64,000 nt of DNA from an uncultured Prevotellaceae bacterium (lineage in GTDB: Bacteria > Bacteroidota > Bacteroidia > Bacteroidales > Bacteroidaceae): contig ONCQ01000007.1 of the NCBI GenBank assembly GCA_900316355.1, positions 34,901-98,900 of the forward strand, in the 5' to 3' direction. The notes beneath the pieces are model-generated. The model was not told the DNA's origin. It saw only the letters and a list, made by a program, of their open reading frames with translations, and ran no database searches. Below are positions 1 through 64,000 of this stretch, one piece after another; positions within the stretch are counted from its first letter, which is position 1; each line of letters opens with the position of its first letter. The position numbers were made by a program, and so were the translations under genes.

Positions 1-2940
1 CCTGAGTTCGACGATAGCCAGTGGCAGCAGGTGACGTTGCCCTATGCCTTCAACGGAGACGAAGCGTTCCGCAAGGATATCGTGAATCTGACGGACACGA
101 TCGTTTGGTATAGGAAGACGTTCGTAATGGACAATGGACAATTGACAATGGACAATTCCAAGGTGTTTGTGGAGTTCGAGGGCGTGAGGCAGGGAGCTGA
201 CTTCTACCTGAACGGGCATCACCTGGGCTTCAGCGAGTATGGCGTGATGGCTTGCGGCTTCGACCTGACACCTTATATACAAGAAGGCGTAAACACGTTG
301 GCTGTGCGTTGCGACAACTCGTGGAACTATCGTTCGCGTGAGTTCAACAGCCGCTACCAGTGGAACGACCGCAACTTCAACGCCAACTACGGCGGTATTC
401 CCAAGAATGTCTATCTCCATATCACGGACAAACTCTACCAGACACTCCCGCTTTATTCGAACCTCGGCACGACGGGCACTTACGTCTATGCCACCGACTT
501 CGACATCCCCAACCGCAAGGCTGTGATTCACGTCGAGTCAGAGGTGAAGAACGAGGACACGCATGCTCACGATGTGGCACTGATATTCATGCTTACCGAT
601 GCCGATGGTAATGTGGTTGCCCGTGAGGAGAGTCCAGACTTCACACATATCGAACCCGGTCAGACGACAACGCTCAAGGCTGCGTCGGAGGTCCTGGGTC
701 TTCATTTCTGGTCGTGGGGCTATGGCTATCTCTATACGGTGGAAACCCGTCTGAAGGAGGTGCCACCAGGCGGTGAAAGGATTGAATACCATGATCCCGT
801 TATCACCCGTACGGGTTTCCGAAAGACCCACTTTGGCGAGGGCAAGATATGGTTGAACGACCGCGTGATGATGGTACATGGCTATGCGCAGCGCACATCC
901 AACGAGTGGCCGGGCGTGGGACTGAGCGTGCCCGCTTGGCTCAGCGATTACTCAAACGGCCTGATGGTGGAGAGTGGCGGCAATATGGTGCGCTGGATGC
1001 ATGTGACACCCTGGAAGCAGGACATCGAGAGCTGCGACCGCGTGGGATTGCCGCAGGCGATGCCCGCCGGCGATGCCGAGAAGGATGTGGAGGGCGCCCG
1101 CTGGCAGCAGCGCACGGCCCTGATGCGCGATGCCATCATCTACAATCGTAACAACCCCTCGATACTCTTCTACGAGAGCGGCAATGAGAGCATCAGTCGC
1201 GAGCACATGCTGGAGATGAAGGCCATTCGCGACAAGTATGACCCGCATGGCGGTCGCGCTATCGGTAGTCGCGAGATGCTGGACATCGATGAGGCGGAGT
1301 ATGGCGGCGAGATGCTGTATATCAACAAGTCGAAGAAGCACCCGATGTGGGCCATGGAATATTGCCGCGACGAGGGCCTGCGCAAGTACTGGGATGCGTA
1401 CAGCTATCCCTACCATAAGGAAGGCGACGGCCCGCTCTATCGCGGTAAGCCCGCTACGGAATACAACCATAATATGGATGAGTTCGCCGTGGAGATGGTG
1501 CGCCGCTGGTACGACTACTGGCGTGAGCGTCCTGGAACAGGCACGCGTGTTTCCAGCGGTGGCGTGAAGATTGTGTTCAGCGACACGAACACCCACCATC
1601 GCGGCGAGTCGAACTACCGCACCAGCGGCGTCACCGATGCCATGCGCATTCCCAAAGATGCTTTCTTCGTACATCAGGTGATGTGGAATGGATGGGTGGA
1701 GCCGGAGGAGGCGAGGACATATATTGTGGGGCATTGGAGCCTCTCCCCCGACCCCTCTCCCGTGGGCGAGGGGAGTAGCTTGAAGAAGCCCGTGTATGTG
1801 GTATCGACGGCAGAGGACGTGGAGCTGTTCTTGAATGGGCGCTCGTTGGGAAAGGGGAAACAGCAGTATCGCTACCTGTTCACCTTCGAGAATGTACCTT
1901 TCGAGCCTGGCACGTTGGAGGCTGTTGGCTCCGATGGCAGTCGCTACAAACTGGAGACCGCAGGAGAGCCTTATCAACTGAAGCTGACGGCAATCGAGAA
2001 TCCTGAGGGAATCCAGGCTGATGGAGCCGATATGGTGCTTTTCCAGGTGGAGGTCGTGGATAGGCAAGGGCGTCGGTGTCCGCTGGATGACCGTATGGTT
2101 CATTTCGAACTCTCAGGAGAAGCTACGTGGATAGGTGGCATCGCCACCCGCAATAACCAGCAGTTGCAGCGACCCGACGAGAACCGCTCAGCGGAATTGC
2201 TCGATGCAGCCGCCACGAAGAACATCTCCGACAACTATGTCGGTGCAATGGCGCTGCCCGTGGAATGCGGTGTGAATCGGGTCCTTGTGCGAACAACCAC
2301 AAACGCTGGCCAAGTTTTGCTCACCGCCACCGCCGAGGGCGTGAAGCCTGCTACGATTGGAGTGAAAAGTGAAAGCGTGAAGAATGAAAAATCACTCCCA
2401 CAACTAACGCTGCCTTGTCAACTAACAAGGGGAGAAACGCCGCTTACGCCCTCCTACAAAGAGCAGGCGCGTGGCATAGAGATCGCTTCGGCGAAGGCCG
2501 GTTACGACAGCGAACACACATCCCGCAGCTTCGACGACAATGAGCTTTCCGAGTGGAAGAATGACGGTCGCCTTTCTACGGCCTGGATCACCTATCGCCT
2601 GAAGAAAAAAGCTGCCATCGATGACATCTGCCTCAAGCTTACCGGCTGGCGACTGCGCAGCTATCCGCTCGAAATATATGCTGGCAAGAAACTTATATGG
2701 AGCGGTGAGACGGAGCGCAGCCTCGGCTACATTCACCTCACGCCCAGCAAGCGTGTGAAGACCGACGAAATCACTATCCGCCTCAAGGGCGCTGGCAAGG
2801 ATGAGGATGCCTTCGGTGGTATCGTGGAGGTCGCCGAACCAGCTGCCGGCGAGCTCGACCTCTTCAAAGCCAAGAATGGCGGCGATACGAAGAATGAGCT
2901 CCGCATCGTAGAGATAGAATTCATAGAATCCCAAACATAA
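1..2940 (+). CDS. Glycoside hydrolase family 2 protein (beta-galactosidase-like), 5' end cut by the window
   Basis: The reading frame is open from base 1, and the first codons (PEFDDSQWQQVTLPYAF) match the sugar-binding start of GH2 enzymes, so the gene begins upstream; the GTG at 31 is not its start. 979 residues are visible. Order: jelly-roll sugar-binding domain (FEGVRQGADFYLNG), immunoglobulin-like domain, TIM barrel, DUF4982-like domain (VELFLNGRSLG), further beta domains and a discoidin-like C-terminus. The acid/base is probably Glu396 of the visible part (FYESGNES); Glu536 (RGESNYR) is a candidate nucleophile. It should release terminal beta-galactosyl or related residues from pectin side chains in the periplasm, since a PL11 lyase and an esterase follow. 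Three repeat insertions (126-157, 1752-1773, 2359-2430) are read through in frame. Family is secure, exact substrate inferred. Confidence 0.88.
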   Translation, partial: PEFDDSQWQQVTLPYAFNGDEAFRKDIVNLTDTIVWYRKTFVMDNGQLTMDNSKVFVEFEGVRQGADFYLNGHHLGFSEYGVMACGFDLTPYIQEGVNTLAVRCDNSWNYRSREFNSRYQWNDRNFNANYGGIPKNVYLHITDKLYQTLPLYSNLGTTGTYVYATDFDIPNRKAVIHVESEVKNEDTHAHDVALIFMLTDADGNVVAREESPDFTHIEPGQTTTLKAASEVLGLHFWSWGYGYLYTVETRLKEVPPGGERIEYHDPVITRTGFRKTHFGEGKIWLNDRVMMVHGYAQRTSNEWPGVGLSVPAWLSDYSNGLMVESGGNMVRWMHVTPWKQDIESCDRVGLPQAMPAGDAEKDVEGARWQQRTALMRDAIIYNRNNPSILFYESGNESISREHMLEMKAIRDKYDPHGGRAIGSREMLDIDEAEYGGEMLYINKSKKHPMWAMEYCRDEGLRKYWDAYSYPYHKEGDGPLYRGKPATEYNHNMDEFAVEMVRRWYDYWRERPGTGTRVSSGGVKIVFSDTNTHHRGESNYRTSGVTDAMRIPKDAFFVHQVMWNGWVEPEEARTYIVGHWSLSPDPSPVGEGSSLKKPVYVVSTAEDVELFLNGRSLGKGKQQYRYLFTFENVPFEPGTLEAVGSDGSRYKLETAGEPYQLKLTAIENPEGIQADGADMVLFQVEVVDRQGRRCPLDDRMVHFELSGEATWIGGIATRNNQQLQRPDENRSAELLDAAATKNISDNYVGAMALPVECGVNRVLVRTTTNAGQVLLTATAEGVKPATIGVKSESVKNEKSLPQLTLPCQLTRGETPLTPSYKEQARGIEIASAKAGYDSEHTSRSFDDNELSEWKNDGRLSTAWITYRLKKKAAIDDICLKLTGWRLRSYPLEIYAGKKLIWSGETERSLGYIHLTPSKRVKTDEITIRLKGAGKDEDAFGGIVEVAEPAAGELDLFKAKNGGDTKNELRIVEIEFIESQT
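126..157. repeat. In-frame ACAATGGACAATTG-type simple repeat inside the GH2 gene
   Basis: Tandem GACAATGG / GACAATTG words occur here within the coding sequence and are translated as VMDNGQLTMDNSK. The same words recur inside the PL11 gene at 7241-7283, and a related pattern (CAATTGTCAAATTG) lies before the 16S gene at 63941. Such words normally look intergenic; here they keep the frame. Confidence 0.7.
1752..1773. repeat. In-frame GC-rich hairpin repeat inside the GH2 gene
   Basis: CCCCTC...GAGGGG hairpin with flank CTCTCCCCCGACCCCTC. It is translated as LSPDPSPVGEGSS between the catalytic domain and the DUF4982-like domain. Its flank matches the pyrC copy (10198-10221) and one mfd copy (12974-12993). 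Confidence 0.7.
2359..2430. repeat. In-frame GTGAAAAGTGAAA repeat plus small hairpin inside the GH2 gene
   Basis: GGAGTGA (2359) and TCACTCC (2392) flank a GTGAAAAGTGAAAG-like run; then CCTTGT-CAACTA-ACAAGG forms a hairpin (2413-2430). Translated as a linker (GVKSESVKNEKSLP and following). The same GTGAAAAATG words lie between genes near 18700 and 18820. Confidence 0.6.
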
Positions 2941-2951
2941 AAACATTTCCC

Positions 2952-5900
2952 ATGTCACGAATTTTCAATTTCTTCCTGTTGGCAGGTTTGTCTTTGCTGC
3001 CGCAGATGGTCGGCGCTCAGCGCTATCAGCAGCCGCTGGACCGCGGTGTGGTGGCCGTGAACCGTTCGGGGAGCACCATTCGTAGTGCCTCGTCGGCAGG
3101 CGGTACGGGTAATCTCATCTCCTGGCGTAAGCTGGCGCAAGAGCCCGAGGGTACCACCTACAATGTATATAAGCGTTCGGCGGGTTCGTCGGAGTACACG
3201 AAGATGACATCGAAGCCGCTGGCGGTGACGTGCTATGTGCCATCATCGCTCGCGACGAATACGGAATATGCCGTGGCGGCTGTCAGCCCCGACGGCGTGG
3301 AGGGCCCTATCAGCAAGCCGTTCCTCTACAAGACGCAACCGTATCCCAACGTGTGGCTGAACATCGATTTCGACAACACGGTGATACCCCGCAATGACTA
3401 CCGCACTAAGTTCTGCTGGCCGATGGACACAGACGGCGACGGTGAGTACGATGCTGTCGTCGTGGACCGTCTGTTCGCCGGAGCAGACGTAGGCGAGGAG
3501 GACACAGAGAACACGGCCACCACGACGCACAAGATTCAGGCTTACCGCTTCACGGGCGAACTGCTGTGGACGGTGGATATGGGCCCGAACGTGAATATAT
3601 GTGCCGGACAGAATGATATGGTGGTGGCGTGGGACATCAACTGCGACGGGCGTTGCGAGGTGATGATCAAGAGCTCGGACGGCACCCGCTTCTGGGACAA
3701 GCAGAACGAGACGTGGGGCAAGTATGCCAAGGGCAGCGCCACGGCCGACGTAGATGGCGATGGTGTGGTCGATTACCGCACACATGGGACGCGCGTGCCG
3801 CCGTTCTATGTCTCTGTCATCGATGGCCTCACGGGCGAGGAGATAGACTGCAATGAATTGAAATATAGCGAGGTTCACGATGGCTCAGACACCTATACGC
3901 GCAATTCGCGAGCCAACTACATGAGCTTCGGCTATGCTGCGATGGACGGTCACTTCGCCATCTGCTATCTCGACGGCATCCATCCCTCGCTGGTGATGGA
4001 GTGCCTGGATCGCGACAACAACAAGACGCACCATAACTATGTCTTCACGTGGGACTACGACTGGAATGGCACTGCCGCCTCCAACTGGCATCACTCCCAC
4101 ACTTGGAGTCGCAACGACAAGCGCCCCTGGCCCGCTGAGTTCCATATGCTCCGCGTGGCTGACGTCGATGGCGACGGCACCGACGAGATGATACAGGGTG
4201 GCTACAGCGTGAATCCCCACACGGGTTGGTTTGCCAGTCCCAGCATCGGGCACGGCGATCGCTTCGTGCTGAGCGATATCGACCCCGACCGTCCAGGGCT
4301 GGAGGTCTATGCCATCCAGCAGAGCGCGCTGTTGGGACAGCTGCTCTACGACGCTCGCACAGCCGAGCACATCAAAGAATGGTACCTGCCCAGCGTTTAT
4401 GATGTGGGACGTGGTGCTTGCCTCGATATGAACGCCTCGCGCAAGGGCTATGAGATTCTGAGCTATGCCGACGAATTCGTTTATGACTGCAAGGGCGAGA
4501 AGACTGGGCAGACGCGCTCGGGCTCCACGTACGAGGGCTGCTGGTGGGACGGCGACCTGCAGCGCGAATGGCTCGACTCACCAGGCGGAAGCGGATGGGG
4601 CACGAACCTGATGGTGTCGAAGGTACTGGGTTCGCGACTGGCCGAGTTCTCGCAGGAGAGCAGCTGGGCTACGCACGCCGCCACAGGCACACGTCCCGCT
4701 TTCATGGGAGATATCATAGGCGACTGGCGCGAGGAGGTGCTGCTGGCCATGCAGGACGACAATGTCTGCACAGGCCTCGTAGGCTATACCACTGCGATGT
4801 CCACCAGCTATAGCATTTACTGTCTGCAACAAGACCCGCACTATCGCGGCGACTGCACCACACGCGGCTACTACCAGCATCCCAATACCGGTTTCTATCT
4901 GGGCGGCGGAATGCCTATGCCGCCGTTGCCGCCGGTGTTTGAGGCGGAGGTGCGCAACGAGATGGCCAGCGGCAAGAGCGTGATGTTCGACCTGCAGAAT
5001 GCCAATGGTTCCATCTTCGACGTGAATGGCGAAGCTCCGACGACCCTTTATCTGATGAACCCGATCGGTCGCGACTATACCTTCAAAGGCACAGGTACCA
5101 CAGGCACGGGCCAGCTCATCAAGTCGATGCAGGGAAAGGTTACGTTTAGCTGCGACCTGGGACATACGGGCAAGAACCTTATCAGCGAGGGCACGCTGGA
5201 GGTGAATGGACAGATAGCTGGCCCCGTGGAACTGCGTGCCAGAGGTACACTGAGCGGCAATGCCACGCTGAAGGACACCATCACCTTCGAGGGCGCATTG
5301 AACTATGAGGGCTGCCGACTGATGCCAACGTCCGTCATCACGTCCAAGAAGAACGTGGTGATTCCCGGCAACGTATATATAGAGGTAAGTGCTGCCGAAG
5401 GGCAGTGTGGCAAATTGATGGTCGAGGGCGACTTGACCTTTAAGACGACCAACTACATCACCGTGAGTCTGGCCAATCAGGAAGCCACCAGCTATGTTAT
5501 CGCCGAGTGCACAGGCACGCTGACCTGCGATGTGACAAAGCTGAAGACACGCGGGTTGGAGGGTGTAAACTACGACCTCGTGGTGGAGGATAACAAGCTG
5601 TTGCTCGTCATCAACGAGACACGCGAGCCGCAGGGGAATGTCGTGTGGACGGGTGCCGAGTCTGCCACCTGGAACTTCAAGGCCAAGAACTTCGCTACGG
5701 ACACGCCGACGGCATTCGTCAGCGGCGACGCTGTGGTGTTCAATGCCGAAGGCTTGAAGAAAACCATCACGGTGCCCGAGATGATGGTCATCGGCGGTGT
5801 TACCTTCGACAGCGGCACTTACACCCTCTCTGGCGAAGGTGGGCTGAGCGGCGAGGGCGACCTGACGGTGAACAAGGATGCTGCCGTGACGCTGAATATG

Positions 5901-7376
5901 AAGTATAGCGACTACACTGGCAAGACCATCGTGAACGGCGGCACCCTGACCGTGCCGAATTTCTACGACGGCGGTCAGAAGAGTGCCCTCGGTGCAGCTG
6001 CTGCCGACAAGGGCAACCTGCAGCTGAACGGCGGTACGCTGGTGCTCTCGAAGGACAATATGGGCACCGACCGACAGATCACCGTCACCGACACCGCCAC
6101 CATTCGCATCACGCAATCCAACAGTGCTCTCTCGCTGAAAGGTGCCGTCAGCGGAACGGGTTATCTCACGAAGGACGGTGCCGGGCAGTTGAACCTGACC
6201 TACGGCGGTGCGAACAATTTCGCAGGACTGATCGTGAAGAAGGGTATCGTGGCGCAGGGCGCTTGGAACGCTACCTTTGGCAAGAGCGGTTCGCCCATGC
6301 TGCTGGCTGGCGGCGAGGTGCATCAGATCGATGTCAACAGCACCAGCACCGTGCCCACTTTCAACCATGTCGTGACCGTTCAGGAGGGCACCACGAACAA
6401 GATTGTCGGTTCCTCGCGCGGCAAGATTAACGGCTCTGTGAAGGGGAAGGGCGCGCTGACCATCGTGTCGAGATATGTGCGCTGCGATATCGGCTTGAAC
6501 TTCGCCAACTTCGAGGGAACGCTGACGGCCTCTGGCAGCCAGTGGCGACTGATGACCAACGTGACCGATATGTCGAAGGCCACCCTGAAGGTGGACGCCG
6601 CCACGAACATTGCGCATTATGGCAGCGCCAGCGGTAACCAGCAGTCGGCCACGCTGAAGATTGGCGCTATTGCGGGAACAGCCACCGACGGCGTACTTGA
6701 AGGACAGACAACCTACCAGATAGGTTACTTGAACAAGGACATGACCTTCTCAGGCCTCTTCAAGGGAACGGCCGTCAGCAAGGTCGGAACGGGTAAGCTG
6801 ACACTGAAGACCACGGGCAGCACCTCGCCCATCACCGTCAGTGCCGGCACGCTGGAGCTCACCAACAGCTCTTCCACAACGGCCATCACGACAGGCGCCA
6901 TCACCGTTGCCAACAAGGCCACGATTACCGGTACGGCCGCAGTTCAGAACCTCACCCTCAGCAAAGGCGCCACGACGCTCTGCCAGCTCAAGACTTCGGG
7001 CAATACCCGTCTCACGGTGCTGGGCAACCTCCGACACAATAATGACACAATTCTTGTGGTGGTGCCTACGACGCGTAAGCTGCAGGTGGGCGACGAGATC
7101 ACGGTCTATAACGTCAGCGGCACCCACACCGGCTCCTTCTTCGTGAAGGTCGATGATGGCGGTGCGGGTTATGAGTTCGACAGCTCCACGCTCCTCACCG
7201 ACGGTAAGTTGCGCGTTGCTGCCATTGTCGATGGAATTGAGTCAATTGACAATGGACAAGGGACAATGGACAATGAGGGTGCTCTGTATGACCTCAGCGG
7301 CAAGAAAGTGATCAGCGATGGCAAATTACCCAAGGGCGTGTATATTAGGAACGGCCAGAAGGTATATGTCAAATAA
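2952..7376 (+). CDS. PL11 rhamnogalacturonan lyase with autotransporter-type repeat tail and C-terminal sorting motif
   Basis: 1474 residues. After a signal peptide (MSRIFNFFLLAGLSLLPQ) comes a fibronectin-like start and the PL11 propeller: LDRGVVAVNRSG, LISWRKLAQEPEGTTYNVYK, and calcium-loop motifs DTDGDGEYD, DVDGDGVVD and DVDGDGTDE typical of YesW/YesX. PL11 enzymes cut the rhamnose-galacturonate backbone of rhamnogalacturonan I by beta-elimination, usually in about 600 residues; here roughly 750 more follow. That tail has beta-helix repeats of the autotransporter-associated kind (GKTIVNGGTLTVPN, GNLQLNGGTLVLS), rarely joined to a lyase. The last residues (LSGKKV...GVYIRNGQKVYVK) look like a T9SS sorting signal. 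The start lies 12 bases after the GH2 stop, so the two are probably co-transcribed. Confidence 0.87.
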   Translation: MSRIFNFFLLAGLSLLPQMVGAQRYQQPLDRGVVAVNRSGSTIRSASSAGGTGNLISWRKLAQEPEGTTYNVYKRSAGSSEYTKMTSKPLAVTCYVPSSLATNTEYAVAAVSPDGVEGPISKPFLYKTQPYPNVWLNIDFDNTVIPRNDYRTKFCWPMDTDGDGEYDAVVVDRLFAGADVGEEDTENTATTTHKIQAYRFTGELLWTVDMGPNVNICAGQNDMVVAWDINCDGRCEVMIKSSDGTRFWDKQNETWGKYAKGSATADVDGDGVVDYRTHGTRVPPFYVSVIDGLTGEEIDCNELKYSEVHDGSDTYTRNSRANYMSFGYAAMDGHFAICYLDGIHPSLVMECLDRDNNKTHHNYVFTWDYDWNGTAASNWHHSHTWSRNDKRPWPAEFHMLRVADVDGDGTDEMIQGGYSVNPHTGWFASPSIGHGDRFVLSDIDPDRPGLEVYAIQQSALLGQLLYDARTAEHIKEWYLPSVYDVGRGACLDMNASRKGYEILSYADEFVYDCKGEKTGQTRSGSTYEGCWWDGDLQREWLDSPGGSGWGTNLMVSKVLGSRLAEFSQESSWATHAATGTRPAFMGDIIGDWREEVLLAMQDDNVCTGLVGYTTAMSTSYSIYCLQQDPHYRGDCTTRGYYQHPNTGFYLGGGMPMPPLPPVFEAEVRNEMASGKSVMFDLQNANGSIFDVNGEAPTTLYLMNPIGRDYTFKGTGTTGTGQLIKSMQGKVTFSCDLGHTGKNLISEGTLEVNGQIAGPVELRARGTLSGNATLKDTITFEGALNYEGCRLMPTSVITSKKNVVIPGNVYIEVSAAEGQCGKLMVEGDLTFKTTNYITVSLANQEATSYVIAECTGTLTCDVTKLKTRGLEGVNYDLVVEDNKLLLVINETREPQGNVVWTGAESATWNFKAKNFATDTPTAFVSGDAVVFNAEGLKKTITVPEMMVIGGVTFDSGTYTLSGEGGLSGEGDLTVNKDAAVTLNMKYSDYTGKTIVNGGTLTVPNFYDGGQKSALGAAAADKGNLQLNGGTLVLSKDNMGTDRQITVTDTATIRITQSNSALSLKGAVSGTGYLTKDGAGQLNLTYGGANNFAGLIVKKGIVAQGAWNATFGKSGSPMLLAGGEVHQIDVNSTSTVPTFNHVVTVQEGTTNKIVGSSRGKINGSVKGKGALTIVSRYVRCDIGLNFANFEGTLTASGSQWRLMTNVTDMSKATLKVDAATNIAHYGSASGNQQSATLKIGAIAGTATDGVLEGQTTYQIGYLNKDMTFSGLFKGTAVSKVGTGKLTLKTTGSTSPITVSAGTLELTNSSSTTAITTGAITVANKATITGTAAVQNLTLSKGATTLCQLKTSGNTRLTVLGNLRHNNDTILVVVPTTRKLQVGDEITVYNVSGTHTGSFFVKVDDGGAGYEFDSSTLLTDGKLRVAAIVDGIESIDNGQGTMDNEGALYDLSGKKVISDGKLPKGVYIRNGQKVYVK
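7241..7283. repeat. In-frame ACAATGGACAA repeat inside the PL11 gene
   Basis: Tandem GACAATGGACAA-like words translated as SIDNGQGTMDNEG, placed just before the C-terminal sorting motif. Same word family as 126-157. Confidence 0.65.
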
Positions 7377-7399
7377 CATCGTTAAAACGTGAATCCATC

Positions 7400-8080
7400 A
7401 TGAAACAGATTGTATTAACTTTTTTCTTCGGGCTTGCCAGCGTCATTGGCAGCGCGCAGGTGGTTCAAGATGATCCGTTGAAGGGTAAACAGATAGGTGT
7501 CATCGGTGACAGCTATGTGCGTAATCACCGCGAGCCGATAGAGAATACATGGCACTATAAGTTTGCGCAGAAACATCAGATGCGTTACTTCAACTACGGG
7601 CGCAACGGCAACTGCATCGCACTCGACCTGAAGCAGTGGGGGACGGGCATGTACAAGCGTTATGCGGAGATGAAGGATTCGCTGGACTATGTGGTGGTCA
7701 TCGCGGGACACAACGATGGGCGCACGGGAAGAATCGATTCCATTGGCGTGGATGCCTTCAAGGAGCGCCTCGGCATCCTCTGCACGGGTCTCATTGCGAA
7801 ATACCCTCGTGCCAAGATATTCTTCTTTACTCCTTGGACTTGTGAGAACTTCACAGGTAGCCTGCGCCAGCAGGTCGTGGACGCGATGCTTGAGGTGTGC
7901 GGTTCCTATGGTATTCCCGTGTTTGATGCCGCCAGAAACAGCAATATCTTTGCTGCTGATGAGCAGTTCCGCAAGATCTTCTTTCAAGGAGGGAAAGGTA
8001 CAGACGATGCCCACTTGAATGCCATCGGCCACGACCGTTTCCTGCCCGTGGCCGAACATTTCATCCTGCAGTATGAGTGA
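7400..8080 (+). CDS. Secreted SGNH/GDSL-family hydrolase, probable carbohydrate esterase
   Basis: 226 residues with a signal peptide ending near IGSAQ. SGNH landmarks are in order: GDS with the nucleophile serine (VIGDSYVRNH), a glycine block (NYGRNGN), an asparagine block (IAGHNDGR) and the C-terminal Asp-His pair (DDAHLNAIGH). Enzymes of this family in pectin loci remove acetyl groups from rhamnogalacturonan, which fits the two preceding genes; the substrate is inferred. The start is 23 bases after the PL11 stop. The end overlaps the convergent downstream gene by 20 bases. Confidence 0.8.
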   Translation: MKQIVLTFFFGLASVIGSAQVVQDDPLKGKQIGVIGDSYVRNHREPIENTWHYKFAQKHQMRYFNYGRNGNCIALDLKQWGTGMYKRYAEMKDSLDYVVVIAGHNDGRTGRIDSIGVDAFKERLGILCTGLIAKYPRAKIFFFTPWTCENFTGSLRQQVVDAMLEVCGSYGIPVFDAARNSNIFAADEQFRKIFFQGGKGTDDAHLNAIGHDRFLPVAEHFILQYE

Positions 8081-9023
8081 CCGCAAGGAGCGTAGATAGA
8101 TAAGGGCGTAGTGCTTCGGTGCTGCGCCCTTTGCGTTGGGCGTAGTCGAGGAATTGGTCGTCGCCAATGTGGCCGATACTGAAGTAGCGGGCTTGGGGAT
8201 GGCTGATCATCAGGCCGCTCACGCTGGCGTGGGGTTGCATCGCGCCGTGTTCGGTGAGACGGATGCCGATGGAGGAGAAATCGATGAGGCGGTCGAGGTC
8301 GAAATTGAGGCTTTGGTCGGGGAGGCTGGGGTAGCCCACAGCGGGACGGATACCTTGGAAACGCTCGGCGTGGAGGTCGGCGATGGACAGCTGCTCGTCG
8401 GGTGCATAGCCCCAGTAGAACTTACGGATGGCTTCGTGAGCGCGCTCGATGGCGGCTTCCGCAAGGCGGTCGGCGAGGGTTTGGCAGAGCAGGTGCTTGT
8501 AGGCGTCGGCAGCGGGCGTGCCGTCAGCATAGAGCTGTTCAATGCCTTCGTCGGCACAGGCGGCGAAGATGCCGATGCAATCGCGCTGGCCCTCAGCATT
8601 GACGGGGCGGATGAAGTCGGCGAGGCAGAGGAACGGGGGCTCCTGCTGACGAAGGAAGGATAATGATGAATGACGAGTGACGGATGACGAATGATGAGTG
8701 ACGAATGACGAATGATGAATCATCACATCTTCGCTGTCGCTGTTGCAGTCGAAGAGTCCGAAGCGGACATGGGTCTTGTAGCCTTGAGCATCGAGTGCTG
8801 CAAGCATCCGCATCGCCTCCTTGTGCAGCTGCATCGCCTCAGCTGCCTTCGCCCGTTCTTCTTCTGGGAAACTGGCCAGCCAGTTGGCGCGGCAGCTGTC
8901 GCAGCCATGGATGTTGGCAATGGCCGCAAAGCGCGCAGGGAAGTTCCACGCGTGGAAGAAGTACAGCCAGTTGATGTAGGGCGCTACTTCGGCTATTTTA
9001 TAGTGTAAAGTGGAGGGCTTGTG
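8061..9023 (-). CDS. Stand-alone vitamin B12-dependent methionine synthase activation domain protein
   Basis: About 320 residues, matching the C-terminal reactivation domain of MetH, which uses S-adenosylmethionine to re-methylate oxidised cobalamin. Visible marks: GIRPAVGYPSLPDQ, the counterpart of the MetH RPAPGYPACPDH loop, then LTEHGAMQPHASVSG and SHPQARYFSIGHI. No cobalamin-binding or homocysteine domain is attached, so the catalytic subunit must be encoded elsewhere. I chose the ATG at 9023 (MHKPSTLHYK); one at 9059 lies deeper in pyrC. The gene overlaps the pyrC end by 26 bases and is probably translated with it. A tandem-repeat insertion (8660-8724) adds residues such as HHSSFVTHHSSSVTRHSS just before the conserved LCLADFI segment. 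Confidence 0.82.
   Translation of the reverse strand, partial: HKPSTLHYKIAEVAPYINWLYFFHAWNFPARFAAIANIHGCDSCRANWLASFPEEERAKAAEAMQLHKEAMRMLAALDAQGYKTHVRFGLFDCNSDSEDVMIHHSSFVTHHSSSVTRHSSLSFLRQQEPPFLCLADFIRPVNAEGQRDCIGIFAACADEGIEQLYADGTPAADAYKHLLCQTLADRLAEAAIERAHEAIRKFYWGYAPDEQLSIADLHAERFQGIRPAVGYPSLPDQSLNFDLDRLIDFSSIGIRLTEHGAMQPHASVSGLMISHPQARYFSIGHIGDDQFLDYAQRKGRSTEALRPYLSTLLAVTHTAG
8660..8724. repeat. In-frame GAATGACGA tandem repeat inside the MetH activation gene
   Basis: Irregular tandem GATGAATGACGAGTGACG-like words of about 7-8 bases. Read on the minus strand they give a His/Ser-rich stretch in the middle of an otherwise well conserved domain. The frame is kept. Confidence 0.75.
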
Positions 9024-10356
9024 CATGGCAGTTTCCGTTGGCAAAGACACCTTTATCATAGATGAGGCGGCCGTTGCAGTAGGTCTGCTCTACCCGCCAA
9101 GGGAAAGTGTGGCCTTCAAGGGGACTCCAGCCGCAGCGGCTGACGATGAGATCTTGGGTGAGTGTCCAGGGTTGGCGGCGTACCAGCGTGAGGTCTGCTT
9201 TCATGCCTTCGCGGATGAAGCCGCGCTCTGCGATGTGGAACAGGCGTGCGGGGTTGTGGCACATCAGCTCCACCATACGTGTGATGGGCAGCACGCCCTC
9301 TTCTACAAGGCCCAGCATGGCGGGCAGCGAGAACTGCACCATGGGCATCCCCGATACGGCGCGTTTGCAGCCCCCTTCCTTCTCCGAGAGCAGGTGCGGC
9401 GCATGGTCTGTGCCAATCACCGTGATGCGGCCGTTGTTCAGCGCCGCCCGCAGTGCCTCGCGGTCTTCCCGTGTCTTCACGGCGGGGTTGCATTTGATGC
9501 GCGTCCCCAGTGTCTTATAGTCTTCGTCGGTGAACAACAAATGAGGCACACATGCTTCGAGAGAGATTCGTTGCGTTTCGCCCGCAGTCGCGGGCGAAAC
9601 GCAACGAATCTCCTCGCGCGTGGTCACATGTGCAATATGCAGTCTCGCTCCCGTCTCCTTCGCCAACTGGATAGCCAGCTGCGACGAGGCGATGCAGGCT
9701 TCGCGGCTGCGTATTTCGGGGTGATGGATGACATCGGGGTCATCGCCGTACAGCGCCTGTGACTTCCGCATGTTCTCCGCGATGATGGCAGAGTCCTCGC
9801 AGTGGGTCATGATGAGCAGGGGCGACTGCTCGAAGACGGCGCGCAGGACGTCGCCGTGATCTACCAACATTCCGCCCGTGCTGCTGCCCATGAACAGTTT
9901 CACGGCAGGCACCGTGGTGGGGGCGAGGTGGGGTAGGAGATGGGCATTGCTGTTCGTAGCACCGAAGTAGAAACTGTAGTTTACGAAGGCGTGTGCCGCC
10001 CCCATCCGTTGCCGCTCTGCCAAGGCCTCCAGTGTCGTGGTCTGCGGCACTACGTTCGGCATATCCATGATGGTGGTCACACCGCCCGCTGCCGCTGCAT
10101 GGCTCTCCGTCGTCAGGTCGCCCTTGTGTGTCATTCCCGGCTCGCGGGTGTGGACGTGGTCATCGATGATGCCGGGGAGGAGAAGACTCACCCCCGACCC
10201 CTCTCTATAATCAGCGAGGGGCGTATATACATTTGAGGGCTGGAGTTCTTCTTTATCCTTAATCAGGGTGATATATTCATCCTCCACAACAATATCTGCA
10301 CGGCGGATGCGGCCGTCGGACACATAAAGGATATCATTGAAAACCTTCTTTTCCAT
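8998..10356 (-). CDS. pyrC: Dihydroorotase
   Basis: 452 residues. This cytoplasmic zinc amidohydrolase interconverts carbamoyl aspartate and dihydroorotate, the third step of pyrimidine synthesis. Metal and substrate motifs: DDHVHTREPGMTHKGD near residue 60, the MDMPN segment after GGVTT, LHIAHVTT, and GTDHAPHLLSEKEGG near residue 315. These are the marks of the class I bacterial type. An in-frame hairpin repeat (10198-10221) inserts PLADYREGSGVS directly before the conserved LPGIIDDHVH. The gene sits between the sugar transferase (40 bases upstream) and the MetH activation gene (overlapping). Confidence 0.93.
   Translation of the reverse strand: MEKKVFNDILYVSDGRIRRADIVVEDEYITLIKDKEELQPSNVYTPLADYREGSGVSLLLPGIIDDHVHTREPGMTHKGDLTTESHAAAAGGVTTIMDMPNVVPQTTTLEALAERQRMGAAHAFVNYSFYFGATNSNAHLLPHLAPTTVPAVKLFMGSSTGGMLVDHGDVLRAVFEQSPLLIMTHCEDSAIIAENMRKSQALYGDDPDVIHHPEIRSREACIASSQLAIQLAKETGARLHIAHVTTREEIRCVSPATAGETQRISLEACVPHLLFTDEDYKTLGTRIKCNPAVKTREDREALRAALNNGRITVIGTDHAPHLLSEKEGGCKRAVSGMPMVQFSLPAMLGLVEEGVLPITRMVELMCHNPARLFHIAERGFIREGMKADLTLVRRQPWTLTQDLIVSRCGWSPLEGHTFPWRVEQTYCNGRLIYDKGVFANGNCHAQALHFTL
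10198..10221. repeat. In-frame GC-rich hairpin repeat inside pyrC
   Basis: CCCCTC (10198-10203) pairs with GAGGGG (10216-10221); the flank CACCCCCGACCCCTC is the reverse complement of the right side of the mfd copy at 12974-13005. It encodes a linker just before the first metal-binding histidines. Confidence 0.72.
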
Positions 10357-10395
10357 GGAGTCTTTTCTTCGTTATAACGTTATAACGTAATGACG

Positions 10396-11145
10396 TTATG
10401 ACGATGGGGCGGCTTTCTTGTATTTCTTAAGCCATCCGTCCAGGCGCAGGCGCATGACACCCCAGAGTGCTTCGGAGAAGATGCCGCCGGACATCTTGCT
10501 GGTGCCCAGCTCGCGGTTGACGAAGATGACGGGCACCTCCTTGATCTTGAAGCCAAACTGCTTTGCTGTGTATTTCATCTCTATCTGGAACGCATAGCCC
10601 TTGAAGCGCACAGCATCCAAGTCTATGGTCTCCAACACCTTGCGACGGTAGCATACGAAACCCGCCGTGGTGTCATGGATATCAAGGCCCGTGACAATGC
10701 GCACATATTTCGAGGCGAAATAGCTCATCAGCACACGTCCCATAGGCCAGTTCACCACGTTGACACCAGTGACATAGCGCGAACCGATACTCACATCATA
10801 ACCCTCATCCTTGCAGGCCGCCAGCAGACGCGGCAGGTCGGACGGGGCATGGCTGAAGTCAGCGTCCATCTCAAAGATGTATTCATAGCCGTGTGCCAAC
10901 GCCCATTTGAAGCCGGCGATGTACGCTGTGCCGAGACCCAGTTTCCCGGAACGCTCAACGAGGAACAGACGATCCTGGAACTCGTCAGCCATCAGGCGCT
11001 TCACGATGTCTGCGGTGCCGTCAGGTGAGCCGTCGTCGATGACGAGCACGTTGAAAGCGTGTTCCTTCAGTCCGGTGACGGCGCGGATGATGTTCTCGAT
11101 ATTTTCCTTTTCGTTATAGGTAGGGATAATGACGATGCTGTCCAT
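10396..11145 (-). CDS. Polyprenol-phosphate mannosyltransferase-like family 2 glycosyltransferase
   Basis: 249 residues. GT2 fold with the nucleotide-binding start IIPTYNEKENIENIIRAV, the VIDDGSPDGTADIV segment and the metal-binding EMDADFSH motif near residue 97, then SRYVTGV and the GFVCYRR acceptor region, as in dolichol-phosphate mannose synthase. It would move a sugar from a nucleotide donor to a polyprenol phosphate on the inner face of the inner membrane. There is no C-terminal membrane domain, so it is the single-domain type. It lies 40 bases before pyrC, separated by ATAACGTTATAACGT repeats, and about 65 bases after sdaA. The exact donor cannot be read. Confidence 0.85.
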   Translation of the reverse strand: MDSIVIIPTYNEKENIENIIRAVTGLKEHAFNVLVIDDGSPDGTADIVKRLMADEFQDRLFLVERSGKLGLGTAYIAGFKWALAHGYEYIFEMDADFSHAPSDLPRLLAACKDEGYDVSIGSRYVTGVNVVNWPMGRVLMSYFASKYVRIVTGLDIHDTTAGFVCYRRKVLETIDLDAVRFKGYAFQIEMKYTAKQFGFKIKEVPVIFVNRELGTSKMSGGIFSEALWGVMRLRLDGWLKKYKKAAPSS

Positions 11146-11209
11146 ACTATCATTTTTAACTTTTATCTTTTTTTCTCCTTACGCTCCCCTTTAAGGGGCT
11201 CGGGGGCTA

Positions 11210-12403
11210 TTATATCTTCGCCAGTCCGCCTTCAGAAGTCTCTTTGTAGAGCGAGGGCAGGTCGTGGCCGGTTTGCTTCATGACGCGCACGATACGGTCG
11301 AAGCTGACACGGTGCTGGCCGTCGGACATCGAGGCGTAGAAGTTGGCGTCCAAGGCACGGGCGGCGGCGAAGGCATTGCGTTCGATGCAGGGTATCTGCA
11401 CCAAGCCGCACACGGGGTCGCAGGTCATGCCCAGATGGTGCTCAAGGCCCATCTCTGCGGCATATTCGATTTGTGCCACAGAGCCGCCGAAGAGTTGGCA
11501 GGCCGCCGCCGAAGCCATAGCGCAAGCTACTCCCACCTCACCCTGACACCCTACGTCGGCGCCGGAGATGCTGGCGTTGTGCTTCACGAGATTGCCGATG
11601 AGTCCGGCGGTGGCTAAGGCATGCAGGATGCGTTGTTCCGAGAAGGTGTGGTTGTGCGACAGATGATAGAGCACAGCGGGTATCACACCGCAGGAACCGC
11701 AGGTCGGCGCTGTCACGATGCGCCCGCCGGAGGCGTTCTCTTCGCTGACGGCCAGCGCGTAGGCATACACAAGGCCATCGCTCTGCAGGTTGGCCTTGTA
11801 GCCCTTGGCCTTGGTGTAATAGACAGGGGCCTTGCGCTGCAGACCCAGCGGCCCAGGCAGCACCCCCTCGTGGTCGATGCCGCGTTCCACGGCTTCGCAC
11901 ATCACCATCCACACCTCATGCAGGTAATCCCATATCTCAGGCCCTTCACACTGCTCGACATACTCCCAAAATGCGCATCCGCTATCCTGGCACCAATGGA
12001 TGATCTCCTCCATCGTGTTGAGGTCGTAGAGCTCAGGCCCCCCCTGCACACTGCCCTCACCCTCAGAGAGCGCCCCGCCGCCTACACTATAGACCGTCCA
12101 TGGATCATAGGGCTTCCCTGCCTCGTCGAGGCAGACGTATTTCATGCCGTTAGGGTGGAACGGCAGGAATGTCTGCGGCTCCCATAGGATACGGGTGGGT
12201 GCCGCAGGCTGCAGCACATCTTCGATGGCCACGTCGGTCATGTGCCCTTTGCCCGTGGCGGCAAGGCTACCGTAGAGCGTGACTTCGAAGCCGCGCGCTT
12301 CGGGGTGGCGCTGCAGATAGAGCTGAGCAGCGGTCTGCGGACCCATCGTGTGCGACGACGAGGGGCCGATGCCGATGCGGTAGAGTTCGCGCAGGGATCT
12401 CAT
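11210..12403 (-). CDS. sdaA: L-serine ammonia-lyase, iron-sulfur dependent, single chain
   Basis: 397 residues. Converts L-serine to pyruvate and ammonia using a [4Fe-4S] cluster. The start has the diagnostic [13 protein letters not shown] motif; the alpha region has [18 protein letters not shown] and [17 protein letters not shown], which carry the probable cluster cysteines. The beta and alpha parts are fused in one chain, as in the enteric enzyme, though the total is shorter (about 400 against 455). It is the first gene of the minus-strand block running to 8061. A TACATTTG promoter box lies about 40 bases upstream. Confidence 0.93.
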
Positions 12404-12439
12404 AGGTAGAGTTAGGATGGTTCAATGGTTAATTGGCTG

Positions 12440-12447
12440 CAAATGTA
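12440..12447 (-). promoter_or_regulatory. -7 box (TACATTTG) for sdaA
   Basis: Bacteroidetes-type -7 element on the minus strand, 37 bases before the sdaA start, back to back with the mfd promoter. Confidence 0.6.
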
Positions 12448-12542
12448 CAACAATAAATTTGAAATGGAAAAAGAAAAGGTAAAAATGAACCGAAAATGAT
12501 AAAAAAGTAAATCGTCAAATCGTTAAATCGTAAAAATATCGT

Positions 12543-12550
12543 TACCTTTG
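12543..12550 (+). promoter_or_regulatory. -7 box (TACCTTTG) for mfd
   Basis: TACCTTTG 24 bases before the GTG start. The upstream stretch holds AAATCGTCAAATCGTTAAATCGT simple repeats. Confidence 0.7.
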
Positions 12551-12573
12551 CATCGTAAACATGAGCATCATCC

Positions 12574-15500
12574 GTGGAGATAAAGGATTTGCAGGCTTTG
12601 TTTGCGCGTCATCCCAAGGTGAAAGCGCTGGCAAAGGCCCTCGCTAACGAGAAGAAGCACACGGTGAGCGTGGCGGGCTTGCAAGCAAGTTCTGCGGCGC
12701 TGGCCTTTGCGTCGTTGCCGGACATGGGCCGTCCCCTCCTCTTCATCCTCGATGACATGGAGGAGGCTGGCTATTTCTACCACGACCTCGTGCAGATTCT
12801 CGGCGAGCAGCAGGTACTCTTCTTCCCCTCCTCCTACCGTAGAGCCGTGAAGTTCGGTCAGCGTGATGCTGCGAATGAGATCCTGAGGACGGAAGTGATT
12901 GCAAGGACCCTCTCCCCGCTCCCCCGTGAGGGGGAGAGCCTCACTGCGTTCGAGAACTGCGCGCCAGCAGTCACCCCTCCATTACGGGAGGGGTCGGGGG
13001 TGGGTCTTTTTATTGTCACCTACCCCGAAGCCATTGCGGAGCGCGTGGTGTCCAAGAAAACGTTGGATGACAGGACGCTGCAGCTGCGCGTAGGCGAACA
13101 GGTGGATCTCTCGTTTGTGGAGCAGACGCTGTTGGCCTTCGGCTTCCAACGGACCGACTACGTCTATGAGCCCGGACAGTTTGCCGTGCGCGGCTCCTTG
13201 GTAGATGTCTTCTCCTTCAGCTCTGAGTTCCCTTACCGCATTGATTTCTTCGGCAACGAAGTGGATAGCATCCGCACCTTCGAGGTTGAGAGTCAGCTCT
13301 CTCGCGGTCAGCAGGAGATGATCTCTCTGGTGCCGGACCTCAGCGAGGAATGCGAGGAGCGTGTACCCCTCGCCACTCTTCTTCCCGAGAACACCCTCGT
13401 CGTCACGAAGGACATCACCTTTGTCGCCGAGCGTATCGGTCAGATCTGGGAGGAAGGGTTTTCAAAACAAGCAGAAATAAGCCGAAACATTTCAGACAGC
13501 CCGGACCCTCTCCCCGCTCCCCCTTGTAGGGGGAGTGTGGTCACCTCTGCTACCAGTGTTTTCGATAAAGAACTCTTGTTGATAGATGCACAATCATTCG
13601 AAAAAGGATTCTCCGCTTTCCGTCGCATAGAGTTGTCACCCGCTCAAGAACATTCTACTCCCCTCCCTACAAGGGAGGGGCAGGAGGGTGGGTCTGCTGG
13701 GTCTGCTCTCTCTTTCTCCATTACCCCCCAACCTCTCTTCCACAAGAATTTCGACCTTGTCACCCAGTCTTTTGAGGAATATATAGCACAGGGCTACACC
13801 ATATATATATTAGCGGACTCCCAGAAGCAGAATGACCGCCTAAAGGAAATCTTTGTGAACTCGAATATTTCCTTTACCCCCGTCTCCAAGACCCTCCATG
13901 CAGGCTTTGCCGACAACGACCTGAAGGTGTGCGTGTTCACCGACCACCAGATCTTCGACCGCTTCCATAAGTACAACTTGCGCAGCGACCGTGCCCGTAG
14001 TGGCAAGGTGGCGCTGTCGTTGAAGGAACTGCAGGAGTTCGAGATTGGCGACTATGTCGTTCATGTAGATCACGGCATCGGTCGCTTCGGTGGTCTCGTT
14101 CGCGTGCCCGCGAACCAATCACCCCTCCCTCACGGGGGAGGGGCTGGGGGAGAGGCCGTTCTTCAGGAGATGATCAAGATCACCTACGACCACGACGATG
14201 TCGTCTATGTCTCCATCCACGCCTTGCACAAGGTGTCGAAGTATAAGGGCAAAGAGGGTGAACCGCCCCGCATCAGTCGTCTGGGCACAGGGGCCTGGGA
14301 GCGCATGAAGGAGCGCACGAAAGCCAAGATCAAGGACATCGCCCGCGACCTCATACAGCTCTACAGCCGTCGCCGCGAGGAGAAGGGCTTCAAGTTCAGT
14401 CCCGACACCTATCTTCAGCATGAACTGGAGGCCAGCTTCCTCTATGAGGACACCCCCGACCAGCTCAAGGCCACCAACGACGTGAAGGCGGACATGGAAC
14501 GCTCGCGCCCCATGGACCGCCTCGTCTGTGGTGACGTGGGCTTCGGCAAGACCGAGGTGGCCGTACGTGCCGCCTTCAAGGCCGCCGTCGATGGCAAACA
14601 GGTGGCTGTGATGGTGCCCACGACGGTGCTGGCCTACCAGCACTACCACACCTTCTCCGAGCGTCTCAAGGACCTCCCCGTGCGCGTTGATTACCTCACT
14701 CGTGCCCGAACGTCCAAGCAGACCAAGGAGATCCTTGCCGACCTCGAGGCGGGCAAGATAGATATCCTCGTAGGAACACATAAGCTCATAGGTAAAAGCG
14801 TGAAGTTCAAGGACCTCGGCCTGCTCATCATCGATGAGGAACAGAAGTTCGGTGTCGCCACCAAGGAGCGGCTGCGCCAGATGAAGGTCAACGTAGATAC
14901 CCTCACGCTCACGGCCACACCCATCCCCCGCACCCTGCAGTTCTCGCTCATGGGCGCCCGTGACCTCAGCGTCATCCAGACGCCGCCCCCCAACCGCTAT
15001 CCCATCCAGACCGAGGTCCACACCTTCTCTCCCGAGGTCATCGCCGAGGCCATCGGTTTCGAGATGAGCCGCAACGGGCAGGTGTTCATCGTCAACAACC
15101 GCATCTCTGGCCTTCCTGAGCTGGAGGAACTGGTACATAAATATGTACCTGATGCGCGCGTGGCAGTGGGCCACGGCCAGATGCACCCCGAAGAGCTGGA
15201 GAACGTGATGATGGCCTTCGCGGCTTACGACTACGACGTCCTCATCTCCACCACCATCATCGAGAGCGGTCTCGACATCCCCAATGCCAACACCATCATC
15301 ATCTGCGGTGCCCATAACTTCGGCCTCGCCGACCTTCATCAGATGCGCGGCAGGGTGGGGCGCTCGAACAAGAAAGCCTTCTGCTACCTGCTCGCGCCAC
15401 CCCTGGGGGCACTGCCCACGGAGTCGCGCCGTCGCCTGCAGGCCATCGAGAACTTCTCTGACCTCGGCAGCGGCATCCACATTGCCATGCAGGACTTGGA

Positions 15501-16140
15501 TATCCGCGGTGCGGGTAACCTGCTGGGTGCCGAGCAGAGCGGCTTCATCGCCGACCTCGGCTATGAGACCTATCAGAAGATTCTCTCCGAGGCTGTCAAG
15601 GAGCTGAAGAACGACGAGTTCAAGGAACTCTACGCGCAGCAGGTGGCTTCCGGCGAACTCACCAGCGGCGAGGCCTTCGTGGACGAGTGTCAGCTGGAGA
15701 GCGATATGCTCATGTCCTTCCCCGACTCCTATGTGCCGGGCAGCACTGAGCGGATGCTCCTCTACCGCGAGTTGGACGGTCTTGAGAGCGACGAGGCTGT
15801 GGAGGCCTTCCGCAAACGTCTCATCGACCGCTTCGGTCCTATCCCCGAGGAGGGCGAGGAACTCATCCGTGTTGTCAAGTTGCGCCGCTTAGGCAAGTAC
15901 TTCGGTGCGGAGCGCGTGATGCTGAAGAATGGGCGCCTGCGCCTCTACTTCGTCAAGGACGACGACTCCCCCTTCTTCCAGTCCCCCGCCTTCGGACAGT
16001 GCATCTCCTACTACTCCCTCCATGCTGCCGACTGTCAGCTTGACGAGGTCAAGGGGCGCCGCTCGATGCTCATCCGAGGGGCGGACAGCGTAAAAAAAGC
16101 CTGCACCATCTTAGAAGAGATGCAGGCGATGCAAGCGTAA
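12574..16140 (+). CDS. mfd: Transcription-repair coupling factor Mfd
   Basis: 1188 residues, starting at GTG; the ATG at 12561 is out of frame. Mfd pushes RNA polymerase off lesions using ATP and recruits UvrA. Order: UvrB-like N-terminal modules, polymerase-interacting domain (GDYVVHVDHGIGRFGGL, about residue 490), SF2 translocase with Walker A GDVGFGKTE (about 653), DEEQKFG box (about 754), TATPIPRTL, the RG(V)GR segment RGRVGRSNKKAFCYLL, and the TRCF C-terminal domain. Five GC-rich hairpin repeats (12919-14143) sit in frame in the first half, at linkers, adding proline-rich pieces such as PLPREGES and PLPTREGQEGG. This makes the protein slightly longer than usual. uvrA and uvrB lie in the same window but are not linked to it. 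Confidence 0.96.
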   Translation: MEIKDLQALFARHPKVKALAKALANEKKHTVSVAGLQASSAALAFASLPDMGRPLLFILDDMEEAGYFYHDLVQILGEQQVLFFPSSYRRAVKFGQRDAANEILRTEVIARTLSPLPREGESLTAFENCAPAVTPPLREGSGVGLFIVTYPEAIAERVVSKKTLDDRTLQLRVGEQVDLSFVEQTLLAFGFQRTDYVYEPGQFAVRGSLVDVFSFSSEFPYRIDFFGNEVDSIRTFEVESQLSRGQQEMISLVPDLSEECEERVPLATLLPENTLVVTKDITFVAERIGQIWEEGFSKQAEISRNISDSPDPLPAPPCRGSVVTSATSVFDKELLLIDAQSFEKGFSAFRRIELSPAQEHSTPLPTREGQEGGSAGSALSFSITPQPLFHKNFDLVTQSFEEYIAQGYTIYILADSQKQNDRLKEIFVNSNISFTPVSKTLHAGFADNDLKVCVFTDHQIFDRFHKYNLRSDRARSGKVALSLKELQEFEIGDYVVHVDHGIGRFGGLVRVPANQSPLPHGGGAGGEAVLQEMIKITYDHDDVVYVSIHALHKVSKYKGKEGEPPRISRLGTGAWERMKERTKAKIKDIARDLIQLYSRRREEKGFKFSPDTYLQHELEASFLYEDTPDQLKATNDVKADMERSRPMDRLVCGDVGFGKTEVAVRAAFKAAVDGKQVAVMVPTTVLAYQHYHTFSERLKDLPVRVDYLTRARTSKQTKEILADLEAGKIDILVGTHKLIGKSVKFKDLGLLIIDEEQKFGVATKERLRQMKVNVDTLTLTATPIPRTLQFSLMGARDLSVIQTPPPNRYPIQTEVHTFSPEVIAEAIGFEMSRNGQVFIVNNRISGLPELEELVHKYVPDARVAVGHGQMHPEELENVMMAFAAYDYDVLISTTIIESGLDIPNANTIIICGAHNFGLADLHQMRGRVGRSNKKAFCYLLAPPLGALPTESRRRLQAIENFSDLGSGIHIAMQDLDIRGAGNLLGAEQSGFIADLGYETYQKILSEAVKELKNDEFKELYAQQVASGELTSGEAFVDECQLESDMLMSFPDSYVPGSTERMLLYRELDGLESDEAVEAFRKRLIDRFGPIPEEGEELIRVVKLRRLGKYFGAERVMLKNGRLRLYFVKDDDSPFFQSPAFGQCISYYSLHAADCQLDEVKGRRSMLIRGADSVKKACTILEEMQAMQA
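12919..12936. repeat. In-frame hairpin repeat 1 in mfd
   Basis: CTCCCCC-GTGA-GGGGGAG, with left flank ACCCTCTCCCCGCTCCC identical to that of repeat 3. Encodes LSPLPREGES near residue 116. Confidence 0.75.
12974..13005. repeat. In-frame hairpin repeat 2 in mfd
   Basis: CCCCTCC-ATTACG-GGAGGGG followed by TCGGGGGTGGGTC; encodes PPLREGSGVG. Only about 40 bases after repeat 1. Confidence 0.75.
13517..13535. repeat. In-frame hairpin repeat 3 in mfd
   Basis: CTCCCCC-TTGTA-GGGGGAG with the flank ACCCTCTCCCCGCTCCC. Encodes DPLPAPPCRGS near residue 315. Confidence 0.75.
13660..13680. repeat. In-frame hairpin repeat 4 in mfd
   Basis: CCCCTCCC-TACAA-GGGAGGGG followed by CAGGAGGGTGGGTCT. Encodes TPLPTREGQEGG near residue 365. 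Confidence 0.75.
14122..14143. repeat. In-frame hairpin repeat 5 in mfd
   Basis: CCCCTCCC-TCACGG-GGGAGGGG followed by CTGGGGGAGAGG. Encodes SPLPHGGGAGGE inside the polymerase-interacting domain, near residue 520. Confidence 0.75.
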
Positions 16141-16150
16141 TGCTTTGGGG

Positions 16151-18010
16151 TTAGCGGACGAACACTTTCTGTGCGTCCCCGTCCGCTTTGCGGATGATGT
16201 TGACGCCTCGACGGGGTGCCGTGAGCGTGCGGCCGTCTGGGGAGTAGAAGGCTGAGGGTCGAGGGTTGAGGGTTGAGGGTTGGGCGTTGTCAACCTCCAC
16301 GGACTCGATGGCATCGGGAATTTTCGTGAGGCGGGAGAGGTGGAAGTCATCGGCCTCAAACCAGCCGTTGGATTCTGCACCTACGATGATGCTGCCACCC
16401 GTATGGTAACCGATGATGCTGAGATAGTGTCCGCGTGAACGGTCGGTCTGCGGGCCCGTGGACTCACGGTAGTCGCCGAAGCGGAGCGTGACAGCGTTGT
16501 TGGCATCGGTGGCCACGACGCCCGTGAAGAGATACCAGCCCGCAGGGAGCGCCAGCGTCTGATGGCAGTAGAAGCCATTGGCGGGAGTGCCGCCCCACGT
16601 GTTGAAAATATAGTTGCCGTCGTGGGGCGTGAAATTGCGGATGGCAGCGCCTTCTCCATCTTCTGTGACGCTTGAGATGAAAGCCTCGGTGGCATCCGTG
16701 GCTACAGTCCAGCCACTGACATCACCCGTCTGCAGGCGTACACCCTCCTCGAACGAGGGGTTCTTGAGGCGGTACGTGTTGTCATCAATCCGATAGTTTT
16801 CTTGCATGTACCGGTTCAGCTCGGACTGAAAATTCTCCATGCGGGCTACGATGTCGCTGCCTGTAGCCACATGCTCCGTGAGCAGCAGCGGCAGCTGGCT
16901 GCGGAAGGGCTCAGGGAGCGAGGTCGTCGCCGTCAAGGGCATCAGGCGGTTGTAGAGCGCAGCGTAGGCCTGATAGGTCGCATCATAGGCATCGCTCCAG
17001 TAGGAAGCGGGGTCGTAGAGCGGATTCTTGGTGGCGGTGAACTTAGCCACGACGGGGTAGTGGTCGGCCAGAGGCTCCCCGCTCTCGTCGTTGAAGTCGG
17101 TATCCACGATGAAGGAGTTCAGCGAGAGTTGCTTGCCGTACTTCGGGTTGATATAGAATATCTTATCCACGATCTCGCCCTGCACATAGCCCAGGGTGTT
17201 GACCATCAAGGCGTTGCTACCGTAGGCGGGATAGGTGTTCTGCTTGCATCTCTCCACCCAGCAGTCCTTGATAGTGTAGCGAGGGTCGGCATTGATGACA
17301 TCGATGAAGAGCGTCTTCAGCTGGTCACGCGTGTAGCGGCAGTTGGTGTCGCCCATGACAATCTTAGGACGCAGACTGGGGTTGATGCGCAGGATGTCGT
17401 CGGCCAGCTGGCGCAGCTGTGACTCGCGGGCAGCGATGTCGCCGCCGCTGACCTCCGCATCCATGTGCAGGATATAGACATCCACCAGCACATCATCGCC
17501 GAAGTCGGCCATATAGTAGCGGAACCCTTTCTTGATGAGGCCGTCGGCACCGCTGTCCGAATAGCCGTTGTGATCCCACCATGCCGTCCACGACTCATAC
17601 TTTGCCTCCACGGCGTTCCTGCGCCAGTAGAAGTTCAGACCATCGGTGTCGAAGAGGGGATTCTTGGCGATATAATTGGCGATGGCGGATATGCTGGCAG
17701 AGATCTTGCCGCGGTGGGTGCCGGAGGCATATACGCTGCCTATCTGCTCCATGATTTGGCTGTCGTAGTTGAAGTCCTCGCTGACGCCTATCAGGTCGTA
17801 GCCCTTACCAACCAGTTTCTGGCCGATGGCGGTGGCGCCGGCAGCTTCCTTGGCATCAGGGTTCAGGTCCACGGTGTAGATGCCTGCAATCTTCACGTTC
17901 TTGGGCATACCATCGACATTCATGGCGGCCACGGTGAAAGTCTTGACCTGTGCCGCAGCGCTGAGGCTTAGCGCACAGAGAGTGATGAGGGTGATGAGTT
18001 GACGTGTCAT
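16151..18010 (-). CDS. Secreted endonuclease/exonuclease/phosphatase-family protein with C-terminal sorting region
   Basis: 619 residues from the ATG at 18010; the frame is open further upstream but that part overlaps the next gene, and a signal peptide starts here (MTRQLITLITLCALSLSAAA). The first half is the EEP fold (DNase I, sphingomyelinase): VAAMNVDGMP, GVSEDFN with a likely metal-binding Glu, HMDAEVSGGD, VMGDTNCRY and DHYPVVAKF with the catalytic His. Substrate could be nucleic acid or a phosphoester lipid. The second half has a beta-sandwich (LKNPSFEEGV...VSGWT) that may bind carbohydrate. The tail (YSPDGRTL...GVNIIRKADG...KVFVR) resembles the sorting tails of other proteins here. A CAACCCTCAACCCTC repeat is read in frame near the end. 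Confidence 0.78.
   Translation of the reverse strand: MTRQLITLITLCALSLSAAAQVKTFTVAAMNVDGMPKNVKIAGIYTVDLNPDAKEAAGATAIGQKLVGKGYDLIGVSEDFNYDSQIMEQIGSVYASGTHRGKISASISAIANYIAKNPLFDTDGLNFYWRRNAVEAKYESWTAWWDHNGYSDSGADGLIKKGFRYYMADFGDDVLVDVYILHMDAEVSGGDIAARESQLRQLADDILRINPSLRPKIVMGDTNCRYTRDQLKTLFIDVINADPRYTIKDCWVERCKQNTYPAYGSNALMVNTLGYVQGEIVDKIFYINPKYGKQLSLNSFIVDTDFNDESGEPLADHYPVVAKFTATKNPLYDPASYWSDAYDATYQAYAALYNRLMPLTATTSLPEPFRSQLPLLLTEHVATGSDIVARMENFQSELNRYMQENYRIDDNTYRLKNPSFEEGVRLQTGDVSGWTVATDATEAFISSVTEDGEGAAIRNFTPHDGNYIFNTWGGTPANGFYCHQTLALPAGWYLFTGVVATDANNAVTLRFGDYRESTGPQTDRSRGHYLSIIGYHTGGSIIVGAESNGWFEADDFHLSRLTKIPDAIESVEVDNAQPSTLNPRPSAFYSPDGRTLTAPRRGVNIIRKADGDAQKVFVR
16252..16289. repeat. In-frame GAGGGTT tandem repeat in the EEP-family gene
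   Basis: Three to four GAGGGTTGAGGGTTG words. Read on the minus strand as NAQPSTLNPRPSAFYS, directly before the sorting tail. Confidence 0.7.
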
Positions 18011-18026
18011 GATGTTTGTGATAGGT

Positions 18027-18683
18027 TTAGCGGGTGATATCAATGGGGAAACCGTCGCCGTCGGCAGAGGGCTCTGCTGTGGGGAGACTGTCGTCGGGGA
18101 GCTCCGTGGCTTCGGCCTCACGGGCCTCGGCCATCGCTGCCTCGCGGGCCAGTTCGGCATCATAGAGGCGACGGTAGCGGTAGAAACGGAAACCGAAGAT
18201 GAACTCGATGACGCCGTAGAAGATATAGGCGCTGCCCAGGATGAGGAAGGGTATCGACGCGGCCTCAATGGGGCGCAGCAGAATGAAGATGCCGGTGGCG
18301 ATGATGAGCAGCGGCATCACAAACAACGACCACGTCAGCGGCGCAAAGTGGCGGTTGCTGATGAGGCTGACAATCTGTCCGATACCCACGAGGCACAACA
18401 GCACACCCAGCACATACATCAGGATGTTCACAAACTGCAGGGGCAACAGCAACAGCAGTACGCCCAGCGCCATGCTGCCTAACCCCACGATGGGGAATAC
18501 CGGACGGAAACCGGTGGCGCGAGCCTTGGTGGTGAAGTAGCCGATGAAGGCGATGAGGCCTGAGAGGGTGAACAGGCCGCCGATAATCTGTACTATCAGC
18601 ACCGTCATTTCTGTGGGATTGCTGACAAGCAGGATGCCTACAAGCAGGGCGCAGAGCGAACGAAAGATGGCACGGGTGAGCAT
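18027..18683 (-). CDS. HdeD-like DUF308 membrane protein
   Basis: 218 residues, hydrophobic with about six membrane helices in pairs (LCALLVGILLVSNPTEMTVL, IIGGLFTLSGLIAFIGYF, GLGSMALGVLLLLLPLQFV, VLGVLLCLVGIGQIVSLI and two more), the repeated pattern of the HdeD/DUF308 family. HdeD in enterics is linked to acid resistance; the role here is unknown. The tail after residue 175 is charged, with many Ala/Glu residues, and probably lies in the cytoplasm. It ends 16 bases before the EEP gene start on the same strand, so the two may be co-transcribed. Confidence 0.8.
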   Translation of the reverse strand: MLTRAIFRSLCALLVGILLVSNPTEMTVLIVQIIGGLFTLSGLIAFIGYFTTKARATGFRPVFPIVGLGSMALGVLLLLLPLQFVNILMYVLGVLLCLVGIGQIVSLISNRHFAPLTWSLFVMPLLIIATGIFILLRPIEAASIPFLILGSAYIFYGVIEFIFGFRFYRYRRLYDAELAREAAMAEAREAEATELPDDSLPTAEPSADGDGFPIDITR

Positions 18684-18734
18684 ATATGAAAATGAAAAGT
18701 GATAGAGTTAAAAGTGAAAAATGTTAATTTGGGG

Positions 18735-18742
18735 CAAAAGTA
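18735..18742 (-). promoter_or_regulatory. -7 box (TACTTTTG) for the HdeD-like gene
   Basis: Minus-strand TACTTTTG 52 bases before the start. The interval contains GTGAAAAATG simple repeats. Confidence 0.6.
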
Positions 18743-18857
18743 CACATTAATTTATATTTATGGGCAGAAAAGGGGGAAAAAGTGAGGGAAAACGTAAAAA
18801 ACACTCAATGGAGAGCCAATTTTTCACTTTTCATTTTCCATTTTTCACTTAAATCCG

Positions 18858-18865
18858 TACCTTTG
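18858..18865 (+). promoter_or_regulatory. -7 box (TACCTTTG) for the NIF3-like gene
   Basis: TACCTTTGC 24 bases before the GTG start at 18889, divergent from the HdeD promoter. Confidence 0.7.
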
Positions 18866-18888
18866 CACCGCAAAAGCGACAACAAGAC

Positions 18889-19686
18889 GTGAAAATCAAG
18901 GAAATTATCGCTGCCCTTGAACGATTCGCGCCTCTGCCCTTACAGGAAGACTATGATAATGCCGGCCTGCAATGCGGATTGACAGAGACGGAGGTTTCAG
19001 GGGCATTATTGTGTCTGGATGTGACCGAGGAGGTGCTTCGTGAAGCCATCGACTTGGGTTGCAACCTCATCGTGAGCCATCATCCGCTGCTCTTCCGCGG
19101 CGTGAAGCAGGTGACGGACTCGACACTTGTGCAGCGCTGTCTGCGCATGGCCATCCAGAACGACCTCTGCATCTATTCCGCCCACACCAACCTCGACAAT
19201 GCCGAGGACGGCGTGAACTTCAAGATGGCCGAGAAACTCGGACTCATCGACGTGCAGCTGCTGTCGCCACGCGCTGTCAGCGTAGGTGCACGGCAGGTGA
19301 AAGGCGGCAGCGGTGTCATCGGCTACCTTCCCGAGGGCGAGGACTCGCTCGCCTTCCTGCAACGCGTTAAGCAGGCCTTCAAGGTAGAGGCTCTGCAGCA
19401 CAACCAGCTGTTGGCACGCCCCATACAGAGTGTCGTCATCTGTGGCGGCGCGGGTGACTTCGTCCTGGACGAGGCCCTGTCGGCCGATGCCGACGCCTTC
19501 CTCACCGGCGAGATGCACTACCATGTGTGGTTCGGCCACGAACAGGAGCTGCAGATAGCGGTGCTCGGACACTACGAAAGCGAACAGTTCACCCGCGAGA
19601 TATTCCGCACCGTCATCGAGGAGGTGGCTCCCCAGCTGCCAGTCTATGACACGGAAGTGATGACGAACCCAATCAAAATCTTATAA
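18889..19686 (+). CDS. NIF3-like dinuclear metal-centre protein (YbgI family)
   Basis: 265 residues, GTG start set by the promoter spacing. Family marks: PLPLQEDYDNAGLQCG at the start, the metal-binding IVSHHPLLFRGVKQ near residue 65, YSAHTNLDNAEDGVNF near 100, and a C-terminal GEMHYHVWF / LGHYESEQFT pair completing the metal site. Members are often named GTP cyclohydrolase 1 type 2, but a firm cellular reaction is not established. The next gene starts 26 bases later and is the usual neighbour in Bacteroidetes. Confidence 0.88.
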   Translation: MKIKEIIAALERFAPLPLQEDYDNAGLQCGLTETEVSGALLCLDVTEEVLREAIDLGCNLIVSHHPLLFRGVKQVTDSTLVQRCLRMAIQNDLCIYSAHTNLDNAEDGVNFKMAEKLGLIDVQLLSPRAVSVGARQVKGGSGVIGYLPEGEDSLAFLQRVKQAFKVEALQHNQLLARPIQSVVICGGAGDFVLDEALSADADAFLTGEMHYHVWFGHEQELQIAVLGHYESEQFTREIFRTVIEEVAPQLPVYDTEVMTNPIKIL

Positions 19687-19712
19687 TCTTTAAACTTTAA
19701 ACTATAAATATA

Positions 19713-20528
19713 ATGGCAAGAGAAAAGAAAGATCCGCAGGATCTCAGTATTGAAGAGAAACTGAAGAACCTGTACCAGCTCCAGACGATGCTCTCGGAGA
19801 TTGACAAGATCAAAACCCTCCGTGGTGAACTGCCCCTGGAGGTGCAGGACCTCGAGGATGAAATCGAAGGCCTCACCACTCGCATCGAGAAGATCCAGGG
19901 TGAGATTGCCACCTTGCAGGACGAGGTGGCACGCCGTCGTGTAGGAATGCAGGACAACAACGCCAACATCGAGCGCTACACCAGCCAGCTGGACAATGTG
20001 CGTAACAACCGCGAGTACGAGAACCTGACCAAGGAAATCGAGTACCTGCAGCTGGACAACCAACTCAACGAGAAGAAGATCCGCGAGGCCAACACCTCCA
20101 TCGAGAACAAGCAGGAGGAGATCCGTCGCTGCTCTGACAATGTCACAGAGCGCCGTACTGACCTCGACATCAAGAAGAGCGAGCTCGATGAGATTATCTC
20201 CGAGACACGTGCCGAGGAGGAGAAGCTGCGCGAGAAGAGCAAGAGCCTCGAGGCCACCATCGAGCCCCGTCTGCTCAGCGCCTTCAAGCGCATCCGCAAG
20301 AACTCACGCAACGGCCTTGGCGTCGTCTATGTGCAGCGTGATGCCTGTGGCGGCTGCTTCAACAAGATTCCGCCCCAGCGCCAACTCGACATCCGCATGC
20401 GCAAGAAAATTATCGTCTGCGAGTACTGCGGACGCATCATGATAGACCCCGAACTCGCCGGCGTGCAGGTGCAGAAACCCGCAGAGGAGAAGCCCAAGCG
20501 TCGCAGCCGCAAGAAGGCAGAGGATTAA
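19713..20528 (+). CDS. Coiled-coil protein with C4 zinc ribbon
   Basis: 271 residues. Residues 10-190 are a long coiled coil of charged heptads (IEEKLKNLYQLQTMLSEIDK; QEEIRRCSDNVTERRTDLD). Near residue 200 comes a basic bridge (LLSAFKRIRKNSRNGLGVVY), then a four-cysteine ribbon ACGGCFNKI...VCEYCGRIM. This is the PF02591-type family found beside NIF3-like genes. It is thought to bind nucleic acid or protein partners; the function is not settled. The lysine-rich tail (KPKRRSRKKAED) may bind RNA or DNA. Confidence 0.86.
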   Translation: MAREKKDPQDLSIEEKLKNLYQLQTMLSEIDKIKTLRGELPLEVQDLEDEIEGLTTRIEKIQGEIATLQDEVARRRVGMQDNNANIERYTSQLDNVRNNREYENLTKEIEYLQLDNQLNEKKIREANTSIENKQEEIRRCSDNVTERRTDLDIKKSELDEIISETRAEEEKLREKSKSLEATIEPRLLSAFKRIRKNSRNGLGVVYVQRDACGGCFNKIPPQRQLDIRMRKKIIVCEYCGRIMIDPELAGVQVQKPAEEKPKRRSRKKAED

Positions 20529-20617
20529 GTCCTATCTATAAAGAGTTTGTGCTACCCTCTATAGAGACTACGCGAGGTCTCTATAGAGGGTACGCTTAGT
20601 CTCTATAGAGGGGTGAA
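20529..20617. repeat. Array of CTCTATAGAG palindromes at exact 22-base spacing
   Basis: Palindrome centres fall at 20539.5 (decayed), 20561.5, 20583.5 and 20605.5, that is, every 22 bases. The last three are built on CTCTATAGAG; the linkers (ACTACGCGAGGT, GGTACGCTTAGT) vary. It lies between the zinc-ribbon gene and the rpsA promoter. The same CTCTATAG word and spacing recur at 47085-47150. Confidence 0.85.
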
Positions 20618-20716
20618 AGCCGTATATGCATTGAGCACAACAAGACAATTTGGAAAAAATAAAGACAAAAACGCAAAAACTTTAAACTTGAAACCTGAAA
20701 ATTGAAACTTTTTTCG

Positions 20717-20724
20717 TACCTTTG
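20717..20724 (+). promoter_or_regulatory. -7 box (TACCTTTG) for rpsA
   Basis: TACCTTTGCG with a TTG at about -33 (AAAATTGAAACTTTT). Start codon follows after 67 bases. Confidence 0.72.
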
Positions 20725-20791
20725 CGCCCGACTTTCTAAACAACATAAAGTCTAACGTTATCAAACATTCCATTTTTATTTAATTAACCCT

Positions 20792-22585
20792 ATGTCAAAC
20801 TTAACAAACATTCAGCCCCTCGAGGACTTCGATTGGGAAGGTTACGAGAAGGGCGCCGCTCAGACTGAGCAAAGCCGCGATGATCAGGCTGCGGCCTACG
20901 AAAAGAGCCTGACAGGCGTTGCTGATCACGATGTCGTAGAAGGTACGGTCATCAGCATCAACAAGCGCGAGGTGGTGGTGAACATCGGCTACAAGAGCGA
21001 TGGTATCATCTCTGCCGCTGAATTCCGCTACAACCCCGACCTGAAGGTGGGTGACAAAGTGGAGGTTTACATTGAGAACCAGGAAGACAAGAAAGGTCAG
21101 CTTATCCTCTCTCACAAGAAGGCACGCGCAGCGAAGAGCTGGGATCGCGTCAATGCCGCTCTCGAGAACGAGGAGATTATCAAGGGCTTTATCAAGTGCC
21201 GCACGAAGGGTGGTATGATTGTCGATGTCTTCGGCGTAGAGGCTTTCCTGCCCGGCAGCCAGATTGACGTGAAGCCCATCCGCGACTACGATGTGTTCGT
21301 GGGCAAGACCATGGAGTTCAAGATCGTGAAGATCAACCAGGACTACCGCAATGTCGTTGTCAGCCACAAGGCACTCATCGAGGCCGAGCTCGAACAGCAG
21401 AAGAAGGAGATCATTTCCAAGCTGGAGAAGGGTCAGGTGCTCGAGGGTACCGTCAAGAACATCACCTCCTACGGTGTCTTCATCGACCTGGGTGGCGTGG
21501 ATGGTCTCGTACACATCACAGACCTCAGCTGGGGCCGCGTCAGCGATCCGCATGAGGTGGTGGAACTCGACCAGAAGCTCAACGTGGTTATCCTCGACTT
21601 CGACGAGGAGAAGAAGCGCATCGCTCTCGGTCTGAAGCAGCTCACCCCGCATCCCTGGGATGCTCTCGATCCCAACCTCAAGGTTGGCGACAAGGTGAAG
21701 GGTAAGGTTGTCGTGATGGCTGACTACGGCGCATTCATCGAGGTAGCTCCCGGCGTGGAGGGCCTTATCCACGTCAGCGAGATGTCTTGGAGCCAGCACC
21801 TGCGCAGCGCTCAGGACTTCATGAAGGTGGGCGACGAGGTAGAAGCCGTCATCCTGACCCTCGACCGCGAGGAGCGCAAGATGTCTCTCGGCATCAAGCA
21901 GCTGAAGGAAGATCCCTGGGAGAGCATCGAAGTGAAGTACCCCGTTGGCAGCAAGCACACCGCTCGCGTACGTAACTTTACTAACTTCGGTGTCTTCGTA
22001 GAGCTCGAGGAAGGCGTGGATGGCCTCATTCACATCAGCGACCTCAGCTGGACGAAGAAGGTGAAGCACCCCAGCGAGTTCACCAAGATTGGCGATGAGA
22101 TTGAGGTCGTCGTCCTGGAAATCGACAAGGAGAATCGTCGTCTCAGCCTCGGCCACAAGCAGCTGGAAGAGAATCCTTGGGATGTCTTTGAGACCGTATT
22201 CACACGCGACAGCGTGCACGAGGGCACCATCACAGAGTTGCTCGACAAGGGTGCTGTCATCCAGCTCGAGTACGGCGTGGAAGGCTTCGCTACTCCCAAG
22301 CACCTCGTGAAGGAGGACGGCAGCCAGGCTCAGCAGGGCGAGAAGCTGCAGTTCAAGGTTATCGAGTTCAACAAGGAGAGCAAGCGCATCATCCTCAGCC
22401 ACAGCCGCATCTTCGAAGATGCCGCTCGTACCGAGCAGCGTGAGGCTCGCAAGGCTGAGCGTGCTGCCACCAAGCGCCCCGCTAAGGAAGCACAGCCCGC
22501 TATCCAGAACCAGGCCGCCAGCACCACACTCGGTGATATCGACGCACTGGCTGAGCTGAAGGCTAAGCTGGAAAAGGGCGAATAA
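20792..22585 (+). CDS. rpsA: 30S ribosomal protein S1
   Basis: 597 residues. S1 binds mRNA on the small subunit, which matters in a phylum that largely lacks Shine-Dalgarno sites. About six S1 OB-fold repeats of roughly 85 residues are visible, each with the hallmark GxxxGxVxxIxxxGxFVxL...GLVHxSxLSW pattern: GTVKNITSYGVFIDLGGVDG, GLVHITDLSWGR, GLIHVSEMSW, GLIHISDLSWTK. The first and last repeats are more diverged. The tail from about residue 550 is rich in Ala, Glu and Arg. It starts downstream of a strong promoter and converges with the next gene, whose stop is one base away. Confidence 0.96.
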   Translation: MSNLTNIQPLEDFDWEGYEKGAAQTEQSRDDQAAAYEKSLTGVADHDVVEGTVISINKREVVVNIGYKSDGIISAAEFRYNPDLKVGDKVEVYIENQEDKKGQLILSHKKARAAKSWDRVNAALENEEIIKGFIKCRTKGGMIVDVFGVEAFLPGSQIDVKPIRDYDVFVGKTMEFKIVKINQDYRNVVVSHKALIEAELEQQKKEIISKLEKGQVLEGTVKNITSYGVFIDLGGVDGLVHITDLSWGRVSDPHEVVELDQKLNVVILDFDEEKKRIALGLKQLTPHPWDALDPNLKVGDKVKGKVVVMADYGAFIEVAPGVEGLIHVSEMSWSQHLRSAQDFMKVGDEVEAVILTLDREERKMSLGIKQLKEDPWESIEVKYPVGSKHTARVRNFTNFGVFVELEEGVDGLIHISDLSWTKKVKHPSEFTKIGDEIEVVVLEIDKENRRLSLGHKQLEENPWDVFETVFTRDSVHEGTITELLDKGAVIQLEYGVEGFATPKHLVKEDGSQAQQGEKLQFKVIEFNKESKRIILSHSRIFEDAARTEQREARKAERAATKRPAKEAQPAIQNQAASTTLGDIDALAELKAKLEKGE

Positions 22586-22586
22586 G

Positions 22587-24329
22587 CTAACGCACTACCA
22601 TCTTTCTCCCGCGGCTGACATAAATGCCGCGGGGCAAAGATTTCACTTTATCGATGCGACGACCAGAGATGTCATAGATGTCAACGGTGGTCGCATCGCT
22701 GTTTTCTGCCGGTAGGCTGTCGATGTGCGTGGTGCGGCCCCATTCATCGGTAAAGGCAGAGTGCATCTTTACTCCGTAGGCACCTGTGGGGGCTGTGATG
22801 TAGGCTGTGAAGGCGTTGAGGGTCGCCGTGCTGCTGCCGCGCATCAGTGCGCCGGCTCCATTCACGATGCCCAGGAGCCCGCTCATGGGGAAGGCGGCGG
22901 AGAAGTTGGAGGTCATCGTCCAGTCCTCATAGCTGCTGCCATCGGGTGCCGCTGCAGCGCTGTAACCTTTCTGGGCGGCGAGCGTCTGGGGCGTAGCAGT
23001 GGGGAGCTCGATGTCCGTCCACGAGGGGTCGGCAAGTGTCTCACCAAGGTGTAGGATATAAGGCTCACAGGCGTTGATGTGGCCGCTGGCAATCTTCTCG
23101 AAGAACAGCGTGTAGCCGTCGTGAGGGTTGTAGGTCACGCTGGCGAGCTGTGCCACCCAGTCATCTTCGGAGCTACGGCCCGTGAGGGTTTCCACGGTGG
23201 TGGCGAAGGGTAGTGCTATGGTGTTGTAGCCTGCGGCGAAGGTGCGATGCAGCGTCACGCGTTCATAGTGGTCTGCATCATAGCCGTTGGCAGCGGGCTC
23301 CAGGGTGACCGTATTGGGCTTCTCCTCGAAGACTGCGTAGTAGGTAACAACGGTGGGGCTGCCGGAACTCTCGGAATCGTAGGTGTAGCTTGGAGCTTGG
23401 AACTCGGCATCGGTGCTGACATAGTTGGCATCGCTGAGGTTACGCTTCCAGCCTACGAAGGCGTAGCGCTGTGCGGCTACGGCGCGGTAGTAGGCTGTAG
23501 CGGTGGCATTGGCGGCGGTGGTGACACCGCTGTTGGTGGTAGCGTTGGAGTTGGTGGCATCGTCAAAGGAGGTGAAGCTGACGTAGGCGGAGCCGCCTGC
23601 GGTGGCAGAGGCGGTGGCACGTGTGTAGTAGGTCGTCTGCCCTACGCCCTTGACCGCGAAGGTGACGCTCTTGCCATTCATTGTGAGAGTGACAGTGCCG
23701 CTGTGTGCACCGGCGCGGGTGGGGGTGAAGGTCACGGGAATCTGCTGCCCTTCGCCAGTGGCCCCTACGGTCGTGGCAGTGATGGTGAAGTTGCCATCCG
23801 TGCAGCTGCCTGTGACCTGTTGGTTGTAAGTGGTGTTGTTGTAGTTGATGGCGGCGTTGAGTGTGGTGCTCTTGCGATTCGTCACCGTCCCGAAGTCCAG
23901 TTCCGTGGTGCTGGTGGAGAGGGTGGTGGCGCGGGTGACTTTTACGTCCTTGTAATATTTTTTGAGTGTGGCACCCGTCTTGGTGAGGAAACGGATATGG
24001 GTGACATCTGTCCCAATGGAATATGTGAACGTCTTATAGCTTGATGTGAGCGACGAGTTAATATAGTCCAACTGCGACCAGCTACTTCCTCCATCCTTGG
24101 AGGTCTCCACATAAAGACCATTTATACCCCAGCTGGCTTTCTTGGCCTGGAAGGTCAACGTGGCACCGGGACCTGATAGCGCTAGGGCGGGGCCCGTGGC
24201 AATCGTGTTCAGCGTCTCTTCTTTGGCATGTTCCAGCACATAGCTCGTGGTCTCTCCCCATGCCAGAGAGCGTAGGGGCATGAGGCTTATGATCAGAAAG
24301 AGGATGGTATGTAGTGTCCTTTGTTTCAT
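22587..24329 (-). CDS. Secreted beta-sandwich surface protein with C-terminal sorting motif (last gene of the DUF4493 operon)
   Basis: 580 residues from the ATG at 24329 (MKQRTLHTILFLIISLMPLR, signal peptide); an upstream in-frame ATG overlaps the previous gene. A thrombospondin-like or lectin-like start (SGPGATLTFQAKKASWGING) is followed by Ig-like beta domains (STTELDFGTVTNRKSTTLNA...PVTFTPTRAGAHSGTVTLTM), where extra material is added to the cell-surface stalk. The final residues (YDISGRRIDK...GIYVSRGRKMVVR) match the T9SS sorting tails of the PL11 and 1638-residue proteins. No catalytic motif is seen. It starts 4 bases after the preceding stop, so it is the last gene of the operon. Its partners suggest a surface or fibre component. 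Confidence 0.72.
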   Translation of the reverse strand: MKQRTLHTILFLIISLMPLRSLAWGETTSYVLEHAKEETLNTIATGPALALSGPGATLTFQAKKASWGINGLYVETSKDGGSSWSQLDYINSSLTSSYKTFTYSIGTDVTHIRFLTKTGATLKKYYKDVKVTRATTLSTSTTELDFGTVTNRKSTTLNAAINYNNTTYNQQVTGSCTDGNFTITATTVGATGEGQQIPVTFTPTRAGAHSGTVTLTMNGKSVTFAVKGVGQTTYYTRATASATAGGSAYVSFTSFDDATNSNATTNSGVTTAANATATAYYRAVAAQRYAFVGWKRNLSDANYVSTDAEFQAPSYTYDSESSGSPTVVTYYAVFEEKPNTVTLEPAANGYDADHYERVTLHRTFAAGYNTIALPFATTVETLTGRSSEDDWVAQLASVTYNPHDGYTLFFEKIASGHINACEPYILHLGETLADPSWTDIELPTATPQTLAAQKGYSAAAAPDGSSYEDWTMTSNFSAAFPMSGLLGIVNGAGALMRGSSTATLNAFTAYITAPTGAYGVKMHSAFTDEWGRTTHIDSLPAENSDATTVDIYDISGRRIDKVKSLPRGIYVSRGRKMVVR

Positions 24330-24333
24330 TGTC

Positions 24334-25734
24334 TTAATCGAATTGTCCATCGTGGGTGTCGTTGGCCACAGGGATGATGATACCAGTGGCGGGATGTGCC
24401 TTCAAGGTGATGGTGGTGTTGTAGCCTGCGCGGATGTCAATATAGCCTGTGGCAGGCGTCAGTCCCGTGGCATGGCTGCCAGCCTTTGCGGCGGCCGTGA
24501 TGGAGTAGGCGAGGGCTCCGCTGGCAGGGATGATGAAGTAGCAGGCCTCTTCGGTGCTGCTGAGGGTGATGCTGCGGTCGCCGTCGGAGAGCGTCAGCAC
24601 AGGTGCCTCGTAGAGGGCGGTGAAGCTCTCGTCGATAGCCATCATCAGGCGTGCGTTGCGAGGTTTTCCGAGGGCGATGCTCACGGGAGTCGTCTCGTTG
24701 ACCGTGATGGTGAACGGTTCCGAGGTACCCCGATACCAGGGGCTGCCATGCTCATGGTTTGCTGCCTCGCGGTTGTCGGCGGTCAGGGTGTAGGTGCCGG
24801 CATTCACCTTGGCGGTGCCGTCGGCGGCTACGTCGAGTACGAGGTCGTGGATGGTGGCGCCGCTGATGGTGGTGCCGTTGAGCGTGAACACATATTTTGA
24901 GAGGTCGGCGACTGCGCTTTCTGCACGCGTGGGGTAAAGGTCCGTGAACAGACCTGCCTGCGCCATCGTGAGTTGGAGTTGCCCTTTGACACCGGCACCG
25001 TCGATGTCGATGACTGCCTCGTCATCACCTTCGTAGGCATCATCACAGGTAAGGCTGACGCTGACACCGCCACTGATGTCTGATTTGATGCGCAGTGTGG
25101 AAACCGTTGCGGCTGCGCCGAGTGTCAGCTGCTGTGCCGCGGTAGTCTTGGTCTCGCCTGCGATGGTGTAGGTGATGGTGTAGGTCAGCGTTGTCAGTGG
25201 CGGGAAGAACGCCTCGCGCGACAGTGTGCCGTCGGCATAGGCGAAGGTGAGTTGTTTGGGTGCGCTGATGGTGAAGGCATCGATGATGCCCGAGAAGGCG
25301 GTGTAGTCGAGGCGCAACTTGGCGTTCTGCGCCCTGCCGCAAGCGACGTGTACGTAAGCCGTACCGCCCGCGCTCACCTCGATGTCGCTGGCTGTGCCGG
25401 TGTGGTAGGCCTCGCCCCAACCGCCGGCAGCGGCATTGGCAGCATCGGCATCGGCATGGCTGCGTACGCTGATGGTGTAGGTGCCCGGCTCGAAAGGTTG
25501 CGATGTCAGGGAGCTCCCGATTTGGTTGTCGTAGAGCGTGGTGCCGTCGGCCGTCACCACCGCGTACCAGTTGCTGATGTCTGCAACATCCTGCATGGCG
25601 CGCGTTGCGGCCACCTCGTCAGTCGCCACGCTCAGCGCGATATATCCCTTCCCGCCTCCGGGCGTGTTCTCCTCTTCCTGCTGGCAAGCCGTCAGGAGGA
25701 AGGCTACACATATTATATATATAATCTTTTTCAT
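24334..25734 (-). CDS. DUF4493-type surface lipoprotein
   Basis: 466 residues. Lipoprotein signal MKKIIYIICVAFLLTAC with Cys17. Then the operon's shared pattern: a beta strand GYIALSVAT and an Arg in VAATRAMQ (residues 44-46). After that, repeated units of GTYTISVRSHADA...AYHTGTASDIEVSAGGTAYVHVACGRAQNAKLRLDYT, the DUF4493 signature: a dose of body-plan beta sandwich with a 'tyrosine-gly' turn and a strand rich in Val and Asn. The repeat appears again near residue 300 (GTYTLTADNREAANHEHGSP). No enzyme motif. Spacing to both neighbours is 4-17 bases. Confidence 0.72.
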   Translation of the reverse strand: MKKIIYIICVAFLLTACQQEEENTPGGGKGYIALSVATDEVAATRAMQDVADISNWYAVVTADGTTLYDNQIGSSLTSQPFEPGTYTISVRSHADADAANAAAGGWGEAYHTGTASDIEVSAGGTAYVHVACGRAQNAKLRLDYTAFSGIIDAFTISAPKQLTFAYADGTLSREAFFPPLTTLTYTITYTIAGETKTTAAQQLTLGAAATVSTLRIKSDISGGVSVSLTCDDAYEGDDEAVIDIDGAGVKGQLQLTMAQAGLFTDLYPTRAESAVADLSKYVFTLNGTTISGATIHDLVLDVAADGTAKVNAGTYTLTADNREAANHEHGSPWYRGTSEPFTITVNETTPVSIALGKPRNARLMMAIDESFTALYEAPVLTLSDGDRSITLSSTEEACYFIIPASGALAYSITAAAKAGSHATGLTPATGYIDIRAGYNTTITLKAHPATGIIIPVANDTHDGQFD

Positions 25735-25751
25735 CTTGTTTATGTGGGTCT

Positions 25752-26516
25752 TTAATACAGCGTCACCTCTTTCACGATTTCCTCATACGTGTCATCATAG
25801 CTGATGCCGATGTTCAGCTTTGTGGGGTCGTCATCGCTCGCAAAGGAGTAGGTGACGTTATAGATGAGGCCCGCCTTGGGGTTCTCGTAGCTCTGTGTCT
25901 CCAGGTCATACGTCTCACCGTCGGTGTTCACCAGATGGAGCGTGAAGCGGAAACCGTTGCCGCTGGCGGGATCGAAGTAGGCTGTTTGTGAGGCCGTAAT
26001 CGGACAGGTACGGCCGCCGCCAGAGACCGTAAACTCACACGTGGGGAACCAGCTGCTGAAGAGCGCCGGCACGCTGTAGGTGACGCCGTAGTTCACCATT
26101 GGCACCTGCACGTTGAGGTAGGTCACCCAGTCCTCCTGCACGCTGAAGGGCTCCCGCACCTCATAGATGGCACTGCCGAGGCCTCCGTTGCTGCTCTCCC
26201 ATGTCTCTGCGTTCTCGCTGTAGGCGTGGAGGGTGTAGTTGGCCGGGATGAGGGAGAACTTGTCTGGCAGTGCTTCGCCTGCGGCATATTGATAGCCTCT
26301 ATAGACATTGCCATCGGAGGCCAGTATCTCGATGGCGAGGTCGCTGTCTATGGCGTTGCGCGTCTTGACAACAGCCCGCGGCACGTCCTTGCAGCTGATG
26401 TCGCTAAGGATGAGTGTGCCTTCTGCATGAGGCCCTGACTGCTCATCGGTGCAGCATGTCAGCAGCGTTGCGAGCATCAGGAGGAGTGCTGTATATGTCT
26501 TGTTCATCTTTGTCAT
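25752..26516 (-). CDS. DUF4493-like surface lipoprotein, short
   Basis: 254 residues. The start overlaps the upstream stop by four bases (ATGA), which suggests coupled translation; a second ATG at 26507 (MNKTYTALLL) is equally good. The signal ends LATLLTCC. The usual strand is present as GTLILSDIS, and the Arg site reads KTRNAID, which departs from the TRA/TRS of its sisters. The rest is beta-rich (GLGSAIYEVREPFSVQEDWV; GLIYNVTYSF) and ends in a short acidic tail (YDDTYEEIVKEVTLY). The family is inferred from context and pattern. Confidence 0.62.
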   Translation of the reverse strand: MTKMNKTYTALLLMLATLLTCCTDEQSGPHAEGTLILSDISCKDVPRAVVKTRNAIDSDLAIEILASDGNVYRGYQYAAGEALPDKFSLIPANYTLHAYSENAETWESSNGGLGSAIYEVREPFSVQEDWVTYLNVQVPMVNYGVTYSVPALFSSWFPTCEFTVSGGGRTCPITASQTAYFDPASGNGFRFTLHLVNTDGETYDLETQSYENPKAGLIYNVTYSFASDDDPTKLNIGISYDDTYEEIVKEVTLY

Positions 26517-28357
26517 TGCCCGTATTTGAGTGTCAGGGAATAGATGTAGCTGCTTGTGCCGCCGGCACCGTAGCTGTTGTCGCAGGTCACCGTGGTGATG
26601 TCGCTGTTGGCGGCGAAGGTGTTCGTGGTGCCGTTGTGCGGGTTGTCGGTGCCCACGAGGAAGGTGCCGCCGCTCTCCTTGATGGAGAGGATTACCTGGC
26701 TGCCTGCGGTGATGGAGAACGTGGTGCCCACGGTGGCGCAGTGCAGGTTCACGCTGTAGTTGGCGCAGTACTTGGTGGTCTTGGGGATGAAGACAGAGCT
26801 GCTGGTGGTGATGCTCTGACCGCCCGCGGAGTAATTGCCCAGCTGCACTGCGTCGGCGTTCCATGACACCTTGCCGTCCTCGCTCCATTCTGAGTGGGAA
26901 CTGAGGTTCATGCTGTAGGGCAGTCCTGTGATGCGCACCTGCTTGCTGCCTGTCACCGTCTGACCTGCGAAGGTGCCGGTGACCGTGAAGGTATAAGGGG
27001 TGCCGCTGACGGGTACGCCCGCGATGTCGGCGAAGGTCATGCTCGGTGAGGCGGCCTGCGCGGTGAACGTCTGGCTGCCGATGCTGTAGCGGAAGGTCTT
27101 GGTGTAGTTGGCGTTGCGCAGCAGACTCTCGTCGATGTTCCAGCGTGCGGAGGGATGGTAGAGCGTCAGACGCTCACAGGCGTTGGCGCCATCGACATCG
27201 CCGGCTTCATAGCGCGAGTGAGCGGTGTAGGCATCGGCCTCCAGTGTCAAGGCTGCTGCCGGCACCGTAAATGTCGTTGTCTTGCTGAAGTTGAAGGCTT
27301 TACCCTGGCGGCTGTAGTAGCGGTAGGTGGCGACATACTCGCCGGGGGGCAGGTAGGGCCATTCGTTTTCTGAGAGATAAGACGAACTCAAGGCTCCGCT
27401 GCCAGTGAGTGTGCGGACGACATTTCCCGTGGCTGTGCCCTGATGGATGCGTGCTTCCCAGGTGGCATCGGGGAACGAGGCATCAATGCTCACATCGGTG
27501 CCCATGAGTTTTCCGTCGATATACTTGTGTTCGGTGTGCACCACGGGCTTGGGCAGCCAGTTGTAGGAGATCTTGTCATCGATGCCCACGTGTTCCAGTT
27601 CACCCTTCACGACGGTGACCACAGCGCTCTCGGCATTGGGCTCCAGAGCCAGCGTCAGGATGACATGGTCGGCGGCGGCGAGGGTGTATGACAGCTCGTC
27701 GGGCAACTGTATCGGCATCGTGACCTGCTGCTTCAGCGCTTTGTGGTAGCCGCTGAATGTCAGCGCTATCGTGCTACCCGCGCGTACATAGACGCTCTTG
27801 TGCGGGAGGTCGCCGCTGATGCGCGCGGCATCGTCGCCGATGATGACGTTCACGCCGTAGTTGTCGTAGAAACGGCTGAAGCGTGCGGTCTCCTCATCGC
27901 TCTCACCGAAGACTGCACTCACCAGCGCATTGGCAACGCTCACGGGCAGATGCACCGAAGTGGGTTCTGACAGTGAGGTGACCGTGGCGGTGGTGCTGCC
28001 GCTGTAGTAGGGCGTGTCAAGACCGATCTTCGGGTTGCTGCCGTAGGTGGCGGTGATGGTGTATGAGTCAGGTGCCACGGGGATGCGGTCCTCGGTGAAA
28101 GGTCCGTCATAGACCGTGATGCCGTTGCTCTCGCGCACCACCGTCAGGTGGAAGTCCTCGGGCGACGGCTTTCCCAGTTCTGCCGGTGTGCTGCGTGTCG
28201 TCTCCACCGTGGTGGAGATGCCGGACAGAGACAGCTGTAGAGCGCCATAACCTTCGCCGGGCACCCATTCATCGGTCTCCGTACAGCCGCATAGCAGCAG
28301 GGCTGTCGCCAGCATAAGAAGATGATATATATGTTTAATAGATGAGTTTGAAATCAT
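26513..28357 (-). CDS. Large DUF4493 surface lipoprotein
   Basis: 614 residues. Lipobox LLLCGC (Cys25 most likely). Strand GALQLSLSG, then TTRS at residues 53-56. DUF4493 marks: PDSYTITATYGSNPKIGLDTPYYSG and VHLPVSVANALVSAVF. The middle repeats the unit; two further Ig-like segments follow (GVPVSGTPYTFTVTGTFAGQ; SSVFIPKTTKYCANYSVNLH), and the end is a beta domain (GTFLVGTDNPHNG). The gene start lies 23 bases inside the end of the PCMD gene upstream. Probably exposed on the cell surface and carbohydrate- or matrix-directed, but nothing proves a ligand. Confidence 0.72.
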   Translation of the reverse strand: MISNSSIKHIYHLLMLATALLLCGCTETDEWVPGEGYGALQLSLSGISTTVETTRSTPAELGKPSPEDFHLTVVRESNGITVYDGPFTEDRIPVAPDSYTITATYGSNPKIGLDTPYYSGSTTATVTSLSEPTSVHLPVSVANALVSAVFGESDEETARFSRFYDNYGVNVIIGDDAARISGDLPHKSVYVRAGSTIALTFSGYHKALKQQVTMPIQLPDELSYTLAAADHVILTLALEPNAESAVVTVVKGELEHVGIDDKISYNWLPKPVVHTEHKYIDGKLMGTDVSIDASFPDATWEARIHQGTATGNVVRTLTGSGALSSSYLSENEWPYLPPGEYVATYRYYSRQGKAFNFSKTTTFTVPAAALTLEADAYTAHSRYEAGDVDGANACERLTLYHPSARWNIDESLLRNANYTKTFRYSIGSQTFTAQAASPSMTFADIAGVPVSGTPYTFTVTGTFAGQTVTGSKQVRITGLPYSMNLSSHSEWSEDGKVSWNADAVQLGNYSAGGQSITTSSSVFIPKTTKYCANYSVNLHCATVGTTFSITAGSQVILSIKESGGTFLVGTDNPHNGTTNTFAANSDITTVTCDNSYGAGGTSSYIYSLTLKYGQ

Positions 28358-30083
28358 CGATTTTCAAGAGTGACGACTCACCGCCCGTGAAGTAGTCGCC
28401 GTACTTCGACGACGATGCCACGACGATGATATATTTCGGTTTCCGCTCGTTGCGGTACTTGATTTCTATAGTCTCGTGCTGCCATGCGCTGACATCCTTG
28501 CCGCAGGTCATCTGGCCGTAGCCAATCAGATGGTCGTTGTTCAGGTCGAGGAGATGCAGCTCGCTGGGGCGCGTCTTGATGAGATAGGGGCTTTCCTTGC
28601 CCTTGTAGGTGGTGGGCTCCCAGTCGCCGAGGGCGATATAGACGTTGCAGGAATCGGGACGCCCCTTCAGCCCTTCGTAGAGCTGACGTGTGATATATGC
28701 TCCCCAGGCATTCTGCCATTCGCCACCCGTGCGGGTGATGGTGGAGCTCTTGTATTGGAAGTCGAAAGTCATGCGCTGTGGGCGCGAGGTGAACGGTCGC
28801 CCGAAGGAGAGCACGCCGTTGGAACCGTCGGTGGCCAGATAGCTGCCGGTGAAGATGTTGCCGGCGGCAAACTTGATGACGATGTACTTCGACTGCAGGC
28901 AGGCATAGCGACGGCCGTCTTCCTCGGCATAGGTGCTGTTGGAGGCGCCTACGGTGGTGGCACCGTGGTTGCCGGTGTCCCAGAACGGCTCTTCGCCTTC
29001 GCCCCACGGCAGGTATAGCGGACGCTTCTCATCGCCCTTGATCTGCCAGTTCTCGAAGCTGCTGTTCTTCAGCTGCTCGCCCACGAAGTAGAAGGGCTCA
29101 CCCTCAAGTGTCTTGTCGCCGAACGTCACGCGGCAGTAGTATTGGATGTCGTTGTGCAGGGCATCGAAAGCAATCTCGTAGGAGGTGGAGGTGGGTAACT
29201 TGACCAGCTCCGGCGCTACCGTCGTCCAGGTCTCCTCACCCTCGGCTCTGTACTCGGCCGTGGGGATGATGCCGTTGGGACGTGTGCCGCTGAGCACCGT
29301 GAAGCCCTGCTCATTGGTAGCCACGTCCAAAGTGGGCTCAATGGTGCGCTCTGTGGTATAGACATAGACATCCCACGTGGTGGCTTGGCTTGCCCATGCG
29401 TACTGCACGCTGAAGCGTCGGTGCTGACGGAAATCCGAGTGCTCCTCAGCCGTGGGGTCGGGAGTCACCCGCCCGTGTGTGCCGCCCAGCGAGAACTTGT
29501 TCACTTTGAGGTGGGAGAGGCTTTCGGTATTGGCCACATAGACGATGGCCACGTTCGTGGAGGCGTCGATGACGGCATTGCCCACTTGCCCCTCAATCTC
29601 TATCTCACGGTTGATGACCTGCTCCACATGCAGCGTCCACTCGTAGTCCTGCCATGTGCTGACCTTCACCGTGATGTCCTTGCTGCAGTCAGTCCGGAAC
29701 GCTGTCCGTCCTGTTGTGCTGCCCGCTGTGGCGTTTTCTCCGTCGGCGTTGTCCTGCCTTTGGGCATAGGTGGCGGAGGCGGCATAGCACTGCCCGTCGA
29801 TGGTCACCGCAGCGTCGTTCGTCACCTCTACATGGGTGATGCGCAGATGGCGAATGTCCACCATGTCGTTGACATATAGGTGGATGGTGCGTTTCTTGTT
29901 GTCAATCTCAGCCGTGCCTTCGCCTTCACCGCTGGCATCACACAGCCCTTCCACCGTGAACGCCGTGATGTCCGGCACGATGGTGGGGTAGGGGATGTCA
30001 TCCTCGATGCTGCAGCCTGCCAGGCAAATGGTGAGTGTCAGGCCCAGGCACACGATGAATCTGTCAACACTTTTGCAACGCAT
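28335..30083 (-). CDS. PCMD-domain surface lipoprotein
   Basis: 582 residues. Signal peptide and lipobox ICLAGC. Two N-terminal beta domains are followed by a fibronectin-like part (YRAEGEETWTTVAPELVKLP) and, from about residue 360, the putative carbohydrate metabolism domain PCMD (PF13201): NSSFENWQIKGDEKRPLYLP, GEEPFWDTGNHG, SKYIVIKFAAGNIFTGSYL, and the closing VASSSKYGDYFTGGESSLLKIDDFKLIY. PCMD is a jelly-roll fold in Bacteroides surface proteins; its ligand is unknown. The same closing motif ends the 30982 protein. It lies 3 bases from the barrel gene upstream. Confidence 0.8.
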   Translation of the reverse strand: MRCKSVDRFIVCLGLTLTICLAGCSIEDDIPYPTIVPDITAFTVEGLCDASGEGEGTAEIDNKKRTIHLYVNDMVDIRHLRITHVEVTNDAAVTIDGQCYAASATYAQRQDNADGENATAGSTTGRTAFRTDCSKDITVKVSTWQDYEWTLHVEQVINREIEIEGQVGNAVIDASTNVAIVYVANTESLSHLKVNKFSLGGTHGRVTPDPTAEEHSDFRQHRRFSVQYAWASQATTWDVYVYTTERTIEPTLDVATNEQGFTVLSGTRPNGIIPTAEYRAEGEETWTTVAPELVKLPTSTSYEIAFDALHNDIQYYCRVTFGDKTLEGEPFYFVGEQLKNSSFENWQIKGDEKRPLYLPWGEGEEPFWDTGNHGATTVGASNSTYAEEDGRRYACLQSKYIVIKFAAGNIFTGSYLATDGSNGVLSFGRPFTSRPQRMTFDFQYKSSTITRTGGEWQNAWGAYITRQLYEGLKGRPDSCNVYIALGDWEPTTYKGKESPYLIKTRPSELHLLDLNNDHLIGYGQMTCGKDVSAWQHETIEIKYRNERKPKYIIVVASSSKYGDYFTGGESSLLKIDDFKLIY

Positions 30084-30086
30084 TGC

Positions 30087-30974
30087 TTACAGGTAGAATG
30101 TCATGCCGAGATTGATGCTCAGCAGGTTGATTTTGAAGTTAGCTCCTCCGGAGCGGCTCTTGCCCTCCTTGACCTTGTCCGTGGTCTGTTCTGTCCATTT
30201 GTACTGCAACCCCATCACTGACACAGAGCATTCCACGGCCATGAAGTTGGTGGTGAACGCGGTGAGGCCTGGGCAGAAGCCGAGCTGTATGCTGTTCACG
30301 GTCTCCATGGTGCCGCTGAACGTGTCGGGGTTCTCGATGCGTCCGATGGTGTTCTTGCCTTTGGAGTGGCTGTAGATGAGGTCCACCTCGCTGAAGAAAC
30401 CAAAGATCTTGCTGCGTCCTAATCCTACGTAGTTACGCATGAAGACGCTGGCGTTGTAGGTGTGCTCCAGATAGTAGAGGTCAGAGAGGCTGATGTTGAA
30501 GTCCTCGCCCAGATTCAGGTCGAACTGCCCGAGATTGAAGTAGTAGCGGCTGTAGCTGAAGCGGCCGCCGACGCAGAGATTCTTGGCTACGAAGTAACCG
30601 AGGTAGGGGCTCACGGAGAAGGTGTACGCCTCCAGATCGATGTTGCGCAACACGAGGTAGTTGAGGTTGTCGTTGTCCCACGTGTTGTAGCCCACGGAAC
30701 CGCCGAACATCCATTGTCCCTTGGGCACGAAGGTGGCCTTCAGGTCCTCACGCGGCACACGCTCTATCCTGCGGCCGCGCTTTTCCTGACGGTCCAGGTA
30801 GCGGTCGTAGAGCGTTTTCTTTGCACCTACATTCAAGCCTACATGAGGCAGCGTATCCACCGCTTCAATGTCGGTGGATGCAGCCTGTGCCTGCATCGTT
30901 GCAGCGACGGGCAGACACAGGGAGGTGAGGAGGAGCCTCCGCCACAGAGGGCGGAGGCTGATCAGGGTGCTCAT
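30087..30974 (-). CDS. Outer-membrane beta-barrel protein of the DUF4493/PCMD operon
   Basis: 295 residues from the ATG at 30974, which gives a clean signal peptide (MSTLISLRPLWRRLLLTSLC...MQAQ) and lies 7 bases after the upstream stop; the longer frame would run into that gene. After a charged periplasmic linker (KKTLYDRYLDRQEKRGRRIE) come alternating amphipathic strands (GQWMFGGSVGYNTWDND; YTFSVSPYLGYFVAKNLCVG; FMRNYVGLGRS; FFSEVDLIYSHS), ending INLGMTFYL with a terminal aromatic-type strand as in OmpA-like or porin barrels. Probably anchors or exports the lipoproteins around it; exact role unknown. Confidence 0.72.
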   Translation of the reverse strand: MSTLISLRPLWRRLLLTSLCLPVAATMQAQAASTDIEAVDTLPHVGLNVGAKKTLYDRYLDRQEKRGRRIERVPREDLKATFVPKGQWMFGGSVGYNTWDNDNLNYLVLRNIDLEAYTFSVSPYLGYFVAKNLCVGGRFSYSRYYFNLGQFDLNLGEDFNISLSDLYYLEHTYNASVFMRNYVGLGRSKIFGFFSEVDLIYSHSKGKNTIGRIENPDTFSGTMETVNSIQLGFCPGLTAFTTNFMAVECSVSVMGLQYKWTEQTTDKVKEGKSRSGGANFKINLLSINLGMTFYL

Positions 30975-30981
30975 CAATGGG

Positions 30982-32754
30982 TTACTCCTTAACAGTAGGT
31001 TGGTCGCCATAGACGAGTTCAAAGTCATCGAGGAACAGCTCACTATTGTCGGAGCCGTAGAAGTAGTCGCCGTACTTACACGTAGCGCCCATCACCAGGA
31101 TGTAGGCAGGCTTGGCAGTCAGCGAGTGGTACTCAAGCGGGATGGTGAACTCCACCCATTGGTTGTTGTCGTTAGCGGTGAGGTCCAGCACGCCGTAGGC
31201 GATGATGCGCGGGTCGGTGTCCCAGTTGGGGAAGGTGCTCATGTCCTTGTTGTTGACGGCGAGCTGCTCGGTCATCAGGGCTACGCGGATGATACCTACG
31301 TCCTGAGAGCCGCTGGCGGGAGCGCCGACACCTGAGGGCTGGTCGCCACGGTTGATGGTGCCGGGGTTGTAGCATCGGAAGCCGTGGAGCGCGGTGGGTC
31401 GTGCCGTGAAAGGTACGCCCCAGTTGAGGCTGGCCGATGTGCCGCTGACCTTGCCGAACTGGCCGGTGTAGATACTGCCGGCAGCCAGCTTGATGACGGC
31501 GTAGGCTGCGTGCAGACGAGCCGACTTGCTGCCACCGTGTACGAAGCTGGTCTCAGGATAGGAGACCACATAGTTGAAGCTCGCGGAACCGGGGTTGGAG
31601 GTGTCCCAGTACTTGGTGTTGGCATCGATGTTCGGGCTGGAGTAGTTGCCTACGCTGTACCAGTCTTCGAAGCCACCGTTGTAGAGGGCTGTCTGTGCCT
31701 CGGTGGTGAAGGTGGTCTCCTGGCTGAGGGTCTCGTCGTCGCCGCCAAGGTTGTAAGCCAGGCGATAGACATAGGCTGTAGAGGGGTTGAGACCCTTGAT
31801 TTGATAGCTGATGTCGTCGCCGGTGAGCGTGAGGGCTGAGGCGGCAACGGTTGTCCACTCGTTGGCATCGGCCGTCTTGTACTGCAGCGCCAGCTGGGTG
31901 GCATCGAAGTCGCTCTTCTTGCTCGTGATCTTGCCGTTGATGTAGGCGAAGGTGCTCCAGGCATTAGGCGTATAGGCTGCGAGGCTGGTGCCGCCTTTGC
32001 GCGGTACTTCGAAGTTGTATGTGTAGGTGTTCGTGTTGGGATCCACCATCACGGTCACACCACCCTGCTGTCCGTGAGGCGCCACGGTGTAGTTCAGGAT
32101 GAAATGGTCGCGGGCGTTGACCTCGGTGAATTCCTTCGTCATGCTGTAGCCCTGTCCGCTCTTGTTGGTGACAGAGAGCGTAGCCGTCAGCTGCCCTACG
32201 GGGAAGAAGGCGGAGCCTTTGTCCTGACCCATCGTGAACACGCGAGGATTGACGTTGGCGGCGGCGGACTCAATGGTCGTAGAGGCGCGGGCAAAGCTCT
32301 CTTTGAACTCATTGGAGTAGTTCACGGTGACCTTCACATTGGCCTGTGTGCAGACGACCTTGGCGGTGGAGAGCGTCTTGGCTTTCACCGTCACAGAGGT
32401 CTCACCATAGTAGTAAGGGGCATTGAAGCCGGAGCCGCTGCCGTCCCAGTTGGCAGAGTGTGCCACGATGGTGTACTGGCCCGGACGCAGGATAATCTGT
32501 GCGCCGTTGAGGTTGGTGTCGTTGGCGAAATCATCGGTGCTCGCACAAATCTTGCCCGTGGCATCCTTCACCTCTACGTGCAGGGTCTTGGCGCTGTAGT
32601 CCGAAGGTGCTTCGGCGCGTGTCATCAGCGAGGCGTTGGTCTCTACGCCCAGCATGAGGTAACCCTCATTCTCGAGTACTTCGGTGTCGCTGGAGCAGGA
32701 TGTCATGGCCAGTGCTACGGCGAACAGCGTGCAAAGGGAAAATATCTTTTTCAT
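30982..32754 (-). CDS. DUF4493-PCMD fusion surface lipoprotein
   Basis: 590 residues combining both families of this operon. Lipobox LAMTSC (Cys20); strand GYLMLGVET; LMTRAEAP with Arg46; DUF4493 unit GQYTIVAHSANWDG...APYYYGETSVTV...KVVCTQANVKVTVNY. A fibronectin-type segment (ALQYKTADANEWTTVAASAL) is followed by PCMD from about residue 350: NGGFEDWYSVGNYSSPN, TKYWDTSNPGSASFN, YAVIKLAAGSIYTGQFG, and at the end MGATCKYGDYFYGSDNSELF then DDFELVYGDQP. The fusion shows that the two domain families work in one surface assembly. 31 bases separate it from the gene upstream. Confidence 0.8.
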   Translation of the reverse strand: MKKIFSLCTLFAVALAMTSCSSDTEVLENEGYLMLGVETNASLMTRAEAPSDYSAKTLHVEVKDATGKICASTDDFANDTNLNGAQIILRPGQYTIVAHSANWDGSGSGFNAPYYYGETSVTVKAKTLSTAKVVCTQANVKVTVNYSNEFKESFARASTTIESAAANVNPRVFTMGQDKGSAFFPVGQLTATLSVTNKSGQGYSMTKEFTEVNARDHFILNYTVAPHGQQGGVTVMVDPNTNTYTYNFEVPRKGGTSLAAYTPNAWSTFAYINGKITSKKSDFDATQLALQYKTADANEWTTVAASALTLTGDDISYQIKGLNPSTAYVYRLAYNLGGDDETLSQETTFTTEAQTALYNGGFEDWYSVGNYSSPNIDANTKYWDTSNPGSASFNYVVSYPETSFVHGGSKSARLHAAYAVIKLAAGSIYTGQFGKVSGTSASLNWGVPFTARPTALHGFRCYNPGTINRGDQPSGVGAPASGSQDVGIIRVALMTEQLAVNNKDMSTFPNWDTDPRIIAYGVLDLTANDNNQWVEFTIPLEYHSLTAKPAYILVMGATCKYGDYFYGSDNSELFLDDFELVYGDQPTVKE

Positions 32755-32785
32755 ATCTTCTGATGTCTTAATGATGGTTTGCTAA

Positions 32786-34069
32786 TTATTCGCGCACGGT
32801 GACGATGACTGTGCCGCTCTTTTCATTGCCGTTCATATCCTTGGCTGTGAGATGGAAGGTGTGGGTACCGCTCATGACATCCAAGAGAGGGAAGAAGTTG
32901 CCAATGGGGAATTCATACGAGGTATCGCCCTCGGCAGGTACAGACAGCGTCTGGCCAAGGCCGGCGAAGAAGCTGACGAGGTCGTTGTTGCCGACGACTT
33001 CGACACCTGCGCCCACGAAGTCAAGGCCATAGCCGGCGCCGACAGCCTCCAATGAGGCCACCATGTCTTCGCTGGATGACTCGGCCTTCACCATCAGGCT
33101 CTTGATGCCGTTAGTGGCTGCAATGTTCACATCGCCCAGGCTCTTATCCAGGGTGCTGCCTTCGCCCATGTTGAAGGTGATGGGGGCGGGCAGGCTGAGG
33201 GTGATGGCGTTGTCGTCGCCGGGAGTGGGATCATCGCCACTGCCGTCGTCGGGCTTCAGGTTGCCGTTGTCCACAATCTGCACGACAGCCTGCACCTCTT
33301 CGGCTGCGGTGTCGAAGACCTGCACGGTGATGCCGATGGTGATCTCGCCCGTCGTAGCTTCGGTCGGTGAGAAGTTGATGACGATGGCATCGCCGCCGGT
33401 GAACTTGCTGCTCTCACCATCGTAGCTCTCAGTAGCCTGCGACTTGGTGATAGTGTTGCTGGCCGTCACGGTGCCGTCCTTGTTCACACCGCGGAAGTTC
33501 ACGGTGAGCTTATCGGCGCCATTGCCGAGGTCCCAGTAGAGGGCTGCGGGAGTGGTGCCCTGCTCGTTGCTGAAGGTGATGGCGTTGCTCGTGCCGTCAT
33601 CGAAGGTGATGGTCCATGAGGTGAACAGGTCAATGAAGTCCTGATCATAGCCTACGGTGACCTTTGTGTTGGCCATCTTACAGGTGATGGTGGATTGCGT
33701 GGTCACGTCCTTGACAATCTCGGACACCTCAGTTCCTTTATAATAAGGTGTAGCCATGATGCGCTCCATGATGCCGGGCGTGTGGGCTTCGAGCGTGTAT
33801 CTGCCCACGGGCAACTGAATGGCTTCAGGCATCTGGCTGACAGCCTCGTAGCTCTCGTATTTGCTGCCATCGGGGTTGTAGATGGTCACGGGGAAGTTTG
33901 TGACTTCGTAGCTCTGGTCGGCGCGTGTCTTCAGCGGTTCCATGGTTTCCACCGAGACTCTCAAAGCGCCGTTTCCATCGCCGCTTTCTGCCGTGGTGAT
34001 ATCCTCGTTCACGCAGCTGGCCGTCAGCAGTGCGACGGCGCTTGCGATAAAGATGTTATGTAGTTTCAT
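32786..34069 (-). CDS. DUF4493 surface lipoprotein
   Basis: 427 residues. Lipobox LLTASC (Cys19), strand GALRVSVET, PLKTRADQ with Arg49, then DUF4493: VGRYTLEAHTPGIMERIMATPYYKG and STITCKMANTKVTVGYDQDF. The C-terminal part (from about residue 285) is a separate beta domain ending in an Ig-like FPLLDVMSGTHTFHLTAKDMNG, a cadherin-like form. Low-complexity acidic linker GNLKPDDGSGDDPTPGDDN. No catalytic motif. Confidence 0.75.
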   Translation of the reverse strand: MKLHNIFIASAVALLTASCVNEDITTAESGDGNGALRVSVETMEPLKTRADQSYEVTNFPVTIYNPDGSKYESYEAVSQMPEAIQLPVGRYTLEAHTPGIMERIMATPYYKGTEVSEIVKDVTTQSTITCKMANTKVTVGYDQDFIDLFTSWTITFDDGTSNAITFSNEQGTTPAALYWDLGNGADKLTVNFRGVNKDGTVTASNTITKSQATESYDGESSKFTGGDAIVINFSPTEATTGEITIGITVQVFDTAAEEVQAVVQIVDNGNLKPDDGSGDDPTPGDDNAITLSLPAPITFNMGEGSTLDKSLGDVNIAATNGIKSLMVKAESSSEDMVASLEAVGAGYGLDFVGAGVEVVGNNDLVSFFAGLGQTLSVPAEGDTSYEFPIGNFFPLLDVMSGTHTFHLTAKDMNGNEKSGTVIVTVRE

Positions 34070-34109
34070 CGTGAGTAGTATTTTTCGAGATTCTTGAATT
34101 CCTTGTTAT

Positions 34110-34949
34110 TTATACCCATGTGGCAGGCACTTCGATGACATAGAGCTTATCGTTGGTGCTCTCGTCGATTTCGATGGTGATCTTGATGCCGCCCTCGGTG
34201 CTCTCGGTGTAGTTAGCCTTCACGTTGAGCAGCTTTGTCTGATTGCGCTCCAGCTTGAAACTGCCTGAGGCAGTGGCTGTTGTCTTCTTCTCACCATCCT
34301 GTATGGTGGCGTACTCATCCTTTGATGTGAGGTGGATGGTGTAGTTCACGGTCTCGCCATCTTCTGCGAGTGCAAGGTACAGGGGAGCTGTGTCGGTCAT
34401 ACCCCAATGGGCTGAATTGTTGCCCAAGGCGGCAGTGCCGGTGAAATCGACATCATAGACGTCACAGTAGGTGGACAGGCTGCTGTCGAAGGTCACGCGA
34501 ATCTTACCGGCCGTGGGACTGCAGTTGATGGTCGTCTCAACGGTCTTACCCGCCTGAATGGTGAAGGTGCTTTGTCCCTTCATCATAAAGGCGTCGCGCG
34601 ATGCTGCGCTCTCGGTGCCGTAGGTGGCGGTGATGTTGTAGGAACCGAGTTCCATCTCCATCGGCAGGCGCGTTTTCAACGTGGCATACGTGCCGGAGAA
34701 CTTGACGTCGTTCTTGCTGTCAGTAATCGTCACGTTGTAGTTGTCGGTGTTCTTATAGGCGTTTTCATCCACTGCACGCGTGATGGTGGTGAAATCAACC
34801 CCAGAGGAGACGTTGAGCGTGAAATTGCCCGTCTGTCCTGCCTCTTGCTGTGTGGCCTGCTGGGCATCGTAGTCGATGTCCGAGACACAAGCTGTTAGCC
34901 ATCCTGTCACACCCAGCGACAGGAACATGAGAAAGATGTTTTTCTTCAT
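34110..34949 (-). CDS. DUF4493 surface lipoprotein, first gene of the operon
   Basis: 279 residues from the ATG at 34949 (lipobox WLTAC, Cys21); the frame is open upstream, but only this start gives a signal peptide. Strand NFTLNVSSG, TTITRAVDE with Arg58, then GSYNITATYGTESAASRDAF, GKTVETTINCSPTAGKIRVT and a third beta unit; the end is GGIKITIEIDESTNDKLYVI. It is the first and simplest member of the nine-gene operon: a single domain with no attached PCMD. The promoter box is about 70 bases upstream. Confidence 0.75.
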   Translation of the reverse strand: MKKNIFLMFLSLGVTGWLTACVSDIDYDAQQATQQEAGQTGNFTLNVSSGVDFTTITRAVDENAYKNTDNYNVTITDSKNDVKFSGTYATLKTRLPMEMELGSYNITATYGTESAASRDAFMMKGQSTFTIQAGKTVETTINCSPTAGKIRVTFDSSLSTYCDVYDVDFTGTAALGNNSAHWGMTDTAPLYLALAEDGETVNYTIHLTSKDEYATIQDGEKKTTATASGSFKLERNQTKLLNVKANYTESTEGGIKITIEIDESTNDKLYVIEVPATWV

Positions 34950-35016
34950 TGTAATTAGTAATTTATAATGTAGAATGTTGTCCTGAAGAAGAGAACGTGT
35001 GCTCATTTTTGCGCCG

Positions 35017-35024
35017 CAAAGGTA
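35017..35024 (-). promoter_or_regulatory. -7 box (TACCTTTG) for the DUF4493/PCMD operon
   Basis: Minus-strand CCTACCTTTGCGGCG, about 70 bases before the first gene. Back to back with the promoter at 35143. Confidence 0.7.
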
Positions 35025-35142
35025 GGGCGTCAATTCGGTACTGAGGTGCAAAAATGGTGGAAATTGCATGGGAAAATTTGGTATTTTGCAGCTTTAACCA
35101 AAATTTCCGTCGCGCGCGTATATATTATTAAGGTGAAATATG

Positions 35143-35150
35143 TACCTTTG
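35143..35150 (+). promoter_or_regulatory. -7 box (TACCTTTG) for the T9SS-sorted gene and uvrA
   Basis: TATGTACCTTTGCAGG; this places the start of transcription after the ATG at 35140, which excludes that codon as start. Confidence 0.72.
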
Positions 35151-35172
35151 CAGGCAAATACAACGAAACTAC

Positions 35173-35919
35173 ATGATGCGAGATAGAATTCTTTCTGCCA
35201 GAAGGCTGCTGCTGGCAATGATAGTTGCGGTAGCATTCACAGTTGTGCAGGCGCAGACCTGTACGCCTACGGCGACATTCTCCTACACGGACGCCGAGGG
35301 TAACCCCGTCGAGGAGAAGAACACCACCTTCTCCGGTTCGGCACCGGTGACGGGGCATTTCGCTGCCGTTCCCTCGGAGCTGGGCAGTTATGTGGGCAAC
35401 TACACATGGCACGTATATGCATCGGATAAGAACTGGAACGACTATATCATCACACGCTCCGGGGAGGAGTTTGAGTACACCTTCGTGCAGAGCGGTTCGT
35501 ATATCGTAGAACTTCGTGCCACCTTCACGGATCCCAATGGTCTGACGGTGGATTATCCTGAGGAGGGTACCGCACCGGCCACGTTCACTGTCACCGTCTC
35601 CGAGTCGAAGCTGGAGATGCCCAATGCCTTCTCGCCCAACGGCGACGGCAAGAACGACATCTACCGCGCCAAGCAGAGCTCCCTGCAGAGTATCGTGGAG
35701 TTCAAGGCCACCATCTTCAACCGCTGGGGACAGAAGCTCTACCAGTGGACAGACCCGCGTGGCGGATGGGATGGCCGGTACAACGGCAAGACGGTGAAGG
35801 ATGGCGTCTATTTCGTGAATGTCGTGGCCAAGGGAGCCGACGGCGTGGAGTATAAAATCCGTAAGGATGTGAATGTGTTGACGCGCTACACGGAGAATGA
35901 AGGAGACACAGACAATTAG
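35173..35919 (+). CDS. PKD-like secreted protein with T9SS type B sorting domain
   Basis: 248 residues from the ATG at 35173 (a second ATG follows directly); the start at 35140 lies upstream of the promoter's transcription start. Signal peptide [20 protein letters not shown]...VQAQ. Residues 20-150 form PKD/Ig-like beta units ([34 protein letters not shown]). The last 90 residues are the gliding-motility type C-terminal domain: [54 protein letters not shown]. That is the type B signal of the type IX secretion system, so the organism probably has T9SS. The end overlaps uvrA by 23 bases. Confidence 0.85.
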
Positions 35920-38788
35920 TGTTCGCGGCGCCCGCGTCCACAACCTGAAGAATGTGGATGTCGATATTCCGCGCAACAGCCTGACCGTCATCACGGGGCT
36001 CTCAGGCTCGGGTAAGTCATCGTTGGCCTTTGACACGTTGTTTGCCGAGGGCCAGCGCCGCTATATAGAGACCTTCTCGGCCTATGCCCGCAACTTCCTG
36101 GGCGGCATGGAGCGTCCGGATGTAGATAAGATATCGGGCCTCTCGCCTGTCATCAGCATCGAACAGAAGACCACCAACAAGAACCCGCGTTCCACCGTGG
36201 GCACCACCACGGAGATCTTCGACTTCCTGCGCCTCCTCTATGCCCGCGCAGGTGATGCCTTCTCATGGGAGACGGGTGAGCCGATGGTGAAATACACCGA
36301 GGAACAGATTGTGGACCTCATCTCACAGGACTATGCAGGGCACCGTGTGCTGCTGCTGGCACCCCTCGTGCGCAACCGCAAGGGTCATTACCGCGAACTC
36401 TTCGACAGCGTGCGTCGCAAGGGATTCCTGCGCGTGCGTGTGGATGGTGAACTCTTGGAGGTGGAGCAGGGAATGAAGGTGGACCGCTATGTCAACCACA
36501 GCATTGAGGTGGTCGTGGACCGTCTGGCCTTGGATGCGTCTGCCACGGCTGAAGCATCCAAAGCCAGGCTCAAGAAGAGTGTAGAGCTGTGCATGAAGAT
36601 GGGCGAGGGGCTGATGATGGTGATGGATATGGAGACCAACACCGTGAAGCACTACAGCCGTCGCCTGATGTGCCCCACCACGGGCATGAGCTATGCCGAC
36701 CCTGCCCCCCACAACTTCTCGTTCAACTCGCCGCAGGGCTGGTGTCCGCGCTGCAAAGGCCTCGGCTATGTCAACCTCATCGATGTCAACAAGGTCATCC
36801 CCGACCGCTCGCTGTCTGTCAAGGATGGCGGCATCGCCCCCCTTGGAAAAGCCAAGAACCAGATGATCTTCTGGCAGATGGAAGCACTGTTGGCGCGCTA
36901 TGATGCGACAATGGATACGCCGCTGTCCGAGGTCCCCGATGAAGCCATCGATGAGATCTTCAACGGCTGCCCCGAGCGCCTGCGCATCCCGGCGGCTACC
37001 GCCCATACAAGCAATGACTATTACATCGAATACGACGGACTCGTCAAGTACATCCAGATGATGCAGGACAGCGAGGCCAGCGCCACCGCACAGAAATGGG
37101 CCGAGCAGTTCTCGAAGACTGACACCTGCCCGGACTGTCATGGCACCCGCCTCAATCGCGAGGCCCTTCATTTCCGCATCGCCGGCAAGAACATTGCCGA
37201 GTTGGCGGACATGGACATCAAGGACCTGCGGCAGTGGATTATCGCGCTGCATGAGGAATGTCTGGCTGGTGAGGGGCCTCTCCTCACGCCCCGTCAGCGT
37301 AAGATAGCGCCTGAGATTCTCAAGGAGATACGCGCACGCCTGCAGTTCCTCTTCGATGTGGGTCTGGACTATCTCAGCCTCTCGCGCACCAGCATGAGCC
37401 TCTCGGGTGGCGAGAGCCAGCGCATCCGACTGGCTACGCAGATAGGGGCCAAACTCGTCAACGTCCTCTATATCCTTGATGAACCCAGCATCGGGCTGCA
37501 CCAGCGCGACAACCGCCGCCTGATCCACTCGCTGAAGGAGCTCCGCGACACGGGCAACACCGTCATCGTGGTGGAGCACGACGAGGAGATGATGCGCGAG
37601 GCAGATTACATCATCGACATGGGACCCTTCGCCGGCCGCAAGGGTGGCGAAGTGATGTTCCAGGGAACGTACGAGGAGTTGATAAGCCCCTCTCCCCGTT
37701 CCCTCCATGGGGCGGACGGCTCCTTAACCCGCGATTATTTAACAGGCGCTCGTGCCATCGAGGTTCCTGCCACCCGCCGTGTAGGCAACGGCAACAGCCT
37801 GCTGCTGAAGGGCGCTCGCGGCAACAACCTCCAGAATGTCGATGTCCGTTTCCCTCTGGGCACACTCATCTGCGTGACGGGCGTCTCGGGGTCGGGAAAG
37901 AGTTCGCTCATCAACGACACGCTCCAGCCCATCCTCTCACAACATTTCTATCACTCACTGCGCGACCCGTTGCCCTACGGCAGCATCGAGGGATTGGAGC
38001 ATCTGGACAAGGTCGTGAGCGTGGATCAGAGCCCTATCGGGCGTACGCCTCGCTCCAATCCTGCCACCTACACAGGCGTCTTCTCCGACATCCGTGACCT
38101 CTTCGTGTCGTTGCCCGAAGCCCGCATCCGCGGCTACAAGGCCGGGCGCTTCTCGTTCAATGTGAAGGGTGGTCGCTGCGAGGCATGTGGCGGCAATGGC
38201 TACAAGACCATTGAGATGAATTTCCTGCCCGATGTGATGGTGCCCTGCGAGGAGTGTCGTGGCAAGCGCTACAACCGCGAGACGCTGGAGGTGCGCTTCA
38301 AGGGTAAGAGCATCGCCGATGTGCTGGACATGACCATCAACCGCGCCGTGGAGTTCTTCGAGAACCAGCCCGCCATCCTCCAGAAAATCAAGACCCTGCA
38401 GGATGTCGGCCTCGGGTACATCAAGCTCGGCCAGTCCTCCACGACCCTGTCAGGAGGCGAGAGCCAGCGTGTGAAGCTGGCTACAGAGCTGTCGAAGCGC
38501 GACACCGGTCGCACGCTTTACATCCTCGATGAACCCACCACCGGCCTGCACTTCGAGGATATCCGTGTCCTTCTGGGCGTCCTCCAGCGTTTGGTCGAGA
38601 AGGGCAACACCGTCCTCGTCATCGAGCACAACCTCGATGTCATCAAGTCCGCCGACTATCTCATTGACATGGGTCCCGAGGGCGGGCGCGGCGGTGGTCG
38701 CCTCCTTGCCTGCGGCACTCCCGAGGAAGTTGCCCAATGCCCCGACGGCTACACCTCGCAGTTCCTTCGAGAGATATTAGGAAATTGA
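35897..38788 (+). CDS. uvrA: UvrABC system protein A
   Basis: 963 residues. UvrA dimers find bulky lesions, load UvrB and are then released, using two ABC ATPase halves. Walker A motifs GLSGSGKSS (about residue 34) and GVSGSGKSS (about 661); signatures LSGGESQR at about 501 and 852; Walker [11 protein letters not shown] and [10 protein letters not shown]; zinc finger [15 protein letters not shown]...CEECRGKRY. The start overlaps the preceding gene by 23 bases, so the two are probably translated together. One degenerate GC-rich repeat (37687-37720) sits in frame between the halves, giving [14 protein letters not shown]. Related uvrA fragment at 44581. Confidence 0.97.
37687..37720. repeat. Degenerate in-frame GC-rich repeat in uvrA
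   Basis: CCCCTCTCCCCGTTCCCTCCATGGGGCGGACGG-like sequence with the CCCCTCTCCCCG flank of the mfd repeats but a broken right arm. It encodes a linker between the two ATPase halves. Confidence 0.5.
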
Positions 38789-38930
38789 TTGCCCAATAGG
38801 ATGTGTACCAGCCTATGGTATCGCTTTCCATTTGGTTTGCCGACACCTTTTGAGAATTTTTTTCTACCCCTCTACAAAAAAAGTGTTCTTTTTTTGACGG
38901 ATGTCTGTTTTTTCTATATCTTTGCGGCAT
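38789..38930. other. Spacer between uvrA and the first leader RNA
   Basis: No gene seen. It holds an A/T-rich stretch with CAAAAAAAGTG and the promoter of the leader RNA. Confidence 0.5.
38917..38924 (+). promoter_or_regulatory. -7 box (TATCTTTG) for leader RNA copy 1
   Basis: CTATATCTTTGCGG with TTTTTTTGACGG at about -33, in the TSS-type pattern of copy 2 (45419). Confidence 0.68.
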
Positions 38931-39307
38931 CCTAACCACGAAGGTGGATTCATAGTATGTTTATATGCAGTTCTTGAACTGCTGTAGAATGTATCTGTGC
39001 AGAAGCCGGGAGGGTGGGACGCATATATACATAAAAGGCGTTTACTAGGCGCTTTGTTCTTTGACGATCTGAAGTCTCGCAAACTCGAATCCAGTCAATA
39101 GCAAAGCAACAGTAGATGTCCTTCGTGGGAATATGCTGAAGTGTGTCATGTCGTGTCCTATTTTTATATAATAGGTTCGCGCGAGACATACATATTCACA
39201 TATATTCCTCGCGTGGGCTTCTGCGTTGCACCGTTTCGACTGGATGGGCAATGCGAGACGCCAAGATCGTGGGACGGGCAACAAGTACAGTCTCCCACGC
39301 TTTTTTT
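38931..39307 (+). ncRNA. Structured leader RNA, copy 1 (new family?)
   Basis: About 377 bases, shared with 45433-45712 and the minus strand of 60134-60526. Conserved blocks: AAAGGCGTTTACTAGGCGCT (39033), TCTCGCAA (39075-39082), AGCAACAGTAGATG (39105-39118). At the 3' end: CGTGGG (39212), a hairpin GCGTTGC (39223)-GCAATGC (39248), TGCGAGA (39252-39258), which is the complement of TCTCGCA and could close a long-range helix, and CGTGGGA (39268)/TCTCCCACG (39291) followed by seven T. The last stem is a terminator; the earlier CGTGGG could compete for CCCACG as an antiterminator. No TTTG promoter lies between it and the ATG at 39388, which argues for a leader rather than a separate RNA. I know of no named match; Bacteroidales-1 RNA is one family to compare. 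Confidence 0.8.
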
Positions 39308-39387
39308 ATGCAGTATGCTGTAGAATAACTCAAACAACTAACAACCTGCCGGCCTTGGGAGTACTGCCGGACGTAAATGTCATATTT

Positions 39388-42300
39388 ATGAGACTTACAA
39401 AACTACTCCTCTGTGGCGCATTGGCACTTGTGAGTTCACTCGCCAATGCCACCATCGTAGATGGCGTTCGGCAAAGGCCCACCTACGAAACAACGGGCTT
39501 CGTGACTGGTCAGGAGATGTATCTCTACAATGTCGGAGCCGGGCAGTTCTTCACACAAGGCAACAGCTGGGCAACACAAGCCAGCATCGGCAGTGAGGGC
39601 CGCAAGGTACGGATTACTTCTACTGGCAGTGGCGATTACTACTTGCAATGCTATTGCTGGCGCACCGACAACGACCCGGGTGGTTCCATGGATGCAGCTT
39701 GGCGTGACGTATTCTTTGACAGCGAGACTGCATTGTTTGTTGACCGGGGTAATCAGGTAAACTACTATTTTGCAGTAGAGGATAATAGCGGTACTTTCCG
39801 TCTCTCTACATCTTCACGTAATCCGACATTTGGCGACTATGCAGGTGCCGGCCTTTACGTAGGTCTCACGAAGAATGGCAATACGACCGCTCTCAGTCCC
39901 TTTGTTGATGAGGATGAAGCATACGTCGACTGGGCTTTTGTGACAGAAGAGAACTATACTGCCCTTGCCTCGGCTATAGAGATCTACAATAAGGCACAGG
40001 AGCTCAAGGAATGGATAGACAGGATTCAGGCGAAGAACGGCGACGCCAGCAGCTTGGAAACAGTCTATCTCAACGAAAGCGCGTCCATGTCTGAGCTGCA
40101 AGCTGCTATTGATGGTGCACAGCCTCTTTACATCCAGGCTATTATCAACAACGCACCAGACAAGGAGAACATTGATTTGACAATGGCTCTTGTTAATCCC
40201 GGATTTGAAAACGGTGAAACAGGATGGACTATTACAGCAACGCCCGGCGACGGTGCCAATGGCCATCAAGGTAATGTCCGCCCTGGCGGCTCTGCTTCCA
40301 ACCAGTGCTATGAGGCTTGGAACAACTCTGCTTTCGATATTTACCAGACGCTCACGGACATGCCCGTCGGCGTGTATGAGATTGAGGTACAAGGCTTCTA
40401 TCGCTATGGTCGCGGTGATGTGGCATGGAATGCCTATCTGGCACAAAACGTAGATTACGTGAAGCCTGAAGGCGTTCCCGTCTATGTCTATCTGAACAAC
40501 AATGCGACCAATTTCGTCAACGTGTTTGGCGATGATAAACAGATTACAAATGCATCGTTCTATAGCGGTGGCAGTACAGACTATTCCTCTCAATCGAATG
40601 GCAATACAACGTATTACTTCCCCAATGGTATGGCCAGTGCTGCCATCGCATTTTCCGATGGCATGTACAAGCAAAGTGCCTTCGGCTTGATCGCCAATGC
40701 CGGTGATGCATTCCGCATCGGTGTGAAGGGTAATTCTTCACAGCTGAATGACAGCTGGGTCATCTGGGACAATTTCAAGCTCTACTACCGTGGCTTCAAG
40801 GCCGAAGTGGTGCAACCCATCTTGGAAACGGCCATGGCTGACCTCAATCAGTATGCCAACCTGCTCATGGGCAAGACAGAGTATGCCAACTTGAGCAACG
40901 CTCTCTCCGCTGCTCAGGCCGCCATCGAAAACCAAGATGGCGAGGCCATGTTCCAAGCACTGAACGCTCTTTACGATGTCAAGGAGTCCGTCATCGCATC
41001 CAAAGATCTCTTCCTTTCACAAGAAGTTTCCACAGACCTCACAAGCCTGCAGGAAGCTATTGCTGGCGTAGCTAACGAGAAGCTGTCAGCTGCCACCCGG
41101 ACTGCCGCAACAACGCTGGAATCCGGCATCGCAGGGAATACCCTCTATGAGGGTACGCAGATAAGCCAGCTCAAGACAGACGTGAGCAATGCCATCAATA
41201 ATCTGAACAGCTCCGTCAATCTTTACGGCCAACTCAACACTGCCATCGGCTCTCTGGCAGCTGCCGCACAGCTGAAGGTCAATCAGACGCTGTTAGGTGA
41301 GGCGAATGAGGCATTGACCTCTGCACAGACAGGCTATGACAATGCCACCATCGCTGACAGTGAGGTGAGTGCATTGGTGCAAAGCCTCAATAGTAAGACC
41401 ACGGCCCTTAACGCTTCCGCAACGGCCTACACGAACCTCAACAACGCCATTGGCCGCTTGGAGGCAGCCATCGCTGAGGCATCAGAGGAGACGGCCCGCG
41501 TAGCCAAATCGACGCTCACCAAGGCGAACCTGCGCCTCACGGCATCACAGGATCTGTACAACAATGGTACTATTGCCGATTCCGACATCGCTGAACGCAT
41601 CTCAGCCATCGATGCCCTCATCACCGAGCTGACCCACTCCATCGAGCTTTACCGCCAGTTCAACTCAGGTCTGGCATCCCTGGCAGAAGCCTTGGCAACT
41701 AAGGAGAAGCTGTCTTCCGCCACGCTCTCATCCGCGCAGGCTGTCTATGACACAGCTCTTGAGGCTTACAACGAGGGAACCGTTGATGACGACCAGATAG
41801 CGGCTCAGATTACGTCGCTGAGCACACAGGTTACAGCTATCAATAGCTCCATCAGCCTCTATGCCGACCTCTCCGATGCTCTGACTACCTTGCAGCCCGT
41901 CGTAGGATTGAAGGCTATGCAGACACTCGTGGATGAAGTCAACGAGCTCAACGGAATGCAAGCAGGATATAACGAAGGCACGATTGCCAATGACGACATC
42001 GACGGCATCATCAGCCGCATCGAAGCCGTTATCCCGCAGGTGCAGGCCTCCGCCGGGAAGTATGCCGACCTGGCAACTGCCATCACGCGCTTGGAGGCAG
42101 CCATCGCTGAGGCATCTGAGGAAACGGCCCGCGTAGCCAAATCGACGCTCACCAAGGCTAACTTGCGCCTCACTGCATCACAGAATCTGTACAACAATGG
42201 TACTATTGCCGATGACGACATCGCTGAACGCGTCTCAGCCATCGACCAACTCATAGATGAGCTGACAGCTTCTATCCACCTCTATCAGGAGTTCAAGACC

Positions 42301-44304
42301 TCGTTGGAGAGCTTGGAAGCTGCCCTTGCTACCACTGACAAGCTGGCCGCTGCCACCCGTAACGCTGCACAGAACGTCTATGACACCGCCCTCGCAGCCT
42401 ACAATGAGGGAACCGTTGATGACGACAAGATTGAGGCTCAGAAGAACGCATTGAATGCACAGATTGAGTCCATGAACACTTCCAAGAGCCTGTACGGGCA
42501 GCTCAACACAGCTATCGGAAACCTGAAGACCGAGCTTGACAAGAACAACAAGGTGGCCGCAACTGTACGCACTGCAGCTGATGATGATTATGCCGCAGCT
42601 GTTGCAGCATACGGAGCCGGAACGATTGTCGACGCAAACGTAGCCGCCGAGGTCAACAAGCTCAACGGTGATGTCACCAGCCTCCAGAGCTCTGCTGCCG
42701 CCTACGCTCAGCTGGCCACAGCAATCGCTGCCCTGAACACGGAGTTGAACAAGAATGCCAAGGTCTATGCACCTGTTCGCTCCGCAGCTGAGACTGACTA
42801 CGCTACGGCAAACGATGCATACGATCAGGCTACCATCGCCGATGCCGAGATTCCCGCAGAAATCACCAAGCTCAACGGTGACGTCACGAACCTTCAGAAC
42901 TCAGCTGTTGCTTACTCTCAGCTGGCCACAGCAATCGCTGCCCTGAACACGGAATTGAACAAGAATGCCAAGGTCTATGCACCTGTCCGCTCAGCTGCTG
43001 AGACTGACTACGCTATGGCAAACGATGCATACGATCAGGCTACCATCGCCGATGCCGATATTCCTGCAGAAGTGGCCACCCTGAACGCTCACGTGACGAG
43101 CCTCCAGAGCTCCGCTACAGCTTACGAGGGCCTGAATACAGCTATCACAGGCTTTGCTGACGCTGTAGCAGCTGCCGATGGCAAGGTTGCTGACGGGTTG
43201 CTCACCAGTGCTAACACGCTGCTCTCTGCCACTCAGACAGCTTACGATGAAGGTTCTATCGAAGATGCAGCCATTGAGGGTAAGAAGACGGAGCTCTTCA
43301 ACGCCACGGGCAACCTCAATGCAGCCGACGGCTTGGAAGCAAAAGCACAGAGCCGCACGAGTGAACTGGGAGACCTCGATACTGCTCTTGCAGAGGTTAG
43401 CGACCTGCTCGTACAGGCTCAAAACGATATGGAGACGTGCTACATTGCCATCGACAAGAGGAATGAGATTCAGCCCATCCTGAATGATTATGTCACCAGC
43501 CTGAGCCAGCTCAACAGCGACCGCGACGGCATTAACAACCGCCTCACCACTGACAAGCAGACACAGGCCACAGCCATCAACGACATCGGAACGGCCTACG
43601 GCCCTGCACTCACCGGTGCAAACAACGACCTGACCGCCATGGAACAGGAGATTGCCGATGCTCTCAGCGATCTGAACGACATGAAGCAATACCTCACGGT
43701 AGAACCCGCAGCGGCTATTGCTGAGTCTTCCAACATCATCGATCTGACGGCAGAGTATGGTACATTCTGTTCTGGCCTAAACCTTGACTTTACCGATGCT
43801 GATGTGAAGGCTTACATAGTATCTGCCTACATTCCTGAAGAAGGCAAGGTCATCCTGACCCGCGTCTATGACGTTCCCGCCGGCACAGGTCTTGTGGTAC
43901 GCGGTGTAGAGGGCGGTCACTATGAGATACCCGCTGGCAACGGCTCCTCTGTGCTGAGTAATCTGCTTGTTGGTACAACCCGCAGCAAGGACCTGCCCGT
44001 TGAGGAGGGTGACAAGACCAACTGCATCCTTGCCGACGGCTCATTCGGACTCGGCTTCTATCCCACCTCAGGCGGCATCCTCCCAGCCGGAAAGGCTTAT
44101 CTGCCTCTGCCTAGTTCATCTCTCAGCCAAGCAGGAGAGGTCAAGGGTGTCACCTTTGTCTTCGAGGATGCCACCGGCATCGGTATCGTTGAGTCCGATG
44201 GTCAGGATGGTATATGGTACACCGTTGATGGTAAGATGCTTCAGCACAAGCCATTTACTCCTGGTGTCTATGTGCGCAATGGAAAGAAGGTAATTGTCAA
44301 ATAG
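39388..44304 (+). CDS. Large surface protein with N-terminal binding domains, about ten 70-residue helical repeats and a sorting tail
   Basis: 1638 residues from the ATG at 39388 (signal peptide MRLTKLLLCGALALVSSLAN); the frame is open upstream through the leader RNA. Residues 20-480: beta domains (GQEMYLYNVGAGQFFTQGN, a ricin-like or discoidin-like start; PGFENGETGWTITATPGD, a carbohydrate-binding-like sandwich). Residues about 490-1500: repeats of coiled-coil helices with the repeated turn AYNEGTVDDDQI / LYNNGTIADSDI, ten times at about 70 residues. The last 60 residues (WYTVDGKMLQHK...GVYVRNGKKVIVK) form the sorting tail. Nearly identical DNA stretches occur at 41449-41610 and 42085-42246 and at 42715 and 42925, signs of recent duplication. 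Probably an extended surface rod; ligand unknown. Confidence 0.78.
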   Translation: MRLTKLLLCGALALVSSLANATIVDGVRQRPTYETTGFVTGQEMYLYNVGAGQFFTQGNSWATQASIGSEGRKVRITSTGSGDYYLQCYCWRTDNDPGGSMDAAWRDVFFDSETALFVDRGNQVNYYFAVEDNSGTFRLSTSSRNPTFGDYAGAGLYVGLTKNGNTTALSPFVDEDEAYVDWAFVTEENYTALASAIEIYNKAQELKEWIDRIQAKNGDASSLETVYLNESASMSELQAAIDGAQPLYIQAIINNAPDKENIDLTMALVNPGFENGETGWTITATPGDGANGHQGNVRPGGSASNQCYEAWNNSAFDIYQTLTDMPVGVYEIEVQGFYRYGRGDVAWNAYLAQNVDYVKPEGVPVYVYLNNNATNFVNVFGDDKQITNASFYSGGSTDYSSQSNGNTTYYFPNGMASAAIAFSDGMYKQSAFGLIANAGDAFRIGVKGNSSQLNDSWVIWDNFKLYYRGFKAEVVQPILETAMADLNQYANLLMGKTEYANLSNALSAAQAAIENQDGEAMFQALNALYDVKESVIASKDLFLSQEVSTDLTSLQEAIAGVANEKLSAATRTAATTLESGIAGNTLYEGTQISQLKTDVSNAINNLNSSVNLYGQLNTAIGSLAAAAQLKVNQTLLGEANEALTSAQTGYDNATIADSEVSALVQSLNSKTTALNASATAYTNLNNAIGRLEAAIAEASEETARVAKSTLTKANLRLTASQDLYNNGTIADSDIAERISAIDALITELTHSIELYRQFNSGLASLAEALATKEKLSSATLSSAQAVYDTALEAYNEGTVDDDQIAAQITSLSTQVTAINSSISLYADLSDALTTLQPVVGLKAMQTLVDEVNELNGMQAGYNEGTIANDDIDGIISRIEAVIPQVQASAGKYADLATAITRLEAAIAEASEETARVAKSTLTKANLRLTASQNLYNNGTIADDDIAERVSAIDQLIDELTASIHLYQEFKTSLESLEAALATTDKLAAATRNAAQNVYDTALAAYNEGTVDDDKIEAQKNALNAQIESMNTSKSLYGQLNTAIGNLKTELDKNNKVAATVRTAADDDYAAAVAAYGAGTIVDANVAAEVNKLNGDVTSLQSSAAAYAQLATAIAALNTELNKNAKVYAPVRSAAETDYATANDAYDQATIADAEIPAEITKLNGDVTNLQNSAVAYSQLATAIAALNTELNKNAKVYAPVRSAAETDYAMANDAYDQATIADADIPAEVATLNAHVTSLQSSATAYEGLNTAITGFADAVAAADGKVADGLLTSANTLLSATQTAYDEGSIEDAAIEGKKTELFNATGNLNAADGLEAKAQSRTSELGDLDTALAEVSDLLVQAQNDMETCYIAIDKRNEIQPILNDYVTSLSQLNSDRDGINNRLTTDKQTQATAINDIGTAYGPALTGANNDLTAMEQEIADALSDLNDMKQYLTVEPAAAIAESSNIIDLTAEYGTFCSGLNLDFTDADVKAYIVSAYIPEEGKVILTRVYDVPAGTGLVVRGVEGGHYEIPAGNGSSVLSNLLVGTTRSKDLPVEEGDKTNCILADGSFGLGFYPTSGGILPAGKAYLPLPSSSLSQAGEVKGVTFVFEDATGIGIVESDGQDGIWYTVDGKMLQHKPFTPGVYVRNGKKVIVK
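41449..43062 (+). repeat. Direct DNA repeats inside the 1638-residue surface gene
   Basis: The ~160-base block beginning at 41449 recurs at 42085 (636 bases later, three protein repeats) with few changes, and a block at 42715-42844 recurs 210 bases later. They code the helical repeats. Confidence 0.82.
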
Positions 44305-44316
44305 CTCCAAACTGAC

Positions 44317-44496
44317 ATGGACATGAAAAAGATTTATAAACAGCCTTTTATCAGGTCGCACGCACTGTCCCCGCGAGGTTCTCTGTTAGCGCTCTCCGTG
44401 GGTAAGACCTCGGATGTCGGTGTCTATACCGGAGAAAGCCATGATGCAGGAGAAGCTCTGGTTAAAGAAAACCCATTCGATTATGAATGGAAATAA
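44317..44496 (+). CDS. Small 59-residue peptide, Bacteroidales-type, downstream of the surface gene
   Basis: Starts 13 bases after the surface gene stop: MDMKKIYKQPFIRSHALSPR, ending GEALVKENPFDYEWK. The pattern (a K-K/Y start, a middle LLALSVG stretch, an aromatic acidic end ...DYEW) resembles short proteins found after surface genes in Prevotella and Bacteroides. A second in-frame ATG lies at 44323. A terminator follows at 44525. Role unknown. Confidence 0.6.
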   Translation: MDMKKIYKQPFIRSHALSPRGSLLALSVGKTSDVGVYTGESHDAGEALVKENPFDYEWK

Positions 44497-44524
44497 GTTC
44501 AAATAAAGTTTCTTTGATTCTGTT

Positions 44525-44563
44525 GAAGGAGGTTGTGCCTTGAGGGTACATCCTCCTTCTTTT
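44525..44563 (+). terminator. Rho-independent terminator after the small peptide gene
   Basis: GAAGGAGG ... CCTCCTTC stem (44525-44532 with 44552-44559) followed by TTTT. It closes the surface-gene transcript. Confidence 0.65.
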
Positions 44564-44580
44564 AGTGACCTCTTGGGATT

Positions 44581-44650
44581 CCACAGAGCTGTCGAAACGC
44601 GACACCGACCGCACCCTCTATATCCTCGATGAGCCCACCACCAGCCTGAT
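44581..44650 (+). pseudogene. Fragment of a uvrA paralogue (C-terminal ATPase segment)
   Basis: About 70 bases resemble uvrA at 38481-38550 with roughly a dozen differences, many at third codon positions. The read-out [20 protein letters not shown] matches the Walker B region [19 protein letters not shown]. Frame breaks follow at once (TSLIRGRGLG). The number of silent differences suggests a diverged paralogue as source rather than the local copy. Confidence 0.75.
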
Positions 44651-44744
44651 TCGTGGCCGTGGTTTGGGGAGGGATTTTCCGCATATTTTTGTTCCTTTCC
44701 ATGATTTTCCGTGGTATTTCCTTTGCCCGAATCAGATTAATCAC

Positions 44745-44752
44745 TACTTTTG
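44745..44752 (+). promoter_or_regulatory. -7 box (TACTTTTG) for the HEPN/MNT pair
   Basis: TCACTACTTTTGTGG, 30 bases before the ATG at 44782, with CTTTGCCCG near -33. Confidence 0.6.
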
Positions 44753-44781
44753 TGGCGTGAAACCTCAATAACTCATGAACA

Positions 44782-44955
44782 ATGCCGGTCGATAAGGTAG
44801 CATATTGGCTTTTCAATATTGAGGCACGTTATCCAGAAGATAAAGAACTCCTTTCACGCAAACTAACAAAACCGTCATGTCGCTCAATCATTGACGATAC
44901 CAAACAACTACTACAATGGATGAAAGACGAGCTCTCAGCCGCGACGAGGCCTTAG
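44782..44955 (+). CDS. Truncated HEPN-domain protein (C-terminal part only)
   Basis: 57 residues: MPVDKVAYWLFNIEARYPED, then SIIDDTKQLLQWMKDE. This matches the end of HEPN proteins, the toxin partners of MNT nucleotidyltransferases; a full domain has about 110-130 residues, and the first half, with the RNase-type Arg...His site, is absent. A stop codon lies directly upstream of the ATG and a promoter 30 bases before, so the short form could be made. It overlaps the MNT gene by 40 bases. Confidence 0.6.
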   Translation: MPVDKVAYWLFNIEARYPEDKELLSRKLTKPSCRSIIDDTKQLLQWMKDELSAATRP

Positions 44956-45233
44956 ACCTTGTCCGACATTATAAATCCATCATCAGTTCGCGCTTTGAGA
45001 AAGAGCCGAAAGTGATGATGTTTGGTTCGTATAGCAAGGGCTATGCCAATCCAGACAGTGATATTGATGTCGCAGTCATTGTGCCCTCGTATGGTGACCA
45101 AAAGTTTGAAATCTCCAAGAAACTATGGCACGATGTACGTCAAGTCAGTTTCCTCATAGAACCCATCCTAATGTCTGATGACCGCTGGTCTCCGCTGTAT
45201 GATGATGTCATGAAAACGGGCATCGCCGTATAA
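44916..45233 (+). CDS. Minimal nucleotidyltransferase (MNT) domain protein, antitoxin-like
   Basis: 105 residues. Nucleotidyltransferase fold with GSYSKGYANPDSDIDVAVIV, where GS and the DSDID acids bind nucleotide and metal. MNT proteins paired with HEPN toxins can AMP-modify the toxin and block it. The partner here is truncated, so the pair is probably a remnant. It starts in a frame different from the HEPN stub and overlaps its end. Confidence 0.85.
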   Translation: MDERRALSRDEALDLVRHYKSIISSRFEKEPKVMMFGSYSKGYANPDSDIDVAVIVPSYGDQKFEISKKLWHDVRQVSFLIEPILMSDDRWSPLYDDVMKTGIAV

Positions 45234-45335
45234 CCTTGAACATCTTCCCCCCTTGAACTCTTAAACCCTTAAACTGTTTATGAAATAAACCATAATAGAT
45301 AGACATACAGACAGAAGCGTCCGCTTAGAAGAACC

Positions 45336-45366
45336 GCCCTCCCACTATAGGGAGGGCTTTTTTTTG
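45336..45366 (+). terminator. Rho-independent terminator after the MNT gene
   Basis: GCCCTCCC-ACTATA-GGGAGGGC (45336-45357) followed by nine T. Strong and unambiguous. Confidence 0.9.
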
Positions 45367-45418
45367 TGCCCTCGATAAAAAAGTATCGTGATTTCTTTGC
45401 TCGAAAGAGATTAATCTA

Positions 45419-45426
45419 TATCTTTG
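45419..45426 (+). promoter_or_regulatory. -7 box (TATCTTTG) for leader RNA copy 2
   Basis: TCTATATCTTTGCAGC, with TTTGCTCG at about -33. It closely resembles the copy 1 promoter. Confidence 0.68.
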
Positions 45427-45432
45427 CAGCGA

Positions 45433-45712
45433 CTTCGATAGTCCACAACGGGCTTGAGGGTCCATTCTTATTGGAAAAGGACGTTTACGAACGTTATCTT
45501 CGGCCGTCGAATCTCGCAAGTTCAGGTCTCAGAAGAAAACGCAACCACAACGTCCACATTGGGTGTATTGTACCCTGTTCACATCTCATATCAACGGTGA
45601 ACAATCTCTACAATATCACGCGACGTGGGCTATCGAGTTGCTTATCCTGAGGCTAGGCAATGCGAGAGCCAGACGGCGGGGTAAGCGAGTAGAGCACCCA
45701 CGTCTTTCATTT
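45433..45712 (+). ncRNA. Structured leader RNA, copy 2
   Basis: About 280 bases, the most diverged copy. Shared landmarks: AAAAGGACGTTTAC (45475), TCTCGCAA (45512-45519), CGTGGGC (45624), AGTTGC...GGCAATGCGAGA with TGCGAGA at 45661, and CCCACG (45697-45702) followed by TCTTTCATTT. The terminator stem is weaker than in copies 1 and 3. Upstream of a 405-residue secreted protein starting at 45770. Confidence 0.72.
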
Positions 45713-45769
45713 ACGCACTATTTCTAACGGCTGAATCGGGGTGGCTATAGGCATAGAACGACAATAACA

Positions 45770-46987
45770 ATGAAACAAAATTTACATTTTGGAAGAGTGT
45801 GTGCAGCGCTGATAGCAGCAGCTTGTGCACTGAGTGCTAACGCCCAGACTCTCAAGTTGGAGTCGAATAAAGGATTCGGTCTGATACCTGGAACCATGAC
45901 AGTAGATGGCAAACCCCGTGTTACAAGCAGCGAGGAAGATGGGATTCACATCTACAGCCCGAATTTCCAACTTGAAAAAGTGATTAAGTATGCGCCAGCG
46001 AAATATCGCCGTGGTTCCCGCGAAGAAAAGGCAGAGGTTGATGTAACGGGTGTTAAGGTAAGTGACTTCATAATACTGGGAACAGCTTATATCGGTGGAG
46101 GCACCGTATCTGCATCCACAATAGAGGAAGCTCGGGAAAAGGTCGCAAACGTGCTTGGCGACATGTCCGTGGTCACCATATACAACATTGACGGCAAGAG
46201 CTTTATCCATAGCGATGACAAATATTCTGAAGGTAGTTGGAACTATTATCTTTATGATTTATTTGAAAAGCAATATCCTACAACTAATAACTACGCATTA
46301 GAGGATGGGGTTTTGAAGAATCTCTCTCTCTCGTATTCTCCGACATACAACGAGAGCGAAGCTGTTTGGACAGTTGTATCAGATAACACTTATGATAGCG
46401 AAGGATATGTGTTTGATGAGATTAGTTATAAGAATTTGGATACCGGAACCGATGTTGACGAATTGGAACCTGGTCTAACTCAAACGGTGTTTAACTCCGA
46501 TGGCAAATGGGAGTATATAGCTGCAATTCCTGATACCAAGCCATTAGAGCTGACATCTATTTCCAGTCAGGGTGAGAGTAATAATGGTAAGATTACGTTG
46601 AGGAGGTATGTACAAGTATTTACCCCCACGACTGGTATTGGCATTTATTCAGAGGACGGCACTTTAATTGCTTCTATTAGTGCAAATCACGAAAATACTC
46701 CCGAATCGTATGTTAGTTCCATGAGAGTAAGAAGTATATGGGAAATCGACGGGAAACGCTATTTGGAAATTTCTAAGTCTATATCTAAGCCTATGTCTGA
46801 CGGTGAGAGCAGTAGGGCATTATATCTTTTAGGCGAAGGAACCAATGGAGTCAAAAAGGTCATGGAATACAAGCTCCCTGCTAATGAGACCGACGACACC
46901 ATCTACGACCTTTCAGGCAGGGTATTGAACGAGAAGCCCGCAAAGGGTATCTACATCCAACGTGGCAAGAAGTTTCTTTCAAAGTAA
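45770..46987 (+). CDS. Secreted protein with C-terminal sorting motif, function unknown
   Basis: 405 residues. Signal peptide MKQNLHFGRVCAALIAAACA...ALSANAQ. Beta-rich, with repeats reminiscent of strands from a propeller or solenoid (GIHIYSPNFQLEKVIKYAP; GIGIYSEDGTLIASIS), possibly recognising a polymer, but no family I can name. The final residues (YDLSGRVLNEKPAKGIYIQRGKKFLSK) match the sorting tails elsewhere in the window. The gene body from about 46200 is markedly more A/T-rich than its neighbours, which hints at transfer. Under control of the copy 2 leader RNA. Confidence 0.65.
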   Translation: MKQNLHFGRVCAALIAAACALSANAQTLKLESNKGFGLIPGTMTVDGKPRVTSSEEDGIHIYSPNFQLEKVIKYAPAKYRRGSREEKAEVDVTGVKVSDFIILGTAYIGGGTVSASTIEEAREKVANVLGDMSVVTIYNIDGKSFIHSDDKYSEGSWNYYLYDLFEKQYPTTNNYALEDGVLKNLSLSYSPTYNESEAVWTVVSDNTYDSEGYVFDEISYKNLDTGTDVDELEPGLTQTVFNSDGKWEYIAAIPDTKPLELTSISSQGESNNGKITLRRYVQVFTPTTGIGIYSEDGTLIASISANHENTPESYVSSMRVRSIWEIDGKRYLEISKSISKPMSDGESSRALYLLGEGTNGVKKVMEYKLPANETDDTIYDLSGRVLNEKPAKGIYIQRGKKFLSK

Positions 46988-47020
46988 CTGAACTGAAGTC
47001 ACCCTACAGGGGGGCTGTCC

Positions 47021-47056
47021 GAAGGGTGCAGGGTTCTGGCCAGAACCCTGCACCCT
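47021..47056. repeat. Perfect 36-base palindrome
   Basis: AAGGGTGCAGGGTTCT, centre GGCC, and its exact complement. Followed by TTCG, so it could form the hairpin of a weak terminator for the 45770 gene, but there is no U-run. No loop, which makes it more likely to form a cruciform than a normal terminator. Confidence 0.75.
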
Positions 47057-47084
47057 TTTCGCGTAAACCCAGCATGGTTCGGAG

Positions 47085-47150
47085 AGGTGGGCTCTATAGT
47101 CTCCAAGCGTACCCTCTATAGTCTCTGCGCGTACCCTCTATAGAGGGTAA
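47085..47150. repeat. Array of CTCTATAG palindromes, exact 22-base spacing
   Basis: Three units centred at 47095.5, 47117.5 and 47139.5, each containing CTCTATAG (the last CTCTATAGAG). The linker GCGTACC recurs before units 2 and 3. Same word as the array at 20529. Confidence 0.85.
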
Positions 47151-47287
47151 GGCGAGGGAGTAGTAGTGTCTGTTGTGTGAAGGTAGAGATAGTCTGTTGC
47201 AAAAATATTTACGAAATGGGTAAAAAGCCTACACCCTGCGCAAAATCTGTGTAATTAACTATTAAACAGAGAGTTGTGGCGCGTGAC

Positions 47288-47386
47288 CCCCTACGCAACC
47301 CCTACGCAACCTCGCGCAAGCCTGCGCAAGGTTGTGTGCTGGCGGCGTGTAGGGTTGCGCGAGGTTGCGTAGGGGTTGCGTAGGGG
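47288..47386. repeat. Inverted repeat with 32-base perfect arms, in phase at 10-11 bases
   Basis: Arms 47288-47319 and 47355-47386 are perfectly complementary around a 35-base spacer. Each arm repeats CGCAA (or TTGCG) at 10-11-base steps (47294, 47305, 47315, 47325; 47355, 47365, 47376, 47387), about one helical turn. The arms are too close together to be transposon ends with cargo. Confidence 0.8.
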
Positions 47387-47489
47387 TTGCACAGAGGTAA
47401 TAGGCTGTATTTCATAGGAGTTATGAAGGTTTTGCGCGAGGTGTAGGGTTTTAGGACATTTCAGCGTTTTTTGTCTGGGAAGGATCTTG

Positions 47490-47709
47490 AAAGAGGGACA
47501 CGTCCTTATGGTCAGAAGGACGTGACTTTATAGGCTGAAGGACACGTCCTTCTTGCTTTTCTCACGTGTGAGAAAAGGATTTCTCACAGGTGACAAATGG
47601 ATTTGCCACTTGTGGCAAAAGCCATAAGACCATGGTCTTATGAGATGAAGAGCATGGTCTTCAAGCTGTAGGACTGCAGTCTTCGGGTTGTAGGACTGCA
47701 GTCTTAGGA
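47490..47709. repeat. Array of ten different palindromes, centres exactly 22 bases apart
   Basis: Centres at 47500.5, 522.5, 544.5, 566.5, 588.5, 610.5, 632.5, 654.5, 676.5 and 698.5. Examples: GAAGGAC-AC-GTCCTTC, CTTTTCTCAC-GT-GTGAGAAAAG, TTTGCCAC-TT-GTGGCAAA, TAAGACC-AT-GGTCTTA. Sequences differ, but neighbours share words (1 and 3; 4 and 5; 7 and 8; 9 and 10), as expected from local duplication. Two-base centres with arms of five to ten bases; a few arms hold one mismatch. No open reading frame, CRISPR-like spacer or known site. It lies just before the stop of the minus-strand barrel gene. Confidence 0.9.
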
Positions 47710-47751
47710 GGGTAAGGTTACGGGAAGAGTAAAGAGGGGAGGAGGGCGTGA

Positions 47752-48489
47752 TTATTTGCGCTTGCGCTTGCGGGGCTTCTCGACGATGTCCTTGGTGCGG
47801 ATGACATCGTAGAGATAGCCGGCTTTGATGATGATGGCGCCGTTGGCGGAGCGGCCGAAGGGATCTTTCTTGCTGTTGTTGAAGATGTCACTGAGGCCAT
47901 AGAAGTAGCGGCCTTCGAGCATGAAGCGGCCGGCACGCTTGGTGCCTATCTCGAAGGAGACGCCGCCGGTGATGCCGTATTCAAAGCAACGCTCCACGGC
48001 TTTGCCATACTGCTGTGTGACGTTGTTGGGGCGCGGTTTGCCGACCCATGGGTCGCTGTAGTGCTCGGTCTCGTTGAAGCAGTAGCCGAGCTGCGGCCCT
48101 ATGAGGAAGCCGAAGAGGAAACCATTGTACTCGCGGCCCCAGCTGAGGCGCGCAAAGATGGGCATCTGCAGATAGCGCATGTCGCGGTAGTAGGTGTCGC
48201 TGCTGAGCTCGGGGTCGATGTCCTCTTTCCATCCCATATTGGCATAGTTCAGCTCGACTTGCAGGGCACAGATGGCAGCGAAATACTTCTCACACGTGTA
48301 GCGAGCGGTGACACCAAAGGTCTCGCCGCCCTTGAATACCTTTTTTATCGTGGGGTTGAAGGTGGTGCGATTGAGGAGATAGCCGCCTGTGAAGCCGATG
48401 GTGAGGTCGTTGCGATGTTCGCCCACCTGCGCATAAAGTGGTGCGCTGAGCATCATGGCAAAGAGCAGAAGGAGGCGGGCAGGCTTCAT
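47752..48489 (-). CDS. Outer-membrane beta-barrel protein, porin/PorT-like
   Basis: 245 residues. Signal peptide MKPARLLLLFAMMLSAPLYAQ. Alternating strands as in the PorT-like 'outer membrane protein beta-barrel' family: LTIGFTGGYLLNRTTFNPT, GVTARYTCEKYFAAICALQV, YLQMPIFARLSWGRE, FGFLIGPQLGYCF, YGITGGVSFEIGTKRAGRFM. The end KPRKRKRK is charged, unlike typical barrel ends. Overlaps the gene upstream by one base. A role in T9SS (PorT) is possible but not shown. Repeats at 47490 sit about 40 bases beyond its stop. Confidence 0.72.
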   Translation of the reverse strand: MKPARLLLLFAMMLSAPLYAQVGEHRNDLTIGFTGGYLLNRTTFNPTIKKVFKGGETFGVTARYTCEKYFAAICALQVELNYANMGWKEDIDPELSSDTYYRDMRYLQMPIFARLSWGREYNGFLFGFLIGPQLGYCFNETEHYSDPWVGKPRPNNVTQQYGKAVERCFEYGITGGVSFEIGTKRAGRFMLEGRYFYGLSDIFNNSKKDPFGRSANGAIIIKAGYLYDVIRTKDIVEKPRKRKRK

Positions 48490-49637
48490 CAGCGGTTGCG
48501 GTTGATGAGTTCGATGGACTGGTCGGGGGCGTAGTGGATGAGTTCCACGAAGGTGTTGATGTGTCCGTCGCCCTCGTGTGTATTCTCAAAGAAGAGGGGG
48601 TGCTGATAGGGGTTGGCGGGCACCAGATTCAGGGATTCGCTCAGCTGTTCGCGGCCGAAGAGCGACAGGCCGTGGAGGAAATAATAGCCCAGGTCGAAGC
48701 CCATCAGGGCGTAGCGGGGGTAGGTGGCGTTCATGGGGGTGTGGAACCACTGCATGAACTGGCGGTCTATAGCCTCGCTGCGGCGCGACAGGGGATTGCG
48801 GTAGAAGGAGGTATAGACATAGGTGTTCATCTGATAGAAATCAGAGAGCAGCTGTTGTGTGTAGGTCTGCCAGGCGGGATAGCCGAAGAGGGCAAACTCA
48901 TAGTGCTCGTGGTCGTGCTGGAAGTCTTTCAGCTTGGTGACGAGCTTGTTCAGTGCCTTCAGCGACGAGGAGTTGGGCACCAGCAGGTTCTTGCGGTTGG
49001 GGTTGAAGGCCTGGAGGAATGCCATATCGTCGCCCTCGATGTTGAGGACGCGCAGATTGGTGGCGTCCTTGCTGAGGTTCTTGCGCAACTGTTCTTCCAG
49101 GGCGGTGCCTTCCTCGTTGGACTCGTTGGTCTCCACAAGGATGATGTTATAGTCGCTGAACTGGCTCTGGATGTACCATAGCGCCTCTTCCTGCACCCTA
49201 TAGCGCGGGGCGCTGACGAGGTACTGGCGGGGATGGTTCTTGAGCTGTGTGGTCAGCGTGGTGAAGGGCACCACGAGGTGCATGTCGTGGAGGTCGCAGT
49301 AGTCGGCCAGCGCGGGCAGCTGGGCCGCGTCCAAGGGGCCGAAGACGATGTCGCAGTCGTTGAGGGCTTGGGAGTTGAGGAGCATATCCATCTCAGAGGC
49401 CGTGGTGCCGGAGTGCAGGGCTTGGATGTCCACGGAGATGCCCTCGCGCTTGAGGCTATCGACGGCCATGAGCATACCCTGGTAGAACTCCACCATCTTG
49501 GCGCCGCGAGCGCTCTTCTCCTTCAGCGGCAGCACCACGCCCATGCGCAGCTCGCGCTGAGTGACAAGGTTCTGTGCGGCGGTGCCGGAGGCGATGAGCA
49601 GGAGGCCCAGGAGTGAGGTGAGAAAGCTTCTGACCAT
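48489..49637 (-). CDS. Periplasmic ligand-binding protein, type 1 fold
   Basis: 382 residues. Signal peptide MVRSFLTSLLGLLLIASGTAAQ. The order of motifs fits ABC-type amino-acid receptor folds: LRMGVVLPLKEKSARGAKMV at the start, ALNDCDIVFGPLDAAQLPAL, HLVVPFTTLTTQ, and the second lobe (YNIILVETNESNEEGTALEE; YEFALFGYPAWQ). No cysteine lipobox, and no ABC transporter nearby. Bacteroidetes forms often act with cell-wall or gliding-related genes; function inferred from fold only. The start is 33 bases after the DUF4293 stop. Confidence 0.72.
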   Translation of the reverse strand: MVRSFLTSLLGLLLIASGTAAQNLVTQRELRMGVVLPLKEKSARGAKMVEFYQGMLMAVDSLKREGISVDIQALHSGTTASEMDMLLNSQALNDCDIVFGPLDAAQLPALADYCDLHDMHLVVPFTTLTTQLKNHPRQYLVSAPRYRVQEEALWYIQSQFSDYNIILVETNESNEEGTALEEQLRKNLSKDATNLRVLNIEGDDMAFLQAFNPNRKNLLVPNSSSLKALNKLVTKLKDFQHDHEHYEFALFGYPAWQTYTQQLLSDFYQMNTYVYTSFYRNPLSRRSEAIDRQFMQWFHTPMNATYPRYALMGFDLGYYFLHGLSLFGREQLSESLNLVPANPYQHPLFFENTHEGDGHINTFVELIHYAPDQSIELINRNR

Positions 49638-49670
49638 AGGGGATGGATGTTCTTGTGTGATGGGATGCCG

Positions 49671-50195
49671 TCAGCGCAGGCGGTCCAGCGAGCGCACCAG
49701 CATCTCGTCTTTCAGGATGGCACGGAATGCCAGATAGCAGAGGATGCAGGCGATGGCTGGGAATGCGGCCCACGGGGTCGGCAGGAAATGGGCGCCGGTG
49801 TCACCGGGGATGACGAATGCGAAGGCGGCGTACAGCGCATACCATCCCAGCAGGAGGATGCTGCACAGCAGTGCCAGTCGCGACTGCGCCAGCCGTTGGC
49901 GATAGAAGAAGATGCAGAGTATCTCGGCCGTCGTCGTCAGCACCAGGAGGGCGAACAGCGCCCACGGCGTGAAGACATGGTCGCCTTCGGCCTCGGTGGC
50001 CAGCACGGGGGCTGCCTCGGAGGTCATCGTGGAGATGGTGGCACCGATGGGGGCCGGCACATGTATCCACAGGTTGTACATCGTGGCGCATTCCTCGCCG
50101 GCATCATCCGTGAAGCGGCCTACGGGCAGGCACAGGCAGGCGATGCAGAGGAGGGCTGCAAGGGCGAGATAGACTGTCTGGATGCGCTGGATCAT
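49671..50195 (-). CDS. DUF4293 membrane protein
   Basis: 174 residues. Begins MIQRIQTVYLALAALLCIACL, the typical DUF4293 start, and has four membrane helices (ALFALLVLTTTAEILCIFFY; LLCSILLLGWYALYAAFAFV). Function unknown; known to follow rpoZ in Bacteroidetes. The start overlaps the rpoZ stop (ATGA, four bases), which fits coupled translation. Confidence 0.85.
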   Translation of the reverse strand: MIQRIQTVYLALAALLCIACLCLPVGRFTDDAGEECATMYNLWIHVPAPIGATISTMTSEAAPVLATEAEGDHVFTPWALFALLVLTTTAEILCIFFYRQRLAQSRLALLCSILLLGWYALYAAFAFVIPGDTGAHFLPTPWAAFPAIACILCYLAFRAILKDEMLVRSLDRLR

Positions 50196-50530
50196 AGATC
50201 TTCCTCGTCGTTGTCCTTAGCGGGATTGCGGAAGTAGATCTTACCCTCGCGGAACTCTTGTGTGGCGATGAGGGTAGGCTTCGGCAGTTTCTCGTAGTAG
50301 CGGCTGATTTCGATTTGCTCGCGATTCTCGAAGATCTCGTCGAGGTTGTCGTTGTTGGAAGCGAACTCTTGCAACTTCTTCGACAGCTCAGACTTCATGT
50401 CGGCGCTAATCTGGTTGGCGCGCTTGGCGATGATGGCCACGCTCTCGTAGATGTTGTCCGTGTCCTCACAGAGTTCCATAATGTTCTGTGTCACGGTGTT
50501 GGTGGGTGCGTTTGTTTTCTTGTAATCCAT
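50192..50530 (-). CDS. rpoZ: RNA polymerase omega subunit
   Basis: 112 residues. The region NIYESVAIIAKRANQISADM matches the Rpb6/omega helix that clamps the beta-prime subunit; the Bacteroidetes form adds a start extension (TNTVTQNIMELCED) and a tail ending KDNDEEDL. Together with bamD upstream and DUF4293 downstream it forms the usual Bacteroidetes gene order. 79 bases of AATTTACGATTTA-type repeats separate it from bamD. Confidence 0.88.
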   Translation of the reverse strand: MDYKKTNAPTNTVTQNIMELCEDTDNIYESVAIIAKRANQISADMKSELSKKLQEFASNNDNLDEIFENREQIEISRYYEKLPKPTLIATQEFREGKIYFRNPAKDNDEEDL

Positions 50531-50609
50531 ATCTTAATTTACGATTTAACAATTTACGATTTACGATTATATTTTGTTACTTTGATAAGAAACTTTCATT
50601 TTTCACTTT

Positions 50610-51455
50610 TCACTCCCCATCAAGGGGCTGTCCCTTGACGGCTTTCTGGCTCTTGGCGAGGTAGCCGTCAGCTTCCTTCTTGTATTTGGATTCCGGGAAC
50701 TCATTGATGAAGCCGTAGTACTCGTCGATGGTCTGTCGGAAACGCTCGATGCGCTTTTCCTCGACGCTCTGGCGGGCCAGATGGAAGCGTGAGCGCAGGA
50801 TGAGCATCATGAATGTCTCGCGACGCTCGGCGGAGGCATAGGGGTAGTCGTGCAGCGCATTCTCGGAAGTCACGATGCAGGCTTCATAGTTGGAGCCGCC
50901 GCTGGTGCTGTTGCCGATGTAGCTACCGAGGTCATAGTATAGCTGTGCCGTGCGCTGCTCCTTTTCGATGAGGTGGTCCTGCAGGCGTTGCAGCATGTCC
51001 TGCGTCTGCTCTTTGAGGCGGGTGTAGGGGTAGTAGTCCAGGAAGCTCTGCAGCTCGGCAATGGCCTGATAGGTCGCAGTCTGGTCCAGACGTGGGTCGG
51101 GGATGCTCTGGTAGAGCGCCATGCCGCTGTAGTAGCGCGATTCCTCGACATAGAGGCCGCGCGGGTAGCTCTGGTAGTATTTCTTGAAGGCTGAAGAGGC
51201 CAGGTCGTAGTCACGACCCATGTACGCACTCATGGACATCAGATACAGGCACTCCTCGCCATACGCCGACCCCTTGAAGTTGATGACAACGCTGTTGAGC
51301 AGGTCGTAGGCTTGGGTGTATTTCCCGCGCGCGTAGCACGACTTGGCTACCTCGTATTTATATTCCGGGTCTCCATACTTGGCCACCTTGTTGTATTCGC
51401 CGCAACTGGCAAGTACCACGAGGGCAGAGAGCAGGAGAGTGATGATTTTCTTCAT
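50610..51455 (-). CDS. bamD: Outer-membrane assembly lipoprotein BamD
   Basis: 281 residues. Lipobox VVLASC (Cys18), then YNKVAKYGDPEYKYEVAKSC and five TPR-like helix pairs (ARGKYTQAYDLLNSVVINF; AYMGRDYDLASSAFKKYYQS; LQSFLDYYPYTRLKEQ; ALHDYPYASAERRETFMM). BamD anchors the complex that folds outer-membrane barrels, several of which are encoded nearby. Its own promoter box is 22 bases upstream. Confidence 0.9.
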   Translation of the reverse strand: MKKIITLLLSALVVLASCGEYNKVAKYGDPEYKYEVAKSCYARGKYTQAYDLLNSVVINFKGSAYGEECLYLMSMSAYMGRDYDLASSAFKKYYQSYPRGLYVEESRYYSGMALYQSIPDPRLDQTATYQAIAELQSFLDYYPYTRLKEQTQDMLQRLQDHLIEKEQRTAQLYYDLGSYIGNSTSGGSNYEACIVTSENALHDYPYASAERRETFMMLILRSRFHLARQSVEEKRIERFRQTIDEYYGFINEFPESKYKKEADGYLAKSQKAVKGQPLDGE

Positions 51456-51477
51456 GAATGGTGCTTAAAAACGGCTG

Positions 51478-51485
51478 CAAAGTTA
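51478..51485 (-). promoter_or_regulatory. -7 box (TAACTTTG) for bamD
   Basis: Minus-strand TAACTTTGCAG, in the divergent region shared with the DUF3089 gene. Confidence 0.6.
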
Positions 51486-51569
51486 GGACTTTCTGCCGAC
51501 TTGGCCAAAAGAGAAAGGCTTTTTTAATATAAAATGTACTAACTATTGCATTTTGTTCAGCCTTTTTTC

Positions 51570-51577
51570 GTAACTTC
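51570..51577 (+). promoter_or_regulatory. -7 box variant (TAACTTCG) for the DUF3089 gene
   Basis: TTCGTAACTTCGCGCC; the final TTTG reads TTCG, so this is a weaker guess. Confidence 0.45.
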
Positions 51578-51601
51578 GCGCCGTATTTCAACGATTATAC
51601 T

Positions 51602-52699
51602 ATGCGAAGAGTTCCTTTTAGCCTTTTGTGGTTGTTCTTTCTTCTGGGTTTCATGGCTTGTTCGTCCGACGATGGACAGGAACTGCTCCCCCTTGGCGAC
51701 GGCGGTGCCGGCGAAGTAGGGGAGGAGAGTGCTTATGTGCCGGATACGCTGGAGCTGGATTCGTTGGATATGACTGCCGTCAACTTGCCGCCGGAGCCGG
51801 ATTATTCCGACCCCGAGATGTGGTTTATCCAGGAGGCGATGATGGGCAAGACAGACTTGGACGTCTTCTACACCTGCCCCACAGAGGTGATCACAGACTA
51901 TGTCTCGGGCTGGAAGACGTATGGCCACATGAATGTCTATGACGAGAACCAGCGCAATGCCTTTTCTCCTGATTTTGATAAGGCTGTGCCGGTTTTTGGC
52001 ATTACGGCAAATCTTTATAGCTTCTATTATCGTCAGGTTACATTGCAGACCTTTGCCAGCGAGAGCACACTGGCCTCGCGCTTCCCCTATGCCTACTACG
52101 ACATCAAGCGGGCGTTCAACTACTATCTGGAACATTTCAACCAAGGGCGCCCCTTCATCATCGCGGGCTTCAGCCAGGGCGGAAAAGCTACGGTGGAGTT
52201 GCTGAAGGAGCTGCTGCCGTCGCACATGAAGCGCCTCGTGGCGGCCTATGTGATTGGCTATAAGGTGACGGCGGCGGATCTGGAACAGTCACCGAACATC
52301 GTGCCCGCCACAGGAGCCTCGGACGTGGGTGTCACGTGCTGCTTCTCATCCGTGGGCGACGAGGGCTCCATCTGGTCGATTATCCAGGTGCCGGTGGCTT
52401 GCGCCATCAATCCTATTAATTGGAAAACGGATGACACACCCGCAGAGATTCCATGGGTCAAGGGCGAGAACCCGGAGAATCCCGTTGTGGTGCATAAAGA
52501 CTTGGAACGTAATATTATGTTTGTGGATAACTACATCGTGGAAGACTTCGGCTTCTATCCTGTAACGTGGATAATGGGAAAGAAAAATTATCACAGACAT
52601 GAGTATGACCTCTACGCTCCGTCCATCACGCAGAACATCGCACAGCGCTATGCTGCCTTCCAGCGTATTCCTACGGGTATCAAACCTATCAGATGGTGA
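51602..52699 (+). CDS. DUF3089 alpha/beta-hydrolase lipoprotein
   Basis: 365 residues. Lipobox LGFMAC (Cys20) and an acidic linker. DUF3089 marks: DLDVFYTCPTEVITDYVSG near residue 82, FDKAVPVFGITANLYSFYY, and the nucleophile elbow RPFIIAGFSQGGKA (Ser in GFSQGG). The catalytic His is probably near the C-terminus (NYHRHEYDLYA). Substrate unknown; likely an ester. It lies 12 bases before uvrB, probably one transcript. Confidence 0.82.
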   Translation: MRRVPFSLLWLFFLLGFMACSSDDGQELLPLGDGGAGEVGEESAYVPDTLELDSLDMTAVNLPPEPDYSDPEMWFIQEAMMGKTDLDVFYTCPTEVITDYVSGWKTYGHMNVYDENQRNAFSPDFDKAVPVFGITANLYSFYYRQVTLQTFASESTLASRFPYAYYDIKRAFNYYLEHFNQGRPFIIAGFSQGGKATVELLKELLPSHMKRLVAAYVIGYKVTAADLEQSPNIVPATGASDVGVTCCFSSVGDEGSIWSIIQVPVACAINPINWKTDDTPAEIPWVKGENPENPVVVHKDLERNIMFVDNYIVEDFGFYPVTWIMGKKNYHRHEYDLYAPSITQNIAQRYAAFQRIPTGIKPIRW

Positions 52700-52711
52700 T
52701 GCCGCACTGCT

Positions 52712-54742
52712 ATGCCTCAGTACCAGTTGACATCTAAGTACCAGCCTACGGGCGACCAGCCCGAGGCCATCGCGCAGCTCACGCAGGGCGTCCTCGACGG
52801 ACTTCCGGCGCAGACATTGCTGGGCGTGACGGGCTCAGGAAAGACCTTTACCATTGCCAACGTCATCCAGAACGTGGGCAAGCCCACCCTTATTCTCTCA
52901 CATAACAAGACGCTGGCGGCACAGCTCTATGGCGAGATGAAGGCGTTCTTCCCGAATAACGCCGTGGAGTATTATGTCAGCTACTACGACTACTACCAGC
53001 CCGAGGCTTACATCCCTTCCACCGACACCTATATCGAGAAGGACCTGGCCATCAACGATGAGATTGACAAGCTGCGCTTGGCTGCCACCTCAGCACTGCT
53101 CTCCGGGCGGCGCGACGTGATTGTCGTCAGCTCAGTATCTTGTATTTATGGCATGGGTAACCCTGCTGCCTTCTATAATAATGTCATCGAACTGCACAAG
53201 GGACAGGTCATCGACCGCAATGCCCTCTTGCGCCGGCTCAACGATTCGCTTTATACGCGCAACGATGTCAGCCTCTCGCGCGGCGAATATCGCGTCAAGG
53301 GCGACACCGTGGATGTCTTTCTGGCCTATTCTGACAACTTGCTGCGTGTCACCTTCTGGGATGATGAGATTGATGCTATCGAGGAGGTGGATGCGATGAG
53401 CATGGCGCGCGTCGGCGACTTCCAGGATTATAAGATCTATCCGGCAAACCTGTTCATGACCACCAAGGAGCAGACGAATGCTGCCATACATCAGATTGAG
53501 GACGACCTTGCCGAGCGCGTGCGTTTCTTTGATGAGATAGGTAAGTCGCTGGAATCCAAACGCCTCTACGAACGTGTCACCTACGACATGGAGATGATTC
53601 GCGAGCTGGGCCACTGTTCTGGCATCGAGAACTACAGCCGCTATTTCGACGGGCGCGCGGCGGGCACCAGACCCTATTGTCTCTTGGACTTCTTCCCCGA
53701 GGACTTCCTGCTCGTGATTGACGAGAGCCACGTCAGCGTGCCGCAGATTTCTGCCATGTACGGCGGCGACCGTGCTCGCAAGACGAATCTCGTGGAGTAT
53801 GGTTTCCGTCTGCCGGCGGCGATGGACAATCGTCCGCTGAAGTTCGAGGAGTTCGAGGCACTGACGCCCCAGACCATCTACGTCTCTGCTACGCCCGCAG
53901 ATTATGAATTGGCTAAGAGCGAGGGCATTATCGTGGAGCAGGTGATACGCCCGACGGGTCTGCTTGACCCTGTCATCGAGGTGCGCCCCACCGCCAATCA
54001 GGTGGATGATCTCATGGAGGAGATACAGCAGCGCGTGGAGGCCGATGAACGCACACTTGTGACGACGCTCACAAAGCGCATGGCCGAGGAATTGACGGAA
54101 TACCTGATGAACAACGGCGTGCAGGCGCGCTACATCCATAGCGATGTCGATACCCTGGAGCGTGTGCAGATTATGGATGACCTGCGCTCAGGCAAGTTCG
54201 ATGTCCTCGTCGGTGTCAACCTCCTGCGTGAAGGCCTCGACCTGCCGGAGGTATCGCTCGTTGCCATCCTCGATGCGGACAAAGAAGGCTTCCTGCGCAG
54301 CCATCGCTCCCTCACGCAGACCGTGGGCCGCGCAGCGCGTAACGTCCACGGCAAAGCCATCATGTATGGTGACACCATCACCGACTCCATGCAGCGTACT
54401 ATCGATGAAACGAACCGCCGCCGCGAGAAACAGTTGCGGTATAATGAGGAACATGGCATCACGCCCACGCAGATTCGCAAGGACCGCACCATGACTGACC
54501 TCGTGGCTGCCAACCATGAGTCCACATTGCTGCGCGACCGCCGCGCATACGTGGAGCCCGAACAGCCGTTGCCCATGGTGGCAGAGGCGGAGGTCGAATA
54601 CCTCACCCCCGACCAGCTGCGCAAGCGCGTGGACCAGCTCCGACGTCAGATGCAGGAGGCCGCCAAGAAACTCGACTTCATCACCGCCGCCCAGCTCCGC
54701 GACCAGATGTTGGGATTGATGGCAAAGCTCGATGATCAATAA
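52712..54742 (+). CDS. uvrB: UvrABC system protein B
   Basis: 676 residues. After loading by UvrA it melts DNA around the lesion and positions UvrC. Walker A GVTGSGKTF (about 39), the beta-hairpin YYDYYQPEAYIPSTDTYIEK (about 90), DEIDKLRLAAT, helicase motifs ESHVSVPQI and GRAARN, and a C-terminal UVR motif LRRQMQEAAKKLDFITAAQL. Length matches the family. It is 12 bases after DUF3089, an unusual partner. Confidence 0.97.
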   Translation: MPQYQLTSKYQPTGDQPEAIAQLTQGVLDGLPAQTLLGVTGSGKTFTIANVIQNVGKPTLILSHNKTLAAQLYGEMKAFFPNNAVEYYVSYYDYYQPEAYIPSTDTYIEKDLAINDEIDKLRLAATSALLSGRRDVIVVSSVSCIYGMGNPAAFYNNVIELHKGQVIDRNALLRRLNDSLYTRNDVSLSRGEYRVKGDTVDVFLAYSDNLLRVTFWDDEIDAIEEVDAMSMARVGDFQDYKIYPANLFMTTKEQTNAAIHQIEDDLAERVRFFDEIGKSLESKRLYERVTYDMEMIRELGHCSGIENYSRYFDGRAAGTRPYCLLDFFPEDFLLVIDESHVSVPQISAMYGGDRARKTNLVEYGFRLPAAMDNRPLKFEEFEALTPQTIYVSATPADYELAKSEGIIVEQVIRPTGLLDPVIEVRPTANQVDDLMEEIQQRVEADERTLVTTLTKRMAEELTEYLMNNGVQARYIHSDVDTLERVQIMDDLRSGKFDVLVGVNLLREGLDLPEVSLVAILDADKEGFLRSHRSLTQTVGRAARNVHGKAIMYGDTITDSMQRTIDETNRRREKQLRYNEEHGITPTQIRKDRTMTDLVAANHESTLLRDRRAYVEPEQPLPMVAEAEVEYLTPDQLRKRVDQLRRQMQEAAKKLDFITAAQLRDQMLGLMAKLDDQ

Positions 54743-54756
54743 AAATACAAATCTAA

Positions 54757-54862
54757 AGCATCTTTTTGTCTCAAAAAGTGTCTAATGGGCTTCGAATAGT
54801 GCCTAATTAGCCTCGAAAAAGGCCTATTTAAACATAAAAACGCCTATTTAGGAACACTCAAA
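54757..54862. repeat. Decayed tandem repeat, about 21 bases, GTGCCTAATTAGCCTCGAAA type
   Basis: The word GTGTCTAAT (54778) / GTGCCTAATT (54799) / GGCCTATTT (54821) / CGCCTATTTAGG (54841) recurs at 20-21-base steps. Between uvrB and the tatA terminus. Confidence 0.65.
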
Positions 54863-54931
54863 TGGCTGAAAAGCAGTAAGGAAAACTTTAAATAGCCATG
54901 CCAGAAAACTTCAATGTTCTAACTTATTATC

Positions 54932-55120
54932 TTATAGCTCGGCCTCTTCTTTGATATCCTCAAGTGGCTCTGTCACTTCATGGACTCCTTTTTTGAACTC
55001 CTTCACTCCCTGGCCGAGGCCACGCATCATCTCCGGCAGCTTCTTGCCGCCGAAGAGCAGGAGGATGACACCAGCGATGATGATGATTTCGCTGGCACCG
55101 ATGAATAACGGGGTTATCAT
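54932..55120 (-). CDS. tatA: Twin-arginine translocase subunit TatA, last gene of the CXXX peptide operon
   Basis: 62 residues: a short periplasmic start, one membrane helix ([20 protein letters not shown]) and the amphipathic helix [15 protein letters not shown], the canonical TatA/TatE form. TatA makes the pore of the system that exports folded proteins with twin-arginine signals. Its start overlaps the previous stop (ATGA, four bases), so it is tightly tied to the operon, whose peptide precursor has such a signal. No tatC is visible in this window. Confidence 0.9.
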
Positions 55121-55401
55121 GCTTCGGTAGCTACTAAGGTAATCTCACATGTGTCGAAGTTGATTTCCCAGTTGCCGTGTGGATAGCTCTCCCATTGGTA
55201 CTTCTTGGCCTTCTCGTCCCACCACTGCTGGAACTTTGTACCAGTCTCACCCATGTCCTTGATGAGCTTCTCGTATAGGTCCGTGTTGTCGGCCGACAGA
55301 ATTTTGGCCAGTTCGTTCAAGCCGTTACGACGCTCAAAAAGTGCTTGAATTTCGGCGCGCTCTTCTGGCGTCACCTGTCCTACAATCTTTCTTATTTCCA
55401 T
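55117..55401 (-). CDS. CXXX repeat peptide modification system protein
   Basis: 94 residues. [39 protein letters not shown], then [21 protein letters not shown] small mixed helix-sheet protein of the kind named for association with CXXX-repeat peptides; the fold is unknown. Possibly a precursor-binding or carrier protein. It starts ten bases inside the end of the maturase gene and stops inside the tatA start. Confidence 0.7.
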
Positions 55402-56354
55402 TGTTTATAGTTATTAAAGGGATCTAAATAATCGATTTCTTCTATATCGTGAGTGTTGCTCATGCGGATGCCCTCTGTCTCCATCTTTTGCAACAAAGCT
55501 CGCGATGCATTGCGCTCCAGATGTGCGATGACGCACTGCTGATGGCCCGGAGTGTTAGCATCCAAGGTCAGACGGCTGTTCATCCAGATACAGCGACAGC
55601 AGTGGAAGGCATCGCAGTGGCGGCAGATGGGGGCATAGTCGAGGCGCAGCAACTGGCGGTTCTTGATGTTCAAGCCCGTTGCGAGGTCACCTACGCTCTG
55701 CCCCTCATCCTCATGATAGAAGGCAGGGCAGAGGTAAAAGCGCCCGTTCGGAGCCAGCGTCACGGTTGTATCACCAACTCCACAGTTATTCATCTGTGTG
55801 AGTAGCAAACGGTCCGTCAGCAAGTTCAACTGCACCAAACGCCCTTGCTTAAAGAAATCTATGAGATAATCAGATAGTTCATTGAGCAAGGAGCTGTAGC
55901 TGTCAATGTCTTCGTCGCGGAATGCCTCTGTGTCTGTAAGCACAACATTCAGCCTTGCCACTCTACCGAGTAGCTCCTTCACTTTCATCAAATACTCCCG
56001 TAATTCTATGCGGCTGGCATGGATGATGCAGGTTGCGCCGTCTATATCATCAGGCATGTGATGTGTCCAATCCTCTATCACCAGCACGTCAGCACCTTCT
56101 GCCTGTGTGGCAGGCTTGATTTTCGTATGGTCTATGCTCTCTATGACTTCCTCGTACTCTGCTGGCAGTTCGTATGTGGGATAGACAAACTGAATATTCA
56201 GGTTCTCCTTCATGGCGAACACGATACCACGCCGAAGGGTCTCCAACGGCATCAGCCCTTTATTCTTGCTCATCATGGATGGAACATGGCAGTACGGCAC
56301 GCTCGCTTTGTCCAATAAAATAATCAAGTATTGCAGCATATTCGTCAAGTTCAT
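55392..56354 (-). CDS. CXXX repeat peptide maturase
   Basis: 320 residues from the ATG at 56354 (MNLTNMLQYLIILLDKASVP); the longer frame would overlap the radical SAM gene. No CxxxCxxC site; instead a C-terminal cysteine cluster like a SPASM domain: Cys191, Cys209, Cys244, Cys247 (CRHCDAFHCCRC), Cys252-255 and Cys274. It could bind auxiliary iron-sulfur clusters while the enzyme encoded upstream provides the radical chemistry, making a two-component maturase. The start lies ten bases after that gene's stop. Confidence 0.75.
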   Translation of the reverse strand: MNLTNMLQYLIILLDKASVPYCHVPSMMSKNKGLMPLETLRRGIVFAMKENLNIQFVYPTYELPAEYEEVIESIDHTKIKPATQAEGADVLVIEDWTHHMPDDIDGATCIIHASRIELREYLMKVKELLGRVARLNVVLTDTEAFRDEDIDSYSSLLNELSDYLIDFFKQGRLVQLNLLTDRLLLTQMNNCGVGDTTVTLAPNGRFYLCPAFYHEDEGQSVGDLATGLNIKNRQLLRLDYAPICRHCDAFHCCRCIWMNSRLTLDANTPGHQQCVIAHLERNASRALLQKMETEGIRMSNTHDIEEIDYLDPFNNYKQWK

Positions 56355-56364
56355 TTCAGGCGTT

Positions 56365-57567
56365 TTATATATCACATGCCTTTCGGTTCGATTTACGCCG
56401 TTGTTCTTCGTATTCCTGCAGTTCCAACTTCCGAAATAGCTTGTTCCAATAATAGTTGTTGGCGCGTACGCGAGCCTTGTGCATCTTACAAATCGCTGTG
56501 CTTCGCTGATAGACCGTGTGCGTGTCTGCTGCATCGAAGTTCTCACCCTGACACCAAGCACAGCCGCTGGCCACTTCGCAGTTGATGCACTCCTCATTTG
56601 ACTGCGTACAGCGATCGAGTGTGAGGAATGGGCGCAGTTTGTTCTGGTCGATGCCATCGCGTATGTTGCCGATAATCCATGCTGGTTTGCTGCGTAGTGA
56701 GTACTGTGCGAAGCGGGTGCAAGGGTAGAACATCCCCGCCGCATCTACTGCCAGCATCATCCCGGCGCCGCACCAGTTTTGGTTGTCGCGCTCTCGGTCC
56801 ATAGGTTTGCCGATATGTTCCTGAAAGAATGAGCAGGCATGTTCCTCATACCATTTGCCATCAATGATAGCATCTGCCAACTCCGTCAGTTGTTCCTCGA
56901 ACAGCACATCGTCACCGTCCTTCCAAACATCCTCGAACACGCAGTTGATATTTACCTCCTTGATGCCGAGGCCATAGAGGTGCAGCACACTCTCACAGAT
57001 ATAGGGTATGTCGGCCGAGCTTATGGTTACTTTTGTTGATTCTTCAGGAAATTGGTATAGCCATAGCGGTATGTTCCTCACAACATCATTGTACGAACCG
57101 CGTTCTTCCTCTGGTTTCGGTTGTAATCCCTGCTCCATTTCGGGAGCTTTCCAGATGCGGTTGAGGTCATGCTTGCGCTGTGTACCGTCAATGGTGATGC
57201 CGATGCTCAGGTGCGAACGGTTCTTCTCAATGAATCGCTGCACCTTCTCCGTGTGGTAGTTGATGCCGTTAGTGGAAAACGAGAAGCGGTATGAGTTGAA
57301 CCAATGATGATTCCGTCTAAACATCTCTGTCTTCAAATAGTCGCAAATCTTATCTATCAGGTCAATCTCCAAGAACGGCTCGCCGCCAATGAAGTCCCAG
57401 ATGACGCTCTCTTCCCTGAACTCATCTTCCCTGTCCAGAATGTAATCAATGGCTCCCTTTGCCACCTCCCATGACATCCGCTCCTTCGTGTTCTTGCCCA
57501 CCAAGTAGCAGTATTTACACGCTAACTGGCAATCCTTCGTGACGATGAAGGTGATGGATTTTTCCAT
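56365..57567 (-). CDS. Radical SAM peptide maturase, CXXX-repeat target type
   Basis: 400 residues. The [4Fe-4S] site is CQLACKYC (Cys13, Cys17, Cys20), followed by the GGEPFLE turn and a SPASM-type C-terminus with EECINCEVASGCAWC and CKMHKARV. These enzymes use a 5'-deoxyadenosyl radical to modify peptides; here the target should be the cysteine repeats encoded 12 bases upstream. The nature of the change (for example a thioether bond to the alpha-carbon or other cross-link) is unknown. Works presumably with the maturase at 55392. Confidence 0.85.
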   Translation of the reverse strand: MEKSITFIVTKDCQLACKYCYLVGKNTKERMSWEVAKGAIDYILDREDEFREESVIWDFIGGEPFLEIDLIDKICDYLKTEMFRRNHHWFNSYRFSFSTNGINYHTEKVQRFIEKNRSHLSIGITIDGTQRKHDLNRIWKAPEMEQGLQPKPEEERGSYNDVVRNIPLWLYQFPEESTKVTISSADIPYICESVLHLYGLGIKEVNINCVFEDVWKDGDDVLFEEQLTELADAIIDGKWYEEHACSFFQEHIGKPMDRERDNQNWCGAGMMLAVDAAGMFYPCTRFAQYSLRSKPAWIIGNIRDGIDQNKLRPFLTLDRCTQSNEECINCEVASGCAWCQGENFDAADTHTVYQRSTAICKMHKARVRANNYYWNKLFRKLELQEYEEQRRKSNRKACDI

Positions 57568-57579
57568 AAATCAAGTGGT

Positions 57580-58167
57580 TTATGCCTTTCTCTTTACAAG
57601 AGTCTTACAACTGCTGTTGCAACCTGTAATGCATGTACCCTTGCATGAGGAATAACAATTACTTCCACATGTGCCTTTGCATGTTCCACTACAATTGTTG
57701 CCACAGCTTCCACTACACCCGCTACATCCCCCAGTACAAGAACTGCTACATCCCCCTGAGCAGCCGCTGTAACAGCCGTTCTCACAATCATAGCCACAAC
57801 TCTCAGAGCATCCATCTGAACAAGCCTCATCGCAATTATATATGCACGAATTAGTACAACCACTCTCGCAGCTGTCTCCACACCCTTCGGAACACCCCTC
57901 TTTACATGAACTAGAGCAATCATATTGACAAGCCATGTTACAACTATCAGAGCAGCTGCTTGAGCAGTCGTCACAGCTGGAAGTGCCTTTTGGCGCATCA
58001 CTTCCACCCTCTTCATCTTTTTTTAGTAAATCTTCCTCTATATGCTCATCCTTTTCACATGAGGTGAGAAATGAAGGTAATAAGTTTGCTGCCAGGAATG
58101 GCACTACTACACTTGTCGTTTTTTTGAAAAAAGCTCTACGTGAGAGCAGGTCATCATTATTCTTCAT
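57580..58167 (-). CDS. Cysteine-rich CXXX repeat peptide precursor with twin-arginine signal and lipobox
   Basis: 195 residues. Residues 1-36 form a Tat signal: SRRAFFKK (consensus S/T-RR-x-F-L-K), a hydrophobic run and a lipobox LTSC with Cys37, so the product may become a lipid-anchored folded protein. A linker rich in Asp, Glu and Lys follows. From Cys65 to Cys187 there are 32 cysteines, 29 of the intervals of exactly four residues and two of three (CDDC, CSGC). The residues between are mostly Ser, Gly, Asn and Asp. The end is TLVKRKA, without cysteine. Such repeats in this family are candidate substrates of radical SAM enzymes. Metallothionein-like metal binding is an alternative. Confidence 0.85.
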   Translation of the reverse strand: MKNNDDLLSRRAFFKKTTSVVVPFLAANLLPSFLTSCEKDEHIEEDLLKKDEEGGSDAPKGTSSCDDCSSSCSDSCNMACQYDCSSSCKEGCSEGCGDSCESGCTNSCIYNCDEACSDGCSESCGYDCENGCYSGCSGGCSSSCTGGCSGCSGSCGNNCSGTCKGTCGSNCYSSCKGTCITGCNSSCKTLVKRKA

Positions 58168-58178
58168 ATTTCTGCTTT

Positions 58179-59267
58179 TTATTTGCCTGTGTAAACACCC
58201 CGAACGGAATGGCCGTCATAATAGTTGTGACCATTTGTTCCTATCTGATAGGAATCATTCGTAAACACCAATGAGACAGGCTCCAATTTCCCCACGGTAT
58301 TGTTACTGCCTGTCCAATAATAGCCTGTATTTCCATAAAATCCCCATGAATCAGTGGAAGTGCTATACCTGTAACCAGAGGCTGGCAGAAAGATGGATGA
58401 ACCTGTAATTTTAGAAGTTAAGAGACAGCCTGCCTTCCCATTTGATGTGGTCCATTTAAAACTACAATTATTAACTAACTCCCGCATTTCAGAACTTGTT
58501 GGTAAGCGCCAGCCTTGGCCCAAATGATGGGTAGCCACATCATAGGATGTTCCACATATGCCCGATGATACATTTAGCAGGGCCATAAACGAGGAATTAT
58601 CTTTTTGACGATGGCTGTAGGCCGTGTAATCTGATTTGTTCTCAATCTCACCCCAGGCGATATACAAGCCGTCGTCTGAGACCTTTTCGGCACCCACATT
58701 TCTTGCTCCCCATTTCACACTAAGTCCAAGATCCACATAAGGTTCTTCAGTTACTGAAATATCTTCTTCCACCTCAGTAGGCTGAACATAGACGGCAGTT
58801 ACCTCTGCAATACCAGAATCAATGAGTTGCCTGTTCTTATTATAGAACTTGACTAATACCGTGTAACCATCTTTCGCCTCAATGGGTGTATTGGTAGAAC
58901 CTATTAGAGTAGAGCCGTGATAAGTCTTCACTGTCAAGGTACTTGTATTAGTAATCATATAATTTATGTCTGATGCCAGAACGCCGTTGAGATATTTCTC
59001 CAAGCGACACCCTTCCATCTCTGTGGCACCATAAGCAAGAAGAACCTTCACACGATAACCAATTAATACAGGCTCCTGAGGAGGGTTGTTGTTATCATCA
59101 GATGTATTTTTATCTTCAGGTGCTGCAATAGGCTCTTCGTTTATGGGCTCTTCTATTTCCTCATCTTTTCCGCATGAACTCATGAAGCTACCGGCAAAAC
59201 AAACTATGGCAAGTAGGCAAAGTGCAATACGCACTTTCCTCAAAAAATAAATGTTGTTTTTCATCAT
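58179..59267 (-). CDS. FISUMP-domain lipoprotein in the CXXX peptide operon
   Basis: 362 residues. Lipobox MSSC (Cys32) and a Pro/Asn/Asp-rich linker. The C-terminal half is FISUMP (Fibrobacter major paralogous domain; related to DUF1566): YVDLGLSVKWGARNVGAEKV, GLYIAWGEIENKSDY, GQGWRLPTSSEMRELV, and GYYWTGSN. Surface-exposed and Trp/Gly-rich; may bind polymer or product. Located 11 bases before the precursor gene on the same strand, so it probably sees the precursor outside. Confidence 0.78.
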   Translation of the reverse strand: MMKNNIYFLRKVRIALCLLAIVCFAGSFMSSCGKDEEIEEPINEEPIAAPEDKNTSDDNNNPPQEPVLIGYRVKVLLAYGATEMEGCRLEKYLNGVLASDINYMITNTSTLTVKTYHGSTLIGSTNTPIEAKDGYTVLVKFYNKNRQLIDSGIAEVTAVYVQPTEVEEDISVTEEPYVDLGLSVKWGARNVGAEKVSDDGLYIAWGEIENKSDYTAYSHRQKDNSSFMALLNVSSGICGTSYDVATHHLGQGWRLPTSSEMRELVNNCSFKWTTSNGKAGCLLTSKITGSSIFLPASGYRYSTSTDSWGFYGNTGYYWTGSNNTVGKLEPVSLVFTNDSYQIGTNGHNYYDGHSVRGVYTGK

Positions 59268-59284
59268 TGTTGCCCCTTTTTATG

Positions 59285-60067
59285 CTAAAATTCAAAACCA
59301 ACTCTGAGGGCTACTGCATTGCAATTCACCTTCGTTTTGGTATAACTGACTTTACCCGTATCATAGTTAATCTTCATATCTTTCACACCTTCCATCTTCT
59401 GTAGCTGATAGCCAAGACCTATGTATGCGGCAAATGATTTCCGGATACCTATACGGATGCCGACATAGGGATTAAAGTAGAGACCATCCACTTTACCTGC
59501 AGCATATCCTATACGCATATCTACAAATGGTGTTATTGGCTTTTTAAGCGGTGTGAAGCGTGCGGCGAAGAACATAGGGACGCTCAAATCAATGTAGCCT
59601 CCACGATATTCGCCCCACATGTAGAGCCCAAGACCGGCACCAACAAAGATATAGGGGTTAATTTGATAACCGTGTACGGTGCTGAAACCAAAATTCAGGA
59701 AGTTATTGAAGTCACCTGTGCAGTAGCCATAGTCCAATCCTGCGAAGCCCACATACCCCCGATCGATTACAGCCTTTTTCATTTCTTCACGTTGTGCCTC
59801 TCTGAGTTGTTCTGTGAAACTTTTCTTTGGTGCCTCCACGACTTCTTCTTTTGAAATACGTTCGACGTCTCCCATTTGATACACAAAGAGGTTACCGTCT
59901 GAGGTCTTGATTTTCAGAGATTCATTAGGCGTTTGCTCAGTGATGATTCCCCGGATGACGCTGCCGTTTTTCAAATATACGACATCAATCATTGATGTTT
60001 GTGCCATTGTCTGCATTACGGCAACTACAGCAAAAGCAAAAAGAATAAGTATGCGTTTCATCTTCAT
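59285..60067 (-). CDS. Outer-membrane barrel protein with N-terminal Sm-like domain, first gene of the CXXX peptide operon
   Basis: 260 residues. Signal peptide MKMKRILILFAFAVVAVMQT. Residues 20-75 make an SH3/Sm-like domain (DVVYLKNGSVIRGIITEQTP; LFVYQMGDVERISKEE). The second half is an amphipathic barrel: GYVGFAGLDYGYCTGDFNN, YQINPYIFVGAGLGLYMWGE, PITPFVDMRIGYAAG, YFNPYVGIRIGIRKSFAAYI, ending ALRVGFEF with a terminal Phe. It could be an exporter or receptor for the operon. The leader RNA ends 67 bases upstream. Confidence 0.75.
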   Translation of the reverse strand: MKMKRILILFAFAVVAVMQTMAQTSMIDVVYLKNGSVIRGIITEQTPNESLKIKTSDGNLFVYQMGDVERISKEEVVEAPKKSFTEQLREAQREEMKKAVIDRGYVGFAGLDYGYCTGDFNNFLNFGFSTVHGYQINPYIFVGAGLGLYMWGEYRGGYIDLSVPMFFAARFTPLKKPITPFVDMRIGYAAGKVDGLYFNPYVGIRIGIRKSFAAYIGLGYQLQKMEGVKDMKINYDTGKVSYTKTKVNCNAVALRVGFEF

Positions 60068-60133
60068 GAACGTAGCGCCTATCGACCTCCCAGCGTCAGC
60101 AGGTTAAAGTTTTATCTTTCCTTATGCATATAT

Positions 60134-60526
60134 AAAGAAAAAGCGTGGAGATCCGACTTTGTTGCCCGCTCCACGTTCAGAGGCCTTCGCATTGCCCGAT
60201 TAAGTTGAACGAGCAACGCGAAACCCACGCCGATGACTTTTATAGAGTAATCCCCACCTATAAAGCCACAAAACACCTTATTATATATAGGTGCATGAAG
60301 CATAAGCTGGAGATGCTTATAAAAACATCCCATGAGCATCTACTGTTGCTATGTTCATTGACTTAATCTGAAAGTTGCGAAGTTTCTGAACGTCAAGAAC
60401 AAGCGCCTTAGTAAACGCCTTTCAATATATAGCGACTCCCATACCCAACCTTTCGGCGTGAGCGTCTTGGCTGTAAGGCTTCGTGAACACGTCCACCGTG
60501 CCAAATTCAGCACAAAACTTCAAGAG
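60134..60526 (-). ncRNA. Structured leader RNA, copy 3, upstream of the CXXX peptide operon
   Basis: About 393 bases on the minus strand. Shares AAAGGCGTTTACTAAGGCGC (plus 60403-60422), TTCGCAAC (60374-60381, slightly changed), and the identical 14-base AGCAACAGTAGATG (60337-60350). At the 3' end: CGTGGG (60224-60229), hairpin GCGTTGC (60213-60219) with GCAATGC (60189-60195), and the terminator CGTGGAG (60169-60175)/CTCCACG (60144-60150) with a U-rich run to 60134. The OMP gene begins 67 bases later, without a new promoter. Read-through would be needed to express the RiPP operon, so this could be an attenuator. Confidence 0.8.
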
Positions 60527-60532
60527 TCGCTG

Positions 60533-60540
60533 CAAAAGTA
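60533..60540 (-). promoter_or_regulatory. -7 box (TACTTTTG) for leader RNA copy 3 and the CXXX operon
   Basis: Minus-strand CCTTACTTTTGCAGCG; TTTG at plus 60560-60563 fits the -33 element. Confidence 0.65.
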
Positions 60541-60634
60541 AGGATTCGTTGCGGAATGACAAAGGAAACGGGGAGAAAAGTGAGTGGACAGGGCAAAAAT
60601 CTTTCTTCTTGTCTTCCCTTACCGAAATTTGTCG

Positions 60635-60642
60635 TACCTTTG
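60635..60642 (+). promoter_or_regulatory. -7 box (TACCTTTG) for the acid phosphatase gene
   Basis: GTCGTACCTTTGTGGCG, 75 bases before the start codon. Confidence 0.7.
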
Positions 60643-60716
60643 TGGCGCGGTTTAATAACAATCTCGCAATTCACATCATGGAGCAGGGAAGAACCTGTTA
60701 ATAGCAACATAGCAGT

Positions 60717-61439
60717 ATGATTAAAATTTTTTTGACGACGGCCGTCGCCGTCTTGACATCCCTGAGTGTGTCAGCGCAGAAAGACTCTGTGCAGGTGTAT
60801 TTTACATTGGAGCAGCTGCCCAAGCTGATTGATATCATGCCGGCTCCGCCCGCCTTTGACAGCCCGGAGTTCGCCAACGATGTGGTGCGCTATGGCTGGG
60901 GCAAGCAGCAGCGACAGGATGAGGCGAGGGTGGCAGTGGCCATCGCAGATGCGGAATGGTATGACATCGCCAAGCTCCTGCTGCAATGGAAGGACGCTTT
61001 CGGTTTGGAGATTAACGAGACCGAGACGCCCGAAATATGGAAGCTCATGATGCGCAGCCTTGCCACTACTGATCCCATGCGCAAGGAAACCAAGGAGTTT
61101 TACAAGCGCCAGCGCCCGTTTGAGCGTTTCAACGACTCGATGCCATCACATGAGGAAGACGACTTGCGTGGCGAGGGTAGCTATCCCTCCGGTCACAGCC
61201 TGCGCGGATGGGGCATCTCACTGCTGCTCGCTCAGATAGCTCCGGCACGTGCCAATGAAATCTTCAAGCGTGGATGGGATTACTGCAATAGTCGTGTGAT
61301 TGTTGGTGCACATTGGCAGAGTGACGTTGACGCCAGTCGTACAGCTGCCAGCATTGGCTTCTGTGCCTTGCAGGGTAGCGAGGACTTCATCAAGCAGATG
61401 AAGAAGGCTCAGGCGGAGTATATCGAAAAGACAAAATAG
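60717..61439 (+). CDS. Class A non-specific acid phosphatase (PAP2 superfamily)
   Basis: 240 residues. Signal peptide MIKIFLTTAVAVLTSLSVSA. The PAP2 site is complete: K-x6-RP with Lys126 and Arg133 (KEFYKRQRPF), PSGH at 157-160 with the catalytic His, and S-R-x5-H-x3-D at 192-203 (SRVIVGAHWQSD). These make a phospho-histidine in the periplasm and release phosphate from many organic phosphates. The gene stands alone with its own promoter and ends at a bidirectional terminator. Confidence 0.9.
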   Translation: MIKIFLTTAVAVLTSLSVSAQKDSVQVYFTLEQLPKLIDIMPAPPAFDSPEFANDVVRYGWGKQQRQDEARVAVAIADAEWYDIAKLLLQWKDAFGLEINETETPEIWKLMMRSLATTDPMRKETKEFYKRQRPFERFNDSMPSHEEDDLRGEGSYPSGHSLRGWGISLLLAQIAPARANEIFKRGWDYCNSRVIVGAHWQSDVDASRTAASIGFCALQGSEDFIKQMKKAQAEYIEKTK

Positions 61440-61502
61440 TCCCCCTAGCTCCCGATGGTTAAGGACTTATACTTGTTGAAATAGGGGAGTAACAAACAAA
61501 AA

Positions 61503-61527
61503 AGCCTTCCAATTGGAAGGCTTTTTT
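61503..61527. terminator. Bidirectional terminator between phosphatase and tRNA genes
   Basis: GCCTTCCAATTGGAAGGC with seven T on the plus side and six A before it, so it can end both the phosphatase and the tRNA transcripts. Confidence 0.88.
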
Positions 61528-61529
61528 TG

Positions 61530-61603
61530 CGGTGCGTACGAGGCTCGAACTCGTGACCCCATGCGTGACAGGCATGTATTCTAACCAGACTGAACTAACG
61601 CAC
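61530..61603 (-). tRNA. tRNA-Asp (GTC)
   Basis: 74 bases; acceptor GGTGCGT/ACGCACC pairs, anticodon loop CTGTCAC gives GTC. Last in the cluster. Confidence 0.96.
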
Positions 61604-61612
61604 CAATAAGAG

Positions 61613-61685
<73 letters not shown>

Positions 61686-61716
61686 AGGTTCTTCGACATC
61701 ATCGGCATTGCCGTGT

Positions 61717-61798
61717 GGGCGGAGATGGATTCGAACCACCGAAGGTAAAAACCAGCAGATTTACAGTCTGCCCCATTTGGCCACTCTGGTATCCGCCC
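61717..61798 (-). tRNA. tRNA-Tyr (GTA)
   Basis: 82 bases with a long variable arm (class II), anticodon loop CTGTAAA giving GTA; acceptor GGGCGGA. Confidence 0.96.
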
Positions 61799-61822
61799 AG
61801 ATACATGATGTCAAAGAATGTG

Positions 61823-61896
61823 TGACTCCGGCGGGATTCAAACCCACAACCTTCTGATCCGTAGTCAGATGCTCTATTCAGTTGAGCTACGGAGCC
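61823..61896 (-). tRNA. tRNA-Arg (ACG)
   Basis: 74 bases; anticodon loop CTACGGA. The acceptor pairs with one G-U (GGCTCCG with CGGAGTC). A34 is expected to be changed to inosine. Confidence 0.95.
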
Positions 61897-61914
61897 AACA
61901 TGTGTGCTTTCTTG

Positions 61915-61989
61915 TGGGCGCTGACGGATTCGAACCGCCGACCCTCTGCTTGTAAGGCAGACGCTCTGAACCAGCTGAGCTAAGCGCCC
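61915..61989 (-). tRNA. tRNA-Val (TAC)
   Basis: 75 bases; acceptor GGGCGCT/AGCGCCC, anticodon loop CTTACAA. First gene of the cluster. Confidence 0.96.
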
Positions 61990-62048
61990 TTCCGAGGGTC
62001 ACCGCGTCTGCAAGCGCTCTTGCAAGGTTTCTTTCTCGAAAGCGGGTG

Positions 62049-62056
62049 CAAAGGTA
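62049..62056 (-). promoter_or_regulatory. -7 box (TACCTTTG) for the tRNA cluster
   Basis: Minus-strand GCTACCTTTGCACC, 60 bases before tRNA-Val. Confidence 0.72.
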
Positions 62057-62120
62057 GCGTGTTTTTTTGAAATGACCAAACGTTTCTGCTACTTTTTTTG
62101 CAAAAATCGCAAATTTCACC

Positions 62121-62128
62121 TACCTTTG
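62121..62128 (+). promoter_or_regulatory. -7 box (TACCTTTG) for the DUF5020 gene
   Basis: TACCTTTGCCGC with TTTTTTTGC at about -33; divergent from the tRNA promoter. Confidence 0.72.
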
Positions 62129-62199
62129 CCGCGCTTTTCGCAAGAAAGGCAAGCGATCTACACCTTATTATTCATATTTAAGCTACAAAATCAAAAGTA

Positions 62200-62928
62200 A
62201 TGAAAAGAAGTTTTCTTCTTCTGGCAGCGGCTTTCACAATGGCCAATGCCTTCGCTCAACTCAACGTCCAGTTGCATTACGACCTGGGTCACGACATCTA
62301 CGGCAAGGACCTCTCCAACCGAGCACGAGTGACAGCGACCGTTGAGAATTTCACCCCTGACAAGTGGGGTAGTACCTTTTTCTTCATCGATGCCGACTTC
62401 GGCGGTAATGTCGTAAAAAGCGGCTATGGCGAGATAGCGCGTGAACTCCAGTTCTGGAAAGCGCCCGTTGCCATCCACCTCGAATACAACGGCGGCTTGC
62501 AGCGCACAGCCTATGGCTATGACGATGCCTACCTCCTCGGTGCTGCGTGGAACTGGCACAGCAAGGACTTCAGCAAGGTGTTCTCCCTGCAGCTGATGTA
62601 TAAGTTCCTGGCACACAGGGCCAACCACGGCGACTGCAACCACAGCGCACAGCTGACTGCGGTCTGGGGCCTCGACTTCAAAGAAGGCCTGCTCCGGTTC
62701 TCGGGCTATTGCGACGTCTGGTTCGATAATGGTGTTAAAGGCAAGACCGTGCTGATGGCCGAGCCGCAGCTGTGGGTGAACCTCTGGCATCTGCCCCGCA
62801 TCAACGACAATGCCAAATGGAGCATCGGCACAGAGGTGGAGATTTCCCAGAACCTCGTATGGCCCTATGAAGGTGTCAACGACCGTTTCTTCGTCATCCC
62901 CACCGTCGCCATGAAATGGACGTTCTAA
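62200..62928 (+). CDS. DUF5020 outer-membrane protein (Tsx-channel-like)
   Basis: 242 residues. Signal peptide MKRSFLLLAAAFTMANAFAQ. Strand pattern of a 12-stranded nucleoside-channel barrel: LNVQLHYDLGHDIYGKDLSN, VTATVENFTPDKWGSTFFFI, PVAIHLEYNGGLQRTAYGY, LLGAAWNWHSKDFSKVFSLQ, KWSIGTEVEISQNLVWPYEG, ending VAMKWTF. Function unknown; the family is related by profile to the Tsx channel. 36 bases before the HD gene. Confidence 0.85.
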   Translation: MKRSFLLLAAAFTMANAFAQLNVQLHYDLGHDIYGKDLSNRARVTATVENFTPDKWGSTFFFIDADFGGNVVKSGYGEIARELQFWKAPVAIHLEYNGGLQRTAYGYDDAYLLGAAWNWHSKDFSKVFSLQLMYKFLAHRANHGDCNHSAQLTAVWGLDFKEGLLRFSGYCDVWFDNGVKGKTVLMAEPQLWVNLWHLPRINDNAKWSIGTEVEISQNLVWPYEGVNDRFFVIPTVAMKWTF

Positions 62929-62964
62929 ATCCAACAGCCAACACCCAACCGCCAATCCCTCCCT

Positions 62965-63579
62965 ATGCAGCAAGAGCTTTTCCAACAGTGCCTTCGCGAT
63001 CAGGCGAAGACCATCGAACAGATTAAGCAGGCAGCGCATCAGCTCCATGAGAGCGTCAACCAGCGCTATGCAGTATTCCTTCCCTATGGCTACCATCTCG
63101 ACATGGTGGTCAATGGTGTGCGTCAGTATGGTCATGTGGTACTTGCCGAGCCGTCTGATGTGATAGCTGTCATCTTTGCCGCCTACTATCACGACAGCAT
63201 TGAGGACGCTCGTGTCACATACAACGATGTGCTCAAGGAAGCCCGTCGGTATATGGACGAGCAGCACGCCGTCATGGCCGTGGAGATTGTCTATGCCCTG
63301 ACCAACGACAAAGGGCGCAACCGTGCTGAGAGGGCGGGGGAGAAGTACTACCGCGGTATCCGCGAGACACCTTACGCTCCTCTTGTGAAGTTGGCCGACC
63401 GACTGGCAAACCTCGAATACTCATGTCAGCATGGCGATGCGCTGAATGCGCGTATGAAGGAGGTCTATCGCAATGAGATGCCCCATTTCCTAAGTGCCAT
63501 CGATGCGCATAGCGATGATCTTCGCTTCTCACTACCGCAGGCCATGCTGGATAGAATCCACGAGCTGTTGACTGAATAG
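62965..63579 (+). CDS. HD-domain phosphohydrolase
   Basis: 204 residues. The metal motifs fit the HD family used by (p)ppGpp hydrolases: His in YGYHLDMVVNGVRQYGHVVL, HD in AAYYHDSIED, and the Asp in VKLADRLANLEYSC. There is no synthetase domain, so it might be a small alarmone hydrolase or an unrelated nucleotidase. Ends 122 bases before the rRNA promoter. Confidence 0.78.
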   Translation: MQQELFQQCLRDQAKTIEQIKQAAHQLHESVNQRYAVFLPYGYHLDMVVNGVRQYGHVVLAEPSDVIAVIFAAYYHDSIEDARVTYNDVLKEARRYMDEQHAVMAVEIVYALTNDKGRNRAERAGEKYYRGIRETPYAPLVKLADRLANLEYSCQHGDALNARMKEVYRNEMPHFLSAIDAHSDDLRFSLPQAMLDRIHELLTE

Positions 63580-63983
63580 CACTATATTATAATAATATGT
63601 ACGCGCGCGAGCTGTCTTGATACAAGTCAATAATGGCTTTTTCTGCAAATAATTTCTTCATTTTTTTGTAGAAACGCTTGCAGGAATGGAAAAGTTGGCG
63701 TACCTTTGCACCCGCAAACGAGAAAGGGACACCCCTGTTTTCAGGGGCTGTATTTTACGCTCGCTCTGCTCGGGGTCTTCGGCCCTTTGAAAATCGTTCT
63801 TTGAAAGATTAGCTAATAAGACAAAGTAGTACAAGGAAGCAAGAAATTGCAACCGTCATTTCTGATCCGATACAGGTCGCTCTTTAGTAAGGTGTCTTTT
63901 GCTTACAGACAGTGTTCGCAGTTTGGTGATATAGCAATTGTCAAATTGTAAATTGTCAAATTGTGAAATACAATACTTATTTT
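63580..63983 (+). other. Leader of the rRNA operon
   Basis: No gene seen. It holds the rRNA promoter, a hairpin CACCCCTG-TTTT-CAGGGGCTG (63730-63750), the run TTCTTTGAAAGATT often seen before Bacteroidales 16S genes, and short CAATTGTCAAATTG repeats (63940-63965). A transcription-antitermination signal may be present but cannot be pinpointed. Confidence 0.7.
63701..63708 (+). promoter_or_regulatory. -7 box (TACCTTTG) for the rRNA operon
   Basis: GGCGTACCTTTGCACCCG with CGCTTGCAGG at about -33. Confidence 0.75.
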
Positions 63984-64000
63984 ACAATGAAGAGTTTGAT
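63984..64000 (+). rRNA. 16S rRNA, 5' end only
   Basis: ACAATGAAGAGTTTGAT matches the first bases of bacterial 16S rRNA; the rest continues beyond the window. The exact mature end may differ by a few bases. Confidence 0.93.

Follow-up and report, generated by a model that had tools for sequence, protein, structure and literature searches.

A CXXX-repeat radical SAM operon with a Tat-type precursor and its own tatA in an uncultured Prevotellaceae bacterium

The operon described here probably encodes a RiPP-like system of the CXXX-repeat kind that has been adapted to export by Tat, with a cargo that would be modified beforehand in the cytosol. The operon, its protein families, the twin-arginine (RR) motifs, the linkage to tat genes, a swapped export module and gene fusions were computed from the sequences; Tat transport, cross-links and surface display of the product are inferred.

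The operon and its Tat genes

The operon lies in the window, the whole 64,000-nucleotide stretch that was analyzed, and consists of seven minus-strand genes at positions 54932-60067. In 5' to 3' order, with the motifs of the precursor below it, the features are:

59285-60067, minus strand: predicted outer-membrane barrel, 260 aa
58179-59267, minus strand: FISUMP lipoprotein, 362 aa, without an RR motif
57580-58167, minus strand: precursor, 195 aa with 33 cysteines (from the translation)
58123-58143, minus strand: twin-arginine motif SRRAFFK, precursor residues 9-15 (from the sequence and an alignment of relatives)
58057-58068, minus strand: presumed lipobox LTSC, precursor residues 34-37 (from the sequence), followed by EKDEHIEED
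57607-57975, minus strand: CXXX repeat region, precursor residues 65-187, 32 cysteines
56365-57567, minus strand: radical SAM/SPASM peptide maturase (rSAM), TIGR04115 627.5 bits (cut-off 350), motif CQLACKYC
55392-56354, minus strand: maturase, TIGR04119 235.4 bits (cut-off 150), radical-SAM/SPASM-like fold without CX3CX2C
55117-55401, minus strand: helper, 94 aa, TIGR04116 94.5 bits (cut-off 50), predicted beta-alpha-alpha-beta-beta
54932-55120, minus strand: TatA, 62 aa, TIGR01411 66.7 bits (cut-off 53.9), closest to operon-type TatA (tree built on few columns)

The spacings between the seven genes are, in the same order, 17, 11, 12, 10, -10 and -4 bases; the value of 10 between rSAM and maturase is counted with the maturase ATG at 56354, and a start one codon later was used otherwise. 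A sequence-only reading of this DNA had proposed seven closely packed genes, and they are real: the frames are open and the spacings run from -10 to 17 bases. The radical SAM enzyme, the 94-residue helper and the TatA of that reading likewise score above the cut-offs of their families. The barrel gene is probably cotranscribed with the operon. In a promoter and terminator scan, the count of sites was below that of shuffles.

The precursor is built of a Tat-type signal, a lipobox, an acidic linker and the CXXX repeats. Its N-terminus reads SRRAFFKK, followed by the hydrophobic stretch TTSVVVPFLAANLLPSFL, and thus carries the twin-arginine motif of a Tat substrate; R10, R11, F13 and K15 are invariant in an alignment with 11 precursors of relatives. 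The tetrapeptide LTSC is taken by us to be a lipobox. In Bacteroidota surface lipoproteins, an acidic export signal directly follows the lipobox cysteine. The window precursor reads CEKDE from this cysteine, and 29 of 47 lipobox-type precursors, counted without a control set, have at least three acidic residues within the next ten. The sequence-only reading had mentioned neither the Tat signal nor the lipobox. Against NCBIfam and Pfam, no Tat-signal model matched the window precursor; the TAT-target model TIGR02811 matches three of the 12 precursors tested (best E 0.0023).

No tatC is present in the window operon, and 189 bases separate tatA from the end of uvrB. The genome search for tatC that the sequence-only reading had suggested returned one gene, on contig C56, and a tatA-tatC pair is encoded elsewhere in this genome. 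Having tatA alone, the window operon would depend on the TatC encoded elsewhere in the genome. The window TatA is nearest to the operon TatA of loci L047 (79% identity) and L048, and the genome's other TatA is not nearest to it; this tree has too few alignment columns and was set aside as evidence. A search of the genome for other Tat cargoes with an RRxFFK DNA pattern matched the precursor and one place without a signal ORF, and is uninformative because the reversed control pattern matched six times.

The lone tatA could mean that the window copy is decaying, with tatC lost and tatA left over, the precursor being exported by the ordinary TatA-TatC or not at all. The variation among same-genus relatives, L204 having no tat gene and L205 both tatA and tatC, would fit such a loss. 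This reading is somewhat unlikely, however: none of the seven reading frames is interrupted, their spacing is tight, the precursor keeps an intact signal, and the two nearest relatives, L047 and L048, likewise have tatA alone with the remaining genes present.

The cysteine ladder and its putative modifying enzymes

One of the 33 cysteines, Cys37, belongs to the lipobox. The others are the 32 of the repeat region, the same number that the sequence-only reading had given for its CXXX precursor, and 29 of the 31 gaps between them are of four residues, the other two of three. TIGR04117 matches all 12 precursors tested (the window's and those of relatives); on the window precursor, it gives 29.2 bits (E 7.4e-7), under the cut-off of 50, and membership of that family is not claimed. 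Across the 2328 CXXXC units counted in 126 precursors, the X positions are mostly S, G, T and K, and no fixed acidic residue (CX3D/E acceptor) was seen. PapA-type ranthipeptides have a CX3D acceptor pattern.

The closest sequence relative of the rSAM in the PDB is 5wgg (E 2.6e-29, with a profile of 11 relatives). The maturase, modeled by AlphaFold2 with a pLDDT of 93.0 (the input being one residue short at the start), has 5why as its best fold match (E 3.6e-11). It lacks the CX3CX2C motif of active radical SAM enzymes, and SPASM-like cysteines are kept in both proteins. The sequence-only reading had described a maturase with a cysteine cluster and had overlooked the missing CX3CX2C. The sactipeptide and ranthipeptide systems of 5wgg/5why and PapB are relatives in sequence and fold, from which the window differs by its combination of an rSAM, a radical-SAM-like partner and a helper and by having no fixed Asp/Glu acceptor.

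The AlphaFold2 model of the helper (pLDDT 94.2) found no match with E ≤ 0.001 in a fold search of the PDB. A role as chaperone of the Tat signal is disfavored because the helper is retained in a variant without tat genes. Fusions of rSAM and maturase occur in locus L045 and in the locus of the Anaerococcus prevotii plasmid pAPRE01, and a maturase-helper fusion was also found, which suggests that the three proteins may form one complex.

Tat cargoes are often cofactor proteins. The cysteine ladder could hence be a metal- or cluster-binding protein that the rSAM pair modifies lightly or helps to load, Tat being needed for metal insertion in the cytosol. The regular cysteine spacing and the SPASM-like cysteines of both enzymes would suit such a role, which we regard as unlikely: by fold and by sequence, the enzymes come closest to the thioether-forming 5wgg/5why, and the rSAM gives 183 bits on the PapB ranthipeptide maturase model, though under its cut-off of 340.

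The sequence-only reading had also linked the operon to surface proteins. This part is weaker: the FISUMP protein is tied to the system through fusions with CXXX stretches, and conservation was not seen for the barrel. The FISUMP protein scores under the cut-offs of TIGR02145 (19.5 bits vs. 41.65) and PF09603 (24.4 vs. 33.9), and it is homologous to a FISUMP domain that, in L047 and L091, has CXXX stretches on either side (E 4e-26 and E 2e-20). FISUMP genes near the operon were counted in 11 of 80 related loci with the window's profile and in 16 of 80 with a looser BLAST family, against 1 of 18 controls, counts that are not decisive. The barrel, also under cut-off (PF13505, 19.4 bits vs. 28.7), does not look like a conserved component of the system because a relative was found in one of 80 loci, with the profile of a single sequence.

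Tat linkage and export variants in related loci

Downstream genes were counted in the 65 related loci with at least 3.5 kb of downstream sequence. Maturase and helper are present in all 65, tatA in 53, and both tatA and tatC in 51; a nearby tatA is missing in 12 loci and a nearby tatC in 14. Thirteen of these 14 have an RR precursor; in the last, L059, the contig ends within the precursor gene. No tat genes were found in 18 other radical-SAM loci. The helper-tatA spacing has a median of 2 bases and the tatA-tatC spacing a median of -20 (n = 57). A sample of 12 loci from the order comprises eight with tatA and tatC, the window with tatA only and three with neither; in a family sample of 20, of which 12 are contigs counted before, tatA occurs in 17 and tatC in 16.

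The RR motif is found in 127 of the 134 plausible CXXX precursors of 80 loci. In its strict form, it occurs on the operon strand in 121 of 2377 ORFs of at least 60 aa, all 121 being CXXX proteins, and on the opposite strand in one of 2534. Each of the 12 CXXX genomes in the order sample has TatC, as do 327 of 393 genomes overall; five of the 12 have two TatC matches, against 17 of the 381 others with two or more (hand count). For 12 of 35 genomes, no tatC besides that of the operon was found; another is encoded elsewhere in 23. Among culturable commensals, Leyella stercorea DSM 18206 (L084) has its only tatC found in the operon, and Bacteroides congonensis (L086) would have to rely on a distant one. 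When the operon has none, a tatC is located elsewhere in 13 of the 15 genomes searched, and none was found in those of L059 and L109.

In an unrooted tree, operon TatC formed one clade (92/93, bootstrap not settled). A single clade is not claimed because rooting with a phylum background gave three changes, and 0% of 200 rooted bootstrap trees had one change. A clade with 22 of the 30 sampled operon TatC (100/99) and a separate one with 26 of 29 standalone TatC (98/95) were recovered, with weak support for pairing the two (82/29). Coevolution by distance matrices was likewise dropped: in 18 genomes, rSAM distances correlate with those of operon TatC (r 0.36) and of TatC elsewhere (r 0.30) without a clear difference.

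The export module is swapped in L045, where Tat gives way to an ABC exporter together with a protease, a subtilase. The precursor of this locus has 70 aa and lacks RR; the rSAM-maturase fusion and the helper are also encoded, and no tat gene was found in the stretch examined. Together with the pAPRE01 locus (NC_013164), it shares the window's enzymes, fused in one chain, and differs by a short precursor without RR and an adjoining ABC transporter (with the subtilase in L045); the pAPRE01 stretches examined also contained no tat gene.

The tat genes might be present for their own sake, as a Tat locus that hosts RiPP genes by chance, the precursor leaving the cell by another route. In favor of this, where the operon tatC is the only one found (12 of 35 genomes), it would have to serve any other Tat cargo as well. 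This is improbable, given that the RR motif is on the precursors themselves, that 23 of the 35 genomes have another tatC and that the variant without RR is also without tat.

PMC10352776 reports Bacteroidales RiPP clusters with GG leaders that use peptidase-containing ABC transporters; these are radical-SAM RiPPs of the same order but ABC-exported, and the terms tat, twin and cxxx are absent from the main text of that paper. An ordinary secreted bacteriocin, its leader cut by such a transporter, would follow this pattern, and both L045 and the Anaerococcus plasmid have ABC transporters adjoining the enzymes, but it is very improbable here: none of the seven genes encodes an ABC exporter, the precursor has an RR signal and a lipobox, and precursor lengths reach 346 aa.

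The sequence-only reading had proposed that the peptide is modified in the cytosol and then exported by Tat, a proposal to which the RR signals, the operon TatA-TatC and the ABC swap lend support; the check for a tatA conserved without any link to the precursor did not go against it.

A proposed route and its meaning

In the preferred reading, Tat export of a cargo modified in the cytosol, the rSAM, its radical-SAM-like partner without SAM-cluster cysteines and the helper would modify the cysteine ladder; homology suggests, as a guess, that thioether cross-links inside the repeats are the most likely change. The product would gain stiffness and, in some relatives, would include a folded FISUMP domain by fusion. 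Directed by the precursor's own twin-arginine signal, it would be exported by the Tat translocase rather than by Sec or an ABC exporter, for which the usual operon encodes a TatA and a TatC. The signal would then be removed by signal peptidase II in precursors of the lipobox type, such as that of the window, or by signal peptidase I in those of the AxA type, and the lipobox type would end as a membrane-anchored lipoprotein, perhaps surface-exposed.

The window shares its rSAM, maturase and helper, above cut-offs, with the NCBIfam CXXX-repeat radical SAM system (TIGR04114 to TIGR04119), as well as cysteines every four residues in a precursor beside the enzymes. The model names seen contain no Tat, and the window adds a Tat-type signal and a Tat gene. 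Tat exports lipoproteins and cofactor enzymes. General Tat export has the RR motif, TatA and TatC in common with the CXXX system; here, in contrast, a repeat protein modified by a radical SAM enzyme is the predicted cargo, and the translocase lies in its operon in most related loci. RiPPs are usually pictured as small peptides exported by ABC transporters. No paper in open-licence PMC matched "CXXX repeat" or TIGR04115, and judged by titles and abstract starts, no paper listed there connects Tat with the export of RiPPs. In passages of PMC9927498, Tat appears only as differentially expressed genes.

More tentatively, the Tat signal may double as the RiPP leader: the complex would read and hide it until the ladder is done and then release the protein to a devoted TatA-TatC, giving a cross-linked cysteine rod at the surface, able to hold a FISUMP domain mid-way. 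If so, what would define this RiPP class is that its products leave the cell as finished, folded proteins through a Tat translocase dedicated to them. Radical-SAM modification coupled to Tat across gut Bacteroidales, mostly with TatA and TatC from the operon itself, would, if true, mean a different export logic, a dedicated Tat cargo wherever the single TatC found is operon-encoded, and a new kind of exported protein for Bacteroidales. The orphan NCBIfam models would become a testable pathway with built-in controls, RR plus tat against the ABC-exporter variants.

The operon and its cysteine-ladder precursor

The seven genes recognized by the sequence-only reading were recovered with both their positions and their spacing, next to a short intergenic region:

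54932-60067, minus strand: operon encoding a barrel, a FISUMP lipoprotein, a CXXX precursor (Cys at about every fourth residue), a radical SAM/SPASM peptide maturase (rSAM), a radical-SAM-like partner (maturase), a 94-aa helper and TatA
54743-54931: gap between uvrB and tatA, AT-rich, with repeated GCCTATTT-like words, too short for tatC

Its assignment to the CXXX type of RiPP also stands. In an NCBIfam scan, the rSAM (TIGR04115, 627.5 bits), the maturase (TIGR04119, 235.4 bits) and the helper (TIGR04116, 94.5 bits) all score over the curated cut-offs; hence, the chemistry genes are those of the known in silico CXXX-repeat system, already named in NCBIfam. TatA likewise exceeds its cut-off (TIGR01411, 66.7 bits). 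Searches of the open-licence PMC literature gave no paper on this system or on RiPP export by Tat. One survey of RiPP clusters in Bacteroidales reports GG leaders together with ABC transporters that contain a peptidase, and the terms tat, twin and cxxx are absent from its main text (PMC10352776).

The window precursor contains 33 cysteines, 32 of them in a ladder with a spacing of exactly four residues in 29 of 31 gaps. Its N terminus, MKNNDDLLSRRAFFKKTTSVVVPFLAANLLPSFLTSCEKDE, carries a twin-arginine (RR) motif followed by a hydrophobic stretch and a lipobox, a signal the earlier reading had missed. Alignment with 11 relatives' precursors, all from this order, shows no variation at the two arginines, at K15 or at the second F of the group that follows the arginines (aligned at position 13).

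Related loci were taken as the best 80 of 394 stretches encoding an rSAM relative, retrieved by a contig scan with an rSAM alignment and representing the near side of the family. Their operon strand holds 137 Cys-ladder ORFs; three, all from L104, were judged artefacts arising in a different part of this locus and left out. The RR motif is present in 127 of the remaining 134: 126 by the strict expression, plus L093 (TRRKFFS). Among the other seven, two are truncated by the contig end (L059, L099), L077 is the downstream part of a FISUMP fusion whose frame is interrupted, L051 and L102 have RR codons just upstream in another frame, and two lack the motif (L050 at 79; L104 at 6949). As a control, ORFs of at least 60 aa from the same best 80 loci were searched for the strict motif within the first 80 residues: it occurs in 121 of 2377 on the operon strand, all 121 with at least three CXXXC units, vs. 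1 of 2534 on the opposite strand. A lipobox-like Cys is found in 47 of the 126 strict-motif precursors of these 80 loci; by a narrower rule, 37 are lipobox-like, 61 AxA-like and 28 neither. At L057 (2760-8215), eight different RR-type CXXX precursors are interleaved with the enzyme genes in one operon, a paralogue expansion.

Linkage to tatA and tatC

The gene order in relatives is precursor(s), rSAM, maturase, helper, tatA, tatC, with extra precursors interspersed in some loci. Sixty-five of the best 80 of 394 loci extend at least 3.5 kb downstream of the rSAM gene: maturase and helper are present in all 65, tatA in 53, and tatA with tatC in 51. With no length rule, all five genes occur in 58 of the 80. 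In an order sample (rSAM above its cut-off in 12 of 393 genomes), tatA and tatC were found in eight loci, tatA alone in the window and neither in three. A family sample (maturase above its cut-off in 23 of 201 genomes, at 25 places; 20 examined, 12 of the 20 contigs already among the 80) gave tatA in 17 places and tatC in 16. Neither gene, nor any RR-type CXXX precursor, was present at 18 control loci of other radical SAM enzymes, drawn from the same order search, including the second match of the window genome, and covering ~8 kb each side where the contig allowed. The Tat state differs even within a genus, one locus having tatA and tatC and another of the same genus neither.

Two further features of these loci were noted. 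L106 (10074-13513) shows a tandem rearrangement: within a single operon, a maturase piece, helper and tatA occur a second time, with a further precursor before tatC. L061, L081 and L094, Bacteroidales-type operons in records titled Clostridium, Clostridia or Lachnospiraceae, are probably mis-binned or mislabelled assemblies.

TatC was sought in 50 genomes among the best 80 of 394 loci, many of them metagenome assemblies of unstated completeness. It lies inside the operon in 35; in 12 of these, including Leyella stercorea DSM 18206, it is the only one found, and 23 have another. Among the other 15, which include L065, whose contig stops ~1 kb past the helper, TatC is encoded elsewhere in 13 and was not found in two. 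In nearly every genome, then, Tat is at hand, and in many it either serves the CXXX operon alone or is shared with it. A search for tatC in the window's own genome, proposed earlier, located it on another contig, C56, adjoining another tatA; the window TatA is nearest to an operon TatA (L047, 79%) rather than to that of C56. In the TatC tree, one branch (92/93) parts 65 operon from 29 standalone proteins, but the operon label takes three changes in a tree rooted with 29 wider-phylum TatC and including 30 of the 65 operon proteins. Support is thus firm for the main operon clade, whereas one common origin of all operon TatC is not established.

Fusions, neighbours and exchanged export genes

The export module of the CXXX system is exchangeable. 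At L045, a Bacteroidales locus whose rSAM exceeds the cut-off, tat genes are absent; the 70-aa Cys-rich precursor lacks the RR motif, and its neighbours are an ABC exporter (PF00664, PF00005), a subtilase (PF00082), the helper and a fusion of rSAM with maturase. Since this variant without tat genes still has the helper, a helper role confined to Tat is less likely. An rSAM-maturase fusion (487 and 279 bits) is likewise encoded on an Anaerococcus prevotii plasmid, where it lies with an ABC transporter and a peptide of 56 aa; on the Anaerococcus plasmid, a class III lanthipeptide cluster adjoins the CXXX genes (L160:2650-9920). In two genomes of another Bacteroidota class (L162, L163), a DRRRFI precursor that bears a lipobox-like Cys and resembles a Tat lipoprotein goes with a maturase and helper fused in one chain; the stretches examined hold no tat genes. 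These fusions point to a single complex of rSAM, maturase and helper.

The proposed link to surface proteins gains support for FISUMP, through fusions in relatives, but not for the barrel, a relative of which was detected in 1 of the best 80 of 394 loci. In L047, L048, L055 and L091, a single frame encodes a Tat-type signal and two stretches of CXXX repeats on either side of a middle part; L077 holds the first part of such a protein, its frame interrupted. The window FISUMP domain is homologous to the middle part in both pairs compared (L047, E 4e-26; L091, E 2e-20). Pfam matches to it are weak and below cut-off in L047 and L077, and no Pfam FISUMP match was obtained in L048, L055 or L091. FISUMP-like proteins occur in 11 of the best 80 of 394 loci vs. 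1 of 18 control loci, by itself no strong difference; the predicted tie to the CXXX system comes from the fusions, not from neighbourhood counts. Bacterial SH3-domain proteins also adjoin operons (L058:6749-7612; L079:6189-7487), in two BLAST families at 7 and 5 of the best 80 of 394 loci; that of L079 has a barrel-like match just below cut-off.

Enzymes and proposed working

The rSAM retains CQLACKYC. The maturase lacks CX3CX2C but retains seven cysteines with SPASM-like spacing as well as C21, invariant across 56 sequences; it resembles a partner that has no SAM cluster. The best match of its AlphaFold2 model (pLDDT 93.0) is the thioether-forming 5why (E 3.6e-11, TM 0.65 by query). No PDB entry matched the helper model (pLDDT 94.2) at E ≤ 0.001. 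Of 2328 CXXXC units, 36% have G at X2; S, K or T prevail at X1, and S, G or T at X3. No fixed acidic acceptor residue is present in these units; hence, the case for cross-links is drawn from enzyme kinship.

Modification would take place in the cytosol, with no signal noted on the enzymes, and the rSAM chemistry would more likely than not yield thioether cross-links. The finished protein would very probably leave through Tat, as the signals, the gene linkage and the export swap indicate, and the lipobox makes lipid anchoring of the window product just as probable. The chances that the product is exposed at the surface are about even; as a guess, its role outside may be display or adhesion via FISUMP.
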